The position numbers and the translations under genes are program-made. A stretch of 64,000 nucleotides of DNA, from positions 62,001 through 126,000 of the forward strand of contig NZ_LJZS01000010.1 of NCBI RefSeq assembly GCF_001314875.1, written 5' to 3'. The stretch comes from Halomonas sp. HL-48. Lineage in GTDB: Bacteria > Pseudomonadota > Gammaproteobacteria > Pseudomonadales > Halomonadaceae. Under the pieces are notes generated by a model. That model searched no databases and was not told the origin of the DNA. It saw only the letters and a program-made list of their open reading frames with translations. Below, piece by piece: positions 1 to 64,000 of the stretch (positions within the stretch are counted from its first letter, which is position 1; every line of letters begins with the position of its first letter).

Positions 1-540
1 AGCACCCAGGCGCTACGCGAACGTACCGGCGTTATTTTCCAGGACTTTGTGCGTTACCAGTTACAGGTGGGTGAAAATCTGGGCGTCGGCGACACCCATG
101 CCTATGAGGATGAGCAGCGCTGGCAGCAAGCCGCCCGACACGGCATGGCGGATGATTTCATCAGCGCCATGGCCAGCGGCTACCAGACCCAGTTGGGTCG
201 CTGGTTCAAAAACGGCCAGGAACTCTCCGGTGGCCAGTGGCAGAAAATCGCCCTTTCCCGCGCCTACATGCGCGAGAACGCCGACATCATCGTGCTGGAT
301 GAACCCACTGCCGCCATGGATGCCGCTGCGGAGGCCGCAGTATTCGCCCGCTTCCGCGAGCACAGCCGGGACAAGATGGCGATTCTGATCTCCCACCGCT
401 TCTCCACCGTGCGCAGCGCCGACCTCATCCTGGTAATCGACCAGGGCCACATCATCGAACGCGGCACCCACGAAGAACTGCTCGCGGCAGACGGCCGCTA
501 TGCGAAGCTGTTTCGACTTCAGGCCAAGGGTTATCAGTAG
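1..540 (+). CDS. ABC transporter ATP-binding (or fused ATPase/permease) protein, C-terminal part, truncated by window start
   Basis: Frame is open from base 1 (STQALRERTGVIFQDFVRYQ...) through ORF 49..540; ABC signature LSGGQWQKIALSRA, Walker B IIVLDEPTAAMD, H-loop LISHRF. Confidence 0.9.
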   Translation, partial: STQALRERTGVIFQDFVRYQLQVGENLGVGDTHAYEDEQRWQQAARHGMADDFISAMASGYQTQLGRWFKNGQELSGGQWQKIALSRAYMRENADIIVLDEPTAAMDAAAEAAVFARFREHSRDKMAILISHRFSTVRSADLILVIDQGHIIERGTHEELLAADGRYAKLFRLQAKGYQ

Positions 541-634
541 CCCTTGCTGATTCAACACTTTTCATTGCGCACGCCCCCGAACCCACTATCTTTAATGACA
601 CGCTCAGCAACGATGTTGCTGTCACATTCTTGGG

Positions 635-2098
635 TTGGGGATTCGGGTGACATTCTTTAAACAATTTGTTCGTTGGTTACGACGTCTGGGCGTTGTGGTT
701 TTGGTCTTACTCACCTTCTATTTCACCCTCATGGCGTACCATCAGCTAAAGCCGTTGCCACCCGGCATTTCCCACGCCAGCCCGGTTTACCAAACTGACA
801 ATGTTGAGTTCTTCCGCGACCTGACGCACCACGCGGATGACGAACGGCAAGTGGACCAGGAAATTTTTGACCAGGTCGAGCGTATGATCGAACGCGCCGA
901 TGACTTTATCGTGATCGATAACTTCATGGTCAATGGCTTGGTCAATGATCCCTCCGAAGATTACCCCGCGCTGAGCGATAACCTTGTTGATCAGTTAGTT
1001 CGCAAACGCGACGCCCATCCCGATATGCCGATTGTGTTTATCAGCGACGCCATTAATTCTGGCTACGGCTCCTACCCCGCCGAGTGGCTCGATCGCCTGC
1101 GGGAGGCCGATATCGACGTGGTGATCTCCAACCTGACCCGGCTGCGCGATTCAACGCCGGTGTATTCATCGCTGTGGCGTATGGGGCCGCAGTGGCTGGG
1201 CGATCTGGGTGGCGAATGGTGGGAAAACCCGTTTGTTGACGGTGGGCCCAAATTCAACCTGGGCGGCTACTTGGATATGTTTAATATCAAAGCCAATCAC
1301 CGCAAAGTGGTGATCACCGAGCGAACGGCGCTGGTCGCCTCCGCCAATGCCCACGATGAATCCGGCTTTCATGAGAACGTCGCGTTTGAAATCGATGGGC
1401 CGATCATCGGCGACCTGTTACGCGCCGAGCAGGCGGTCATCGACCTGGGCGACAGCGGTATTCAGTTGCCAAACTACACCCCTGAAGAACAGCCCGAGAA
1501 CGGTGAGTTAAGCATTCAGTACACCACCGAAGCCCAGACCCTGAACAACGTGCTCGACACCATCGAACGCGCCAGGGAGGACGACGAACTGTGGCTGGCG
1601 ATGTACTACCTCGCCGACCGGGAGATCGTCAACGCGCTGACCGACGCCAGCCAGCGCGGCGTCCAGGTATCGTTGATCCTTGATCCCAATAAGAAAGCTT
1701 TTGGCCGCGAAAAGACCGGCCTGCCCAACCGTCCGGTGGTGGAAGAGCTTGTTGAGGATACCGACGGTAACGTGCGCGTGCGCTGGTACGACGTTGAGAT
1801 CGAGCAGTTTCATCCCAAGATGATGATGCTGCGCCAGGCCCAACAAAGCACCATTATCAGCGGCTCCACCAACTTCACCAGCCGCAACATGGATAACTAC
1901 AACCTTGAGGCGAGCCTTACGATCTCAGGCCCCAACGATGCCGACGTGATGCGCGAGGTCGACGACTACTTTCTGATGTTATGGCATAACGAAGGCGGTG
2001 ATTACACGCTCGACGTCGACGAATACCAAAGCACCATGACCGACTGGCAACGGGTGATCTATGGCGTTCAGGCCTATCTCAAGCTGACCACCTATTGA
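635..2098 (+). CDS. Phospholipase D-like (PLDc) family protein, membrane anchored
   Basis: 487 aa; N-terminal TM segment; two HxK motifs (ANHRKVVITERTALVASANAHDES and FHPKMMMLRQAQQSTIISGSTNFTSRN). TTG start in ORF track; GTG at 647 possible. Confidence 0.8.
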   Translation: MGIRVTFFKQFVRWLRRLGVVVLVLLTFYFTLMAYHQLKPLPPGISHASPVYQTDNVEFFRDLTHHADDERQVDQEIFDQVERMIERADDFIVIDNFMVNGLVNDPSEDYPALSDNLVDQLVRKRDAHPDMPIVFISDAINSGYGSYPAEWLDRLREADIDVVISNLTRLRDSTPVYSSLWRMGPQWLGDLGGEWWENPFVDGGPKFNLGGYLDMFNIKANHRKVVITERTALVASANAHDESGFHENVAFEIDGPIIGDLLRAEQAVIDLGDSGIQLPNYTPEEQPENGELSIQYTTEAQTLNNVLDTIERAREDDELWLAMYYLADREIVNALTDASQRGVQVSLILDPNKKAFGREKTGLPNRPVVEELVEDTDGNVRVRWYDVEIEQFHPKMMMLRQAQQSTIISGSTNFTSRNMDNYNLEASLTISGPNDADVMREVDDYFLMLWHNEGGDYTLDVDEYQSTMTDWQRVIYGVQAYLKLTTY

Positions 2099-3822
2099 GG
2101 CATGTTGGCCAAAAGCGCCACGATAATGACGCCGAGCACGGCACATAGCCACTGCCAGAAGCGCGCCGGGTCACGCTCGAGAAGCGGCGGCCGCGACTGT
2201 TTCAGGGTCCCTGGGCTTGGCGTGCGCAACTCGAAGATGAACTCCGAAAGCGCTGGGTAGCGCTGCTCCGGATTGGGGTGCAGGGCTTTTTTCAACACCG
2301 TATCCACCCAGGCGGGCAGCGCGCGGTTTTCGCTGATCGCTGACTGGTAGGCGAGCTTGCACTGGGCCGCTCGGGTACGGGTTTTGGCCACCTCAGTACC
2401 GTAAGGCAGCGTACCGGTCAGCATTTGATAGGCAATCACCGCCAGCGAATACAGGTCAGATCGCGGCGTGCCGGACTCGCCTAGGAAATACTCGGGCGCG
2501 GTGTACTGGGCGGTGCCGAGTATCGGGTCCCCCTCCGTCGAGGGATGCCCGTTCTCTGATATCCCCGCCACCCGGGTAGCGCCAAAATCAATCAGCCGGA
2601 CCGTGCCGTGGCGGTCGATCATGATGTTGTCTGGACGCACATCCTGGTGGAGCATTTCCAGCCGGTGAAAAGCGCGCAACCCCTTGGCCACCTGCTCAAT
2701 AATATCGCGTACGTCGGCCAGTTCTGGGTCGGGATGGTCGCGCATCCACTGGGTCAGCGTCTGGCCGTCAATGTACGCCCAAACGGTATACAGATAGCGC
2801 CTTGGTCCGCGCTGCGCGGGCGCTGACAGCACATGGGCATTGTGCAAACGACGCGCGATCCACTCCTCCCGCACAAACCGCTCGACGCTTGCGGGGTCCT
2901 CGGCAAGCTCGGTGGCCAGGGTCTTGACCACCACATGCTGGTCTGACTGTGGGTCGTGCGCCAGGTAGACGTGACTGCGGGCGCTGGCATGCAGCGGGCG
3001 GATGATCCGCAGGCCATCAAGCTCGCTGTTCGCACGCAGTTCAGGGGGTGACGGCAGGCTGCCCAGGGACTCGAAAAGCTCGTCGGCCTCGCGGTCGGGT
3101 AACGTCTCGATGCGCACCAGCTGCGCGGTCAGATTATCGTCGCTGCCGTTGGCAAGCGCGGCGTCCACCAGGGCTTTTGCGCCGGCCTCAAGGTCCGCCG
3201 CATGGTCGTGGATCAGCGCGGCCATCACCTGAGGGGACAACCATTCATAAACGCCGTCGCTGGCCAGTAAAAATACATCGCCCTCGCTGAGCGAGACGGC
3301 ACGGTAATCAAGCTCAAGGTGCTGGCTTGCCCCCATCGCGCGGCTCAGGTGGCTGACCTCCCGCGAGGCCCAGAAGCGGTGATCCTCGGTCAAGGGCTCA
3401 AGCGTCTTGCCCGTTAACTGATAAATGCGGCAGTCGCCGACGTGGAACAGGTGCGCCGTGGCCGACTTGATCACCATAGCGCTCAGCGTGCAGACGTAGC
3501 CCCGATCCATGTCATAGCGGTATTGGCTTTGCCGCGTTTGCGCATACAGCCACGCATTGGTGGCCTGAAGCACCCGCTGCGCCGAGCTTTTCACGCTCCA
3601 CGGCGCGGGGGTGGCGTAGTAATCGGTCAAAAAACCGCCGACCGCCGCTTCGGCGGCGTCACGACTCACCGCACTGCTGCTGATACCGTCCGCCAGGGCA
3701 ACGGCAATGCCCTTTTGGCGCCGCTGGGTGTCGTCGGGCAAACAGGCGCCGTAGAAATCCTGATTGCTGGGCTTTTGCCCTTTATCGGACCACTGGCCGA
3801 GGGAAATGCTCAGCGTTGGCAT
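2092..3822 (-). CDS. Bifunctional PP2C-type phosphatase / Ser-Thr protein kinase
   Basis: N-terminal PP2C motifs (ALADGISSSAVSRDAAE, VGDCRIYQ, LLASDGVYEWLS, SDDNLTAQLV); C-terminal kinase motifs (VVVKTLA, HQDVRPDNIMID, LIDFGATR); terminal TM. Confidence 0.9.
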   Translation of the reverse strand: MPTLSISLGQWSDKGQKPSNQDFYGACLPDDTQRRQKGIAVALADGISSSAVSRDAAEAAVGGFLTDYYATPAPWSVKSSAQRVLQATNAWLYAQTRQSQYRYDMDRGYVCTLSAMVIKSATAHLFHVGDCRIYQLTGKTLEPLTEDHRFWASREVSHLSRAMGASQHLELDYRAVSLSEGDVFLLASDGVYEWLSPQVMAALIHDHAADLEAGAKALVDAALANGSDDNLTAQLVRIETLPDREADELFESLGSLPSPPELRANSELDGLRIIRPLHASARSHVYLAHDPQSDQHVVVKTLATELAEDPASVERFVREEWIARRLHNAHVLSAPAQRGPRRYLYTVWAYIDGQTLTQWMRDHPDPELADVRDIIEQVAKGLRAFHRLEMLHQDVRPDNIMIDRHGTVRLIDFGATRVAGISENGHPSTEGDPILGTAQYTAPEYFLGESGTPRSDLYSLAVIAYQMLTGTLPYGTEVAKTRTRAAQCKLAYQSAISENRALPAWVDTVLKKALHPNPEQRYPALSEFIFELRTPSPGTLKQSRPPLLERDPARFWQWLCAVLGVIIVALLANMPQ

Positions 3823-4721
3823 GCATAACGTACCTGATTGGCCACGTTGGCCGGGCTTGCCGCGACGCGTTTGACGACGCTACCCACGACAATCACGCAG
3901 GGCGACGGCAGCGGCTCGGCGGCCAATCGCCCGGGCATATCGGCCAGGCTGCCGACCAGTGACTGCTGATCAGGCTGACTGGCGTTGGCCACCAGCATGA
4001 TCGGCCAGTCGTCCGGCAGCCCCGCCTCGCGCAGGCCCGCGCAGATTGCGTCCACCTTGGAAAGCCCCATGTAAAACACCAGCGTTTCGTCGCGTCGCGC
4101 CAACGCCGCCCAGTCCGGCGTGCCGTCCTCCCGGCATAGCTGCGCGGTGACAAAACGCAACTGCTGGGCATGGCCCCGGTCGGTAAGCGGAATCCCCATG
4201 CAGGCCGCCGCCGAGGAGGCCGCTGTAATCCCGGGCACGATGGTGGCCGGCACCTGAGCGTCGGCCAAGGCATCGAGCTCTTCGCCCATGCGCCCGAAAA
4301 CGGCCGGGTCACCGCCTTTCAAGCGCACCACGGATTTGCCCTGCTGGGCCAGGCGCACCATCAGCGCGCCGATGTCAGCCTGGGGAACGCTATGATGGCC
4401 CTTGGCCTTGCCCACATAGTGCCGCTCGCCCCCCGAAGGAAGCAGCGCCAGAACGTCATCGCCCACCAGGCGGTCGTAGACCACGACATCGGCCTGCTGC
4501 AAAAGCCGCGCGGCCTTTAGCGTCAGCAGTTCGGCGTCGCCGCTGCCGGCGCCCACCAGGTACACGTGCCCGGGCTGACAGTCGCCGCCCAACGGGAGGG
4601 ACCGCGACATATCACGGCCGCTGCGGGGAAGCTCAAAGCGACTCGCCAAACGCGCCAAGGGGTTACACCATTTCAGAAGCTGGGATTTGCTTAGCGCGCG
4701 CATGGGGGCGTTCCTCTTCAA
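3810..4721 (-). CDS. cobA: Uroporphyrinogen-III C-methyltransferase (SUMT)
   Basis: VYLVGAGSGDAELLTLKAARLLQQADVVVYDRLV, VRLKGGDPAVFGR, VPGITAASSAAACMGIPLT; start may be internal (MRALSKS). Confidence 0.92.
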   Translation of the reverse strand: MKRNAPMRALSKSQLLKWCNPLARLASRFELPRSGRDMSRSLPLGGDCQPGHVYLVGAGSGDAELLTLKAARLLQQADVVVYDRLVGDDVLALLPSGGERHYVGKAKGHHSVPQADIGALMVRLAQQGKSVVRLKGGDPAVFGRMGEELDALADAQVPATIVPGITAASSAAACMGIPLTDRGHAQQLRFVTAQLCREDGTPDWAALARRDETLVFYMGLSKVDAICAGLREAGLPDDWPIMLVANASQPDQQSLVGSLADMPGRLAAEPLPSPCVIVVGSVVKRVAASPANVANQVRYACQR

Positions 4722-7383
4722 GTAATGATTTCAATTCGGGAATGCAGCTACCGCACTGGGTGCCGCACGCCAGTCGTGCGCCTAACGCCTCGACGCTGGT
4801 GTCGCCGCGCCGGATGGCCTCGACAATCGCTGTCTGGCCAACCTGATGGCAGCTACATACCACCGGGCCGCTATCCACCGCACCGTCATCGCACCCCGCC
4901 AGCAGACGGCGACGGTGGGTATCGCTCACCGCGTCGTCGTTGAAGCGTGCCTCCAGCCAGGCAAAGCCCGGCAGTTCGCTGGGCGGGCCCACCATCAGCC
5001 ACCAGCTGAGACGACCGTTTTCGATGCCTGCGGCGCGCAGCCGACCGGCGGCGGCATCTTCACACCATAGCGCCGGCGACGCGGACAGCCACTCGCCCAT
5101 CTGGTGGAACCAGTCGCCGACCGCCCTGCCGCCGGCCAGTTGCCAGCGCTGGCAGCCGCGCATCGGGATTCGCGTCCAGTAATCGCTTGCACACCAGCGC
5201 GGCGCATCAGGCAGCGACGCCAGGGCATGGTCAGCGACAAACAGCGTCGCCTGCCAGGCGGTCGGCAAGGGCGCCAGGGCCACGGCACCGTGCTTGGCTT
5301 CCGGCTGACCGGAAAGCGGATCGGTGATGCCATCGATCAAGGCACTGCTGCGCGCGCTATGAGTAAAGCAGTCGGTCCAGTGAATCGGCACGAAGACTTC
5401 GCCGCGCCGCTGGGCATGGGCCACTCTCACCCGTGCGCGATACTCACCGGTGGCAGCGGTCAACACGCCAAGCGCCTGGTCGGTGACGCCCGCCTGGGCG
5501 GCATCGTCCGGATGCACCTCCATGAAAGGCTCGGCGCGGTGATTCATCAGCCGCGGTGAGCGTGCGGTGCGCGTCATGGTATGCCATTGATCGCGAATCC
5601 GGCCGGTATTCAGCCGCAACGGGTAGGCGTTACTCAAGGCTTGCTCCGGCCCACGCGGGGTAATCGGCACCAGCCGGGCCCGGCCGTCGGCCGTTGCGAA
5701 CCACCCATCTTCAAACAAACGCGCGGTGCCCTGGGGGGCATCGCCATTCACCGGCCACTGAATCGGCGCGAGCGCATCATAGCCGTCGCGGCCAAGCCCG
5801 ACCAGCCCTGAAATATCGAAAAGGCGCTGCGTGGCGCCGATATTGTCAACGCCGGAGAGCCGCGCGTGCTCGTCAAAGATCTCACTGGAGTGAGCATAGT
5901 CAAACGCCTCGCCAAAGCCCAAATGCTTGGCGACGTCGCAGATGATCTGCCAGTCGTGGCGCGCCTCGCCGGGGGGTGGCAGCATGCCCCGCTGGCGCGA
6001 AATACAGCGCTCGGAATTGGTCACAGTACCATCTTTCTCGGACCACCCGGACGCGGGCAGCACGATGTCGGCGTAGGGCAGCAGGTCGGTATGCGCCGCG
6101 CATTCCGAGACGATCACCAGCGGGCACTTTTCCAGCGCGGCACGCACGCGGGCAGCATCGGGCAGGCTAATCGCCGGGTTGGTGGCCATCACCCACAGCA
6201 CCTTGATGTCGCCGCGCTCAATCGCCTCAAAGAGATCGACCGCCTTGTGGCCGGGGCCTTCCGGTAGGATGGGCACGAGGTTATCGGTGGCCCAGAAGCG
6301 GCTGACCCGTTCCCGCGCGCCGGGGGTGTCGTAATCCATGTGCGCCGCCAACTGGTTGGCCAGGCCGCCGACTTCACGGCCGCCCATGGCATTGGGCTGG
6401 CCGGTGATCGAGAACGGACCGGCTCCAGGCAGGCCGATTTTGCCGCCGGCCAGGTGACAGTTGATGATGGCGTTGCACTTATCCGTACCGCTGGACGACT
6501 GATTGACCCCCTGGGAATACAGGGTCACCACGTGGAGCTGGCTTGCAAACCAGTAGTAGAGGGTTTCCAGCCGCTCGGCGTCTACTTCGCAGGCCGCCGC
6601 CACCTCAGCGATGGAACTGGCCGACTGCTGCGCGGCGCTTAACGCATCGTCAAACCCTTGGGTATGGCGCTCAAGGTACAAAGCGTCCAGCTTGTGCTTG
6701 GCCGCCATCCAGGCCAGCAGGCCGTTGAACAACACCGCATCGCTGCCGGGCTTGATACCCAGATACAGGTCGGCAATCTCACAGCTATCGGTCACGCGCG
6801 GGTCGATCACCACGACCCGCATCAACGGATTGCGCTCCTTGGCGACTTTAATCCGCTGATAGAGAACCGGATGGTTCCAGGCCAGGTTGGACCCCACCAA
6901 CACCACCAGCTCCGCCTCTTCCAGATCCTCGTAGTTGCACGGCACGGCGTCGGCACCAAAGGCGCGCTTGTAGGCGGCCACCGCCGACGCCATGCACAGC
7001 CGCGAGTTGGTATCCAGATGCGGCGTGCCCAGAAAGCCCTTGAACAGCTTGTTGGCCGCGTAATAATCCTCGGTCAGCAGCTGTCCTGACAGATAGGCCG
7101 CCACGCACTGGTTACCGTGGGCGCGGCGCAGCGCGTTCATGCGCTCGGCGGTGGCGTTCAAGGCGGTGTCCCAGGACACCTCCTTGCCATCCACCCGCGG
7201 TCGAATCAGGCGGCCCTGTTTGCCCAGCGTTTCGTGCAGCGCCGAGCCTTTCACGCACAGCCGGCCGAAGTTGGCGGGATGGTCGCGGTCGCCCTCCACG
7301 GCGTCAAGGGCGCCGTCCGCTATGGTCGCGGTAACGCCGCAGCCAACGCCGCAGTAGGGGCAGGTCGTCTTGGCTTGGTGCAT
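4663..7383 (-). CDS. nasA: Assimilatory nitrate reductase catalytic subunit (Mo-bisMGD, N-terminal 4Fe-4S, C-terminal BFD-like 2Fe-2S domain)
   Basis: TTCPYCGVGCGV, molybdopterin oxidoreductase motifs (GANQ-type region, NPAISLPDAARV), C-terminal VVCSCHQVGQ...CGTQCGSCIPELK; start chosen at MHQAKTTCPYCG with upstream RBS gaggagt. Confidence 0.93.
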   Translation of the reverse strand: MHQAKTTCPYCGVGCGVTATIADGALDAVEGDRDHPANFGRLCVKGSALHETLGKQGRLIRPRVDGKEVSWDTALNATAERMNALRRAHGNQCVAAYLSGQLLTEDYYAANKLFKGFLGTPHLDTNSRLCMASAVAAYKRAFGADAVPCNYEDLEEAELVVLVGSNLAWNHPVLYQRIKVAKERNPLMRVVVIDPRVTDSCEIADLYLGIKPGSDAVLFNGLLAWMAAKHKLDALYLERHTQGFDDALSAAQQSASSIAEVAAACEVDAERLETLYYWFASQLHVVTLYSQGVNQSSSGTDKCNAIINCHLAGGKIGLPGAGPFSITGQPNAMGGREVGGLANQLAAHMDYDTPGARERVSRFWATDNLVPILPEGPGHKAVDLFEAIERGDIKVLWVMATNPAISLPDAARVRAALEKCPLVIVSECAAHTDLLPYADIVLPASGWSEKDGTVTNSERCISRQRGMLPPPGEARHDWQIICDVAKHLGFGEAFDYAHSSEIFDEHARLSGVDNIGATQRLFDISGLVGLGRDGYDALAPIQWPVNGDAPQGTARLFEDGWFATADGRARLVPITPRGPEQALSNAYPLRLNTGRIRDQWHTMTRTARSPRLMNHRAEPFMEVHPDDAAQAGVTDQALGVLTAATGEYRARVRVAHAQRRGEVFVPIHWTDCFTHSARSSALIDGITDPLSGQPEAKHGAVALAPLPTAWQATLFVADHALASLPDAPRWCASDYWTRIPMRGCQRWQLAGGRAVGDWFHQMGEWLSASPALWCEDAAAGRLRAAGIENGRLSWWLMVGPPSELPGFAWLEARFNDDAVSDTHRRRLLAGCDDGAVDSGPVVCSCHQVGQTAIVEAIRRGDTSVEALGARLACGTQCGSCIPELKSLLEEERPHARAKQIPASEMV

Positions 7384-7417
7384 GGTGACTCCTCGGCTGA
7401 TTGCCAACGCCGCACAT

Positions 7418-7475
7418 AAAAAAACGCCCAGGCCGCTGACCTGGTTGCGCAAAGCGCAAGGCGATCAGCAGGCTG
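7418..7475 (-). promoter_or_regulatory. Putative leader hairpins/terminator upstream of nasA
   Basis: Minus strand reads TTGCGC-TTT-GCGCAA, then CCAGG-tcagcgg-CCTGG GCG TTTTTTT, T-tract at 7424-7418, about 35 nt before the nasA ATG. Confidence 0.45.
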
Positions 7476-7626
7476 GACGTCGTTGCCGCAGCGGGCACCG
7501 TTAAAGGTGCCAAACGTATTGTGTAAAGATACTTATTTGTCTAACAACGTTATTGGGCTTGTTCGCTGCCACTGTTTTTTGATGAACGCACTAACATGCG
7601 CGTTTGTTGCTTATGCCTGAATAGCT

Positions 7627-7642
7627 GCAAAGGCTACGCCGT
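7627..7642 (-). promoter_or_regulatory. Candidate sigma54 -24/-12 element for nasA (weak)
   Basis: Minus strand ACGGCGTAGCCTTTGCA: GG and GC spaced 12 nt, GGC and TTGCA match the consensus. Confidence 0.25.
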
Positions 7643-7772
7643 CACCGCGCACTTCCAATAAAAAAACCGGTAAAACAGTATTTTAAAAGACTTCACCGGC
7701 ACCTTTTGATCATCCAATCCCCGTGCACCGCTTGATATTTTGGGTGTTGAGAGTGCAATTCGTCGCCCGGTA

Positions 7773-7789
7773 CGCACCAACAGCGTGCA
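7773..7789. promoter_or_regulatory. Candidate NtrC binding site
   Basis: cGCACC-aacag-CGTGCa versus consensus TGCACC-N5-GGTGCA. Confidence 0.35.
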
Positions 7790-7876
7790 CCACAGCCCGG
7801 GGAGCAACGCACAGACACTTACTATGCTCATTTTCAAAATGATGAAAATAAAGCAAAAAAACGTCATGCGCGCAGT

Positions 7877-7893
7877 TTGGCCGTAGGTTTGCT
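7877..7893 (+). promoter_or_regulatory. Candidate sigma54 promoter of the FAD reductase-nirBD operon
   Basis: TTGGCCGTAGGTTTGCT: GG/GC spacing of 12 nt, matches YTGGC...TTGCW. Confidence 0.4.
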
Positions 7894-7933
7894 TATTACT
7901 GACAAGACAATCGTTGGTAATCGTAAATTTGTC

Positions 7934-8040
7934 GGCAGCCAATGGCGGTTGCCCCGCATTACCAGACGCAGCCGGGCAATGGCGCCCCTGATTCCGGTTT
8001 TCCTGAGGTCCAGGAAAAGCGATGGATCAGGGGCGTTTTT
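7934..8040 (+). promoter_or_regulatory. ANTAR-type (NasT-responsive) dual-hexaloop leader with overlapping intrinsic terminator
   Basis: P1 GGCAGCC-AATGGC-GGTTGCC (7934-7953); P2 GGGC-AATGGC-GCCC (7974-7987); terminator CGCCCCTGAT (7983-7992)...ATCAGGGGCG (8026-8035) TTTTT. P2 overlaps the 5' arm of the terminator; both loops have A1 and G4. Confidence 0.7.
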
Positions 8041-8082
8041 GTTTGGCGCTCAAGCAGCCGCAACGTCACAGAGGAGTCACCC

Positions 8083-9378
8083 ATGGAAACCGTTTCCCGG
8101 TGCTCACCTAATGATCATCTCGTCATTATCGGCAACGGCATGGCCAGCCACCGTCTGGTGGAAGCTCTGATCAACCAGCCGCAACGCCCCAGGGCGATTA
8201 CCGTGATCGGGGCAGAGCCAACGCCTGCCTACAACCGTATTCTGCTGTCGCCGCTCCTGGCGGGCGACATGCAGCACGATGCACTTACCCTGCGCGATGC
8301 CGACTGGTACGCCGACAACGACGTAACGCTTCGTCTTGGCGAACAGGTTGAAACCATTGATCGTGAGAAACGCTGCTTGGCCACCGACAGCGGCCATACC
8401 ATTCACTACGACCGACTCGTGCTGGCCACCGGCTCGCGCCCGACGCTGCCTGACGTGCCCGGCATCAAGCTTGGCGGCGTCCACGGCTTTCGCGACCTGG
8501 ACGATGCCGCCGAGCTGGAGGCGATCGCCAAGCGCGGCGGTCATGCGCTGGTCATCGGCGGCGGCCTGCTGGGCCTTGAAGCCGCTGAAGGGCTGCGCAA
8601 ACGCGGCAACGGGCTAAGTGTCAGCGTGCTCCAGCGCAGCGAGCGCTTGATGAATCGCCAGCTTGATGCCACCGCCGCCGATCTACTCAAAGATGCGCTG
8701 ACAAGGCGCGGGCTAAACATTATCACCCACGCCCAGCTCGCAAGGCTCGAAGGCGACGTCAATGGTCAGGTGTGCGCCGCGGTGCTCACGGATGGGCGCC
8801 ACCTGCCCACCGACAGCGTGATCATCGCCGCAGGCATTACGCCCAACGCCGATATCGGGCGCAACGCCGGCCTCAACACCGAGCGGGCCGTGATGGTTGA
8901 CGCCTTCCTGACGACGTCAGACCCGGCGATTTATGCCCTGGGCGAATGCTGCCAGTTTGAGCAGCACACCTATGGCCTGGTCGAGCCCATTTGGCACCAG
9001 GTCGAGGTATTGGCGGCGACCCTCTGCGGCGCACCCACCAACGGCTACCGCGAAGTGCCCACGGCCACCAAGCTCAAGGTAAGCGGCGTCGCGCTTTATG
9101 CGTTCGGCCCCACCGACCCTGGACCCGAGCACGACGAGCTGCGCTACCAGGACCCCCTAAGCGGTGACTACCGCCGCCTGCTGCTACGCGATGGGCGCCT
9201 CGAAGGCGCCGTGCTATACGGCGATACCCGCCACGGCCCGTGGTATTTCGAGCAGGCCCTGGCCGGCGCTGACCTGAGCGCATCTCGCCAGGCGCTACTA
9301 TTTGGCGCCGCCGATGTAGCAGTGCTCAAAGATCAGCAGAACGACACACCCCATTTATCGACTTCAGAGGCGGCATAA
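8083..9378 (+). CDS. NAD(P)/FAD-dependent oxidoreductase, nitrate/nitrite assimilation reductase component
   Basis: LVIIGNGMASHRLVEAL, VLATGSRPTLPDVPG, ALVIGGGLLGLEAAEGL; homologous to the NirB N-terminus. METVSRCSP start preceded by RBS gaggag; the 7942 ORF start lies upstream of a terminator. Confidence 0.88.
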   Translation: METVSRCSPNDHLVIIGNGMASHRLVEALINQPQRPRAITVIGAEPTPAYNRILLSPLLAGDMQHDALTLRDADWYADNDVTLRLGEQVETIDREKRCLATDSGHTIHYDRLVLATGSRPTLPDVPGIKLGGVHGFRDLDDAAELEAIAKRGGHALVIGGGLLGLEAAEGLRKRGNGLSVSVLQRSERLMNRQLDATAADLLKDALTRRGLNIITHAQLARLEGDVNGQVCAAVLTDGRHLPTDSVIIAAGITPNADIGRNAGLNTERAVMVDAFLTTSDPAIYALGECCQFEQHTYGLVEPIWHQVEVLAATLCGAPTNGYREVPTATKLKVSGVALYAFGPTDPGPEHDELRYQDPLSGDYRRLLLRDGRLEGAVLYGDTRHGPWYFEQALAGADLSASRQALLFGAADVAVLKDQQNDTPHLSTSEAA

Positions 9379-11894
9379 TGATGTCTTCCAAGAATCCCGA
9401 ACAGCTTATTATTATTGGTAACGGCATGGTCGGCCACCACCTGGTCGAGCAGCTCGTTGATAACGGCGCGCTTGAGCGTTATCAGGTCACCGTGTTTGGC
9501 GAAGAGCGTCACCGTGCCTATGATCGCGTCCACCTGTCGGAATATTTCAGCGGCCGCGATGCCGAATCGCTCGCCCTTTGCGACGCCGACTACTACTCCA
9601 CCAGCGGCGTCACGCTGCGCACCGGCGAAGCCGTGACGCACATCGACCGCGACCAGCAGGAGGTAGTGACCGACCAGGGCCGCTACCCCTACCACAAGCT
9701 GGTGCTGGCCACCGGCTCCTACCCCTTTGTGCCGCCAATTCCCGGCAACGACCGGGACGGCTGCCTGGTCTACCGTACGCTGGACGACCTGGACGACATT
9801 CGCGCAGCGGCCGAAAACGCCACCAACGGCGTAGTAGTCGGCGGCGGGCTACTGGGCCTGGAGGCCGCCAATGCGCTGCGCGGCTTGAACCTGGATACCG
9901 CCGTGGTCGAGTTTGCCTCGCGGCTGATGCCCATGCAGGTGGATAACGAAGGCGGCGAGCTGCTGCGCGAAAAAATCGAAGCTTTGGGCGTGCAGGTGCT
10001 CACCGAGCGGGCCACCCAGCGCATCGAGGACGGCGACGCGAGCCATCACCGCATGGTCTTCCAGGACGACAAGGTGCTGGAAACCGACCTGATCGTGTTC
10101 TCGGCGGGCATTCGCCCCCGCGACCAACTGGCCCGGGACTGCGATCTGGAAATCGGCGAACGCGGCGGCGTGGTGGTCGACGACCAGTGCCTCACCAGCG
10201 ACCCCGCCATCCTGGCGATTGGCGAAGTGGCGCTGTGGAACCAGAGCATTTTCGGCCTGGTAGCCCCCGGCTATCAAATGGCCAAGGCGGCACTGGCCAC
10301 GCTGACCGACGGCGATACCCGCTTTAGCGGCGCGGACATGAGTACCAAGCTCAAACTGCTCGGCGTGGATGTGGGGTCAATTGGCGATGCCCACGGCAAT
10401 CAGAACCCGGGCGCGCGCATGTTCCGCTACCTCGACCCGCTCACTCAGGTGTACCGCAAGATGGTCGTCTCCAGCGACGGCAAAAAGCTGCTCGGCGCCA
10501 TGCTGGTGGGCGATAACAGCGCCTACGACACCCTGCTGCAGTACTATTCAAACGGCATCGAGCTGCCGGAGGAACCCGCCTCGCTAATTCTGCCGCAAAG
10601 CAGTGGCGCCGCCCCCACGCTCGGCCCCGGTGCGCTGCCGGAAACCGCTACTATTTGCTCCTGCCATAACGTCACCAAGGGCGATATTTGCGCCACCATC
10701 GATGACGGCGCAGTTGACCTTGGCGGTGTCAAAGGCGTGACCAAAGCTAGCACCGGCTGCGGCGGCTGCACCGCGCTGCTCAAGAGCGTGGTGGATCACG
10801 AACTGGAAGCCCGCGGCGTGGAGGTCGACAAATCGATCTGCGAGCACTTCGCCTTCACCCGACAGGGGCTTTACGACATCGTCCGAGTGGAAGGCATTAA
10901 GACCTTCAGCGAGCTGATCGACAAGCACGGCAATCCTGAGACCCATCGCCTGGGCTGCGATATCTGCAAACCCGCCGTGGCCTCGATTCTGGCGTCGTGC
11001 TTTAACGAGCCGATCACCGACGCCGCGCATGTGCCCTTGCAGGATACCAACGACAGCTTCATGGCCAACATGCAGAAAAACGGCACCTACTCGGTGGTGC
11101 CGCGGGTTGCCGGTGGTGAAATCACCCCCGACAAGCTAATCGCGCTTGGCGCGGTGGCCAAGAAATATGACCTCTACTCCAAGGTTACCGGCGGCCAGCG
11201 CATCGACTTGTTCGGTGCCCGCCTGGAAGACCTGCCGGATATCTGGAGCGAGCTGATCGACGCCGGCTTTGAGACCGGCCACGCCTATGGCAAATCGCTG
11301 CGTACGGTGAAATCCTGCGTCGGCAGCACCTGGTGCCGTTACGGCGTGCAGGACAGCGTCGGCATGGCGATCCAACTTGAGAACCGCTACAAGGGCCTGC
11401 GTGCGCCGCACAAGATCAAATTTGGCGTTTCCGGCTGCACCCGTGAGTGCGCCGAAGCCCAAAGCAAAGATATCGGCATTATTGCCACGGAAAACGGCTG
11501 GAACCTGTATGTGTGCGGTAACGGCGGCATGCGCCCGCGCCACGCTGAACTGTTCGCTACAGACCTGGACGACGAGCAGCTGTACCGCACTATTGACCGC
11601 TTCCTGATGTTCTACGTGCGCACCGCCGACCGTCTCCAGCGCACCTCGGTATGGCGCGAGAATCTCGACGGCGGCCTGGACTACCTCAAGGACGTCATCC
11701 TGGAAGACAGCCTGGGCATCAACGACGAGCTGGAGCGTCAGATGCAGACTGTGGTGGATACCTACCAGTGCGAATGGGCGGATGCGATCAGCGATCCAGA
11801 AAAACTCAAGCGTTTCAGAAGCTTTGTCAACGATGAGCGCCCGGACCCGTCAATCATCATGACCAGCGAGCGCGGCCAGCTTCGGCCTGCTTGA
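9378..11894 (+). CDS. nirB: Nitrite reductase [NAD(P)H] large subunit
   Basis: FAD/NAD domains, BFD 2Fe-2S (CSCHNVTKGDI...STGCGGC), siroheme/4Fe-4S motif (VGSTWCRYGVQDS...GVSGCTRECAEAQ). Confidence 0.96.
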   Translation: MMSSKNPEQLIIIGNGMVGHHLVEQLVDNGALERYQVTVFGEERHRAYDRVHLSEYFSGRDAESLALCDADYYSTSGVTLRTGEAVTHIDRDQQEVVTDQGRYPYHKLVLATGSYPFVPPIPGNDRDGCLVYRTLDDLDDIRAAAENATNGVVVGGGLLGLEAANALRGLNLDTAVVEFASRLMPMQVDNEGGELLREKIEALGVQVLTERATQRIEDGDASHHRMVFQDDKVLETDLIVFSAGIRPRDQLARDCDLEIGERGGVVVDDQCLTSDPAILAIGEVALWNQSIFGLVAPGYQMAKAALATLTDGDTRFSGADMSTKLKLLGVDVGSIGDAHGNQNPGARMFRYLDPLTQVYRKMVVSSDGKKLLGAMLVGDNSAYDTLLQYYSNGIELPEEPASLILPQSSGAAPTLGPGALPETATICSCHNVTKGDICATIDDGAVDLGGVKGVTKASTGCGGCTALLKSVVDHELEARGVEVDKSICEHFAFTRQGLYDIVRVEGIKTFSELIDKHGNPETHRLGCDICKPAVASILASCFNEPITDAAHVPLQDTNDSFMANMQKNGTYSVVPRVAGGEITPDKLIALGAVAKKYDLYSKVTGGQRIDLFGARLEDLPDIWSELIDAGFETGHAYGKSLRTVKSCVGSTWCRYGVQDSVGMAIQLENRYKGLRAPHKIKFGVSGCTRECAEAQSKDIGIIATENGWNLYVCGNGGMRPRHAELFATDLDDEQLYRTIDRFLMFYVRTADRLQRTSVWRENLDGGLDYLKDVILEDSLGINDELERQMQTVVDTYQCEWADAISDPEKLKRFRSFVNDERPDPSIIMTSERGQLRPA

Positions 11895-11937
11895 TCGACG
11901 CGTTGACTGACTCTCTGAATAAGAAACGAGGTACCTC

Positions 11938-12330
11938 ATGACCGCAACGGCAATGAAAAAAGAGATGGACACTGTGGATTCCGAAAACAGCAAGGTATGG
12001 CAAAAAATCTGCACCCAAGCCGACCTGGTGGCGTTCTCCGGCGTCGCCGCCTGGCTTGAAACCGCCGATGGGCCCGCCCAGGTGGCGGTTTTTTATCTTC
12101 CCGACCAAGGGAATGAGCTTTTCGCGCTGGACCATCACGACCCTTTTTCCAACGCCAATGTGATTGCCCGAGGGATTGTGGGCGATCTTAAAGGCTCGGC
12201 GGTGGTCGCCTCGCCTATCTACAAGCAGCACTTCCGACTGGAAGACGGTCAGTGCCTGGAAGACGAGGACGTCAAACTGCGGACCTGGAAGATCGAATTT
12301 AAAGGGGATGAGGTGTGGATTGAGGGGTAG
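11938..12330 (+). CDS. nirD: Nitrite reductase small subunit
   Basis: Rieske-like NirD family (VAVFYLPDQGNELFALDHHDPFSNANVIARGIVGDLKGSAVVASPIYKQHF). Confidence 0.93.
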   Translation: MTATAMKKEMDTVDSENSKVWQKICTQADLVAFSGVAAWLETADGPAQVAVFYLPDQGNELFALDHHDPFSNANVIARGIVGDLKGSAVVASPIYKQHFRLEDGQCLEDEDVKLRTWKIEFKGDEVWIEG

Positions 12331-12341
12331 CGCCACCCCTC
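12322..12341. other. Hairpin across the nirD stop codon
   Basis: GAGGGGT-AGCGCC-ACCCCTC; no strong T-tract follows. Confidence 0.4.
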
Positions 12342-12399
12342 GCTAACATACGCTGCTGTTATACTGTCGCTTTTATCAAGCTCACAGGGCAGTGGCGCC

Positions 12400-13332
12400 A
12401 TGAAAACCGAGTCTCATACCTTAGCCTTTTCCGCCTTCATGGCGTTGCTGATCGGCTGTGCGGGCATTGCCGCCACACTGGCGTCCAATTCCCAGGCGAT
12501 TCTGCTGGATGGACTCTTCAATCTGATCTATTTCGGCGTGGCGCTGGTCACCATCAAGGTCAGCCGGCTGGCCAGCCGTCCGGATAGCGAATCGTACCCG
12601 TTCGGCTACAGTTACTTCGAATCGCTGGTCAACCTGTGCAAAGGGCTGCTGATTTTCGGCGTCGCCGTCTTCGCATTAGTGGATGCCATTGCGGCATTGC
12701 TGACGGGCGGACGCGCCATTGCGGCTGGTATCGCCATCGCCTACGCCCTGTTCGCCACCGCCGCGTGCTCGCTGACGGCCTGGGTCATGCACCGCAGTCT
12801 GCGCTCGGTCAGCAGCCCGCTGGTGGAAGCCGACAAGGCGAACTGGGTCGTCAATAGCGTGATCTCAGCGGCGGTTTTGGCGGCTTTTTGTCTGGTGCTT
12901 GTTTTTGAAAAACTAGAGTGGCAAAGCGTGCTCACCTATATCGACCCACTGCTGGTCATTGCCGTCGTCGTCTTGTGTATGGGGGTGCCGGTCCGCATGG
13001 CCTCCCAGGCATTGAGGGAGTTGCTTAACAAAACGCCAGAAGATGCCCTTGCAGAGCCGGTCCACCAAGCTGTTGGGCGCGCACTGGCATACATCGACAC
13101 CCAGGAAGTACGCGTTCGCATGGTGCGCCCCGGGCGCCTGCTGTATGTCATCGTGCATGTGGTATTGCCAGCCGCCCCTGACGTTTCCATTGCAACCCAG
13201 GACACATTGCGGGCACGCGTCGATGAAGAAGTGAGGCGCTATTACTCTCCGGTGGTTTGCGACGTGGTATTCACCGCAGATACCCGCTGGGCAGCGCCCT
13301 CCTGCGGGCTGTTGGTCGAGAAGCACACTTAG
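12400..13332 (+). CDS. Cation diffusion facilitator (CDF) family transporter
   Basis: SNSQAILLDGLFNLIYFGVALVTIKVSRLASRPDSESYPFGYSYFESLVNL. Confidence 0.88.
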   Translation: MKTESHTLAFSAFMALLIGCAGIAATLASNSQAILLDGLFNLIYFGVALVTIKVSRLASRPDSESYPFGYSYFESLVNLCKGLLIFGVAVFALVDAIAALLTGGRAIAAGIAIAYALFATAACSLTAWVMHRSLRSVSSPLVEADKANWVVNSVISAAVLAAFCLVLVFEKLEWQSVLTYIDPLLVIAVVVLCMGVPVRMASQALRELLNKTPEDALAEPVHQAVGRALAYIDTQEVRVRMVRPGRLLYVIVHVVLPAAPDVSIATQDTLRARVDEEVRRYYSPVVCDVVFTADTRWAAPSCGLLVEKHT

Positions 13333-13337
13333 GCAAT

Positions 13338-14513
13338 CTATCCAGGCGATGGCGCTTTTCGCAACTTAACTAGCGTGATGATCACACCGCCCAACAGCGC
13401 TAGGCCAAATAGCGTTAACGCCAAGGTATGCCCCACAGCATCAATCAGCACCCCGGTGGTGATCACCGGGATACTGAAGCCCAAATAGGCCATGAGAAAG
13501 TAGCCCGCACTGGCTTGTTGGCTAGTCGACGTACCCGCAATCGCCAATACACCGCTTAATCCCCCCAGATAGATAAACCCATAGCAGGCGCTGCTGGCGG
13601 CCACCGTGCCCAGTAGCACTGCTGCGAGATATCCTTGAACGGCGCCCCAGGCGATCAACCCGTAGGCCATCGGTAGAATCACCAGCCCCAGTTGAGTAGC
13701 GCTTCGCGGCGCAAGCCTTCTCGCCCAGGGCTGAAAAAGCACTCCGCAGCTGCAAATACCGAAGGTGGCGAAGCCGCTCCAGGCGGATAAGCTGTGTTGA
13801 TTCAATGCCGAAGGGAGAATCGCGATGACTAGTCCCACCGTGGCCCAGGCCACCATAATCGCCAACCCAAAGGCGAAAGACCCTCTAGGATAGCCTGGAA
13901 GACGCAACATAGAACGTTTAGTGGGGCTCGGTGCGCGATCTTTAAGTGTGGTGACCACCACGAGTGCCAACGCAGCAATAGCAAGATAAAGCCACAGGCT
14001 GGGAGGTGATACGCTCGGCGTTTGGAAAACAAACAGGCTAGTCACCGCTGCCCCCAGGCCAAAACCGAGCGCGGTACTGGCAGTGACATAGTTGGTCGCC
14101 ATGCGGTTATCCTGCCCATTCAACAGCACCTGCATATAAGCAGGCGCCACCGCAGAGGTTAGCCCCGTGCTGATACCCAGCAACAAACGGGCAACCCCCA
14201 GCGCCAGCAAACCGGGCGCTATCAGTGTCATCGTGGTGGCCAAGAGACATAACAGGAGCGCAGTAACGATCAGGGGCTTGCACCCCACGCGGTCAGCCAG
14301 ACCATTTAACCCCAGCAGCACTGGCACAATACCCAACACATAGCAGGCAAAAGCGATGGTAGTGGCCCCAGCGCCCAAGCCATCCCGCGCTGCCAGGGCA
14401 TCGTAAAGCGGGGCCTGTAAGTTAACCGCTGTGGTAATCGCACATAGCGCAAACGCCAGGCAGGCGGCACTTTTTCTATTAATCGTTGGGGTAGCAGCGC
14501 AGTTCATAGCCAA
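13338..14513 (-). CDS. MFS transporter
   Basis: 391 aa, about 12 hydrophobic segments, GLADRVGCKPLIVTALLLCL motif. Confidence 0.85.
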   Translation of the reverse strand: MAMNCAATPTINRKSAACLAFALCAITTAVNLQAPLYDALAARDGLGAGATTIAFACYVLGIVPVLLGLNGLADRVGCKPLIVTALLLCLLATTMTLIAPGLLALGVARLLLGISTGLTSAVAPAYMQVLLNGQDNRMATNYVTASTALGFGLGAAVTSLFVFQTPSVSPPSLWLYLAIAALALVVVTTLKDRAPSPTKRSMLRLPGYPRGSFAFGLAIMVAWATVGLVIAILPSALNQHSLSAWSGFATFGICSCGVLFQPWARRLAPRSATQLGLVILPMAYGLIAWGAVQGYLAAVLLGTVAASSACYGFIYLGGLSGVLAIAGTSTSQQASAGYFLMAYLGFSIPVITTGVLIDAVGHTLALTLFGLALLGGVIITLVKLRKAPSPG

Positions 14514-14553
14514 GTCCTAAATAAGCGAGTTGTTGAACCGCTAAGCTCGCACG

Positions 14554-14572
14554 CTTACCGCAAAGCGGTAAG
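14554..14572. promoter_or_regulatory. Perfect inverted repeat in MFS/MocR divergent promoter (candidate operator)
   Basis: CTTACCGC-AAA-GCGGTAAG. Confidence 0.5.
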
Positions 14573-14644
14573 ATACACTTCACCATCACTTTTCAGGCAC
14601 TGTTACGCCCTTTTAGCGAACAGTTGTAAGCCATAGGGCACGCT

Positions 14645-16051
14645 ATGAAACTAGAGGTTAATCGGCACTCTTCCACGCCCATCGCGCAACAACTCGAAGC
14701 GAGCATGCGCGCCTGGATTGAAGCTCACGGTGCCGGTGGTGGCCGTCGTTTACCTTCTATTCGCCGCCTTGCGGCCACACATAACATCAGCCGCAATGCG
14801 GTGATTGAAGCCTACGAGCGACTTGTGGCGTCTGGACTTGTGCGCTCACAACCCGGCTCAGGGTTTTACGTCGCGGATAACGCAGCATCACTGGTGTCGC
14901 CATCGACAACAAAGAGCGGTTTGGAAGAGGTCACCAATGGGCTATGGGGGCTTTTTAGTGCGAATGAGCACACGCTAAAACTCGGCTGCGGCTGGCTGCC
15001 CAGCGACTGGCGCGAAGGCGACGACCTCACCCACGCCATTCGCCAAGTGGCACGTAAAAGCCGTTCAGGAATCTTCGAGTACAGTACCCCTCAAGGGCCC
15101 CAGGATTTACGCGGTTTGATCCAGGAACGCCTGCGCCCACTGGCGATTACCGCGGACGCCCAGCAGATTGTGATGACCGGCGGCGGCAGCCATTCGCTGG
15201 ATTTGCTGGTAAGGATGCTGCTTGAACCCGGCGATGTGGTCTTTGTAGAGTCGCCAGGCTATTACAATCTGTTTGGTCTGCTGCACTTACAGCGTATCCG
15301 CGTCATTGGCGTGCCGCGCCTGGCGGACGGGCCGGATATTGAACGCCTGGAGGCGTTGTTAGCCCAGCACCGCCCTAAGCTATTCTATATCAACAGCGTG
15401 TTTCATAACCCTACGGGCAGCACGCTCACCGCGGCGATTGCGCACCGAGTGTTACAGCTCGCCGAGCAACACGATTTTCAGATTATTGAAGACGATATCT
15501 ACGCGGATTTTCAGCACACCCCCACCACGCGCCTGGCAGCCCTCGATGGATTGAACCGAGTGGTCTATCTGGGCAGCTTCTCGAAAAGCCTCTCCTCTTC
15601 ACTGCGAGTAGGTTTTATCGCCGCACCACCACCGTTGGTTCAGCGGTTGGTGGATATAAAGATGTTAACGAGCATTTCCGCTTCGCGCTTTGCGGAGCAG
15701 GTGGTCACCACCCTGCTGCAAAACGGCAGCTATAGGAAGCTTACCGAACGGCTGCGCATCAAGCTTGCCAAGCAAATGGCAATGTCACTGACAATGCTTA
15801 AAAATGCCGGTTGGGAGGTGTATACCCAACCGGCAGGCGGAATGTTTGTGTGGGCAAAACCACCGTCGACCATCACGCCTGAGACACTGAGCGAGCTGGC
15901 CAACCGCTGGGAAGTCACCCTATCGCCGGGGCACTTATTCTTTGCTGACCATCAGCCGACGCCCTGGCTGCGGCTCAATGTTGCCTATATGCAGGATCCC
16001 AGGGCGAAGGCATTTATTGAAGCAGCAAACGCTCCTCCTACCTTTCTTTAA
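14645..16051 (+). CDS. MocR/GntR-type regulator with PLP-dependent aminotransferase-like domain
   Basis: wHTH N-terminus (RRLPSIRRLAATHNISRNAVIEAYERLVASGLVRSQPGSGFYV), AAT fold with FSKSLSSSLRVGF. Confidence 0.92.
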   Translation: MKLEVNRHSSTPIAQQLEASMRAWIEAHGAGGGRRLPSIRRLAATHNISRNAVIEAYERLVASGLVRSQPGSGFYVADNAASLVSPSTTKSGLEEVTNGLWGLFSANEHTLKLGCGWLPSDWREGDDLTHAIRQVARKSRSGIFEYSTPQGPQDLRGLIQERLRPLAITADAQQIVMTGGGSHSLDLLVRMLLEPGDVVFVESPGYYNLFGLLHLQRIRVIGVPRLADGPDIERLEALLAQHRPKLFYINSVFHNPTGSTLTAAIAHRVLQLAEQHDFQIIEDDIYADFQHTPTTRLAALDGLNRVVYLGSFSKSLSSSLRVGFIAAPPPLVQRLVDIKMLTSISASRFAEQVVTTLLQNGSYRKLTERLRIKLAKQMAMSLTMLKNAGWEVYTQPAGGMFVWAKPPSTITPETLSELANRWEVTLSPGHLFFADHQPTPWLRLNVAYMQDPRAKAFIEAANAPPTFL

Positions 16052-17534
16052 CTTCTTGCACCGGCCATACATCGGCGTCTACCAGCTCGGGTCGTTTGAG
16101 AACGGATGGATCAAAGCGCGGCTCCTTGATGCCATCACGGCGCTGGCGTTCATAGTCTTTCAGCACCGACACGGCGATGGGCCCCATGATCAGAATGGCG
16201 AAGAGGTTGGTGGTAGCCATCAGCCCCATGGCCAGGTCGGCGAAGTCCCACACCACGGTGAGCTCTGCTACCGATCCAATCAGTACCATGGCGATGATAA
16301 TGACTTTAAAGACGGTGACCGCTTTTTGCGCATGACGGCGGAAAAGGTACTCGATATTCACTGCAGAAAACGAGAAGTTGGCCAGAATCGAGGTGAAGGC
16401 GAAGAAGAAGATCGCCAAGGCGATAAAGATTTCACCGAAACCGCCCAGGTGATCCACCATGGCGTCCTGGGTAAGCTGAATGCCTTCAATGCTATCCCCC
16501 GCCGACTCAGACAGCAGCCGCTCGTATACGCCGGAAAGCAATATCACCACCGCCGTGCAGCTACAGATCACGATGGTATCCACAAACACCCCAAACGACT
16601 GCACCAGCCCCTGGGCGGCGGGGTGTTTTACAGTCGCCTGGGCGGCGGCGTTGGGTGTCGATCCCATACCCGCCTCGTTGGAAAACAAGCCGCGCTTGAT
16701 GCCGTTTTCCATGGCCGCCTTAATGGCATAGCCGGCGGCACCACCAACAGCGGGGCCGAGTCCAAAAGCGCTCATCACAATCAGCGAAAGCATATCCGGC
16801 ACGGCGGAGATGTTGGCGATTAGAATCCACAGCGCTACCAGCAGATAGGCAATCGCCATGACGGGGACGATCTTCTCAGCGGTCCGCGCGACTGACTTAA
16901 GCCCGCCATAAATGACCAGGCCCGCCAGGATGGCAATGACCACACCCGTTAGCCAATCAGGTACGCCAAACGCGCCATTCATGCCCTGGGCAATAGTGTT
17001 TGACTGCGCGGCATTGAAGGCCAGGCCATAAGCAATAATCAGAAATACCGCGAACAACGAGCCCAGCCAGCGCCACCCCAGGCAGCGTTCAATGTAGTAG
17101 GCAGGGCCACCGCGAAACACGCCATCTTCATTGCGGTGCTTGTAGACCTGGGCCAGCGTGGATTCGATGAAAGCGGTCGCGAAGCCCACCAGCGCCGTCA
17201 CCCACATCCAAAAAATCGCCCCAGGGCCGCCGATCCAAAGCGCCAGCGCTACCCCCGCCAGATTCCCCGTCCCGACACGCGCAGCCATCGATGTCGCAAA
17301 CGCCTGGAAGCCGCTAATACCTTCGCCAGCACCTCGGGCCGTTACCGTGACACGGGCCATATGACCGAACAATCGGAACTGCATGCCACGGGTGATAATG
17401 GTGAACCACACCCCCGCTCCCAGCAGCAGATACACCAGGATGTAGCTCCAGATAAAGTCGCTGACCGGCATCATGACGGCATAAAGGCCATCACGCAGCG
17501 GGCCTACTATCGATTCGAGGATTTCCATGGCCAT
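16038..17534 (-). CDS. Alanine/glycine:cation symporter (AGCS) family protein
   Basis: GTGNLAGVALALWIGGPGAIFWMWVTALVGFATAFIESTLAQ; FSNEAGMGSTPNAAA. Confidence 0.93.
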   Translation of the reverse strand: MAMEILESIVGPLRDGLYAVMMPVSDFIWSYILVYLLLGAGVWFTIITRGMQFRLFGHMARVTVTARGAGEGISGFQAFATSMAARVGTGNLAGVALALWIGGPGAIFWMWVTALVGFATAFIESTLAQVYKHRNEDGVFRGGPAYYIERCLGWRWLGSLFAVFLIIAYGLAFNAAQSNTIAQGMNGAFGVPDWLTGVVIAILAGLVIYGGLKSVARTAEKIVPVMAIAYLLVALWILIANISAVPDMLSLIVMSAFGLGPAVGGAAGYAIKAAMENGIKRGLFSNEAGMGSTPNAAAQATVKHPAAQGLVQSFGVFVDTIVICSCTAVVILLSGVYERLLSESAGDSIEGIQLTQDAMVDHLGGFGEIFIALAIFFFAFTSILANFSFSAVNIEYLFRRHAQKAVTVFKVIIIAMVLIGSVAELTVVWDFADLAMGLMATTNLFAILIMGPIAVSVLKDYERQRRDGIKEPRFDPSVLKRPELVDADVWPVQEVKER

Positions 17535-17660
17535 GCTCTCCAGATTGCTGAATAACGGCGGGAAGTGCCTTACCCCGCAAGCGGGCGGTAGTCTAAATGC
17601 GCGCTCTTATTCGAGTCTAGCCAGTTTTTATCCTTGTCGCATCGTGGTCATTGCCGAGCC

Positions 17661-18422
17661 TTACAGGCCCACCACCCAATCTGGCTTAAACAATGGCGGG
17701 ATGAACTCGTCAGGATAGCCACCGGGGTTGGCGACCACTCTTGTTCCCTTGCGCCACATATCGACTGGCTCATGGACATGGCCGTGCACCCATAAATGCA
17801 TTTGGCCCATAAGCTGCGGAAGGTGCGACGCAAACGCAGGCGAAAGCACATCGCCTGTGTACTGGGCAGGAATGCATTCACGCATTGGGGCATGGTGGCT
17901 AACCACGACCTTGGGCCCGTCAAACGAATCATCGAGTGCCGCCGTCAGCCAGCTCAAGGCCTCCTGATGCAACGCTTTGCTTGCCTCCGGAGTCATGGTG
18001 GTGCCGGGAGCTGATTCAACAATTCGGAAATCAGGCATATAGCGTTTCGCTTTGGCGACCGTGTCTTCTGGATTACGCGTTGGGTTGTCTGCATACAGCG
18101 CAAAATCGGTCCATAAAGTAGTGCCATAGAAACGCACGCCATTAAGGGTCACGGCACGATTGTCCAGAAGCTCAATGTCGAGCCGTTTGGCTTCGTGCGC
18201 CAGTTCCTCACGCAACAGCGGCAAGCACGTGCCGTAAAACTCATGGTTGCCGGGTACATAAATAATTGGCGTTTCAGGAAAGCGCAGCCGGGCCCAGGCC
18301 AAGCCTTCACATCGACGATGAATATCACCCGCCAGGATCACTACATCAGCCATCACCTCCGGCAAAACACGGTCGCCATTAAAAAACTCCAAATGCAGGT
18401 CTGATAAAACGCGCAAGCGCAT
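17661..18422 (-). CDS. Metallophosphoesterase
   Basis: LSDLHLEFF, LAGDIHRR, VPGNHEFYG, SHHAPM, VHGHVHEP. Confidence 0.9.
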   Translation of the reverse strand: MRLRVLSDLHLEFFNGDRVLPEVMADVVILAGDIHRRCEGLAWARLRFPETPIIYVPGNHEFYGTCLPLLREELAHEAKRLDIELLDNRAVTLNGVRFYGTTLWTDFALYADNPTRNPEDTVAKAKRYMPDFRIVESAPGTTMTPEASKALHQEALSWLTAALDDSFDGPKVVVSHHAPMRECIPAQYTGDVLSPAFASHLPQLMGQMHLWVHGHVHEPVDMWRKGTRVVANPGGYPDEFIPPLFKPDWVVGL

Positions 18423-18645
18423 CCGCTTTCTCCATGCTTAAGCTCAGCGCTCATCTTGACGATAAACACTTGAATACAATACTGGTTTAACTGATATCGG
18501 CGCCCAACATGACTCAGCAAGTCCTCATTAACTCAGCGCGCCCGCCATAGATTCCGCAGCCCAAAACGAACGTTTGAAAAATCTTTGCTGCATCGCAGCA
18601 AAAGCGCTATACTGGTTATGTTGTCCGAATAGGAGGGCCACACAC

Positions 18646-18774
18646 ATGTCTACATTCAATTTATGCCCAACACGAGATAGCGAAGTGCTCAACTTCTGGA
18701 CGCAACGTGCGCATTTACAGCGCGCGGCCAGTGAGGCCCTCGCGGATTACTGCGAGTCACTGATGTATTGCTAA
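18646..18774 (+). CDS. Small protein (42 aa), paralogue of the 19041..19148 product
   Basis: RBS aggaggg then ATG; MSTFNLCPTRDSEVLNFWTQRAHLQRAASEALADYCESLMYC; own terminator downstream; 12/25 identity with the second micro-ORF. Confidence 0.65.
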   Translation: MSTFNLCPTRDSEVLNFWTQRAHLQRAASEALADYCESLMYC

Positions 18775-18801
18775 CCTCGTTAGACCAAAAGATTGTCATC
18801 G

Positions 18802-18826
18802 AAGCCGAGCTGTTGCTCGGCTTTTT
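18802..18826 (+). terminator. Rho-independent terminator
   Basis: AAGCCGAGC-TGTT-GCTCGGCTT TTT. Confidence 0.85.
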
Positions 18827-18876
18827 GATTTTATAAAAGCTTTCCCGCTCAAACACCTGGGTGCCTTAGGCCAAAA

Positions 18877-18896
18877 TTGTAAGCATATGCTTACAA
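18877..18896. promoter_or_regulatory. Perfect 20-bp palindrome, candidate operator
   Basis: TTGTAAGCATATGCTTACAA. Confidence 0.55.
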
Positions 18897-19040
18897 GCGT
18901 AGGCATAAAGACTACATCTTAAGCACTAGATTGATCGGTCAAAAGCTCTTAATATCGTTTTCTCGCTAATCATATTGCTACGCAATATAGCGGCTATTTC
19001 TATAACAACACGCTTCCCTTCCCACCCAGGAGTTGACGCC

Positions 19041-19148
19041 ATGACGTTACAAAACAACGCCGCCGACGTTGATGTATTCAACGTATGGGCTGCACGTGCC
19101 GAGAAACAGAACGCTGCGTTTGAGGCCATCGCCGCCTATTTGCGCTAG
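19041..19148 (+). CDS. Small protein (35 aa), paralogue of the 18646..18774 product
   Basis: RBS aggagt then ATG; MTLQNNAADVDVFNVWAARAEKQNAAFEAIAAYLR; followed by own terminator; below the length cutoff of the ORF track. Confidence 0.65.
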   Translation: MTLQNNAADVDVFNVWAARAEKQNAAFEAIAAYLR

Positions 19149-19154
19149 CCACCC

Positions 19155-19179
19155 AACGCCTCGTAATGAGGCGTTTTTT
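19155..19179 (+). terminator. Rho-independent terminator
   Basis: AACGCCTC-GTAAT-GAGGCGTT TTTT. Confidence 0.85.
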
Positions 19180-19729
19180 ATAGCCCCGCGAGTTCCGAAT
19201 GCTCGGTATCGGTCAACTGGGCTAAGAAAGCTTCTTGCAGGATATACATCCGCTTTACGTCGCGATAACGACCATTGATGAAAAACTCCTGCACCAGATG
19301 TCCCTCCTCCACAAAGCCGCTTTGTTGATACAAATGAATGGCTTTGACGTTTTCCACCGCCACGATCAAGAACACCTTGTGAAGGTTGAGAATGGTGAAT
19401 GAGTAGTGCAATGCCTGGTAAATCAGCGTGCGCGCGAAGCCTTTGCCCTGATAGCTCGGTGCGATGATGATCTGAAATTCCGCGCTGCGGTGGATGTAGT
19501 CAATCTCGATCAGTTCAACCAGGCCGATGGGATTGCCACTGGCGTCTTCGGCCACAAAGCGGCGTTCGGCGTTATCGTGAATATGCTTGTTGTATAGCTC
19601 TTCCAGCTCATCGAAGGATTCGTAGGGTTCCTCGAACCAGTACGACATAATGCTTTGATTATTATTGAGCTCATGCACAAAGCGCAGGTCATTGCGCTCG
19701 AGCGCCCGAAGGTGCAGCGTGTCTTGCAT
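19178..19729 (-). CDS. speG: Spermidine N1-acetyltransferase (GNAT family)
   Basis: LRALERNDLRFVHELNNNQSIMSYWFEEPYESFDELEELYNKHIHDNAERRFV, IIIAPSYQGKGFA; closely resembles SpeG. Confidence 0.88.
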   Translation of the reverse strand: MQDTLHLRALERNDLRFVHELNNNQSIMSYWFEEPYESFDELEELYNKHIHDNAERRFVAEDASGNPIGLVELIEIDYIHRSAEFQIIIAPSYQGKGFARTLIYQALHYSFTILNLHKVFLIVAVENVKAIHLYQQSGFVEEGHLVQEFFINGRYRDVKRMYILQEAFLAQLTDTEHSELAGL

Positions 19730-19778
19730 GGTGGTCGTTCCCCGACAGATATGCATCCCGACAAGCTACATTGATTGC

Positions 19779-21002
19779 CTACTTGCTGCCAAGTGTAAGA
19801 CGTTTGAATGAAAACAGCTCGGTAAGGGGGTGCGGCTTGCCCTCGATAATGGCGCGCAGCAGTTTGGCGCCAATCATGCTGTAGCTGATGCCGTTGCCAC
19901 CGTAGGCCATGGCGAAATGCACCTTTGGCCCCAGTGAATCGTGAGGGCCGAAATACGGCAGACCATCGTCGGTTTCAGCAAAGGTGCCCGCCCAGCTAAA
20001 CGTAGGATTGATCACCATATCCGGCCACAGCGCTTCGATTTTGCGCGAAAGTCCCTCCGCTTTACCCAGCACGCGGCCATCGCGTTGCTCGGGTATGTCC
20101 TCATCGTCGTCGTCGCCGCCCACCAGCAGTCGCCCATCCCGGGTCGTGCGCAGATATAGATAAGGGCGCGCCGACTCCCAGATCATGGTATGGCGAAGCT
20201 TGCCCAATGCTTCAGGGGGTAAGGGGTCGGTAATCAGGGCATAGCTGCTGCGGTTTTCCGCCACCGCTTCAGAGAGCCAGGTTTGCGATTCGTAGCCTGC
20301 CGCGATGATCAAGTTCTGACAGCGCAACTTGGCGTTGCTGGTCAAGGTAAGCGTGACGCCGTCTTCGTCGGGCACAATGTGCTCGACCTGGGTGCGGTCG
20401 TAGACCTCGCCGCCGCGCTGTACCAGCTGTTCAAAAAGCTGATAGGCCATGCGATATGGGTCCATGCTGGCCGCCACCTGAGTGAGAATCGCCGCCGGCG
20501 CCTGGAAACCGTATTCAGCATGAACGTCATCACTTTCCAGCCAGGTGGCGAGAAAGCCATGTTTTTGCCGCAACGCAAATTCTTCCTTGAGCGGCAGGAC
20601 GTCTTCTTCATTACTGGCATAGTAGAGGCTCTGTTGACGCTCAAAGTCCACGTCGCCCATGCCCGCCGCCAGGGCTTCCAGCTCGCCGATGGCGTCAGCG
20701 CAAGCCTGATAGGCCAACACGGCGTTGGCCTCACCATAACGCCTGGCAAGCTCGGTCATATGCGTATCAATCTCGTACTGAAGCAGCGCCGTGCTTGCCG
20801 AAGTACTGCCCCAGCCAATGTCGCGACGTTCCAACACCACCACATGGTGCCCGTGTCGGCTCAATTCATCGGCGATGAGAGCGCCGGTAATGCCACCACC
20901 GATCACGACGACTTCGCTTTGGTGGTCACGGGTCAACTGTGGAAACGTCTTCAGCAAGCCATTCTTGACCGCCCAAAACGGATAACCGCTTTTCAGATCC
21001 AT
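19779..21002 (-). CDS. FAD-dependent oxidoreductase (DAO/DadA family)
   Basis: EVVVIGGGITGALIADELSRHGHHVVVLERRDIGWGSTSAST; C-terminal GLPYFGPHDS. Confidence 0.88.
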   Translation of the reverse strand: MDLKSGYPFWAVKNGLLKTFPQLTRDHQSEVVVIGGGITGALIADELSRHGHHVVVLERRDIGWGSTSASTALLQYEIDTHMTELARRYGEANAVLAYQACADAIGELEALAAGMGDVDFERQQSLYYASNEEDVLPLKEEFALRQKHGFLATWLESDDVHAEYGFQAPAAILTQVAASMDPYRMAYQLFEQLVQRGGEVYDRTQVEHIVPDEDGVTLTLTSNAKLRCQNLIIAAGYESQTWLSEAVAENRSSYALITDPLPPEALGKLRHTMIWESARPYLYLRTTRDGRLLVGGDDDDEDIPEQRDGRVLGKAEGLSRKIEALWPDMVINPTFSWAGTFAETDDGLPYFGPHDSLGPKVHFAMAYGGNGISYSMIGAKLLRAIIEGKPHPLTELFSFKRLTLGSK

Positions 21003-21112
21003 CTGATTGCCTTTGCCGGGTTGCCCTGGAGTAGTCTATGGGTAATAGAAGTATGCTGTTAACCATAGAAGCTTATCGAGAATTGCCCAGGACTATGTCA
21101 TCAGGAGACGCC

Positions 21113-22120
21113 ATGATCGATTTACGCAGCGATACCGTTACACGCCCCACCTCCGCAATGCTGGCGGCCATGACCTCGGCCCCGCTGGGAGACGACGTGT
21201 GGGGCGACGACCCGACAGTGAACGCCTTCCAGGAGCGCCTTGCCGAGCAAACCGGCAAAGACGCCGCCTTGCTGTTTCCCAGCGGCACCCAAAGTAACCT
21301 GGTGGCGCTGATGGCCCACTGCGAGCGGGGCGATGAGTATATCGTGGGGCAGTCGGCCCATACCTATCGCTATGAAGGCGGCGGCGCCGCGGTGCTGGGC
21401 AGCATTCAACCCCAGCCCATTGAAAACGCCGCCGACGGCAGCCTGCCTCTGGAGAAAATCAGCGCGGCGATCAAAGCCGATGATTTCCACTTCGCCCGCA
21501 CGCGCCTGCTGGCACTGGAAAACACCATCGGTGGCAAAGTACTGCCCGCAGACTACGTCTTGAAAGCCACCGAACTGGCCCGTGAGCGGGGCCTGGCCAC
21601 GCACTTGGACGGAGCGCGGCTGTTTAACGCCGCCGTGGCGAGCGACATTCCCCTCAAACAGCTCAGCCTGCCGTTCGACAGCATCTCGCTGTGCTTTTCC
21701 AAGGGGCTTGGCACACCCTTCGGCTCGGCACTGGTGGGCTCGCAAGCATTGATCGACCGCGCTCGTCGCTGGCGTAAAGTCGTCGGTGGCGGCATGCGCC
21801 AATCGGGCATGATCGCCGCTGCCTGCCAGCATGCGTTAGACCATCACGTAGCAGACCTGGCCGACGATCACCGCCGAGCGGCGCGTCTGGCCGAAGGCTT
21901 GGCAAAGCTGCCAGGAGTCGAGATCACCTCCCAGGCGACCAATATGGTATTTGCGCACTTCCCCGACGAGCACGTTCAGCCACTCTCCGCCTGGCTCAAA
22001 GAGCAAGGCATTTTGATTGAGTTACTTTACGCCACGCGCTTTGTCGCACATCGAGACATTAGCGATGCAGATATCGATAAGGTTATCGCGGTAATGGAAG
22101 CCTATTTCAGACGGCATTAA
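21113..22120 (+). CDS. ltaE: Low-specificity L-threonine aldolase
   Basis: MIDLRSDTVTRPTSAMLAAMTSAPLGDDVWGDDPTVNAFQERLAEQTGKDAALLFPSGTQSNLVALMAH; start at MIDLRSD. Confidence 0.93.
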   Translation: MIDLRSDTVTRPTSAMLAAMTSAPLGDDVWGDDPTVNAFQERLAEQTGKDAALLFPSGTQSNLVALMAHCERGDEYIVGQSAHTYRYEGGGAAVLGSIQPQPIENAADGSLPLEKISAAIKADDFHFARTRLLALENTIGGKVLPADYVLKATELARERGLATHLDGARLFNAAVASDIPLKQLSLPFDSISLCFSKGLGTPFGSALVGSQALIDRARRWRKVVGGGMRQSGMIAAACQHALDHHVADLADDHRRAARLAEGLAKLPGVEITSQATNMVFAHFPDEHVQPLSAWLKEQGILIELLYATRFVAHRDISDADIDKVIAVMEAYFRRH

Positions 22121-22712
22121 GCGCCAGATGCACGGCGATCCCGGCCATCATCAAGCCAATCAGGCCATCGATAGTGCGCCACGCGATAGGTTTTGAAAGC
22201 CAAGGCGAGAGCGCGGCGCCACCCCAGGCCAGCAGGCTAAACCAGAGAATGGACGCGGTTGAGGCCCCCGCCACAAACACACCGGCGCTCTCCTGCTGGG
22301 CGCCAATGGCGGGTATCAGCAGCAGCGTATCCAGGTAGACCTGTGGATTGAGCACGGTGACGGCAAGGGTTGCGAAAATCACTTTGGTTAAACTGCGCGC
22401 TTTGCCCGCTTCAGCGCTTAGCCCCTGCCGACCACTAACGGCTCTGAACAATGCCTGCGCCGCCAGCCAGCTCAAAAACACCACGCCCACCCAGCGCATA
22501 ACCTCCATAGCGCTGGGCATCGTCAGCAGGAAAGCGCTCACACCAAACATTCCCGCCGTGAGCAGAAGAATATCCGCGCTGATGCACAGACCCGCCGACC
22601 ACCAGTGATACTCGCGACGAATCGCCAGCCCCAGAATGTAGGCGTTCTGCGCCCCAATCGCCATGATAATCCCGCCGCACACCACCAGCCCGGTGATATA
22701 ACTCTCCCACAT
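22107..22712 (-). CDS. LysE/ArgO family amino-acid exporter
   Basis: GGIIMAIGAQNAYILGLAIRREYHW; VTVLNPQVYLDTLLLI. Confidence 0.9.
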   Translation of the reverse strand: MWESYITGLVVCGGIIMAIGAQNAYILGLAIRREYHWWSAGLCISADILLLTAGMFGVSAFLLTMPSAMEVMRWVGVVFLSWLAAQALFRAVSGRQGLSAEAGKARSLTKVIFATLAVTVLNPQVYLDTLLLIPAIGAQQESAGVFVAGASTASILWFSLLAWGGAALSPWLSKPIAWRTIDGLIGLMMAGIAVHLALNAV

Positions 22713-22897
22713 TGCCCAGCTCCCAGCGTCAGAATTAGCGTCGTGTTGATAAATCCTGGCACTAAGGTAACGGGCAGTTTGGATAACTAAAAATCATCCT
22801 GTTAATGGGGCATTAGTTTTTCTTATAAAAACAGACGCTTCAGACACTGCCAAAATCAGCCGCCGATTGAGCTGATGGCTAGTTAGCCATTACGCTT

Positions 22898-24556
22898 TCA
22901 CACATTCACCCTTGCCACCGCATCGCGGCTGGCGGCTTCACGCTGTTCCCCGGTGAGTTCGACCAACTGGCCCTGGCGCATTTCCAGCAGGCGGTCGGCT
23001 TGGTCGAAGTAATGATCATCGTGGCTGATCACGACCAGCGTCTTGTCCAGCGCCCGAAGTTGGGGCAGTAGCTCACGGTAGAACACCCGCCGGAATTGCG
23101 GGTCTTGGTCGGCGGCCCACTCGTCCAGCAGCAACAGGTCGCGCTGCTCGGCCACGGCCAGCAGCATCGCCAGGCGCTTGCGCTGCCCTTGTGAAAGGTT
23201 GGCGTTGGTGACCCGGTCGCCGTCAAAATCGAGCTTGCTGTGCATGCCAAGGGCTGCCAGCCACTCTTCCATTAGCGCTGGGTCGGGTGATTCACCCGCC
23301 GGGCCGATCAAGCGATCAAACAGGTGAAGGTCGGTGTAGATCGCCGAAATATGTTGGCGATAGGTTGTCCAGTCTTCCTCTTGCAGGGGCCTGCCATCGA
23401 CGCGAATGTCGCCGCTCTGGGGCTGATACAGCCCGGTCAAGAGTCTTGCCAGGGTCGATTTGCCGCTGCCGTTACCACCAATCAGGAACACTACTTCCCC
23501 GCGCTTCAAAGTGAAGTCGATGGGGCCAATGGCAAAACCCGGCCGCGCCTCTTCAGCGGGGTAACGATAAGTGACCTGATCCAGCGACAGCGTTTGCCAC
23601 TCATGGCGATGGGAAGCGTGCTCGAATGATTCATGATGTTCAGCGAGCTCTAACGCGCTGATTTTTTCAAACGCCACTCGCGCATTGATCAACGGCGGAA
23701 AAGCGCCAATGGCCTGAATCAGCGGCGCGCGCAAGAACAGCAGCGTGAGCGAAAAGGTAGTCGCCACCTGTGCCGACGACCAGCCCAGGCCGTTAGCTAG
23801 GAAAAACACCTCGCCGATGGCGCCCAGCATCATGATATTGAACCAGTTCACGGCGCTGAGATGGTAGGTATCGCCGCGAATGATATGGTGTCGATACGCT
23901 TCGGCGTTGGGGGTGTAAACGTCGCGGTACAGCCACTCGGCGCGGTCGCGATTGAGCGCCAGCTCCTTGCGCCCCTCGATCACCGACTGATAATCCTCGT
24001 AGAGACGGTCTTCAGCATCGCGCAGCTTGGCCATGTGCCGATAGACCTTCGCTACCAGGCGCATGCCCACCAAGATCGTGACAATCACCCACAGCGCTGT
24101 GACCGCCAGCATGGCAGGCGAGAGCCAGGCCAAATAAAGGGTAACGCCCACCGTCAATACACCACCCTGCACCAGCTCTGGCAAGCGCACAAAGGCCACG
24201 GTGATATAGCGCACATCGCTGGATAGGCTGGCCAGCAAGCGTGCGCTGCCCATCTGCTCGATACGCTCGATATCGGTATCCATAATGCGCTTGATCAACT
24301 GACCCCGCAGCCGATAGACAAAGTGATGACCCAGGGTGGTCAAAGCCAACTGTGAGGCTAGGGTAATCGTCAGCAACAGCGCCACCAGGGCTAGAAATTC
24401 CGGCAGGATGCGCCAGGGATCGGCGAAGGTGCCCAGCATCCGTTCATTGATATAGGCAATGACGCCGATGCCCAGCCCGGCGCTGACCAGACTAAGTACC
24501 ACCACGGCCACGAAGGGCCAGCGGTAATCACGCCAGACAATCCTCAACAACTCCAT
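22898..24556 (-). CDS. Cyclic peptide/siderophore export ABC transporter (PvdE/SyrD-like fused permease-ATPase)
   Basis: N-terminal TM domain; Walker [50 protein letters not shown], a PvdE/SyrD-family variant. Confidence 0.85.
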
Positions 24557-24586
24557 GAACCAGGCTCCTTGGCGCTTAGCAGCGAG

Positions 24587-25375
24587 TTAGCGCCGACGCT
24601 TGGCCGGCTTGTTTTCTGGCTTTAGCGGGCAGCCGCCGCACAGCGGCTCGCCAGACAGCCGATACTTGATGCAGCACAGGCGACGCACGCGAGCGGGAGT
24701 TTCACCGCCCAGTTCCAGATAGCGCACCGGCTGATAGAGCGGGTTGCGGCGCCCACCAGGGAGCGTCCTGGTGTCGAGATAATCCAGCAGCGGCACACCC
24801 GCGCCAACGAAATCGGGGTGCTGGGAGCAGGTCTTTCCCACGAATTCCACGTAATGGCCGAGATTGCTCCAGAACACCTTGGCAGACAGCCCGGAAACCT
24901 CGGATAGCGCTTCGATAAGCGGCACACAATGATCATCGAACAGGGTACTGAAGCGCACCTGGAGCGCTTTGGAGGCCAGCGGCACACCACCATGGGGCAG
25001 CCAGATACGCACGGTCTGGCCCTTATCACCCAGCGCCAGCCGCAGCTCATCTCCACCCAACGGCAGGTCATAACCCAATAGCAGGTTGGCCACCAGCGTC
25101 GGGATCGAGACACTGCTGAAATGAAATTTCGACCAGATCGACGCCACGGCTTTGCGATCGGCGTCATCGCCATAGGTACGGCCGAAGTATGCCAACTGCT
25201 CGTTTAGGACGGCTCTATCCAGCAGTTCAGAGGCCGCCAGTGTCGGCTCACTGGGCGGACCAAACGCGGGGGCCTTCATGGTGTCCAGCGGCGGTTGGCG
25301 GTAAAGCGCCAATAACGCCTCGGCAGGATCCGCCGCTGCCCAAAACTCGTCCGGTTTAGTCGCCACATGACTCAT
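24587..25375 (-). CDS. fhuF: Siderophore-iron reductase FhuF family
   Basis: C-terminal cysteine cluster [23 protein letters not shown] typical of FhuF; start at MSHVATKP. Confidence 0.88.
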
Positions 25376-27372
25376 AGCCGCCGCAGCCCCCACATAAAGT
25401 AAGCGCCGCCAATCAGGGAGGCGACCAAGCCGGCCGGTATCTCGTAAGGAAAAATGATCTGACGGCCGACCCAATCGGCCAGAACCATCAGCAGCATGCC
25501 GATCAATGCCGCCCCAAGCAGGTGCTGCCCTGCGCGGGAGAAGCCCACCAAGCGCGCCATATGGGGTGCCAGTAAGCCAATAAACGATAGCGGCCCCACC
25601 ACCAGGGTGGCGCAGGCAGTGAGCAGCGCCACCAACAGCAGCAGCGCTAAACGGGCGCGATTGAGGTTAACGCCCAATGCCCTGGCGGTGGGTGCCCCCA
25701 AGGGCAGGATATCCAGCCAGCGGGTAAAGGGCAGCGTGATCAGTGCCAATACGGCGGCAACAACCCCGACCACCACCGCATTGGTAATATCCACGTAGTA
25801 GGTGGAACCCGCTAGCCAAGCGATTACCTGCTGACCACGGGGGTCGCCGCCCGCCAGCATCACGCTGCGCACAGCGTCAAACAGCGCGCTGATCGCCACC
25901 CCTGTGAGCAACAAACGCTCGGGTAGAAAACCACTTTTACGGTTGATACCCACCAACACCAATAACGTCGCGAAAGCGCCCAGGGTGCCTACCCCGATCA
26001 GCATCATGTTGGTCGGCGCGGGTAACAGAAAAATTCCCAGAATCAACGCAATAGCACAGCCACCGCTGATACCTAATACTTCAGGGCTGGCCATGGGGTT
26101 GGCCGACAGGCGCTGAAGAATCGTACCTGCCACCGCCAGCATCAATCCGCTGGCCGCCGCCGCCATTACGCGGGGCAGGCGCCACTGCATCACACTCCAA
26201 TCGTTGGGCGGCAGCCAATACCAGCCATCAACGCCCTGGCCAAACAATAAGCCAAGCAGCGTGGCGCCTAGTAACGCGAGGATTAAACCGGTGGCCAAGC
26301 GCGAAGGTGCAGGATGACGATGGGCAAAAACACCTGCCCCCTGCGGCGGCTTGTCACCCTGGAGTTTCAAGCGGGGAATCAGCCACATCAGAAGCGGCGC
26401 CCCCAGGGCACCGGTAATCGCCCCGGTAGGAATAAAGGCCGCCGCCATGCCAGAAAACTGCTGTAGCAGCAGATCCGTGGTGGCCAGTAACACCGCGCCC
26501 AAGAGCGTCGACCATAACAGGCGCGCCCCCAAGCGCCGCGCACCTGCCATGCGCACAATGTTAGGGGCCGCCAGGCCGATAAAGCCGATAATGCCCACCA
26601 CGCTGACGATGCTGCCGGTAATGAACACCGCCAGCCCCATGCCCGCAAAGCGCAGATAGGTCAGCGACACGCCAAGACTCTTGGCGCTGGCGTCGTCCAG
26701 CTCCAGCACTGACAGAGGGCGCAGCAGAAACCACGCCGCCACGCAGCTAACTGCCATCCGAGGCCAGAGCACTGCAGCACCGTCCCAGCCGTTTTGTGCC
26801 AGCGAACCTGCCCCCCAGATCAGCAACCCCGAGAGCGCCTCGTGGTTGAACAGCAAAAGCGCCGTGGCGAGCGCACCTAAGTACAGATTGACCACGAGCC
26901 CGGCCAGCACCACCACCATGGGTGCCAATCCACGACGCCAGGAGAGCAGGAACACCAACCCTACCGCCATTGCGCCCCCCAACAGGGCGATCCATTCACG
27001 ACCAGCCACCAATAAGCCCGGTGCCAGCAGCGTGGCCGCCATCAGCGCCAGGTTCGCGCCCGACGCCACCCCAAGCGTGGTGGGCGACGCCAACGGGTTG
27101 CGCAGTACCTGCTGCATCAACACCCCGGCAAGCCCCAGGCCGGCACCGGCGAGTAACGCCACCGACAGGCGCGGCCACCAAGCGTAATGCAGCAACAGCT
27201 CATCCACGTTCTCAAAAGAGGGGGCCACCAATGCCTGCAGGCCCAGCGCAACACCGCCTTGGCCCTGCAGGCCCAGCCAAAACAGCACCACCATCGGCAG
27301 GCTAAGCAATAGGCAGGCTTTTGCGGGCGACATGCCTCCCACTCGCTGGGCAACTTGCGCGGCACCTAACAT
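25372..27372 (-). CDS. fhuB: Fe3+-hydroxamate ABC transporter permease (fused double FecCD)
   Basis: Two FecCD repeats ([33 protein letters not shown] and [33 protein letters not shown]). Confidence 0.93.
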
Positions 27373-27492
27373 TTTGGGGCGCCTTTTGTGGAGGCCGTGC
27401 CGTTCGCCAAGTGGGACGTGATAGGCAGCAGAATCATTGTCTTAGCCTTACTATGTTCTGGAGGTTAATAGCTGAATTATAGATAGCGATTC

Positions 27493-27515
27493 TAAATGAT
27501 AATAATTAGCACTAC
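27493..27515. promoter_or_regulatory. Putative Fur box between fhuB and SIP genes
   Basis: TTCTAAATGATAATAATTAGCAC, resembles GATAATGATAATCATTATC. Confidence 0.5.
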
Positions 27516-27547
27516 AATTGACTCCTGATATAAAGGAGACCCGCACC

Positions 27548-28489
27548 ATGGCAGCCAAGCCGAGCTATCAGCTTTTTGACATCACCCTTGCGAGACGTAC
27601 CCAGGTCAGCGCCTCGCTCGTCAGGTTTACCTTTACCGGCCCAGACGTTGGCCATATGGCGACCTACGCCCCGGATCAGCGCGTCAAGCTATTCTTCCCC
27701 GAAGGCGGTGGCAGCCTTGATCCACTGTTCGAGATCGCCAAGCTGGAAGAGCACGACTGGTACGGCGCCTATCGCGCTCTACCGGATGCCCAGCGGCCCT
27801 CTGCCCGCACTTACACCATCCGCGCCCTGCGCCCGGAAAAAGCCGAAGTGGATGTAGAGTTCGTGCTACATGGCGACAATGGCCCCGCCTCGCGCTGGGC
27901 AATGCGCGCCCGCCCCGGCGACCGCCTGGCCATGACAGCCCCCGACGCTAACGTGGAAGGCCCAAAGCTAGGCTACGAGTGGAAGCCGCCCAAGGGCGTA
28001 CGCCGGATCCTGATTATCGCCGACGAAACCGCCCTCCCCGCGGCGGCTGGCATTCTGGAAACTCTCGATGACCTGCCGCTCAAACCCAGGGTCGAAGCAC
28101 TGTTCGAAGTACCCCGCACTGACGACGTTCAGCCGCTGCCCCAAGCCGCCAAGCTGCGCTGGCTAGCCCGCGATGCTGAGTCCAGCTGCCAGCACGGGGA
28201 GCTGTTGATGAGAGCACTGCGTGATATTGATTTGCAGAAGGAAATTGTTGCGTTGGGGGGTAACCCGTCGAGCGCGACCAAGGGTAGTGAGGATGAACAA
28301 AACGAGGATGAAAGTGCTCCACTCTGGGAACCTGCCACTCTGGACGACAGCGCGCCCTTCTACGCCTGGATCGCCGCTGAAACCAAGGTCGCCATGAAGC
28401 TGCGCCGCTATTTGGTCAACGAGTGTGGGCTACCCAAGCAATACGTCACCAGCATGGGCTACTGGCGCAAGGAAAAGGCCAATGGCTAA
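27548..28489 (+). CDS. Siderophore-interacting protein (SIP/ViuB-type ferric reductase)
   Basis: ARTYTIRALRPEKAEVDVEFVLHGDNGPASRWAMRARPGDRLAMTAPD; ILIIADETALPAAAGIL; CGLPKQYVTSMGYWRKEKANG. Confidence 0.93.
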   Translation: MAAKPSYQLFDITLARRTQVSASLVRFTFTGPDVGHMATYAPDQRVKLFFPEGGGSLDPLFEIAKLEEHDWYGAYRALPDAQRPSARTYTIRALRPEKAEVDVEFVLHGDNGPASRWAMRARPGDRLAMTAPDANVEGPKLGYEWKPPKGVRRILIIADETALPAAAGILETLDDLPLKPRVEALFEVPRTDDVQPLPQAAKLRWLARDAESSCQHGELLMRALRDIDLQKEIVALGGNPSSATKGSEDEQNEDESAPLWEPATLDDSAPFYAWIAAETKVAMKLRRYLVNECGLPKQYVTSMGYWRKEKANG

Positions 28490-28539
28490 AGGCGCAGCAA
28501 ACTGCACAGCGCTCAACAGTGATCACCTAAGCATTCCAG

Positions 28540-29072
28540 CTCAAACACCTATTGGTTGGCGAGACAGCCCCCGCCTCTTCGGACGCATAAGCCGTGCGCC
28601 GCACTCGCGGGTCACGCTTCAATTTACCGTGTTGCTGGCCAGGCGGACATTGGGCCTCATAGCTCGTTAGGTTTTCTGATTCTGATCGTAACCCTGGCGC
28701 GTCTTGGCTGGGCATGGGTTAACCACAAGCAGCGTGCGCCCCATCCGCCTGGGCTGGGTGGTCGCTTGGCGCGCCTTGTACATATCACCTTTTATGCGCT
28801 GCTGCCGATACCCCAAGTGGCTGGGCATCAGCAGTCCAGGCTCGGCGGCGCTGGAGATCGCCTACATCAGTCTGGGCCGTTCTTGTTGCCTTTTGGTCCC
28901 AGGGCGCCAAGCTCGAGTTGTGGGATATCGCCGCGGGCATTTGATTGCCCGAGGAGCAGGCTGCACCGTAACCAATCTCAATGGCGAGCCGAACCCTGAA
29001 GAATGGAATAGCGTGATAGCGACACACCCGGATCACCATCATCAGTTGCTGGCATGTTTACGCGCCTGCTGA
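28540..29072 (+). pseudogene. Degenerate cytochrome b561-like protein (frameshifted)
   Basis: Fragment HSSLGFLILIVTLARLGWAWVNHKQRAPHPPGLGGRLARLVHITFYALLPIPQVAG matches the b561 core; coding continues in shifting frames; no intact ORF. Confidence 0.55.
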
Positions 29073-29179
29073 TAACCGCTTACATGCGTTTCTAGCTGCC
29101 CTATCTCCTCAGCCTCTCGACCTGGCCGCCATCCCGAGCAAGACCTAGCCGTGATCGTTCTTTTCATTTTTTGTTTAAA

Positions 29180-29199
29180 AATGAGAACTATTAGCACTA
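29180..29199. promoter_or_regulatory. Putative Fur box upstream of fhuC
   Basis: AATGAGAACTATTAGCACTA, shares ATGA-AA--ATTAGCACTA with the site at 27.5 kb. Confidence 0.45.
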
Positions 29200-29241
29200 G
29201 AATGGAACCATTGTCATTTAACCAATCGCCAGGAGTCATTC

Positions 29242-30009
29242 ATGTTCGAGGTCAAAGGCGCCACCTTTGAAATCAATGGCAAGCCGCTGCTTCAGCCTAT
29301 TGAGCATAACTTCCATGAAGGCAAGGTATACGGCCTGATTGGCCACAATGGCTCGGGCAAGTCGACCTTGATAAAACTCATGGCCCAGCAGCAGCCCACC
29401 AGCCAGGGAGAAATCTACTTTGACCAGCGCCCGTTGAGCGACTGGGGCAACCGCGAGTTCGCTCGCCAAGTCGCCTACCTGCCTCAACACCTGCCCAGTG
29501 CTGAAAGCCTGACCGGGCGTGAACTGGTTTCCTTTGGCCGCTATCCATGGCACGGCTTACTCGGGCGCCACACCCACAAAGACAAAGACGCCATTGACCG
29601 CGCCATTGCCCTCACCCACACAGAAGACTTCGCCGACCGCCTGGTCGATACGCTTTCCGGCGGCGAGCGCCAGCGGGTCTGGCTGGCCATGCTACTGGCG
29701 CAAGGCAGCCGTTTTCTGCTGCTGGATGAACCGCTCGCGGCGCTGGATATCGCCCACCAGATCGAAGTGTTGGCGCTGATTCGCAAGCTGTGCGATGAGC
29801 TAAACCTCGGGGTGATTATCGTGCTGCACGATGTCAACATGGCCTCGCGCTATTGCGATGAGCTGATGGCGTTGCACAGCGGCCACCTGCTGGCCTGCGG
29901 CTCCCCCAATGACATGATGTGCGATAGCACCCTGGAAGCGATTTACGGGCTCCCCATGCAGGTCATGAAGCACCCGAACGGGGAGCACAATATCGCCGTG
30001 GCGCAGTGA
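29242..30009 (+). CDS. fhuC: Iron-siderophore ABC transporter ATP-binding protein
   Basis: [58 protein letters not shown]. Confidence 0.92.
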   Translation: MFEVKGATFEINGKPLLQPIEHNFHEGKVYGLIGHNGSGKSTLIKLMAQQQPTSQGEIYFDQRPLSDWGNREFARQVAYLPQHLPSAESLTGRELVSFGRYPWHGLLGRHTHKDKDAIDRAIALTHTEDFADRLVDTLSGGERQRVWLAMLLAQGSRFLLLDEPLAALDIAHQIEVLALIRKLCDELNLGVIIVLHDVNMASRYCDELMALHSGHLLACGSPNDMMCDSTLEAIYGLPMQVMKHPNGEHNIAVAQ

Positions 30010-30229
30010 TATGCTGCTTTTTGGGGTGGTGCTGCTCAAAGCCGCCAGAGTGTCGTCGACGGCATAGCCCTACTGATTCTCAGCCGACTAAACAGGGCTG
30101 AAGGCTAGCAGCCGCGTCTCTTGCCAAAAGGCGTCATTCATATTGACTGGCAATCAGTAGCTTGACAGCAAGATAGCCTGAACCGAAACGCTATACCTTA
30201 GAGCTCTCTCAAATAACTGTCACGAAGCG

Positions 30230-31318
30230 CTATGTCAGGTGGTTATCCCAGCGGAGTTCCAGGCTGGCAAGCAGCTCGGGCGCTTCCGAGTCAGGCGTTA
30301 CCCGGTAGAGCCCGCCCTGGCCGGAGGAGACCAGAAAGCCGCCGTTGCCGTCGCAGCGGGCACCGGCGGCGTCGGGCAGTTCCAGGTTGGCAACAAGCTT
30401 GCCTTTGGCGGCATCCAGCAGCAGTACTTGGTTGCCGCGGGGTGCGGTTACCAGAACGTTTGCCGAAACACGGCTGAACGCGACGCTGGCGGTGTAATGG
30501 TGCAGGCTGGCGGTGATATCCTCAGGCAGCGCCAGCTCGGAGAAGCGCCCGGCGGCATCCAGGCGGCAAATCAGCGGATGGGTCTCCCACTCGGGGCCTT
30601 CGAACTGGTACCCGGCAATCACCGTGCCGTCTTCCGCCACGTCGAGATGACGGCAGCTGAGCTGGTGGTGCGAGGGTTCATGGCGGGCTAGAATTTCGCC
30701 GCTGTGGCGATCCATCAGCAGCAGCGCCGGGGCCATGGTGTCCAGATTGAGTTTTACCCGGCCATAGTCAGGGTGGGTCTGAATGCCGCCCAAGCCAATC
30801 ACCAGGGTGTCGCCGTCCGGCATCAGCCGCAGCTCGTGAGGGCCGATGCCGTCCAGTGGCATATCGCGCACATGGGCGTAGTCGTTGGCAGCGTCGTAAA
30901 CCCGCACCAGCCCGGCGCTGTCCTCCAGGCGGTTGGCGGTGACATACAGGTAGCGCCCGCTCAGATCAAACACGCCGTGGCCGTAGAAATGGTAGCCCTC
31001 CTCTGCCGCAATGGTGTGGGCGAGTTGGCGGCTGTCACCATCGATCACATGCATCCGCGTGCCGGGGCGGCGGGCAAACAGCACCGCCTGGCGGGAATCC
31101 GGCCGCAAGCAACCGCCGTGGCAGCGCTTGGGCACTTCGATCATAAAGCGGGCCTGCCCATCCAGCGCCACACCGGCGATAAAATGCCCGCCGCTGAGAT
31201 CATCCACCGCGCTATACAGCCAATCCAGCTCTTCACGGCCGGGCAGCGCCCAGCTCAGCGGCGTCAGCGTCATGGCCATGCTGCCCAATCCTACCTTGAG
31301 TACCTGGCGTCGGTGCAT
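30230..31318 (-). CDS. DUF1513 domain-containing protein (beta-propeller, secreted; Tat-like N-terminus)
   Basis: MHRRQVLKVGLGSMAMTL signal; PKRCHGGCLRPDSRQAVLFARRPGT; YFYGHGVFDLSGRYLYVTAN; next to imelysin genes. Confidence 0.8.
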   Translation of the reverse strand: MHRRQVLKVGLGSMAMTLTPLSWALPGREELDWLYSAVDDLSGGHFIAGVALDGQARFMIEVPKRCHGGCLRPDSRQAVLFARRPGTRMHVIDGDSRQLAHTIAAEEGYHFYGHGVFDLSGRYLYVTANRLEDSAGLVRVYDAANDYAHVRDMPLDGIGPHELRLMPDGDTLVIGLGGIQTHPDYGRVKLNLDTMAPALLLMDRHSGEILARHEPSHHQLSCRHLDVAEDGTVIAGYQFEGPEWETHPLICRLDAAGRFSELALPEDITASLHHYTASVAFSRVSANVLVTAPRGNQVLLLDAAKGKLVANLELPDAAGARCDGNGGFLVSSGQGGLYRVTPDSEAPELLASLELRWDNHLT

Positions 31319-31321
31319 GGC

Positions 31322-32347
31322 TCAATCCCCGTCGCTGGAATTGAAGCCGCGCACCAGCCCCAGTTCAGCGGCTATCTCGTTACCCAGCAGGTGGCGTAGC
31401 TGGCTGATGTCGAGGTAGAGCGACTGCAGGCCGCGAAATGCCTCATCGTCTTCAAGGGAGGGCACCAAGCCCGGCGGCAGCTCGCGGGCCTGGGCGAGCG
31501 TCTTGTCGAGCTGGTCACGGAACGCCTCGGCGAGGGGCAGCGCATCGGCCTCGCGCAGCAGCGCGGTGAGGCCCGGCAAGAAGCCGGTACGCAGACCCTC
31601 CAGGCTACTCGCTACCAAACGAACCGATTGTTCACTGCGCCACGCTTCGGCCAGGTAGCCGTTGGCAGAAGCGCCTTTGAGGCCCATGGGCTCACCGAGG
31701 CGTTTGTCTTCGAGCTGCTCAAGGGTCTGGATGGCGCTGGCCAGGGTAGTTTCGGTGTAGTCAGAAGTTTCAATATAGTGCTCACCAAAGGCCTGCCAGT
31801 CGCGATGCAGCGCGTTTGTGGTATCCGCGAGATGCGTCGTGATGGCCTGCATCAAGTCGCAGGCGGCAGGATCGCTAAGGGCCTGCTCGCCCATGGCATC
31901 GTCATAGAGCAAGTACTCAAGGGCGGGGAAGCCTTGGATCGCTACGCTGTCAGCGGCGATATCCTGGGCATTCGGCGCGTCAGCTGCTTGCAGCCATCCG
32001 CCCACTTTGCGGCCCACCAGGTTTTTACGATCCGGCCAGAACTGCAGCTGCCAGCCCCGGCTGTTCTGCTCCACCGGGCCGAACTGGATAAAGCGCACTG
32101 CCTGCCAGGCTTGATAGGCACTCAGCCAGTCGTTTTCCAGCCGCTGCCTGTGCGACTCATCGGGGGCTTGGCAAAAGCGCGCGGCGCTAGTCTCCAGGCG
32201 CTCGGAGGCGGCACTCAGCTCGGCGTACTGCAGCTCCACCGCGCCGTGCCACATATCCCGCGGCGTGGGAGCGTCCGAAGCAAAAGAGAACGGCGCGGCC
32301 AATAGCGTACAGGCCAGCACCCCCAACCGTCGAAACGCAGCCATCAT
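31322..32347 (-). CDS. Imelysin family iron-regulated protein
   Basis: Signal peptide; QAWQAVRFIQFGPV, GFPALEYLLYDD (GxHxxE-like region). Confidence 0.85.
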   Translation of the reverse strand: MMAAFRRLGVLACTLLAAPFSFASDAPTPRDMWHGAVELQYAELSAASERLETSAARFCQAPDESHRQRLENDWLSAYQAWQAVRFIQFGPVEQNSRGWQLQFWPDRKNLVGRKVGGWLQAADAPNAQDIAADSVAIQGFPALEYLLYDDAMGEQALSDPAACDLMQAITTHLADTTNALHRDWQAFGEHYIETSDYTETTLASAIQTLEQLEDKRLGEPMGLKGASANGYLAEAWRSEQSVRLVASSLEGLRTGFLPGLTALLREADALPLAEAFRDQLDKTLAQARELPPGLVPSLEDDEAFRGLQSLYLDISQLRHLLGNEIAAELGLVRGFNSSDGD

Positions 32348-32390
32348 CTAAACTCCTTGGCAATCAAACCTTTCAACCTTTCAACGACCC

Positions 32391-33824
32391 TTACAGGGAT
32401 TCAAGAAAACGAATGAGCTCAGCACGCTGATCCTCAGGCAAGTCACGATAGCCCTGTGCGGCCGCTTCCGCCTCTCCGCCGTGCCAGAGAATCGCCTCTT
32501 CCAGGGTACGGGCGCGGCCGTCGTGGAGAAAGCCCGCCCGGGGGTTAACCGTCTGTGCAAGGCCGATACCCCACAGCGGCGGGGTTCGCCATTCGCGGCC
32601 GTCGGCCTGGAACTCACTGCGATGATCCGCCAGAGCGTCGCCCATATCGTGCAACAACAGGTCGCTATAAGGCCATATGATCTGATCCGCTAGCGCCGGG
32701 CGTTCGGCATCCGAAGCGGTGCGATGGCGCGGCGTGTGGCAGCTGGCGCATCCCAGGGTATTGAACCGTTCGGCACCCTGCTTAACCGCCGGGTCGTCCA
32801 TGTTACGGCGCATCGGCACCGCCAGGCTGGAGGCGTAGAAAGTCACGAAGTCGGCCACATCGTCGCTGACCTCCGGTGTTCCGCCATCGGGAAAGTCATC
32901 GCAGCCCTGGCTCGCCATGCAGTCGGTTTGCGGCACCAGGCTGGACGTCAGCCCCATATCGCCAGCAAAGGCGTGCATGCCCTGCTGTTCGATGCTGGGC
33001 TCGCCGGCTTTCCAGCCGAAGCGCCCCATAACGGTGCTGCCCGTACGCAGATCCCAGACCTGATTGGCACGCCCGGAAATACGGTCGCCATCGGCGTCGT
33101 CAGGGTCGGCGGCGGCCAGCAGATCGGCTTCGGGAATCGCCGCCAGCAGCCCCAGACCAATCATCGGCGGCGCCAGCCGGGGCGAGATCTGCAGATCCTC
33201 AGGCAGCTCGCCGTAGGCGGGCTCGGCAATCGAGTAAAGCGGCTCCTGTAGGGTAACGCCCGTGCTATCGGCAAACGTCACCTCCCGAGGACGATACTCG
33301 ATCAGCATCCTGGCCTCCGGTTCGGCTCCGCCGATGGCCGCCGTTTGTAGCTGTAGGCCGTAGTTGGGCACGGGGAGCGCGCCGCGCTGCTCCAGAACCT
33401 TGGGCTCTGCTTGCTGAGCAGGCAGCGAAAGGCGCAGAAAAAGCGCAATGGGACTCTCGTCACCTGTCGGTGGGTGTCCCCGACCATCTTTTATGTGACA
33501 GCCCTGGCAGCTATTGGTATTGAGCAGCGGCCCCAGACCATCGCGCGCCTCAGTGCTGGCGGGGGCCGCCACCCAAGGGTTACGGAAGAAGCTGTTGCCG
33601 ACGCTGAAATCCAGCCGCTTGGTCATCGACATATTACCCAGCGGCAGCGAATAGGCGTTATGGTCGAACTGCTCCACCGACCCATCGCCGCCGCTCATGG
33701 GCGTCGTTTGGATGGGGTAATTCTGGGCTGGTGACTCGGCAGCCTGCGCAGGCATTGCCATCAGAGCCAACAGAAGACCGTTTAGCGAACACCGGCTTAA
33801 CGAGACACGGAATAAGCGGTACAT
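32391..33824 (-). CDS. Di-heme oxidoreductase (DUF1111/thiol oxidoreductase-like)
   Basis: CxxCH motifs CQGCH and CASCH; GWKAGEPSIEQQGMHAFAGDMGLTS; AFLHDGRARTLEEAILWHGGEA-type motif. Confidence 0.9.
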   Translation of the reverse strand: MYRLFRVSLSRCSLNGLLLALMAMPAQAAESPAQNYPIQTTPMSGGDGSVEQFDHNAYSLPLGNMSMTKRLDFSVGNSFFRNPWVAAPASTEARDGLGPLLNTNSCQGCHIKDGRGHPPTGDESPIALFLRLSLPAQQAEPKVLEQRGALPVPNYGLQLQTAAIGGAEPEARMLIEYRPREVTFADSTGVTLQEPLYSIAEPAYGELPEDLQISPRLAPPMIGLGLLAAIPEADLLAAADPDDADGDRISGRANQVWDLRTGSTVMGRFGWKAGEPSIEQQGMHAFAGDMGLTSSLVPQTDCMASQGCDDFPDGGTPEVSDDVADFVTFYASSLAVPMRRNMDDPAVKQGAERFNTLGCASCHTPRHRTASDAERPALADQIIWPYSDLLLHDMGDALADHRSEFQADGREWRTPPLWGIGLAQTVNPRAGFLHDGRARTLEEAILWHGGEAEAAAQGYRDLPEDQRAELIRFLESL

Positions 33825-33917
33825 GGTGATACCTTGAGACGGATGGCACGTGACACGAAGCACAAAAGCCGCACGGTGACGAGGCAACCGGCGGCTCGTG
33901 GGCATCAATAGGTTGCG

Positions 33918-35198
33918 TTAAAATTGATGGCCTGCGTCATCCGGTTGCAGCGACGTCACACCCAGCTCGCCCGCGGCCTGCTCGATGGATCCCGTTTGTA
34001 CCACCAGGGTGAGTATCGCGTCGTTGATCAATTCGCTGCCCTGCTCGTTACCAGGGGCAATCATCATATCGAAGGCCATTGGCGAGCTTTCCGCCTCGGC
34101 CGCCTGCTTGATCGCATCGAGGCGCGCCATCGTGGCGTCAAGCTGCTGAGCAAGGGTATCGGCAAGCTCGCTATCGTCCTGAGCCAATAGGTCTTGCAGC
34201 GAAGGCCCCTCGACCACGCTGCCGTCAAGGCGCTGGTAGGTGCCGGTGAATATATTCTGAATACCCTGACCGTTGTAGTAGTGGGAATTGTGAGTGTTGT
34301 CGCTGAAGCAGTCGTGCTCATCCTCGAACGAATTGGCTTCCAGCGCCACCTTCAAGCGCTCGCCTGCCAGCTCGCCAAGCGACAACGAGCCCATGCCGAA
34401 CAGCATGCGACGCAGGCCTTCCTGATCGCTCTCCGCCAGCAGTTCCTGACGATAGTTACCCTCGGTTTCCGGCGCCCACTGGGCCACCATCCACTCAAGG
34501 TCGTCGACTAACAGATCGGATACCGCGTCCAGGTAAGTGCGACGACGGTCGCAGTGGCCATGGGTGCAGTCGTCGCCGGTCTGAAAATCACTTGCCGGTC
34601 GCTCGCCGCTGCCCGCCTCGAAGCCGTTTAGATCCTGCCCCCAGAGCAGAAACTCGATGGCGTGATAACCGCTGGCGACGTTAGCTTCCGAGCCGCCGAT
34701 TTCATTCAGGTCGGCGAGGAGTTCTGGGGTGATCTCGCTGACGTCCAGGCTCTCACCCCCAACTGTGATTTGCTCGTTGGCGATGATATTGGCGGTGGCG
34801 CCTTCGTTACCCAGCTCATGCTGGTAGTCGTCGCCTTCCACATAATCGATCATGCCCTCATCCAGGGGCCAGGCGTTTAGCTGGCCTTCCCAGTCGTCGA
34901 CCACGGCATTGCCAAAGCGGAATACTTCGCTCTGCTGATAAGGCACCCGCGCCTGCAGCCAGGCTTGCCTGGCGGCTTGCAGCGTGTCGGCACTGGGGTT
35001 GGCGAGCAATTCGTCGATACGCTCGTTCAACACCTCGGCGGCGTTGAGCGCATCGGCGTAATTGGCATGGGCCAGATCGGCGTAGTGGTGCACGACAGCC
35101 TCGGCGTTGATCGAGTCGCTGGCATTCACGGCGAAAGGCATCAGGGCGCTAAGCGCAACGATGCCGACCAGAGGGCGACGAAGCGTAATGGCGGGCAT
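33918..35198 (-). CDS. Imelysin family protein (IrpA-like)
   Basis: Signal peptide; ARVPYQQSEVFRFGN; GYHAIEFLLWGQDLNG; CSFSDN/HNSHYYNGQGIQN region. Confidence 0.9.
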   Translation of the reverse strand: MPAITLRRPLVGIVALSALMPFAVNASDSINAEAVVHHYADLAHANYADALNAAEVLNERIDELLANPSADTLQAARQAWLQARVPYQQSEVFRFGNAVVDDWEGQLNAWPLDEGMIDYVEGDDYQHELGNEGATANIIANEQITVGGESLDVSEITPELLADLNEIGGSEANVASGYHAIEFLLWGQDLNGFEAGSGERPASDFQTGDDCTHGHCDRRRTYLDAVSDLLVDDLEWMVAQWAPETEGNYRQELLAESDQEGLRRMLFGMGSLSLGELAGERLKVALEANSFEDEHDCFSDNTHNSHYYNGQGIQNIFTGTYQRLDGSVVEGPSLQDLLAQDDSELADTLAQQLDATMARLDAIKQAAEAESSPMAFDMMIAPGNEQGSELINDAILTLVVQTGSIEQAAGELGVTSLQPDDAGHQF

Positions 35199-35396
35199 GG
35201 CAGTGTCCTTTAGGCGATAACGTGACAGAAGGTCCGCAAAAGGTACTTATGCAAAGAGGTCTGCCGTACCTTTGACTGGAATGTAATTCATTGCTTTTTG
35301 ATATTCAATCTTATTTATAGCCTGATCACGGCCGCCTATTTGTCTAATCTTGCCTTTTTGCTTAACGTCACGGCTTCATGCCTTGGGAACACCGTC

Positions 35397-36266
35397 ATGC
35401 TGGATTACAAATTACTCAAAGCGCTGGCAACCGTGGTGGAATGCGGGGGGTTCGAACGCGCCGGCGACGTGCTGGGACTGTCGCAGTCGGCCGTTTCGCA
35501 ACGGGTCAAAGCCCTCGAAGTCCGTCTTGGGCAGCCCGTGCTGATCCGCCATCCTCATTTGGCGCCCACGCCGGCGGGGCAGCGGCTGTTGACGCACTAC
35601 CAGCAGGTTCAACTCCTTGAACGCGACTTGCGCGGCTCGCTTCCCACCCTGGACGACTCGGCACCCCGCCTGCGGATTGCGATCAATGCCGATAGCGTCG
35701 TGACCTGGTGGGCCGATGCCATCGCCGATATCTGCCAGGCCGAAGGGCTGTTGCTTGACCTGGTGATCGAAGATCAGGACGTCGGTCTCAAGCGCCTCCG
35801 CGATGGCGATGTCGCAGCATGCCTGTGCGCGACGCCTCATCCTATCGCCGGCGCGCGTTGCCTGGCATTGGGCGACATGCATTACCACCCGCTTGCTTCG
35901 CCCGACTACGTGGCGCGCCACTTTCCCCATGGCCCCAGCGCAGACGCTTTCCTTCAAGCACCCGCCATTGTCTATGGCCCACACGACCAGCTGCAGCACC
36001 AGTTTCTTGCCCAGTGTGGCTATCATGGCCGCTTCCCCTATCACTTATGCCCCTCATCGGAGGGCTTTATTCGCCTGGCAGCGGCGGGCATCGGCTACGG
36101 CATGATGCCGCAGTTACAGACCCATGCGCTGATGCAAAGCGGCCAACTGGTCAGCATTGCGCCCGGGCAGACCCTGAGTGTTCCGCTCTATTGGCATTAC
36201 TGGCGGCATAGCGGCAATCTGGTCGAGCGATTGACCGAGCGGCTGGCACAGGTCGCCTTGATTTAG
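35397..36266 (+). CDS. argP: LysR regulator, ArgP/IciA family
   Basis: MLDYKLLKALATVVECGGFERAGDVLGLSQSAVSQRVKALEVRLGQPVLIR. Confidence 0.85.
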   Translation: MLDYKLLKALATVVECGGFERAGDVLGLSQSAVSQRVKALEVRLGQPVLIRHPHLAPTPAGQRLLTHYQQVQLLERDLRGSLPTLDDSAPRLRIAINADSVVTWWADAIADICQAEGLLLDLVIEDQDVGLKRLRDGDVAACLCATPHPIAGARCLALGDMHYHPLASPDYVARHFPHGPSADAFLQAPAIVYGPHDQLQHQFLAQCGYHGRFPYHLCPSSEGFIRLAAAGIGYGMMPQLQTHALMQSGQLVSIAPGQTLSVPLYWHYWRHSGNLVERLTERLAQVALI

Positions 36267-36540
36267 ATCATGCATTTTTCCAATGCCACCGCCGAAACCC
36301 TCCTACACTTTCACTTATCATCACTTGCACAAGCCGGGTAGTCGGGAATAGCTGAATTACCGTTGACCTATTACGTGTCATCAGAACGACGTAAATGCCA
36401 GAGTTAACTAAGTAGCCTTTACATTCATCACACGCGGGCGAAGCGCGTGCGATAGCCAGGATGACAAGTCCCGACAGCGGTAATGGCCTTTAGGGAAGGG
36501 GCCACGGGGGGGAGAGAAAAACATAACCAAAGCGACCTCT

Positions 36541-38343
36541 ATGCAGGCTTCTTGCTTATCTAACAACCTATACGCTCGCATCCTACTGTTGCTGGTGGGA
36601 TGCCTGCTGTGCTTGCAGGAAGCGACCGCATCGCTTTCGATTTCGCCGGAAAAATCGCGCTACTCGCTTACCCCCCATACCCAGTTTCTGCACAGCGACG
36701 AACCGCTGACGCTTGAAGAGCTTCTGACACGCGCCCCTGCGTTTACCCAGGCTCATGACAAAAGTGACCTGAACTTTGGCTACACGCCCAACGAGGTATG
36801 GCTGCGTACCCAGATTGAAAACCCTACCCAGCATTCCAGAGACTGGATTGTCGAATTTGAATACCCTTTCCTGGATCGCGTCACGCTGCATGTATTGCGC
36901 GAGCATTTCAGCGAACAAATGACCAGCGGCAGCGCCGTGCCGAAATCCCAACGCGAACTTGCCCATCGCCAACCGGTGTTCCCGCTGACGCTCGCGCCCG
37001 GTGAAACGGTCACGCTGTATGCGCGCATTGACGCGGCGGGCAGCAAAATGCTCAACGCCAATCTGCTTTCAGACCAGGCCTTCTACACGCAGAACGATCG
37101 CCATAACTTCTGGCTGGCGACCTATTTCGGCATGCTCCTCGCGCTTGGCCTTTACAACTTCATGCTGTTTTTCGGCCTCAAAGAACGCGTATTCCTGTAT
37201 TACTCGCTGTTTGCGCTCGGCTTTACCGTTGCCATCCTGACGTTCAATGGGATCGGTACGCTGATGTTCTGGAGCATCCTCGGCGACAACACCGCGCGGC
37301 TGGTCGCTATCGGGTTCACCTTTGCCTCCACCATGGGCACCCTGTTCGCCCAGAGCTTTCTCAACACGCGCCAGTTCACGCCCCGCTGGCATCGCGCGCT
37401 GAGTTTTTTTCGCACTTACTGCGCCACGGCCCTCCTCGCGACGCTGATACTGCCCATTCAACCCGCCCTTAGGCTGATGGACGTCACCGGCTTCATGGCG
37501 GCGCTGCTGATGCTGGTCTGCGGGGCATACTGCGTGTCACGACGCGTACCCAGCGCCCGGCTGTTCGTGCTGGCATGGTCGCTTTTTCTGGTCGGCGCCT
37601 GCGTCTTTGCGTTGCGCAATCTGGGCGTCTTGCCCGCCAATTTCATTACCCTGCACGGCATACAGATTGGCTCGGCGCTGGAAATGCTGTTGCTGTCGTT
37701 TGCCCTGGCCGCCCGCTTCAATAAGCTCAAACGGCAAAAGGAGCGCGCTCAGGCGGAAATGTTGATGACGCTCAAACGCCAGGAAGCCGTGCTGGAACAG
37801 AAAGTGGCCGACCGAACCAGGGCGCTCGAGCAACTGGCCAGTCGCGATGTATTGACGGGGCTATTGAACCGCAACGGCTTGACCGATTGCGCCAAGAAAG
37901 CCCTCCGGCGCAGTCAGCAGACCGGCCAGCCGGTGGCGCTTTTCATGCTGGATCTGGACCGCTTTAAACCGATCAATGACCAGTTTGGGCACGAGGCAGG
38001 TGACTTTGTGCTCCAACAGGTTGCCAGGCGTATCGACCACCTGGCGCGCGCCCACGATCACGCCGCCCGCTTTGGCGGCGATGAGTTCATTCTGCTGATC
38101 GAGGGTATTGACGATCGCAACACGCTCAATGACATTCGCCACCGCCTGAATTCAGCGATACGCGCGCCCATCAAGTTGCCCTGCGGCGAGCTGGTCAGCG
38201 TCGAAGTCAGTATCGGGATGAGCGTCAGCCACGCTGACGGCAAAAACCTCGAGTGTTTGATGCGCGAAGCCGACGGTCAGATGTACGACGTGAAAGCGCG
38301 CCAAGCCGACAGCGATGTGCGCTACGGCTCGGCGCCATCCTAG
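36541..38343 (+). CDS. 7TMR-DISM diguanylate cyclase (GGDEF)
   Basis: Extracellular 7TMR-DISMED2-like and 7TM region; ARFGGDEFILLIEG. Confidence 0.92.
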   Translation: MQASCLSNNLYARILLLLVGCLLCLQEATASLSISPEKSRYSLTPHTQFLHSDEPLTLEELLTRAPAFTQAHDKSDLNFGYTPNEVWLRTQIENPTQHSRDWIVEFEYPFLDRVTLHVLREHFSEQMTSGSAVPKSQRELAHRQPVFPLTLAPGETVTLYARIDAAGSKMLNANLLSDQAFYTQNDRHNFWLATYFGMLLALGLYNFMLFFGLKERVFLYYSLFALGFTVAILTFNGIGTLMFWSILGDNTARLVAIGFTFASTMGTLFAQSFLNTRQFTPRWHRALSFFRTYCATALLATLILPIQPALRLMDVTGFMAALLMLVCGAYCVSRRVPSARLFVLAWSLFLVGACVFALRNLGVLPANFITLHGIQIGSALEMLLLSFALAARFNKLKRQKERAQAEMLMTLKRQEAVLEQKVADRTRALEQLASRDVLTGLLNRNGLTDCAKKALRRSQQTGQPVALFMLDLDRFKPINDQFGHEAGDFVLQQVARRIDHLARAHDHAARFGGDEFILLIEGIDDRNTLNDIRHRLNSAIRAPIKLPCGELVSVEVSIGMSVSHADGKNLECLMREADGQMYDVKARQADSDVRYGSAPS

Positions 38344-38346
38344 GGC

Positions 38347-38904
38347 CTAATCGAACAGACTCATTCGCGTCATCACGTGATCACGCTTGATGCGCCAGTG
38401 ATAAAGCGCCCCAAGCACATGCAGCGTGATCAGTACGACAATTGCCCAGCCAAGCCAGCCGTGCCAGATGAAGAGTCGCTCTGACAGCGCCGGGTGCTCA
38501 CCGATGAAGCCAGGCAAATGCCACTTGAAGAACTCCACGGGGAAGCCACCGCTGGCCGTTGCTGCCCAGCCAAGCAGCGGCATTACCACCAGCGCCGCAT
38601 AGAGCAGATGATGCACGCTGGTACTGACGATGCGCTCGAAGGCGTTGAGGGGCGGATCATGGTCGGGCACGACAAACGCCACCCGGGTGATGATACGCAG
38701 CGTCATCAGCAACAGTATCGTCACTCCCAGGGTCTTGTGGCTGGTATAGAGCAGATTGGTGAGCCCTGTTCCGATCAGCGAAACCGTTCGCTCAAAGCCC
38801 AGAAAACCCAGCGTCAAACCGCTCGCCAGTGACAGCAGCGCAGCCCCCGCCACCAGCCAGTGAAGTACCCGGTGCGGGTAAATATAGTGGTCCAACTCAT
38901 GCAT
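38347..38904 (-). CDS. Cytochrome b561 family protein
   Basis: RVLHWLVAGAALLSLASGL, HKTLGVTILLLMTLRIITR, HGWLGWAIVVLITLHVLGALYHW. Confidence 0.9.
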   Translation of the reverse strand: MHELDHYIYPHRVLHWLVAGAALLSLASGLTLGFLGFERTVSLIGTGLTNLLYTSHKTLGVTILLLMTLRIITRVAFVVPDHDPPLNAFERIVSTSVHHLLYAALVVMPLLGWAATASGGFPVEFFKWHLPGFIGEHPALSERLFIWHGWLGWAIVVLITLHVLGALYHWRIKRDHVMTRMSLFD

Positions 38905-39008
38905 GCCCTGCTCCTTTCGCCCGCTCAAAAATCGCTTATGTGAGCTTAGTTTAGCCATTTCCAGCCGGCTTCGCCGATAAAGCCGTCCGTCATCGTCAAC
39001 GCTTGGCG

Positions 39009-39887
39009 CTAGGGTGCCCAGGCATCGACCGGTGCTGCCAACTGCTCGCGAATCAACTCGCCCAGGCGGCGCGCGGGTTCCGACGGGCGGTGCGGCGCGC
39101 GGTGCAGGGCCAGTTCGATCATTGGCAACGACGGCAAACCACTGGCCTCGTCGAGGGGCCTTAACAGCGGCGTCAGCATGCTCCGCGTGACCACGACCAC
39201 CGCCAGCCCCGCCGTGACAATAGGTGCCAGGCCGGCCATCGATTGACTGGTATAGGCCACGCGCCAGTCGCGGCCGGCATTGCGTAATGCCTGTTCGGCG
39301 ATCTCGCGGAAGACATCCGCGCCCGGGGAATACAGCGCCAGCGGCAGCGGGTCGGTTAGCGACGGCTGCTGGTTGACGCCCACCGCCCAGATCAGCGGCT
39401 CGCGGCGAATCACCTCGCCGCCCGGCGAGTTGCGCTGCCGGGTCACCAGCGCCAGGTCCAGCTCGGCGCGTTTGACGCGCTCTACCAGATCGCCGCTGGT
39501 GCCGCAGCGAACCTGCAATCCCACGCCGGGGTAAAGCTGATGAAAGTACGCAAACACCGATGGCAATAGCGACGCGTAATCCTCCGGGATACCCAGCGTC
39601 AGTTCACCGCTGACCTGATGCGCCTGCATGTCGCTCCAAGCTTCATCGTTGAGCATCAACAGACGCCGCGCGTGATTCAGCAGACGTTCACCATCGGGGG
39701 TGAAACGCAGCCGCCGCCCTTCGCGTTCGTGAAGCGTCAATGCCAGCTGCGCTTCCAGACGCTGTAGCTGCATGCTCACCGTCGACTGGGTATAGGCCAG
39801 ACGCTTGGCAGCCGCCGTCACGCTGCCGGTATCGGCAATCGTCACTAAGGTGCGCAAAAGCGTCAGGTCCAGCGTGGGCGCTCGCAT
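39009..39887 (-). CDS. LysR family transcriptional regulator
   Basis: LDLTLLRTLVTIADTGSVTAAAKRLAYTQSTVSMQLQRLE. Confidence 0.93.
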   Translation of the reverse strand: MRAPTLDLTLLRTLVTIADTGSVTAAAKRLAYTQSTVSMQLQRLEAQLALTLHEREGRRLRFTPDGERLLNHARRLLMLNDEAWSDMQAHQVSGELTLGIPEDYASLLPSVFAYFHQLYPGVGLQVRCGTSGDLVERVKRAELDLALVTRQRNSPGGEVIRREPLIWAVGVNQQPSLTDPLPLALYSPGADVFREIAEQALRNAGRDWRVAYTSQSMAGLAPIVTAGLAVVVVTRSMLTPLLRPLDEASGLPSLPMIELALHRAPHRPSEPARRLGELIREQLAAPVDAWAP

Positions 39888-39961
39888 ACATCATATTCCT
39901 TGATAAGAACGATCAATAAACATCGATATTGTGATGTGTTGTGGATGAGTATGCTGTGCAG

Positions 39962-40006
39962 GTCACTTCAAGGCAAGTCACTTCAAGGCATGTCACTTCA
40001 AGGCAA
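39962..40006. repeat. 15-bp tandem repeat, 3 copies
   Basis: GTCACTTCAAGGCAA / GTCACTTCAAGGCAT / GTCACTTCAAGGCAA. Confidence 0.95.
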
Positions 40007-40022
40007 AGTCAGGAGATCCTCT

Positions 40023-40901
40023 ATGCATCACGTCAATCCACTCGTTGTGTTTCCACGAAGCTACAGTGTTGGCGCGGCGTTAGTGGCCGTGATGCTTTGG
40101 AGCGTCGCCCCGCTGCTGGCCGATTATGCCCGCGCCACGCCACCGCTTCAGCTCACCGCCTTGACACTGTTGGCGGGGGCGCTGGCTACGCTTCCGTTGA
40201 GTCGGCGGGTTAACGTCGCGACCTGCGGCCGCGTTTGGCAGTTGAGTATCTGGCTGGGGATTCCGCTGCTGATTATCGGTGCCGTCAGCACCTACTTTAT
40301 CGGCATGCGGCTTGCGCCTGCCGCCGAAGCCGCCTTGATTACCTATACCTGGCCGGTGCTGTTCGTGCTGCTCAGCCAGTGGAGCCGCTTCGGCCGTTTG
40401 CGCATGGGCGGCCTGGTGGGCGCATTGATTGCATTTGCCGGCGCCGCCGTGCTGCTGATTCCTCAAGCGTCCGGCGGTGGCACGGATACCGCGCTCACCG
40501 GTTATGCGCTGGCACTTTTAGCGGCCTGCTGCTGGGCGCTTTATTCCTGGCTCAGCCAGGTGGCGCCGGTACCGCTGACGCCCTTGCTACCCCGCTTGCT
40601 GCTGATGGCCTGCGTGATGGCGGCAGCGGCCAGCGCCATACTGGAAGGCCAACTGGCGTTACCCAGCAGCGAAGCGGTCCTGACTGGCATGGCCCTGGGC
40701 CTCGGCCCTTACGGCATCGCCATGGTGGCCTGGGACAAGGCACTGCGCTGGGGACATACCAGCTTGGTGGGCAGCCTGGCCTACGGCGTGCCGATACTGG
40801 CGGCGCTGCTGCTTGTACTGGCCGGCATGAGCACCCTGGACTGGCGGTTACCGATGGCGGCCCTGCTGGTGGTAGTAGGCTGTCTCAAGGCCAGCCGATA
40901 G
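40023..40901 (+). CDS. DMT/EamA family transporter
   Basis: About 10 hydrophobic segments; AALITYTWPVLFVLLSQW; AMVAWDKALRWGHTSLVGSLAYGVPILAALL. Confidence 0.88.
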   Translation: MHHVNPLVVFPRSYSVGAALVAVMLWSVAPLLADYARATPPLQLTALTLLAGALATLPLSRRVNVATCGRVWQLSIWLGIPLLIIGAVSTYFIGMRLAPAAEAALITYTWPVLFVLLSQWSRFGRLRMGGLVGALIAFAGAAVLLIPQASGGGTDTALTGYALALLAACCWALYSWLSQVAPVPLTPLLPRLLLMACVMAAAASAILEGQLALPSSEAVLTGMALGLGPYGIAMVAWDKALRWGHTSLVGSLAYGVPILAALLLVLAGMSTLDWRLPMAALLVVVGCLKASR

Positions 40902-40914
40902 CGTGGAAGGCGTC

Positions 40915-40938
40915 GGCCGCCTGGCTAACCAGGCGGCC
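40915..40938. terminator. Hairpin between convergent genes (possible bidirectional terminator)
   Basis: GGCCGCCTGG-CTAA-CCAGGCGGCC; weak T-tract. Confidence 0.45.
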
Positions 40939-40945
40939 ATCCAGC

Positions 40946-42061
40946 TTAAAGCTCGGGTTCTCCCTCGCTTGGTTCGGTGCGAGTGGTCAGCTCGAACAGA
41001 CCACTGGCCGACAGGTTATAGCCCCGGGCAGTGACCGTATAAGTGCCGGGCAGCAATTGCTCGCTGAGACGCGAATCCGTGCCGCCAGCTCCATCGTCAT
41101 CGCTCAACGTCACCCCGTTCCCCTCGACTTCCAGGAAGGTATCAAAATCGCTGGAGCGCATTTCAAGGGTCACGTCTGACGTTTCGTCGAGATTGAGCTC
41201 GTAGGTCAGTGCCTCTCCGCTGTACCAGCCATTAATGGGCTCATCGGGCGTCAGCTCACCAGAGTTACGCAGTTCGGTATCGCTTGGCAACTCGCGAGGC
41301 GCAAGCGCCAGGGTAAACACCCCCTCGCCATCGCCGTATGCGGAACGTGCCGTCAGTTGATACTCGCCAGGCGCCAGAAAATCGGCGATGCGCGCATTCA
41401 GATTGCCGGCGCTGTCATCGTCTTCGCGGTAGTAGTCATTCGGTCCTTCCAGTTCCAGAAAGGTATCGAACTCATCGGAACGCATGTCGATTTCGTACAT
41501 GCCGGCTTCGTCAATGGTGAAACTGTATTCGCGCTCGTCCTGTTGCAGCCAGCTATCCAGCGGCGACTCCAGCGTGAGGGTCTCGCTATCGCTGAGCTCG
41601 ACGCGACGGCTCTCCAGAGAGAAAGGCCCGTAGCTTTGCGCATCTGCTCCGCTTACTACCAGCATGTAGTCGCCGCTCTGCTCGATGCGTTGGCGCATGG
41701 CCTCGCCGCTGCTCACCAACTGACGCTGATCATCATAGAGGGACACGGTGCCCTGTAGCGCGCCATCCAGCGTTACCTCGACCAGTTCGTCTTCCTCAAG
41801 CGCCATGACATAGCGCTCGAAGCGGCTACCGTCATTGCCGTTAAGCTCGCTTCCCGAGGTGACTTCACCCCGCAGACGCTCGCCAAGAGTGACACGCTCA
41901 AGGTCCGCGAGGCGCTCCGATTGACCGTCATCATCGTCGGTTTGCGAGGCAGGCGCTGAATCGGGCGGTACGCTGGGCGTTATCGCCTGCGCCGCTAAAA
42001 AGCCGATAACGCCACCGCCAACGGCAACGAGCAGGTAACTTAAGGGAGACGATTTAGCCAT
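40946..42061 (-). CDS. Membrane-anchored acidic protein with three PPC-like (pre-peptidase C-terminal) repeats
   Basis: N-terminal TM; internal repeats MRSDEFDTFLELEG...LAPGEYQLTARSAYGDGEGVFTL and MRSSDFDTFLEVEG...LLPGTYTVTARGYNLSASGLFEL. Confidence 0.75.
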   Translation of the reverse strand: MAKSSPLSYLLVAVGGGVIGFLAAQAITPSVPPDSAPASQTDDDDGQSERLADLERVTLGERLRGEVTSGSELNGNDGSRFERYVMALEEDELVEVTLDGALQGTVSLYDDQRQLVSSGEAMRQRIEQSGDYMLVVSGADAQSYGPFSLESRRVELSDSETLTLESPLDSWLQQDEREYSFTIDEAGMYEIDMRSDEFDTFLELEGPNDYYREDDDSAGNLNARIADFLAPGEYQLTARSAYGDGEGVFTLALAPRELPSDTELRNSGELTPDEPINGWYSGEALTYELNLDETSDVTLEMRSSDFDTFLEVEGNGVTLSDDDGAGGTDSRLSEQLLPGTYTVTARGYNLSASGLFELTTRTEPSEGEPEL

Positions 42062-42372
42062 GAGTACATCCTTGATCCTGTGGCAAAAAAGAACAGATTG
42101 AGCCAGGCATTATAAGCCCTTCTGCGTCTTGATGGGGGGATCGTCTGGCCGGGCGTTGCGTTTTTCTATAAGCAAGATGCCAGCGTCGCCCTGAATAAGC
42201 CACTGAATTCAAAGGCGCAGAACATACGGGTTAACGTTGGCCAATATGAAGCCAACTGCACCGAACGTCTAAAAGCTTGCTCAGCACGTCGGACAACGCT
42301 ACTATCCAATAGCCAAATTGGCACCTCATCGATGAATGCGAAACCCGCGACACGACACACTGGGGTACTCCT

Positions 42373-42762
42373 ATGGGAGCTATCAAACACAGGTTATTGA
42401 GTTTTTGCTTTGCCATAGCCGTATTCACCATGGCAGTGAATAGCGCTCTGGCACACGGTACACAAACAGATACACAGCGAGGCGTTGCGTCCTTCTACAG
42501 CGACCGCTTCCAGGGCGCGACCACTGCCAGTGGTGAAGCCTTTGACCAGAAAGCGCTTACCGCCGCGCACCCAAGCCTGCCCTTTGGCAGCAAGGTGCGG
42601 GTGTCTCGCCCGGACACCGGGCAAGAGGTAGAAGTACTGATCAACGACCGCGGCCCCTACGTGGAAGGCCGTATCATTGATCTGTCGAAAAGCGCCGCGC
42701 GTGAGCTGGGCATTATCAGCAGCGGGGTTGCCCCGGTCATGGTCACGCTGCTCGACCAGTAA
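42373..42762 (+). CDS. RlpA-like septal ring lytic transglycosylase family protein
   Basis: [42 protein letters not shown]...[26 protein letters not shown]. Confidence 0.93.
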
Positions 42763-42944
42763 CGGCCCAGGCGCTCGACGCATATCAGTCAGCATCATCC
42801 TACCTATCCACAACGGGCGCCCTGGCGCCCGTTGTGCGTTTCACCTCCTCGGCATTTCCCCTTGCGTTGACGGCGAACTATCAAGCACGCTAACGGTCTT
42901 TACAAAGCACGGACCGTATTACCAACGCATACGCAGGAGGCCCC

Positions 42945-43949
42945 ATGCAATCACGCTTTTTCACTTTGAGCCGCTATCCGGAAGGACGCCCCGAGCGCGA
43001 GCTTTTTGAGATGGAAACCCAAACCCTGCCCGACCTCGCCCCTGGCGAAGTACGCATTCGCAACCACTGGCTCTCGGTCGACCCGTACATGCGCGGGCGA
43101 ATGACGGGAGTGCATACCTACGTGGCGCCTTTTGAGCTGGGCAAGCCCATGGAAGGCGGTGCGGTAGGCGAAATCATTGCCTCCGAAGACAAGCGCTTCA
43201 AGGAAGGCGACCTGGTGGGCCATATGGGCGGCTGGCGCGACATCGCGCAAATCTCCGCCGAAGGCGTCCAGGCGTTGCCCGACTTCGGCGTCGACGAGCA
43301 GGCCTATCTTGGCGTGCTGGGAATGCCCGGCATGACCGCCTGGACCGGCCTCAACCTGATTGCCAACTGCCAACCCGGCGATCAGGTACTGGTCAGCGCG
43401 GCCAGCGGTGCAGTGGGGTCGCTGGCGGTTCAACTGGCCAAGGCCAAAGGCTGCCACGTCGTCGGCATAGCCGGCGCGGCCAACAAGCTGGCCTGGCTTG
43501 AGTCCCTGGGAGTCGAGCCGGTGAGCTACCGCAATCGCAACGCCCAGGAACTGAGCGATGCGATTCAGCTTGCCAGCCCCAAAGGCATTGACGTGGTGTT
43601 TGAAAACGTGGGCGGCATTTGCCTTGAAGCCGCCCTCAGCCAGCTTAATGAAGGGGCGAGAATCGCGGTATGTGGCATGATCGGTAGCTACAACGCCAAA
43701 ACCCCGGTGCCCGGCCCCAGCAACCTGTCGCAACTCGTGGTGCGCAAGGCCATGATGCAGGGCTTTATCGTCACCGACCATTGGCAGCACTATCAGTATT
43801 TCCTCAACGAAGTGGCTCCCCAGGTAGTCGCCGGCAAGCTCGCCTACAAGGAGACCGTCAAGCAAGGACTCGAAAGTACGCCTGACGCCTTCCTGGCGTT
43901 ATTTGAAGGCGCCAATACCGGTAAAATGCTGGTCAAGCTGGACCACTAA
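42945..43949 (+). CDS. NADP-dependent oxidoreductase (MDR, CurA/zeta-crystallin-like)
   Basis: NHWLSVDPYMRGRM; GMPGMTAWTGL; VLVSAASGAVGSLAVQLAKAKGCHVVGIAG. Confidence 0.93.
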   Translation: MQSRFFTLSRYPEGRPERELFEMETQTLPDLAPGEVRIRNHWLSVDPYMRGRMTGVHTYVAPFELGKPMEGGAVGEIIASEDKRFKEGDLVGHMGGWRDIAQISAEGVQALPDFGVDEQAYLGVLGMPGMTAWTGLNLIANCQPGDQVLVSAASGAVGSLAVQLAKAKGCHVVGIAGAANKLAWLESLGVEPVSYRNRNAQELSDAIQLASPKGIDVVFENVGGICLEAALSQLNEGARIAVCGMIGSYNAKTPVPGPSNLSQLVVRKAMMQGFIVTDHWQHYQYFLNEVAPQVVAGKLAYKETVKQGLESTPDAFLALFEGANTGKMLVKLDH

Positions 43950-43977
43950 CCGCGACGCTCTATCTCGTTTTCTGCCA

Positions 43978-44007
43978 AACCGCGCGGGTTCGCCCAGCGC
44001 GGTTTTT
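43978..44007 (+). terminator. Rho-independent terminator
   Basis: AACCGCGC-gggttcgccca-GCGCGGTT TTT. Confidence 0.8.
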
Positions 44008-44177
44008 GGTTGCGGCGCAGCCGCCAAGACCCTCTTTGCTAAAATCATTAGACCATCGCCGCATTGACCCCTAAGCTAATTAGCGTGTTAAGCGTTTTAT
44101 CCGCATGACGATAAAGCGCACGATGGACCGTGGGTGCAGCGACTGGCGGTTCGGGATCGTGTACAAGGGGACCTTTC

Positions 44178-46697
44178 ATGGAAGAACAGAAGCGATACAA
44201 ATGGCCTGCGATACTCCTCGGCGCCGTACTGATCATTGCCGGACTTGCCCTGGCGGTCGGTGGCGGGAAGCTGCTCAGTCTGGGCGGCAGCGCCTATTAC
44301 CTGATAGCGGGCGTTGGCATTATGGCCAGCGGAATCTTGCTGACGCTGCGCAAAGGCGCCGCCCTCTGGCTCTACGCGCTTATCCTGTCGGCCACCCTGG
44401 CGTGGGCCTTGTGGGAAGTCGGTCTGGACTGGTGGCAGCTTGTTCCTCGAGTGGCCATCCCCTGCCTGATCGGTATTGTGTTGCTGCTGCCGTGGTGGCG
44501 AAAGCCCCTCGACTCGCGTGGCGGTAGTCTGGCGTTGGGGCTCAGCGTCCTGGCCGCCCTCGGCGTGGCACTGGCCAGCCAGTTCGACGACCCGGCTGCG
44601 CTCGACGGCACGCTCGACACCCAACGCAGCGAGCACCAGGAAACCGTCAACCCCGCCCAGGTAGCCGATGAGGACTGGCCGGCCTACGGCGGCACGAACG
44701 CTGGCACGCATTACTCATCCCTCGATCAGATCACGCCGGAGAATATCGGCGAGCTAGAAGAAGCCTGGCGCATCGAAACCGGCGACGAAGCGGGCCCCAA
44801 TGCGCCACCGGAAATCACCAACCAGAACACCCCACTGAAAGTGAACGACAGCCTGTATATCTGCACGTCTCACAGCCGTGCGATGTCGCTTGACCCGGAA
44901 ACCGGCGAGACGAACTGGTCCTTCGACCCAGACATCAGCACCATGGGTGCCGACGATTTCTCCGGCTGGGCGCACATGACCTGTCGCGGCCTTGCCTATT
45001 ACGACGCCGCCCACTACGCAGACGGTGAGCTGGCTAGCAACAACGGCGCCGAGCCGGACTCGGACAATGCGCCCGTACTGTTCGACGACCGCGACAACTT
45101 CGATATCGACCTGGCCTTTCTATTATTTCTGGACCTCGGCAGCCGTGCCGAAGAGGACAGCACGCCGCTCATGCCCAGCGCCGCCGATGTGATGTGCCCG
45201 CGCCGGCTCTTTCTTCCCACCGCCGATGCGCGCCTGATCGCGCTGGACGCGGATACCGGCAAACGCTGCGAGGCATTTGGCGATGCCGGTGAGATCGACC
45301 TCACCCGTAACATCGGCGATTTCGCCCCCGGCGGCTACTATTCCACCTCGCCCCCCACCGTGACCGAGAACCTGGTGATTCTGGGCGGCCACGTCACCGA
45401 CAACCGTTCCACCGATGAGCCGTCCGGGGTGATTCGCGCCTTTGACGTGCACACCGGCGAGCTGGTCTGGAACTGGGATAGCGGCAACCCCCGCGACACC
45501 GAACCGCTTGACGAGGGGGAGACCTATACGCGCAACTCGCCCAACGTATGGGCGCCGATCAGCGTCGATGAAGATCTGGGGATGGTGTATCTGCCCATGG
45601 GCAATGCCACCCCCGACCAGTACGGCGCCAACCGCAGCCAGAACGATGAAACCTACAGCGCAGGGCTGGTGGCGCTTGACCTTGCCAGCGGTCAGGTCGA
45701 GTGGGTCTATCAGTTTGTTCACCACGACCTGTGGGACATGGACACGCCCGCCCAGCCGGTGTTGATTGACCTCGCCACCAACGAAGGAACCCAGCCAGCG
45801 GTGGTACAACCCACCAAACAGGGCAGCCTCTATGTGCTGAACCGCGAAACCGGCGAGCCCATCGTGCCCATCGACGAATTCGCCGCGCCGCTGGGTGCCG
45901 TTGAGGGTGATTGGACCTCGGAGACGCAGCCGCGCTCGGCGCTCAACCTGCTGCCCCCGCCGCTGACCGAGCGGGACATGTGGGGCGCCTCACCGTTCGA
46001 TCAGATGATGTGTCGCATTCAGTTCAACTCCCTGCGCTACGACGGTCAGTACACGCCGCCGTCGCTGGAGGGCAGCATCGTCTACCCGGGTAACGTGGGC
46101 GTAATGAACTGGGGCGGGGTCGCCGTCGACCCCGAGCGCCAGGCGCTGTTTACCGGCGCCAAGTACCTGGCGTTTGTCTCGACGCTGGTTCCCCGTGAAG
46201 AGGTCGAAGAGGGCCAGGGCTCGGCCAGCGAACAGGGGCTGCAAGTCAATGCCGGCGCGCCCTACGCCGTCAAGCTGGGGCCGCTGCTGTCAGTGCTCGG
46301 CCTGCCCTGCCAAGCGCCCTCCTGGGGTGATGTGGCGGGTATCGACTTGCAGGAAGCCGAGGTGGTATGGAAACACCGCAACGGCACGACCCGCGACAGC
46401 ATGCCCTTCGACCTGCCGATTGGCTTGAACGTAGGCGTGCCAGCCCTGGGCGGACCGCTGACCACCGGCGGCGGCGTGTCGTTCCTGAGCGGCACGCTGG
46501 ATCAGTACCTGCGCGGCTACGATATCGCCACTGGCGAAGAGCTGTTCAAAGCGCGCCTGCCGGCTGGCGGCCAGGCAACGCCGATGACCTACACCGGCGA
46601 CGACGGCCGCCAGTACGTGGTAGTCACGGCGGGCGGACACGGCACCTTTGGCACCAAGATGGGCGATTACGTGATTGGCTACGCCCTGCCAGAATAG
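44178..46697 (+). CDS. Membrane-bound PQQ-dependent dehydrogenase, glucose/quinate/shikimate family
   Basis: N-terminal TM segments; DWPAYGGTNAGTHYSSLDQITPENIGELEEAWR; WDMDTPAQPVLIDL; GGQATPMTYTGDDGRQYVVVTAGGHGTFGTKMGDYVIGYALP. Confidence 0.95.
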   Translation: MEEQKRYKWPAILLGAVLIIAGLALAVGGGKLLSLGGSAYYLIAGVGIMASGILLTLRKGAALWLYALILSATLAWALWEVGLDWWQLVPRVAIPCLIGIVLLLPWWRKPLDSRGGSLALGLSVLAALGVALASQFDDPAALDGTLDTQRSEHQETVNPAQVADEDWPAYGGTNAGTHYSSLDQITPENIGELEEAWRIETGDEAGPNAPPEITNQNTPLKVNDSLYICTSHSRAMSLDPETGETNWSFDPDISTMGADDFSGWAHMTCRGLAYYDAAHYADGELASNNGAEPDSDNAPVLFDDRDNFDIDLAFLLFLDLGSRAEEDSTPLMPSAADVMCPRRLFLPTADARLIALDADTGKRCEAFGDAGEIDLTRNIGDFAPGGYYSTSPPTVTENLVILGGHVTDNRSTDEPSGVIRAFDVHTGELVWNWDSGNPRDTEPLDEGETYTRNSPNVWAPISVDEDLGMVYLPMGNATPDQYGANRSQNDETYSAGLVALDLASGQVEWVYQFVHHDLWDMDTPAQPVLIDLATNEGTQPAVVQPTKQGSLYVLNRETGEPIVPIDEFAAPLGAVEGDWTSETQPRSALNLLPPPLTERDMWGASPFDQMMCRIQFNSLRYDGQYTPPSLEGSIVYPGNVGVMNWGGVAVDPERQALFTGAKYLAFVSTLVPREEVEEGQGSASEQGLQVNAGAPYAVKLGPLLSVLGLPCQAPSWGDVAGIDLQEAEVVWKHRNGTTRDSMPFDLPIGLNVGVPALGGPLTTGGGVSFLSGTLDQYLRGYDIATGEELFKARLPAGGQATPMTYTGDDGRQYVVVTAGGHGTFGTKMGDYVIGYALPE

Positions 46698-46724
46698 TCG
46701 ATTGACTAACGCCAGTACTAACCA

Positions 46725-46750
46725 ATCGGGCGGCCCTGAGGCCGCCCGAT
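46725..46750. terminator. Bidirectional-type hairpin between convergent genes
   Basis: ATCGGGCGGCC-CTGA-GGCCGCCCGAT. Confidence 0.7.
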
Positions 46751-46773
46751 TTCATTGCGTAAAAGGCGAGAAG

Positions 46774-48825
46774 CTAAAAACTTACTTCCAGCCCGCCGTA
46801 TACGCTGCGCCCTGGGGCGGGCTCGTAAAAGCGCCCGAAGCTCGCGTTCAAGCGCACGTTGGCGTAGTGCTCTTCATCGAGCAAATTGCGCACGCCGACA
46901 TAGGCGTTAAGACGCGTCTTATCCGTCAATTGCCAGCCGTCCCCCGCCCGCAGGTTTACCAGCCAGTAGCTATCGACCTCTGTCTCGTTGGCGTTATCGG
47001 CCGCCATATCGCCCACGTACTGGGTTTCCAGCGTGGCGAAGCGCTCGTCGCGGCCTTCCCAGGTCAGCTGATTGACCCAGGTTTGCTCTGGTAAGCCAGG
47101 GATGCGATTTCCATCAAAGCTCTCCGTCTTTGTGGAAAAACGATCAAACTCATAGCGCGCCAGCGTCAAGGCACTATCCCATCGCCACTGGTCGGCTAAC
47201 TGCCAGCCCAACGCCAGCTCGATACCATCGCGGTCGGTATCGCCCGCATTTCGATAGAGAGTGCGCCCCCCATCTTCCTCGTCCTCCTCTTCGTAAGGCA
47301 CCAACTCATCGCGTACGCGCACCGAAAACAGCGCCAAGTCGTAGTCCATCGCCAGCGGCTCAATATTGCCACGCAAACCGATTTCACGGCTCCAGGCTTT
47401 TTGCGGCGACAACGATGGGTTAAAACCGCCGCCCGACGGGTTAGCAAACTCCGAGAACGCGGGGGTTTCAAACGCCGTCCCTGTATTGATATAGGCCTGG
47501 TGCTGGGGGCGATAGCGGTAGCTTAGCCCCGCCGAGCCACTCCACTCGTTGAAGGTTTGCTCTTCGCTTAGATCGACATCGTCCTGGTAGCGATCATCTA
47601 TTTCTAAGTCAACACGATCAAAACGCGCGCCAAGCGAAAGCGTTAGCTGCTCGGTCAGTGATAGATCGCCTTGGGCAAACGCGCCGGTGGAGGTCGCCGT
47701 CTGGGTCTCTTCAGCTACTTGCTCGCCGACGACGCCTTGCGGGTTTACATCATTGCGAAAGCGTTCATCATCCTGCCGGGCAACTTCAATACCAGTGATG
47801 TAGCTCAACGGCAGGCTGCCCAGGCTAATCTCGTGGTGGTACTCGGCGCTCGCTCCCAGGTAGTCACGCTGATAGCCCAACCGACTGTCGCCCACATAAG
47901 GCAGTTGCTGCTCAAAATCGCGCTGGGAGACAAATCCCTTGAGGTAAAACTCGCCGGGGCCCGCAGACAGATCCTCGTATTGAAGGCCAAGAAGCTGCTG
48001 ATCCACATTCTGGCCCGCGTCCAGCGCTAGCGAGTTCGGCGCGGCCTGATCACGCCCTTCTGCTACTTCATCAGCGTTCAAGGCACCGGGATCCTCCGAG
48101 CGCGGGTTGTCCAATAGATTGACGATGGCGGTCAACGCCCGCTCGCTGCCCAGCTCCCGGCGCAGCTTGGCGTTCAGCAGGTACTTCTCCGTGGAACTTT
48201 GCTCACTGTAGCCATCCACGTTGAGCGCCGAGAGGCTGACGTGGTGCGACCAATCTCCATCACTGCCGCCGGTCTGCAGCGACGTTTTGCGGTAGCCATC
48301 GCTGCCGGCTTCGGCGCGCAGGCTCGTGCCGGGATTTTCGCGGCCATCGGCGGTGGTCACATCGATCACCCCGCCCGCCGCATTGCCGTAAAGCACCGAC
48401 GACGGCCCGCGAATCACTTCGATACGCTCGGCGCTGTCCAGGTCGATCGCGTCCAGCTGCGCCTGGCCGTCGGGCAGCGTGTAAGGAATACCGTCGACCA
48501 TCACGGTAATCCCGCTCACACCAAAGGGCGCCCGGGCGCCAAAGCCGCGAATCGAGATCCGCTGGCCCTGGGCAAAGTTATCGCGGTTTTGCAGAAACAT
48601 CCCGGGCACGCGCACCAGGGACTCATCGAGCCGCACACGCTGCTGGCCCTGGGCGATGGCATCCCCTTCGAGCGTAGAAACGGCGGCGGGCGTTGCGTAC
48701 AGCTCGCGGGCCAGCCGGGGGGCGGTCACCTCAAGCGTTGCCATAGCCGGCTCGCTGGATTGCGCCCAGGTGGGGCCTGATAGCGCGCAGCCCGCCAGGC
48801 AAACCGAGGTGATCAATTTTTTCAC
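46774..48825 (-). CDS. TonB-dependent receptor, YncD/PqqU-like
   Basis: Plug motifs LDESLVRVPGMFLQNRDNFAQGQRISIRGFGARAPFGVSGITVMVDGIPYTLPDGQAQ...VIRGPSSVLYGNAAGGVIDVTT; C-terminus FGRFYEPAPGRSVYGGLEVSF, resembling E. coli YncD. Confidence 0.85.
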   Translation of the reverse strand: MKKLITSVCLAGCALSGPTWAQSSEPAMATLEVTAPRLARELYATPAAVSTLEGDAIAQGQQRVRLDESLVRVPGMFLQNRDNFAQGQRISIRGFGARAPFGVSGITVMVDGIPYTLPDGQAQLDAIDLDSAERIEVIRGPSSVLYGNAAGGVIDVTTADGRENPGTSLRAEAGSDGYRKTSLQTGGSDGDWSHHVSLSALNVDGYSEQSSTEKYLLNAKLRRELGSERALTAIVNLLDNPRSEDPGALNADEVAEGRDQAAPNSLALDAGQNVDQQLLGLQYEDLSAGPGEFYLKGFVSQRDFEQQLPYVGDSRLGYQRDYLGASAEYHHEISLGSLPLSYITGIEVARQDDERFRNDVNPQGVVGEQVAEETQTATSTGAFAQGDLSLTEQLTLSLGARFDRVDLEIDDRYQDDVDLSEEQTFNEWSGSAGLSYRYRPQHQAYINTGTAFETPAFSEFANPSGGGFNPSLSPQKAWSREIGLRGNIEPLAMDYDLALFSVRVRDELVPYEEEDEEDGGRTLYRNAGDTDRDGIELALGWQLADQWRWDSALTLARYEFDRFSTKTESFDGNRIPGLPEQTWVNQLTWEGRDERFATLETQYVGDMAADNANETEVDSYWLVNLRAGDGWQLTDKTRLNAYVGVRNLLDEEHYANVRLNASFGRFYEPAPGRSVYGGLEVSF

Positions 48826-49089
48826 GGGGCCCCTCCCAATATATTAAATAATACTTAAATAATAGCATTGTACCGTACAACGGAACGTTTTCCCGCGGCC
48901 CGCGTCACAGGGGCTCACATCAGCATCGATAAAAACGCTGAGCATGGCTACACTGATGGCGTATTTGCATGACCGTTGCGGTTAACACGGTTGTGTAAAA
49001 TAACCGTTAAGGCGTTTTAAAACGTTTGTAAACGTTACTTTTACTGAAACGGATGCGAGCACCACTACCCTGCAAGCAAAGGAGGCTTC

Positions 49090-49263
49090 ATGGCGTTTAC
49101 CGCGACTGATCCGATCAAGATGATATTTGCGGTCATTTTACCGCCCCTCGGCGTATTCTTTGAGGTCGGTTTTAAAGGACATTTCTGGCTGAACATCATC
49201 CTGACGCTATTTGGCTTTGTGCCGGGCATCATTCACGCGTTCTACGTGATACTGAAACACTAG
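49090..49263 (+). CDS. YqaE/Pmp3 family small membrane protein (57 aa)
   Basis: MAFTATDPIKMIFAVILPPLGVFFEVGFKGHFWLNIILTLFGFVPGIIHAFYVILKH; RBS ggaggc; missed by the ORF-track length cutoff. Confidence 0.92.
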   Translation: MAFTATDPIKMIFAVILPPLGVFFEVGFKGHFWLNIILTLFGFVPGIIHAFYVILKH

Positions 49264-49284
49264 CCGACAACGGCGACCAAGACA

Positions 49285-49314
49285 CCGCCTGAGCTTCACT
49301 CAGGCGGTTTTTTT
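49285..49314 (+). terminator. Rho-independent terminator
   Basis: CCGCCTGAG-CTTCA-CTCAGGCGG TTTTTTT. Confidence 0.9.
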
Positions 49315-49325
49315 ATGCTCAGCGC

Positions 49326-49802
49326 TTATACCGCGTGGCGACGCTGGTGCAGCGCATGAACCTTGTCGTCCCAGCCTGCCACCGGGCCCGCCACTGGAAG
49401 CCCGGGCACGATGTGCTGAATGGGCAGGGTGGCCACCGGCGGCGGCGCCACGCCCAGGTCGGCAAGCCAACGGCTCAACTGCTCTGACGAACTGGCGTAG
49501 ACAATACGCCCAAGCCCCACCCAACCGTGGGCCGCTGCACACATCGGGCAGTGCTCGCCGGACGTATAGACAGTCGCCCTCGCCCGGGCCTCCGGCGTCA
49601 TATGCTGGGCCGCCCAGCGGGCCAGGGCAAACTCAGGGTGCTGGGTGGAATCGCCGCCGGCAATCCGGTTGCGGTCCTCCGCCAGCACCTCGCCGTCACC
49701 GCTGACCAGCACGCTGCCAAAGGGCTCATCCCCCGCGTCAAGGGCTTCTTCGGCCAGCGCCACGGCACGGGCGATGTGGGCGGTTTCCTGATCATCCAGC
49801 AT
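49326..49802 (-). CDS. Nucleoside deaminase (CDA/tRNA adenosine deaminase-like)
   Basis: HPEFALARW (HxE-type), EHCPMCAAAHGWVGLGRIVYASSSEQL. Confidence 0.9.
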   Translation of the reverse strand: MLDDQETAHIARAVALAEEALDAGDEPFGSVLVSGDGEVLAEDRNRIAGGDSTQHPEFALARWAAQHMTPEARARATVYTSGEHCPMCAAAHGWVGLGRIVYASSSEQLSRWLADLGVAPPPVATLPIQHIVPGLPVAGPVAGWDDKVHALHQRRHAV

Positions 49803-49979
49803 ATATCCTCCTGATTGTGATGGTGCTTCAGCATTCTTCTATTGTGGCATAGCCATGGCGTCGCGCGCCCGCCCACCACCGACGCCAGGCATCGAGAATC
49901 GCCCATTGAAAATCGGCGCGATACCGAGCAACCTCCACCTGACGCCTTCCCCAGGTGTTTCCCTCGAACCGGAGCCCCC

Positions 49980-50195
49980 ATGCACACGATCAACCCCAGC
50001 AAATTGCATCACAGCAAATGGACCGCCGTGACGCCACGCGATAAAGAGAAACACTTCATCGTCACCCAGCTACTGCGCGACGAAGAAGACAATGTCGTGG
50101 ACGTCGTGATCGAGGCCGTTCACTCCCATCGCGAAACGGTGCTCCCCTGGCAGCGCTTGAAAGACGACAGCGTATGGAAAATGGGTTGGCAATAG
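49980..50195 (+). CDS. TIGR02450-type Trp-rich small protein
   Basis: MHTINPSKLHHSKWTAVTPRDKEKHFIVTQLLRDEEDNVVDVVIEAVHSHRETVLPWQRLKDDSVWKMGWQ. Confidence 0.8.
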   Translation: MHTINPSKLHHSKWTAVTPRDKEKHFIVTQLLRDEEDNVVDVVIEAVHSHRETVLPWQRLKDDSVWKMGWQ

Positions 50196-50415
50196 CTGTC
50201 GACCGTCAGGCGACCCTAGAAAATAAACGGGAAAGGCTTTGACACATCCGCTGATCCGTGACACTGTGTGCTCAGTGGTTAGCAAGCAGCATGGTTTCAG
50301 AAGTGTACGATCTATTTCGGCAGCCTGACATTGTATTCCTTGTTTCACCCGCTACTTCAATCTGGGTAATACCAGGAACTTAATTAAGGCGCTTTTGCGC
50401 GAAAGGATCTACATC

Positions 50416-50622
50416 ATGGCAACTGGCACAGTTAAATGGTTTAACGACACTAAAGGCTTCGGTTTCATCGCTCCTTCTGACGGCGGCGACGACCTCTTTG
50501 CCCACTTCTCTGAGATTCAAGCCGACGGCTTCAAATCTCTGCAGGAAGGCGCTAGCGTCTCTTTTGACGTTACCCAAGGCAAGAAAGGCCTACAAGCTTC
50601 AAACATCAAGCAAACTTCCTAA
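50416..50622 (+). CDS. Cold-shock protein (CspA family)
   Basis: [65 protein letters not shown]. Confidence 0.96.
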
Positions 50623-50662
50623 CATCCGTTAGCAGTTTGCTCGAACCCTCCGGGGTTCGAAT

Positions 50663-50690
50663 AACAAGGCCCGCTCAAGCGGGCCTTGTT
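50663..50690. terminator. Strong hairpin terminator
   Basis: AACAAGGCCCGC-TCAA-GCGGGCCTTGTT. Confidence 0.75.
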
Positions 50691-50725
50691 GCGTTTATGG
50701 CCTGCCCATTTTTGTTCACCGCCAG

Positions 50726-51589
50726 CTAGACGCGCTCCCACCGCACGATACGCACATCCACCGTTACCGTTATGGCCTTGAGCTGCGCTGCCTTCTCACG
50801 CCCCTCTGCGGACGCCCGATAAAAATGCGGCGTCATCACCAGCAGATCCGCAACGGCTTCCCCATCATCCAGCGTCAACGCATAGCGCAAGGTCTCTGTG
50901 CCGAGGTGCCTGAAGCCCTCCGGTTGTTCAACTGGACTGTCACGCTCAGATCTCAAGCTCGGGTAGATGATATCGCGCAGCTCGCGCAGATGATCCGCCC
51001 CGGCCTCGACCTGCATCAGCAAGCCGCCTGGCTTGAGCACACGGGCAAATTCTCGATGGACCGGAAAGCCAAACATGCACAGCACGCGGTCAAGCGTCCC
51101 GCTCGTCACCGGCAGATTGGCATTACTGCCCACCACCCAGCGACTTTGCGGTGAGGCTTTATCGTCCTGCTTGGCCGCAGCCTGTACCGCCCATTTGGAA
51201 ATATCCAGCCCCATCAGCGCAAGCGACGACGCCTCGGGCACCGCTCTTGCAAGGCCACGCAGGTAATAGCCTTCACCGCAGCCGGCATCCAGGCAGCAAA
51301 GCGGTGCGTCACCTTCTTCCCGCGGCGCGTGGCTGAAAACCGCCGTGCTGACTGCGTCGGCAATCGGCTGATAGTAACCCGCATCGAGAAAACGCTGCCG
51401 CGCCGCCACCATGGCCTTGCTATCGCCGGGATCCGCTGAGCGTTTTTGCTGCACGGGGAGCAGATTGACATAGCCCTGCTTGGCAACGTCAAAGCTATGC
51501 CCAGCAGCACAACGCCAGACGCGGCCGTCCACTTGTAACGGCTCGCCGTCCAACGGGCAGGCCAGCGCCTGAAACGGAGAAATACTCAT
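50726..51589 (-). CDS. rlmA: 23S rRNA (guanine-N1)-methyltransferase RlmA family
   Basis: N-terminal Zn site CPLDGEPLQVDGRVWRCAAGHSFDVAKQGYVNLLPVQQKRSADPGDSKAMVAARQRFLDAGYY. Confidence 0.92.
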   Translation of the reverse strand: MSISPFQALACPLDGEPLQVDGRVWRCAAGHSFDVAKQGYVNLLPVQQKRSADPGDSKAMVAARQRFLDAGYYQPIADAVSTAVFSHAPREEGDAPLCCLDAGCGEGYYLRGLARAVPEASSLALMGLDISKWAVQAAAKQDDKASPQSRWVVGSNANLPVTSGTLDRVLCMFGFPVHREFARVLKPGGLLMQVEAGADHLRELRDIIYPSLRSERDSPVEQPEGFRHLGTETLRYALTLDDGEAVADLLVMTPHFYRASAEGREKAAQLKAITVTVDVRIVRWERV

Positions 51590-51690
51590 GCGATTCGTGC
51601 CTTTCGCCTAGGTAAGAAGAGCCAACACAGCGCAGCATGGTACCGCACCAGCATGGGAAAACCAGCCGGGCTTCACAGAAGATCTTAATT

Positions 51691-51709
51691 GATAACGATT
51701 TGCATTAGT
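51691..51709. promoter_or_regulatory. Putative Fur box upstream of siderophore MFS/ABC operon
   Basis: GATAACGATTTGCATTAGT. Confidence 0.5.
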
Positions 51710-51801
51710 TAATGCGTCATGCAATCATTTTGGTCTCTTTACATACAACACTGGCAAATCTGCAGGTCAATTTGATTGTGTTCCGCACTAAGTGAATTTA
51801 A

Positions 51802-53226
51802 ATGACGAGAACTCCAGCACATGGCAGCAAGGTGCTATTCAGCGTGCTACTAGGCACTTTTACCGTAAGCCTTAACAATAGCGCCCTGAACCTTGCCGTA
51901 GCTGAATTGATGACCACGTTCAATGCCAGCACTACCCAGGTGAGCTGGGTGGTGACCCTTTTTATGATCACCATGGGTATGACCATGCCGCTAACCGGTT
52001 ACTTAGCCGGAAAATTTGGCCGTAAACGTATTTACCTGCTAGGTCTTTTGGGTTTCCTGGCCGGTTCTAGTCTGGGCGCCATGGCTCAAAGTCTAAATGG
52101 TATTATTCTCGCCCGCGGGGTTCAGGGCATAGCAGCCGGACTAATGATTCCGCTGTCGCTATCGCTAATTTTTTCGGCCTATCCCTCTCATCAACGTGGC
52201 AGAGCCAGCGGCATATGGGGAGCTGCCGTTATGATTGCGCCCGCCATTGGGCCAACGGTTGGCGGGCTATTGCTTGAAATTAGTCACTGGCGAGCGCTGT
52301 TTTTAATGAATATCCCTTTTGCACTGCTTGGTCTGCTGTGTGGCTACCGCTATCTAACGACAGAACCCTCCAACCAACCGCGCCGATTTGATATAGCCGG
52401 TTTTACGCTGATTACGCTTGGTCTGGGTGCGGTGCTGTTTTCGCTTAGCTGGGTGGATACCCTCGCCGACCTCTTGCGTTTCCAGATAATCACCCCGCTG
52501 ATAATCGGCGTGTTGGCGCTACTGAGTTTTGTTCATGTTGAGCGGCGTCATCCGACGCCCTTGCTTGACCTGTCACTTTTCACTCATCAAGGCTTCCGTA
52601 TCAGTGTCGTGCTCGCCTGCCTGCAATCCGTTATTCTGTTTGGCTGTATTCTGCTTGTTCCCTTGCGGATGCAGAATGCGCTGGGATTTAGCCCACTAAC
52701 CACAGGCGTGGTGTTTTTGGCCACCGCGCTCGCCGCCGCCGCCTGCTCCCCTGTTGCAGGACAGCTGATTGACCGCTACCCGCCCCAATGGTGCATGAGT
52801 ATCGGGCTGATAGTTACTATTGTGAGTCTGATAGGGCTTGGCATGCTGACGCCAGCCACACCGGTCTGGGTGATTGGCGCCTGGATGGGAATGCGCGGTG
52901 TTGGCCTGGGCTGTGCCTACCTGCCTGCCACCACGGCTGGCATGAAAGATCTGCCTGAATCGAGTGTTGCCCAGGCGTCGGCGATGAACAATATGTCACG
53001 TCGGGTAAGCGCTTCTGTGGGCATTGTTGCCCTGTCGATCTACTACGACATAACAGTCAACGCAGCGCTAAATCAGGGAGCCACCTATACCGAGGCTAGC
53101 GCCTCGAGTCTTCACCAGGCCTTTTTTGCCCTGGCCTGCATCGCCGCGCTCTGCTTACCCCTGGCGTGGCAGTTAGGTCGCGCGATTCAGACCACCCCAG
53201 ATGCCAGGACGATATGCAGTCAGTGA
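51802..53226 (+). CDS. MFS transporter, DHA2/EmrB-QacA type, probable siderophore exporter
   Basis: 14-TMS DHA2 motifs (NNSALNLAVAELMTTFNASTTQVSWVVTLFMITMGMTMPLTGYLAGKFGRKRIYLLG); operon context. Confidence 0.88.
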   Translation: MTRTPAHGSKVLFSVLLGTFTVSLNNSALNLAVAELMTTFNASTTQVSWVVTLFMITMGMTMPLTGYLAGKFGRKRIYLLGLLGFLAGSSLGAMAQSLNGIILARGVQGIAAGLMIPLSLSLIFSAYPSHQRGRASGIWGAAVMIAPAIGPTVGGLLLEISHWRALFLMNIPFALLGLLCGYRYLTTEPSNQPRRFDIAGFTLITLGLGAVLFSLSWVDTLADLLRFQIITPLIIGVLALLSFVHVERRHPTPLLDLSLFTHQGFRISVVLACLQSVILFGCILLVPLRMQNALGFSPLTTGVVFLATALAAAACSPVAGQLIDRYPPQWCMSIGLIVTIVSLIGLGMLTPATPVWVIGAWMGMRGVGLGCAYLPATTAGMKDLPESSVAQASAMNNMSRRVSASVGIVALSIYYDITVNAALNQGATYTEASASSLHQAFFALACIAALCLPLAWQLGRAIQTTPDARTICSQ

Positions 53227-54212
53227 TCTTACCTCGACTCATCATGAGCATTCTCGCCTCAGCACTTATGGTGACCGGCATACTCTCTACAGCGACGAGC
53301 GCGGCAGCCAGTGCCGATAACGCCGAAACGGTTTCGCGCAGCACGCCAACACGCATCGTCACGCTTTACCAGGGCGCCACCGACAGCGCTATTGCTCTTG
53401 GGCTGACGCCCATAGGCGTGGTCGATTCCTGGCTGGAAAAGCCCATGTACCGCTATCTGCGCGACGCGCTGTCGGGCGTTGAGCATGTGGGACTGGAAAC
53501 CCAGCCAAACCTGGAAAAGATTGCTTGGCTTGATCCAGACCTTGTCATTGCCAGCGACTTTCGCCATGCGCGGATAGCACCGCTACTGGAAGCCATCGCC
53601 CCTACGGTCTCAGCCTCCACGGTGTTTAACTTCAAGACCACGCTGAACATGGTGGCCAAGGCTACTGGCCGCAAAACGCAGGCAAATGAGCTGCTTGAGC
53701 AATGGGACAATCGTGTCGCCGACTTTCGCCAGCAGATCGCCGCCAAATTGAGCAGCGAATGGCCGCAAAAAGTGGCTGTCGTCCGCTTCAAGAGTGACCA
53801 CGTGCGTATCTATACCAGCGGTTTTGCGGGTTCGATCCTTGATGAACTGGGTTTTGAGCAACCCGATACACTGCAAAGCCAGAGCTGGGGAATGAAGCTT
53901 TCCAGCACTGAAAACATTCCGGTACTAGATGCCGATGCCCTCTTTATCCTGCTTGAGCCAGATGACCCCGCTATTGCAGATAATTACCAGCACTGGGCTT
54001 CCCACCCTCTTTGGCAACAGCTGTCAGCGGTACAAAGCGGGCACGTATTTGAAGTGGATCCGGTCAGTTGGATGATGGGCGGCGGCATACTGGCGGCCAA
54101 CGCCATGCTGGATGATCTGTATACCCATTATGGGCTGTTGCAACCCGAAGCGGCGCCGCATCGGTTTTGCCTGCCTCACGCCAGTGGCCGTGGGGAGCCT
54201 ACTTCATGCTAA
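53214..54212 (+). CDS. Iron-siderophore ABC transporter substrate-binding protein
   Basis: Signal peptide; TRIVTLYQGATDSAIALGLTPIGVVDSWLEKP; LDPDLVIASDF; overlaps the next ORF. Confidence 0.9.
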   Translation: MQSVILPRLIMSILASALMVTGILSTATSAAASADNAETVSRSTPTRIVTLYQGATDSAIALGLTPIGVVDSWLEKPMYRYLRDALSGVEHVGLETQPNLEKIAWLDPDLVIASDFRHARIAPLLEAIAPTVSASTVFNFKTTLNMVAKATGRKTQANELLEQWDNRVADFRQQIAAKLSSEWPQKVAVVRFKSDHVRIYTSGFAGSILDELGFEQPDTLQSQSWGMKLSSTENIPVLDADALFILLEPDDPAIADNYQHWASHPLWQQLSAVQSGHVFEVDPVSWMMGGGILAANAMLDDLYTHYGLLQPEAAPHRFCLPHASGRGEPTSC

Positions 54213-55210
54213 ACAGTATTGCCGCAAAAAGTATTGGCCTTTTCATCGGCGCACTGGTGGCGCTGGGCGCCTTTTTCGCCAGCGTGATGTTAGGCACAAC
54301 GGAGATCGCCTTCTCCTCTCTGTATGGTTCCCTCGCCCATTTCGACCCAACCAATATCGCCCACATCATCCTTCTGACCGAACGCCTTCCTCGGGCGGTG
54401 ATTGCCGCGCTGGTGGGCGCCAGCCTGGCCATTGCCGGCGCGCTGATGCAGACCATGACGCGCAACCCGCTGGCATCGCCAGGCATTTTAGGTATCAACG
54501 CAGGCGCGATGTTTTTTGTGGTGGTAGCGGTTGCGTTATTGCCGCTGCACACCCCCGCGCACTACGTCTGGGCCGCGCTTTTGGGCGCGCTGGTCGCAGC
54601 CGTTCTGGTGATGGTACTTAGCCGTGGTCGCCATGGCGAGCTCTCCCCCCTACGGGTTGTACTGGCAGGCGTTGCCGTCACGGCGATGTTCGTATCGTTC
54701 AGCCAGGGGCTGCTGGTGATTGACCAGCAAAGCTTTGAAAGCGTTCTTCAGTGGCTGGCGGGGTCGGTATCGGGGCGTGAACTTTCCGTCGTCATGCCTC
54801 TGCTGCCGCTCTTTGGCGGGGCACTTTTGCTCTGCGCGCTGCTGGTACGCCACGCCAATGCGCTGCTGCTTGGCGATGACATGGCCACCGGGCTTGGCAT
54901 GCAGGCCACCACCATCAAGCTACTTTTGGGGCTAATCGTGATTGTGCTGGCGGGTAGCTCCGTGGCCCTGGCGGGCATGATCGGCTTTGTGGGTTTGATT
55001 GTGCCACATATGGCGCGTGGGCTGTTTGGCATCGACCACCGCTGGCTGCTGCCCGCCTGCGCCTTGCTGGGCGCCTGTTTGTTGCTGCTGGCCGACTTGG
55101 CCTCGCGGTTTTTAATGCCGCCCCAGGAGATTCCGGTCGGTGTGATGACGGCGCTGATTGGCACCCCCTTCTTTATTTACTTAGCACGACGCAAGATGGT
55201 CGCCCAATGA
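54206..55210 (+). CDS. FecCD family iron-siderophore permease
   Basis: ERLPRAVIAALVGASLAIAGALMQTMTRNPLASPGILGINAGA. Confidence 0.94.
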   Translation: MLNSIAAKSIGLFIGALVALGAFFASVMLGTTEIAFSSLYGSLAHFDPTNIAHIILLTERLPRAVIAALVGASLAIAGALMQTMTRNPLASPGILGINAGAMFFVVVAVALLPLHTPAHYVWAALLGALVAAVLVMVLSRGRHGELSPLRVVLAGVAVTAMFVSFSQGLLVIDQQSFESVLQWLAGSVSGRELSVVMPLLPLFGGALLLCALLVRHANALLLGDDMATGLGMQATTIKLLLGLIVIVLAGSSVALAGMIGFVGLIVPHMARGLFGIDHRWLLPACALLGACLLLLADLASRFLMPPQEIPVGVMTALIGTPFFIYLARRKMVAQ

Positions 55211-56247
55211 GAACAAGTGCAGCGTTAATCCACAGCAGCGCAATAAAAAACGCAAGTAATCGCTTACTTAGAAGACTGCTGCTACTAGGTCTTCTATTAG
55301 TGGCCAGCGCTACGCTGTCGCTGTGTTTAGGCAGTTTTTCCACGTCGTTTACGCAGGTGCTGCGTGCTTTGGCAGCGCCGCAAAGTAGCGATATCGCCTT
55401 TATTATCTGGGAACTACGTCTTCCGCGCATCGTACTGGCGATACTGGTCGGCGCTGCCCTGGCAATAGCCGGGGCGATTCTGCAGAGCATTGTGCGCAAT
55501 CCGTTGGCGTCTCCCGATGTCATTGGCATTACCAGCGGCGCCGCGTTTGCAGCAGTGCTATTTCTGGCGATGCTGAGTACCACACTGACTATTCACTGGC
55601 TGCCCGTTGCGGCCATGCTCGGAGCGCTGGTTTCGGCATTGTTGGTCATCAGCTTGACCTGGAAAAATGGCATTAGCCCATCACGCATGGTACTGGTCGG
55701 CATTGGCCTGGCAGCGGCCATGAGCTCTGGCACCACGCTGCTGATAGTGATCAGCGATGACGCTGCTGCCATGACGGCCTATGTATGGCTGACCGGCAGT
55801 CTTTACGCGGCCCAATGGGACGATGTACGTGGTCTATTGCCATGGCTATTAGTGGCGATGCCAGTCAGCTTAGCCTTCACTCGTCATGCCGATGCCATGG
55901 CGCTGGGCGATAGCGTTGCCGAAGGTCTGGGCGTGGCTATTCTACGCAGCCGGTTGGCGCTGCTGGCCTGCAGCGTGGCCCTGGCCGGGGCCGCCGTGGC
56001 GTTTGCCGGTGGCTTAAGCTTTGTGGGCCTGATTGCCCCTCATCTGGCAGCCAGATTGGTAGGCCGCAATCTGGCACGACTGGTGCCAGCCTCAGCGCTG
56101 GTCGGCGCCTTGATAGTGCTTTACGCCGACCTTCTGGGCCGAGTGGCCTTTTTACCCAAAGACCTTCCTGCAGGCATCTTCGTTGCCGGGATAGGCGCGC
56201 CCTTCTTCGTGTATCTGTTACACAGAACGCGCTACCGACAGCGTTAA
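55207..56247 (+). CDS. FecCD family iron-siderophore permease
   Basis: LRLPRIVLAILVGAALAIAGAILQSIVRNPLASPDVIGITSGA; ATGA overlap with previous gene. Confidence 0.94.
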   Translation: MRTSAALIHSSAIKNASNRLLRRLLLLGLLLVASATLSLCLGSFSTSFTQVLRALAAPQSSDIAFIIWELRLPRIVLAILVGAALAIAGAILQSIVRNPLASPDVIGITSGAAFAAVLFLAMLSTTLTIHWLPVAAMLGALVSALLVISLTWKNGISPSRMVLVGIGLAAAMSSGTTLLIVISDDAAAMTAYVWLTGSLYAAQWDDVRGLLPWLLVAMPVSLAFTRHADAMALGDSVAEGLGVAILRSRLALLACSVALAGAAVAFAGGLSFVGLIAPHLAARLVGRNLARLVPASALVGALIVLYADLLGRVAFLPKDLPAGIFVAGIGAPFFVYLLHRTRYRQR

Positions 56248-56289
56248 ACGTCCAAGACAGGTTTATTGAACTTTTCAAACGGGAAAGAC

Positions 56290-56913
56290 ATGTTTCATAT
56301 CGAACCCCGCAAGGTCACACTGAGTGCCGAACAGCGCTCTCGCTACCGGCATATTGCCACATCCACCTTGGGTCACTTCACCGACTTTGGCGCCATCACT
56401 TCGCTGCCACCCCTTCAACGCCCTGCGCGCCTGTTAGGCACAGCCTTGACGGTCAGAATTCCCTACGTGGATGGCAGCATTATCCACGAGGCGCTAAAAA
56501 TGGCATGCCCTGGAGACGTGCTGGTGATTGATGTCTCCGGCGACCACCAACGCGCCTGCTGGGGAGAGTTTCGCGCCTATGCGGCGCTACGCAAACAACT
56601 GGCAGGCGTGGTAACCAATGGCGCGGTCACCGACTGGGACGCATTGACCCAGTTAACGCTGCCGACATACGCACGCGCCGCAAGCCCGCTGACTACCCGG
56701 GCCCTGGAACTGGAAGGAGAGCTCAATACTCCCGTCGCTATCGAGGGTGTCACCATCAATCCCGGTGATCTGGTCGTGGGCGATGACGATGGATTGTTTA
56801 TCATTCCTCCCCATAGGGCTGACGTGCTGGCAGGTGCAGCGGAGGCCAAGCAGGCTCAGGAGGAAGAGAAGCGCCGTGCGCTGAAGGCGGAGTTTCCTGA
56901 ATGGTTTCGCTGA
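56290..56913 (+). CDS. RraA family protein (HMG/CHA aldolase/RraA-like fold)
   Basis: GTALTVRIPYVDGSIIHEALKMACPGDVLVIDVSGDHQRACWGEFRAYAALRKQLAGVVTNGAVTDWDAL...INPGDLVVGDDDGLFIIP. Confidence 0.85.
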   Translation: MFHIEPRKVTLSAEQRSRYRHIATSTLGHFTDFGAITSLPPLQRPARLLGTALTVRIPYVDGSIIHEALKMACPGDVLVIDVSGDHQRACWGEFRAYAALRKQLAGVVTNGAVTDWDALTQLTLPTYARAASPLTTRALELEGELNTPVAIEGVTINPGDLVVGDDDGLFIIPPHRADVLAGAAEAKQAQEEEKRRALKAEFPEWFR

Positions 56914-56975
56914 CTGGTTTTAATGACTCGTTTACCCCCCTTTCGCCTAGAACGCTTTACTGAATATCAGGGCAG

Positions 56976-57007
56976 TAAAAAAACCGCCCGATATTGATCG
57001 GGCGGTT
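56976..57007 (-). terminator. Rho-independent terminator of the minus-strand siderophore operon
   Basis: AACCGCCCGAT-attg-ATCGGGCGGTT flanked by an A-run on plus = U-tract on minus. Confidence 0.85.
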
Positions 57008-57015
57008 AATCGATC

Positions 57016-58926
57016 TCAGCTCTCCGCCACTGCCTCATCTTTGATATCAACCGCGTGAGGGGCTACGCGCCTGAAGGGATTACAGGTGGCGCTGGTTCCA
57101 AAGGGCATGCTACCCGGCCCGCCGGCACGCTCGATAATCGGCGCAATAAGGCGCTTGTAAGGCCACTGTTCCCGCTCGAACAGCTGCTCGCGGAGCATGT
57201 CACGATCGTGTTGCTCAAAAGGCAGCGTATTGATCTGCTCTTCAAGGCGCGTCGCCATCACCTGCCAAAGGTCGCGTGCAGAAAGCCGATAATAGTTGGC
57301 AAGATTGTCGATGATTGCGCGAAGATTGACCTGGATGGCCAGGGTCTGCAACCAGAACAGCAGGTCTTTGAGGCTATCATGATAGAGCGTATTGGCATGT
57401 CCCGGCTTGATGCGATAGCACGGGTCCTGCATGCCATGCTGCTCCAGGCGTTCCACGCTAATACGCAGCGAGTCGTGGTCGCGCAGCAGCAGCCCATGAC
57501 ATTGTCCTTCCTTGAAGACCAGTACGGCATTCTGGCCATGCACTTCTGCCAGCATGCCCAGCCGCAGCATGCGCAGGTTGATGTCGAAGAAACGGTTGCA
57601 AAGCTCCCCAAATAGCCGTATCACCGTTGCCCCACTCGCCGCGAGGCCCCGTTGCGCCAGCCAGTCATCAAACACATGATGCTCGTTGGCCGGTAGCGGC
57701 GTGCCCAGCGTAGCCATAGGAACCAAACGTGCGCTTGGGTCTTGCAGTAGCGCGCTTGGATAGCTGCGCACCATGGCCGATAGATGGCGTGGCGCTTCAT
57801 CAAACAGCGTGGCCTCTTCTGGCATATAGGCCCACCACTTGCTCTCGTCGCACAGGTAAAGCCTCTCGCCAAGCTCGGCATCCAGCTGTATGGCTTGCTT
57901 TAGTAGCCGTTCGCTGAGATCACCATTCACCATTTTGACGGCAGGCAGATAGCGTGAGGCTCCCAGAGAGTGGATCGCCATGGGTAGCTTCAGAAAATGG
58001 GGGCTTGCCGTTGTCGGAGCCAATGAACGCAGCGAAGAGGTTGCAAGCCAAGGCTCGGTAACCGCTGAAAGCGAAACGCACTCGCCTGCATCAAAGGCTT
58101 CCTGCAGCCAGTGAGGTAGCGCATGCTCATGCTGCCAAGGGTGCACGGGGATGGCGGTATGTGTGTGCGCTAACCCTTTTGCTGCCATCTCACGCTCCAG
58201 CGCCTGGCCATGCTCATCGCCTGCCAGCCATTGAATTGGGGCAGCGCAGTTCTCGTTGACACCCGCCCCGGTGATTATCCGGCTGGTCTTGATCGCTACC
58301 CAGCGCAGTTGGATCGGGTTATTGAACTCGGCCATATAGGCGCGATACTCCGCCTCACGGAGCCCTTGCTTGGCTTTTGCGGTAGGATGATAGGGGCGGT
58401 CCAGAAGCGATGCCCACTGCTCCATAACGGCAAAGTGTCTGGGCGTGGTTAGCTGGTGCAAACCTTGCGTTTCCACTTGGTGATCCACAGAGCTTTCAGC
58501 CTGCCAGAGGCTGTCGGCTAGCGCCTGAAGAAACACCAACTGTCCCTGATTCAAGTCCTCGTCGTCGGTTATGGCGCAAAAGAGGCGTCGAGTGAACTCA
58601 ACAGGATCCAGCGCATGCCCCTGGCAGTTTTCTTGGTTTAGCAGCATCACCGGTGTTTGCGGCACCTTCTCCCAGGTCTGAGTAATGCCGGGCTGCAGCA
58701 GCATAATCACGCTATGCTGTTGATCCTGCGGCCAGCGCCATAGCCGCTTTGATGAGTCGTACTGACACGTATTCAACACGGATAACTGGGTGAGCAGCTC
58801 TTCGGCATGCGCGGTGTTGATCCACTCGGCATTAAGCTTATCCAGCAGGCCTTCAACCAGTAATCCATCTATCAGGGCCTGCATGATCAGCTGCTGGGAA
58901 TAGCGTTTGGCATCAAGGGATTGCAT
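57016..58926 (-). CDS. NIS siderophore synthetase, IucA/IucC family (SbnC-like)
   Basis: HPTAKAKQGLREAEYRAYMAEFNNPIQLRWVA; IPVHPWQHEHALP; FLKLPMAIHSLGASRYLPAVKMVNG; VHGQNAVLVFKEGQCHGLLLRDHDSLR. Confidence 0.92.
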   Translation of the reverse strand: MQSLDAKRYSQQLIMQALIDGLLVEGLLDKLNAEWINTAHAEELLTQLSVLNTCQYDSSKRLWRWPQDQQHSVIMLLQPGITQTWEKVPQTPVMLLNQENCQGHALDPVEFTRRLFCAITDDEDLNQGQLVFLQALADSLWQAESSVDHQVETQGLHQLTTPRHFAVMEQWASLLDRPYHPTAKAKQGLREAEYRAYMAEFNNPIQLRWVAIKTSRIITGAGVNENCAAPIQWLAGDEHGQALEREMAAKGLAHTHTAIPVHPWQHEHALPHWLQEAFDAGECVSLSAVTEPWLATSSLRSLAPTTASPHFLKLPMAIHSLGASRYLPAVKMVNGDLSERLLKQAIQLDAELGERLYLCDESKWWAYMPEEATLFDEAPRHLSAMVRSYPSALLQDPSARLVPMATLGTPLPANEHHVFDDWLAQRGLAASGATVIRLFGELCNRFFDINLRMLRLGMLAEVHGQNAVLVFKEGQCHGLLLRDHDSLRISVERLEQHGMQDPCYRIKPGHANTLYHDSLKDLLFWLQTLAIQVNLRAIIDNLANYYRLSARDLWQVMATRLEEQINTLPFEQHDRDMLREQLFEREQWPYKRLIAPIIERAGGPGSMPFGTSATCNPFRRVAPHAVDIKDEAVAES

Positions 58927-58983
58927 GATAGCGAGCTCCAAAAATTATGAGTGCGGATAGTTGGCGAGACCTCATTAAACGGA

Positions 58984-59757
58984 TCACGACGTGGGGGCCC
59001 TGGCCTCACCGAGGCGCGTTTGCAGGGCGCGAAAGGCAATCCCCCGCTCATCGCCCAACATGAAGGCGCCAACCCCTTTTGCCCGCCACCTCTCCTGCGC
59101 TTTCGGTTGGCGCAGAAAGGCGCAGTAGGGAATCCCGTACTCCCATGCCCTGCGCTGAACCGTTTCCAGGGCATCAATAACGTCGGCATGCTCTGGCTGC
59201 CATGTCACTCCCATGGACTGGGAGAGATCAGCCGCGCCTTCCAGCACCATATCGAGCCCTGGCACCGCACAAATTTCATCGATATTCGCCACACCGCGAC
59301 GGCTTTCAAGCATGGCGATCAGCATGATTTCCCGGTTCGCCTGAACGACGTAGTCCGCAAGCGAGCTTTTGCCAAACCCGCCGGGGCGTCCGGCATTGAG
59401 GCTGCGCTGCCCTTCTGGCGCGTATTTGCAGGCGGCGACAGCCTGGGCCAGGGTATCGGCGTCTTCCACATTAGGCAGCACGATACCCTGGGCCCCACCA
59501 TCCAACAGGCGCAGCAGTGTTTTGGGGTGGGCATCGGCAACGCGCACCAGCGGCGTCAACGCGTAACTTTCGGCGGTACGAATCATGTGCTCGATGGTTT
59601 CCGGGTTGATCAGCACGTGCTCGGTATCAATGACCACGAAGTCAAAGCCTGCCTCACCAATCAGTTCTATCGAGGCCGCCGAAGGTATCGAGGCCATAAC
59701 ACCGTAGACCTCCCGCCCTTCTGCAAGCGCCCGCTTGAGTCGGTTGGTTCTCAGCAT
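58984..59757 (-). CDS. sbnG: SbnG-like siderophore-associated citrate synthase (HpcH/HpaI aldolase family)
   Basis: AGFDFVVIDTEHVLINPETIEHMIRTAESYALTPLVRV...DGGAQGIVLPNVEDADT...GLDMVLEGAADLSQSMGVTWQ closely resembles S. aureus SbnG. Confidence 0.85.
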   Translation of the reverse strand: MLRTNRLKRALAEGREVYGVMASIPSAASIELIGEAGFDFVVIDTEHVLINPETIEHMIRTAESYALTPLVRVADAHPKTLLRLLDGGAQGIVLPNVEDADTLAQAVAACKYAPEGQRSLNAGRPGGFGKSSLADYVVQANREIMLIAMLESRRGVANIDEICAVPGLDMVLEGAADLSQSMGVTWQPEHADVIDALETVQRRAWEYGIPYCAFLRQPKAQERWRAKGVGAFMLGDERGIAFRALQTRLGEARAPTS

Positions 59758-61607
59758 AGAGCCTCCCGCGATTCGGCATAGGCGGCCAACGGGTTGGGGA
59801 CCTGCTTGACCTGTGGCCGCTCGTCCCCAAACAGGCGGCGTCGCGTCAGGGCCTCTACCTCCCATTCTGGCGCAAACACATCGAAGCACTGGTAGCGCTC
59901 GGCGTGCTCAGGATGAGCGCGCTGGTACTCTCTGATGACGCCAGCAGTCATTGCCCAGAACCGAGACTCCTCCAGACCGAAATGGCGCTGCAGGAAAATC
60001 GCCATTTCGGCCAGCGCAATAAAGAAGAAGGCATCACAGGAGTAGTCACGTACGGCGGCCAGATCGTCGGTCACGATAAAGGAGTTACGATTAAGGGCAG
60101 CATGGCTCGCAGGCACCGGCTCAAGCGCAGGGGCCAGTTCAGGCCTGGCCAGTTGGCCGGTACTAAAACGAACACCATCGTGGAAATCTTTTAGCGCCAC
60201 TCTGGTCGGCCAGCCATCGCGATGAATGACCAGGATATTCTGGCCGTGGGACTCCATCCCGATACCTTCAGCAAACAGTAGATGGATAATCGGCAGCGTA
60301 GCCACGTGAACAAGCTGGCGCGTCCAGGCCTCCAGCCCATGATTTGCTATCCAGGGCTCAATAAAAGGGGCTGTCGGCTCGCCGGCTGGGTTTCGCATCT
60401 GCTGGCTCAGCCCGTTGAAGGGCACGGCCTGCTCGCCAGCCTGCAAAAACTGGCTGATATTCTGCCGCCAGATAGCACCGACCTTGCCATAGATATCGTG
60501 GTAGCGCGTTCGAGGAAAGGCGCGCTCATCTAGAGCCACGCCAGCCACTTCACCCAGGATCACGAAGCCCGCCGCTTGGGCAGTGCTATCGGTGTCAACA
60601 AGCTGCTGAAGCCACCGAGTAATGATCGGGCCGTTGGTCACGGTATGACGAGCCAGAATTCGCGTGCTCGACGTATTGGTAATGCTCATTGCCAGCTTGA
60701 GATAGGGCTGACTGGTATCGAGAGGAGCGAGCGTGCGAATCGACTGCTGAGGGGTATACATCGTCTCACCGCAGCCGAGCAAGGCAATCTCTCCTTTGGC
60801 AAGCTCTGGATAGAGCGCAGGCACCAGCGCATTCTCCCACTGCCATGGGTGTACCGGCATCAGCACCACATCGGCACGTGCCAACTGTCGCTGTGTGAGG
60901 TACTCCTTCAGGCTTGCCTGAACGCGAGGGCCGGCGTACTGCTCAAGACTTTCAACAGGCAGCTCGCCCTCAACGCCACCCTGGTGCGCCAGCTGGCTGG
61001 GCACCGCCAGCCATAGAACCTGAAGCGGCTGGGCAAACTCGGGGCCATAGCGCTGGTTATCCCGCAGCGAAAAACCAAGTCGTGACTTGTAGCAGGGGTG
61101 ATAGCTATGCGCATCGGTGAAGTAGTGCTCCAGGGCGTCCGCATCCAGCGATTGCGGTGCTTCGGGGCAAGCCGAGAGCGAGGACGAGGATTGAATGTCC
61201 TTGATCAGGGTCTGCTTCAGCTCGTTCACAAAGCCGGGCTGAATCGCGCCGCCGCCCAGCACACTCTCAATGTCGTCGATAAATTGCTGCAGGCTGGTGG
61301 GTTCAGGCGCCCCGTTTTGCGGAACGATGGTCAGCGAGGAGTGCTCAAGCCGGATAATCTGGAAGCTATGACACAGCCAGCCGTACACCTGATAGCAGCG
61401 GTTACCCAGGGTGATAGTGAAGAGCGTGTTACCGGCAAACGCTGGATTCGACGCTGGCAACACCTCATAACGAAGTACATCTTCAAACAGCAACGTCTGC
61501 AGAAGCTGACCAACTACGCGCTGTTCGATCCGCTGATGATGGCGCCAGCTGGCTAATGAAGCGAACGGTGTCGCTGGCGCACCAGATATGCATTCATGCG
61601 ATGACAT
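59751..61607 (-). CDS. NIS siderophore synthetase, IucA/IucC family
   Basis: HSYHPCYKSRLGFSLRDNQRYGPEFAQPLQVLWLAVP; LMPVHPWQWENALVP; LAMSITNTSSTRIL; MESHGQNILVIHRDGWPTRVALKDFHDGVR. Confidence 0.94.
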   Translation of the reverse strand: MSSHECISGAPATPFASLASWRHHQRIEQRVVGQLLQTLLFEDVLRYEVLPASNPAFAGNTLFTITLGNRCYQVYGWLCHSFQIIRLEHSSLTIVPQNGAPEPTSLQQFIDDIESVLGGGAIQPGFVNELKQTLIKDIQSSSSLSACPEAPQSLDADALEHYFTDAHSYHPCYKSRLGFSLRDNQRYGPEFAQPLQVLWLAVPSQLAHQGGVEGELPVESLEQYAGPRVQASLKEYLTQRQLARADVVLMPVHPWQWENALVPALYPELAKGEIALLGCGETMYTPQQSIRTLAPLDTSQPYLKLAMSITNTSSTRILARHTVTNGPIITRWLQQLVDTDSTAQAAGFVILGEVAGVALDERAFPRTRYHDIYGKVGAIWRQNISQFLQAGEQAVPFNGLSQQMRNPAGEPTAPFIEPWIANHGLEAWTRQLVHVATLPIIHLLFAEGIGMESHGQNILVIHRDGWPTRVALKDFHDGVRFSTGQLARPELAPALEPVPASHAALNRNSFIVTDDLAAVRDYSCDAFFFIALAEMAIFLQRHFGLEESRFWAMTAGVIREYQRAHPEHAERYQCFDVFAPEWEVEALTRRRLFGDERPQVKQVPNPLAAYAESREALC

Positions 61608-61652
61608 GGGGTACCTTCAAGACATAAATAATGGGTTAACTAAACAACCTGC

Positions 61653-62912
61653 TCACTCCACCGGCTCGCTCTGCACATGCGACGCTTCGGGAGTGGGACT
61701 CTCGGAGGCGTGCCCGACAAAAATTTGCTCAGGCCGGGGATGGCAGAGAAAGTCCGCGTGGGAGATGTTGTAGCCATAGGCGCCCGCCAGCGGCAGCACC
61801 AGCAGATCGCCAATGGCGACACCGCGCAGCGGCTGATGCCGACTCAGCACATCCTTGGGCGTACATAGCTGACCGACGACCGTCCACGGCCGGTACTCTG
61901 CCTGGTTAGGCTGGTTAGCGCTGCGCGGAAGGTGAATGACCGGATGATCGTGGGCTTGAGCCGCCGGCAAACGAAACTGATGGGTACCGCCACGACAGAC
62001 CAGGAAACCTTCGCCGTGGCTAATCTTGGTATCCATCACCTCGACTACGTAGTAGCCACAAAAAGCGGAAAGAAACCGGCCGATTTCAAAGCGCACCCGC
62101 GGCGGCTCGTGCATAGCTTCCAGTTGCTGTTCAAGGGAGCTGCACAGGTCGGGCCAGTCAAACTGCTGCGCTGGCTGGAGGTAGTTCACGCCGATACCGC
62201 CTCCCACGTTAAGCTGGGTGAGCTGCTCGGGCTTGCTCGCTAACGCTCGCCAACGCGGCCAGCACTGCAAATAGAAACTCAATAGCCGTTGATGCCGCTG
62301 CTCACATTTCTGATGCGACATGGCATGGATATGAAAGCCGCGCAGCGATAGATTGGGCGCACTATCCACGGCGGTAACGGCCTCTGCCAACTGCGCTTCA
62401 TCAATACCAAAGGGCGAGGCAGTGCCAGCCATTTTCAACCGGCTTGAGAGCTCGTCCGGCAGTGTGGGGTTGATGCGCAGCAGCACCGGCTGGGTGCGCT
62501 GGATCGATGCCGCTATCGTTTGCAGGCGAGCAATTTCGCCAATGCTTTCGATATGAAAGGCCTCCACCCCTTGCAGCATCGCATGGCGCATGTCGGAGTC
62601 TAGCTTTCCAGGCCCTGACAGGACCCACGGGCGCGGCGTTGCGCTGTTGCAGGCGCGCTCAATTTCTCCACCGGATGACAGCTCAAACCCATCGACAACA
62701 GGGGCCAGCGTATCAATGATGGCGGCTTCGCTATTGGCCTTTATTGCGTAGTACAGCTCGACGTTTGCTGGCAGCGCTGCCTTGACCGCACGGCCATGGG
62801 CGGCAAGCGCAGGCAGGTCATAAAAGAAGGCCGCCACGGGGTCACTGCATTGCCGCTGATGTTCTTCAATGGCAGCAAGCACGTGAACAGGCATCGTGGT
62901 CTGCTCAGCCAT
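61653..62912 (-). CDS. PLP-dependent fold-III decarboxylase (SbnH/PvsE/LysA-like)
   Basis: FFYDLPALAAHGRAVKAALPANVELYYAIKANSEAAIIDTLAPVVDGFELSSGGEI; LSLRGFHIHAMSH; NVGGGIGVNY. Confidence 0.92.
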   Translation of the reverse strand: MAEQTTMPVHVLAAIEEHQRQCSDPVAAFFYDLPALAAHGRAVKAALPANVELYYAIKANSEAAIIDTLAPVVDGFELSSGGEIERACNSATPRPWVLSGPGKLDSDMRHAMLQGVEAFHIESIGEIARLQTIAASIQRTQPVLLRINPTLPDELSSRLKMAGTASPFGIDEAQLAEAVTAVDSAPNLSLRGFHIHAMSHQKCEQRHQRLLSFYLQCWPRWRALASKPEQLTQLNVGGGIGVNYLQPAQQFDWPDLCSSLEQQLEAMHEPPRVRFEIGRFLSAFCGYYVVEVMDTKISHGEGFLVCRGGTHQFRLPAAQAHDHPVIHLPRSANQPNQAEYRPWTVVGQLCTPKDVLSRHQPLRGVAIGDLLVLPLAGAYGYNISHADFLCHPRPEQIFVGHASESPTPEASHVQSEPVE

Positions 62913-64000
62913 AAGCCACCTCCCGCCCCATGACCCGGTTTAGCTGCCATGGACTAGGCAGCAACACGTACTCGGCCTGGCGGTCGGGCTTGGCCATCAG
63001 CCGCAGTTTGAAGTTGGTTTTACACGGCAGGCTGCCCCCCTTCAGCAAGGCGTCCAGCTCGGGCGCCGCTACATCCAGCGTTTTCCTCACGCGGAGCAGC
63101 TCTTCCAGGGTGTCCTCCCATAGCAGATCGGCCAAAGCCGGTCGCTGCCAGCTTAGAGCGAGGATCGCCTCGGCAATATGGTTGACCAACAGGCAGTAGG
63201 CGATCCGGCTCCAGCCCTGCTCGCGGCTGTAGATCATCGACGCCTCAACGCGAGGATCAAGGGCTTCGCCCGCCAGCCAGTCAACGCCCTTGTCACTGGT
63301 CAGCTTGACCCCTTCAAAATCTCGCAGCAGCATCTTTTGCGGTTCGCCTTGCGCATGGATTAGCACACAGTTCTGCAGATGCGGCTCCATGACGACGCCA
63401 TGCCGAAAGAACAGCCCCATGACCGGGGCCACCAGTGTGCGTAAATATGCCTGGAACCAGTGCCGCACCCGGTGTTCCGTCGGTAGGGTTTCCTGTTGGG
63501 CGGAGGTCATCGCGCCATCAATGAAGGGCAGTATCATTGGCGCCAGCCGCGCATCGCGGGCAAACAGCGTTGCGCTTAGCAGGCAGTTCTGTGAAGCGTA
63601 GCGCTGGCAGAAGTTCTCCCTCAGAATCACCCCGGTCTGTTCACGGAACCAGCGCTTCTGCTCCTCATCACCGTTTACCGGCTGCCAGTGTATGGTGGCG
63701 GGCTCCTGTGCCACGTAGAGCGCTTCCAGCGCGTTGTCTTTGCGCTGAAGAAGTCGATGCATGATGCGATCAATAATCAGCGTGCTTTCCTGCTCGTACC
63801 AGGCATTCTTGCGCACACAGTTGGTAATACGGACGTTCAGCGAGCCTTTTATGAACCAGGGTTGTCCATCGACATACCAAGTGCGCATGGAGGCAGTCGG
63901 AGCAGCCTGCCAACCCGTCTTGCCAAGATCGCCAATGACGCCCTCCTTTATCATCTCGGCTACCCTGGCGTCCTGCTTGAACAGCGCCGCCTGAACCGGA
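62905..64000 (-). CDS. NIS siderophore synthetase, IucA/IucC family, N-terminus beyond window end
   Basis: Frame open to base 64000 (PVQAALFKQDARVAEMIKEG...); MRTWYVDGQPWFIKGSLNVRITNCVRKN; VVMEPHLQNCVLIHAQGEPQKMLLRDFEGVKL. Confidence 0.9.
   Translation of the reverse strand, partial: PVQAALFKQDARVAEMIKEGVIGDLGKTGWQAAPTASMRTWYVDGQPWFIKGSLNVRITNCVRKNAWYEQESTLIIDRIMHRLLQRKDNALEALYVAQEPATIHWQPVNGDEEQKRWFREQTGVILRENFCQRYASQNCLLSATLFARDARLAPMILPFIDGAMTSAQQETLPTEHRVRHWFQAYLRTLVAPVMGLFFRHGVVMEPHLQNCVLIHAQGEPQKMLLRDFEGVKLTSDKGVDWLAGEALDPRVEASMIYSREQGWSRIAYCLLVNHIAEAILALSWQRPALADLLWEDTLEELLRVRKTLDVAAPELDALLKGGSLPCKTNFKLRLMAKPDRQAEYVLLPSPWQLNRVMGREVAYG

Follow-up and report, generated by a model that had tools for sequence, protein, structure and literature searches.

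The nitrite reductase operon in the window that we analysed (a 64-kb stretch, C29:62001-126000, within a 3.55-Mb genome closest to Vreelandella/Halomonas) is preceded by a leader at 7934-8040 that is very probably a transcription attenuator responding to nitrate or nitrite and read by the NasR that this genome encodes. We take it for a NasR-type antitermination leader because we observed a characteristic anatomy, its conservation with covarying stems, a single ANTAR gene of the NasR type and the co-occurrence of such leaders with ANTAR genes, and because a promoter is predicted upstream.

Anatomy of the leader and the operon behind it

The leader lies on the plus strand and opens with a first ANTAR hexaloop hairpin, P1 (7934-7953: GGCAGCC at 7934-7940, loop AATGGC at 7941-7946, GGTTGCC at 7947-7953), which a 20-nt linker (7954-7973) separates from a second, P2, the putative antiterminator (7974-7987: GGGC at 7974-7977, loop AATGGC at 7978-7983, GCCC at 7984-7987). 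Sequence and folding place an intrinsic terminator that shares bases with P2 at 7983-8040, where CGCCCCTGAT (7983-7992) pairs with ATCAGGGGCG (8026-8035) and is followed by the U-tract TTTTT (8036-8040). The hexaloop AATGGC is identical in P1 and P2; it begins with A and has G as its fourth letter, in line with the A1/G4 dual-hexaloop rule (PMC3369931, PMC8934654). Since positions 7984-7987 belong both to the 3' arm of P2 and to the 5' arm of the terminator, the two structures are mutually exclusive. An earlier note on this DNA had proposed the coordinates of these three elements, the shared hexaloop and the mutual exclusivity, all of which agree with the sequence base for base; its Y-shaped terminator had to be dropped, as folding gives a rod with small internal loops and no three-way junction, in which the nested TTTTCCTG/CAGGAAAA stem is stacked within the main stem. 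Apical terminator sequences differ among relatives.

The leader region folds better than its shuffles (z -4.9). A descriptor that asks for a pair of A1/G4 hexaloop hairpins, the second of them overlapped by a terminator, had a single match in the 64-kb window, both strands counted, and never matched in 40 random order-1 Markov windows with the same dinucleotide make-up. The P2 stem has just 4 bp in this lineage, which counts against NasR antitermination.

Downstream, on the same strand, a ribosome-binding site AGAGGAG (8070-8076; GAGGAG or AAGGAG in relatives) precedes the first controlled gene, encoding an FAD/NAD(P) reductase (8083-9378; Pfam Pyr_redox_2, 8.5e-54; partial TIGR02374 match) whose product is related to the N-terminal half of NirB. 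It is followed by nirB for the nitrite reductase large subunit (9378-11894; TIGR02374, 1052 bits, above cut-off) and nirD for the small subunit (11938-12330; TIGR02378, 96 bits, above cut-off). The divergent gene at 4663-7383 on the minus strand was assigned as nasA, assimilatory nitrate reductase, from similarity and context, its matches to the NasC model (441 bits) and to related molybdoenzyme models being below the curated cut-offs. A siroheme synthase-like gene is oriented with nasA, opposite to FAD reductase-nirB-nirD.

Conservation and covariation

We found 80 loci related to the FAD reductase, and the arrangement of hairpins and terminator is present in 73 (72 from Halomonadaceae and one from Cohnella); the 7 loci that lack it belong to distant relatives and are not clear orthologues. 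In a few of the 72 Halomonadaceae loci (e.g. L062, L068) the canonical P1 is uncertain or sits at a large distance upstream. The overlap of P2 and terminator is maintained among the orthologous leaders, with a P1-P2 linker of 5-39 nt in most relatives and a longer one in a few. Four nirB leaders (L025, L028, L032, L043) have a 38-39 nt linker containing an extra GC-rich hairpin. The Gram-positive Cohnella thailandensis (L074) carries a dual-hexaloop attenuator before a related reductase gene, and one ANTAR gene.

Among 51 distinct P1+P2 sequences, 94.5% of cells are paired and both sides have changed in 8 of the 11 stem pairs (6/7 in P1, 2/4 in P2). Cells with both-side changes number 110, against a mean of 31.8 after shuffling and a maximum of 31 in slid versions. 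P1 stems co-change, for example, between GGCAGCC/GGYTGCC, GCGATC/GATCGC and GACGGTC/GACCGTC. In script-aligned leaders the P1 loop has A1/G4 in 71/71 and the P2 loop has G4 in 71/71, a conservation that is partly built in because P1 was located by A1/G4 and P2 by G4; the raw leader sequences agree with these letters. Position 1 of the P2 loop, which was free in the search and only added to the score, is A in 51 leaders and G in the other 20 of 71, and these 20 count against NasR antitermination. The expectation that orthologous leaders would conserve both hairpins with compensatory changes was therefore confirmed, with A1/G4 in P1 and with G4 and A1, or sometimes G1, in P2. P2 hexaloops with G1, of the GAAGAC type, occur in L026, L029, L031, L033 and others, mostly in NasT genomes; since L029, L035 and L040 break this tendency, we make no claim of a tie to NasT. 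The R1 covariance model turned up no other canonical dual-hexaloop leader in the genome, its second-best place scoring only 21 bits.

Promoter and transcript start

A sigma-54-type promoter, TGGCCGTAGGTTTGCT (GG-N10-GC, here TGGC-N8-TTGCT), is predicted at 7878-7893 on the plus strand, 42 bases 5' of P1, with a consensus score of 13/16. Most relatives have one at a similar position, and the score averages 12.9 across 71 leaders compared with 10.1 for shuffled sequence. GG/GC at -24/-12 is the sigma-54 pattern and is expected at nitrogen-controlled genes. From the usual -12 spacing, transcription would start near 7904. The predicted promoter is conserved, is upstream of P1 and not downstream of 7990, and would place both hairpins within the transcript. 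A scan for a sigma-70 promoter gave none.

The regulator and its co-occurrence with the leader

The genome, estimated to be 100% complete, contains a single ANTAR gene, at C29:48186-49448, about 12.6 kb to the left of the window and about 20 kb upstream of the leader. Its product carries NIT and ANTAR domains (Pfam), as in NasR, and matches 4AKK, the solved structure of a nitrate regulatory protein, over residues 10-411. The earlier note had called the leader an ANTAR/NasT-type attenuator and had suggested searching the genome for an ANTAR-domain gene; with one such gene present, of the NIT-ANTAR kind, the ANTAR part of that proposal stands and the NasT part does not. That nasR is 20 kb distant and not adjacent to the leader counts against the NasR reading. 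The gene is directly 3' of a NarK-type transporter gene, ahead of which we looked for an attenuator and found none. This narK frame has an in-frame TAG at codon 27 (L150 3846-3848; C29:46845-46847), reflecting a broken gene, recoding or an assembly error, so that some impairment of its operon is possible in this assembly, a further point against the NasR reading.

An ANTAR gene is present in 79 of the 80 genomes behind the related loci. Typing by open-frame length, together with a Pfam scan of nine proteins, assigns NasR (NIT-ANTAR) to the Vreelandella-type group, NasT (receiver-ANTAR) to many other Halomonas, and both to six genomes; in several genomes of the NasT lineages, nasT is about 1.2-1.4 kb from the leader. 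The R1 leader model matched 46 of 151 family genomes at E <= 1e-4, a lower bound because R1 misses long-linker leaders (those of the two Vreelandella genomes of L028 and L043). Each of these 46 genomes also carries an ANTAR gene, against 60 of the 105 others (106/151 overall; Fisher p 2.7e-9, no correction for relatedness). Weaker R1 matches (E 1e-4 to 1e-2), a number of which fell in genomes lacking an ANTAR gene, were taken as chance.

The use of NasT in sister lineages raises the alternative of an ANTAR leader served by a regulator other than the NIT-ANTAR NasR, such as a missed NasT. We consider this very unlikely, given exactly one ANTAR match in a genome of this estimated completeness and a 2021 gene-content report in which NasR and NasST were almost mutually exclusive in Halomonas (PMC8014003).

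Comparison with Rfam families

An Rfam scan matched no ANTAR model and no riboswitch, so the check with the Rfam ANTAR covariance model put forward earlier yielded no ANTAR match. Weak matches to mir-718, HgcE and cold-seep-1 were discarded as chance. The narK RNA family (RF03032) matched partially, over P1 only, at 18.6 bits and below its gathering cut-off of 43.2, and P11 (RF00625; cut-off 70 bits) was unmatched in window positions 7000-9000 at E <= 10.

True or near-threshold narK RNA members in five genomes have a GGCA...TGC promoter, an A1/G4 P1, a P2 of the form GGAC/CGAC-AAAGGC-GTC and an overlapping terminator, and an ANTAR gene is present in 5/5 of these genomes. A P11 member (126 bits, one genome), with the same P2 and terminator as narK RNA, leads into a nirB-type reductase gene and lies about 3.6 kb beyond a narK RNA and 4 kb beyond an ANTAR gene. 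From this anatomy and the ANTAR genes, both families are probably ANTAR leaders; a literature search of limited coverage returned no statement linking narK RNA or P11 to ANTAR. The narK RNA and P11 members with a sigma-54-type promoter, A1/G4 hexaloops and a terminator that overlaps are those of L173 (1501-1567), L174 (1501-1571), L175-L177 and L178 (around 1501-1640). A 30-bit narK RNA match on contig C33, in a prs region without a nitrate gene, was rejected.

A mechanism without an ANTAR protein, whether a riboswitch for a metabolite or ion or attenuation mediated by the ribosome, would share the terminator/antiterminator design that is common to riboswitches, and the similar narK RNA is entered in Rfam as cis-regulatory with no protein named. 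We find such a mechanism highly improbable for the window leader, in which nothing besides the two hexaloops forms a conserved aptamer-like core, no Rfam riboswitch matches and the presence of the leader tracks ANTAR genes.

Proposed mechanism

In the scheme that we infer for promoter use, NasR binding, nitrate response and the order of events, which follows the dual-hexaloop (PMC3369931) and sequential-contact (PMC8934654) models, RNA polymerase would start near 7904 at the sigma-54-type promoter. Predicted energies are -12.1 kcal/mol for P1, -7.2 for P2 and -36.2 for the terminator, so that P2 could not compete unless held by a protein; without a signal, the more stable terminator would out-compete P2 and transcription would end around 8040. 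With nitrate or nitrite, the NIT domain of NasR would activate its ANTAR domain, which would engage the hexaloop of P1 and then that of P2 as each leaves the polymerase. Holding P2 closed would keep 7984-7987 from the terminator and allow FAD reductase-nirB-nirD to be transcribed. The high stability of the terminator alone would suit a reading in which the hexaloop hairpins arose by chance and the terminator simply acts constitutively on an upstream transcript or leader. That reading is hardly credible beside a pair of A1/G4 hairpins whose compensatory changes extend over dozens of species, a predicted promoter directly upstream of P1 and leader-ANTAR co-occurrence in 46/46 genomes.

A putative second attenuator ahead of the divergent nasA

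On the minus strand, the 7511-7418 leader of nasA comprises a P1 (7494-7511; stem GGCACC/GGTGCC) whose loop TTTAAC (RNA UUUAAC) is without A1/G4, a P2 with a canonical A1/G4 hexaloop (7476-7487; GGC-AACGAC-GTC) and a terminator GACGTCCAGCCTGCTGATC/GGTCAGCGGCCTGGGCG with T7 (7418-7481; folding z -4.8) that shares bases with P2, its stem (7481-7425) beginning inside P2. In 67 nasA leaders P2 is canonical nearly always, with loop AACGAC or AACGGC in 47, and P1 has an A1/G4 hexaloop in about 24 and other loops in about 43 (UUUAAC, UUUGAC, UUUAGC, GAUGAA, GGUGCA, pentaloops and others), these P1 counts including a few mis-assigned rows corrected by eye. A canonical nasA P1 loop is found in just 3 of 28 NasR-only Vreelandella-type genomes. 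The contrast between nirBD and nasA P1 loops has p about 3e-16, an approximate value since the nirBD count had A1/G4 as a search condition. A search for a canonical hexaloop farther upstream for nasA came up empty over 160 nt in the window, and relatives showed none that recurred consistently.

The P1-degenerate nasA leader could represent a variant. It is possible, if on balance doubtful, that it works as an ANTAR attenuator with P2 as its only recognition hexaloop, in which case the P1 stem would persist as a structural spacer with a loop free of A1/G4. If so, contact of an ANTAR dimer with both hexaloops in turn would not be a general rule of antitermination, and a single signal would lead NasR to regulate nasA and nirBD differently. 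Single-hexaloop ANTAR targets have been said to need further work (PMC8934654), and the pair of nirBD and nasA leaders offers a test made by nature of the sufficiency of one hexaloop.

Relation to known systems

These results add a probable leader target to NasR in Halomonadaceae, for which the presence of NasR and NasST was previously catalogued from gene content (PMC8014003). With a dual-hexaloop nirBD leader and a P1-degenerate nasA leader back to back, presumably under one regulator, the single-hexaloop question (PMC8934654) becomes directly testable in one organism. The analysis also suggests a possible function for Rfam narK RNA and P11, whose names omit ANTAR. The members of both families that we examined resemble the window leader, with a TGGCA...TGC promoter motif, an A1/G4 P1 in most and a P2 overlapping the terminator; their P2 is of the GGAC-AAAGGC-GTCC type and they precede narK, nirB-like or nitrate-transport genes, and the window leader matches narK RNA only partially and P11 not at all.

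The nirBD leader is almost certainly a dual-hexaloop NasR switch of a kind already known. The NasR/nasF leader of Klebsiella oxytoca was reportedly the subject of work by Chai and Stewart in 1998 and 1999. As here, that leader combines a NIT-ANTAR regulator and a nitrate-assimilation target with a pair of A1/G4 hexaloop hairpins of which the second overlaps an intrinsic terminator (PMC3369931). The target is nasFEDCBA in K. oxytoca and FAD reductase-nirBD here, where, unlike in K. oxytoca, nasR is 20 kb off behind a narK-type gene, the promoter is of the predicted sigma-54 type and a second leader stands on the divergent nasA. In Pseudomonas aeruginosa, antitermination by an ANTAR protein likewise precedes nirBD, according to Romeo 2012 (pmid 22493305) as cited in PMC7261876, with NasS-NasT in that account in place of the NasR-type regulator found here. 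The eut leaders of Enterococcus faecalis, read by EutV, share the A1/G4 dual hexaloop and the competition of P2 with the terminator (PMC3369931, PMC8934654), but answer to an ethanolamine two-component signal and control unrelated target genes.
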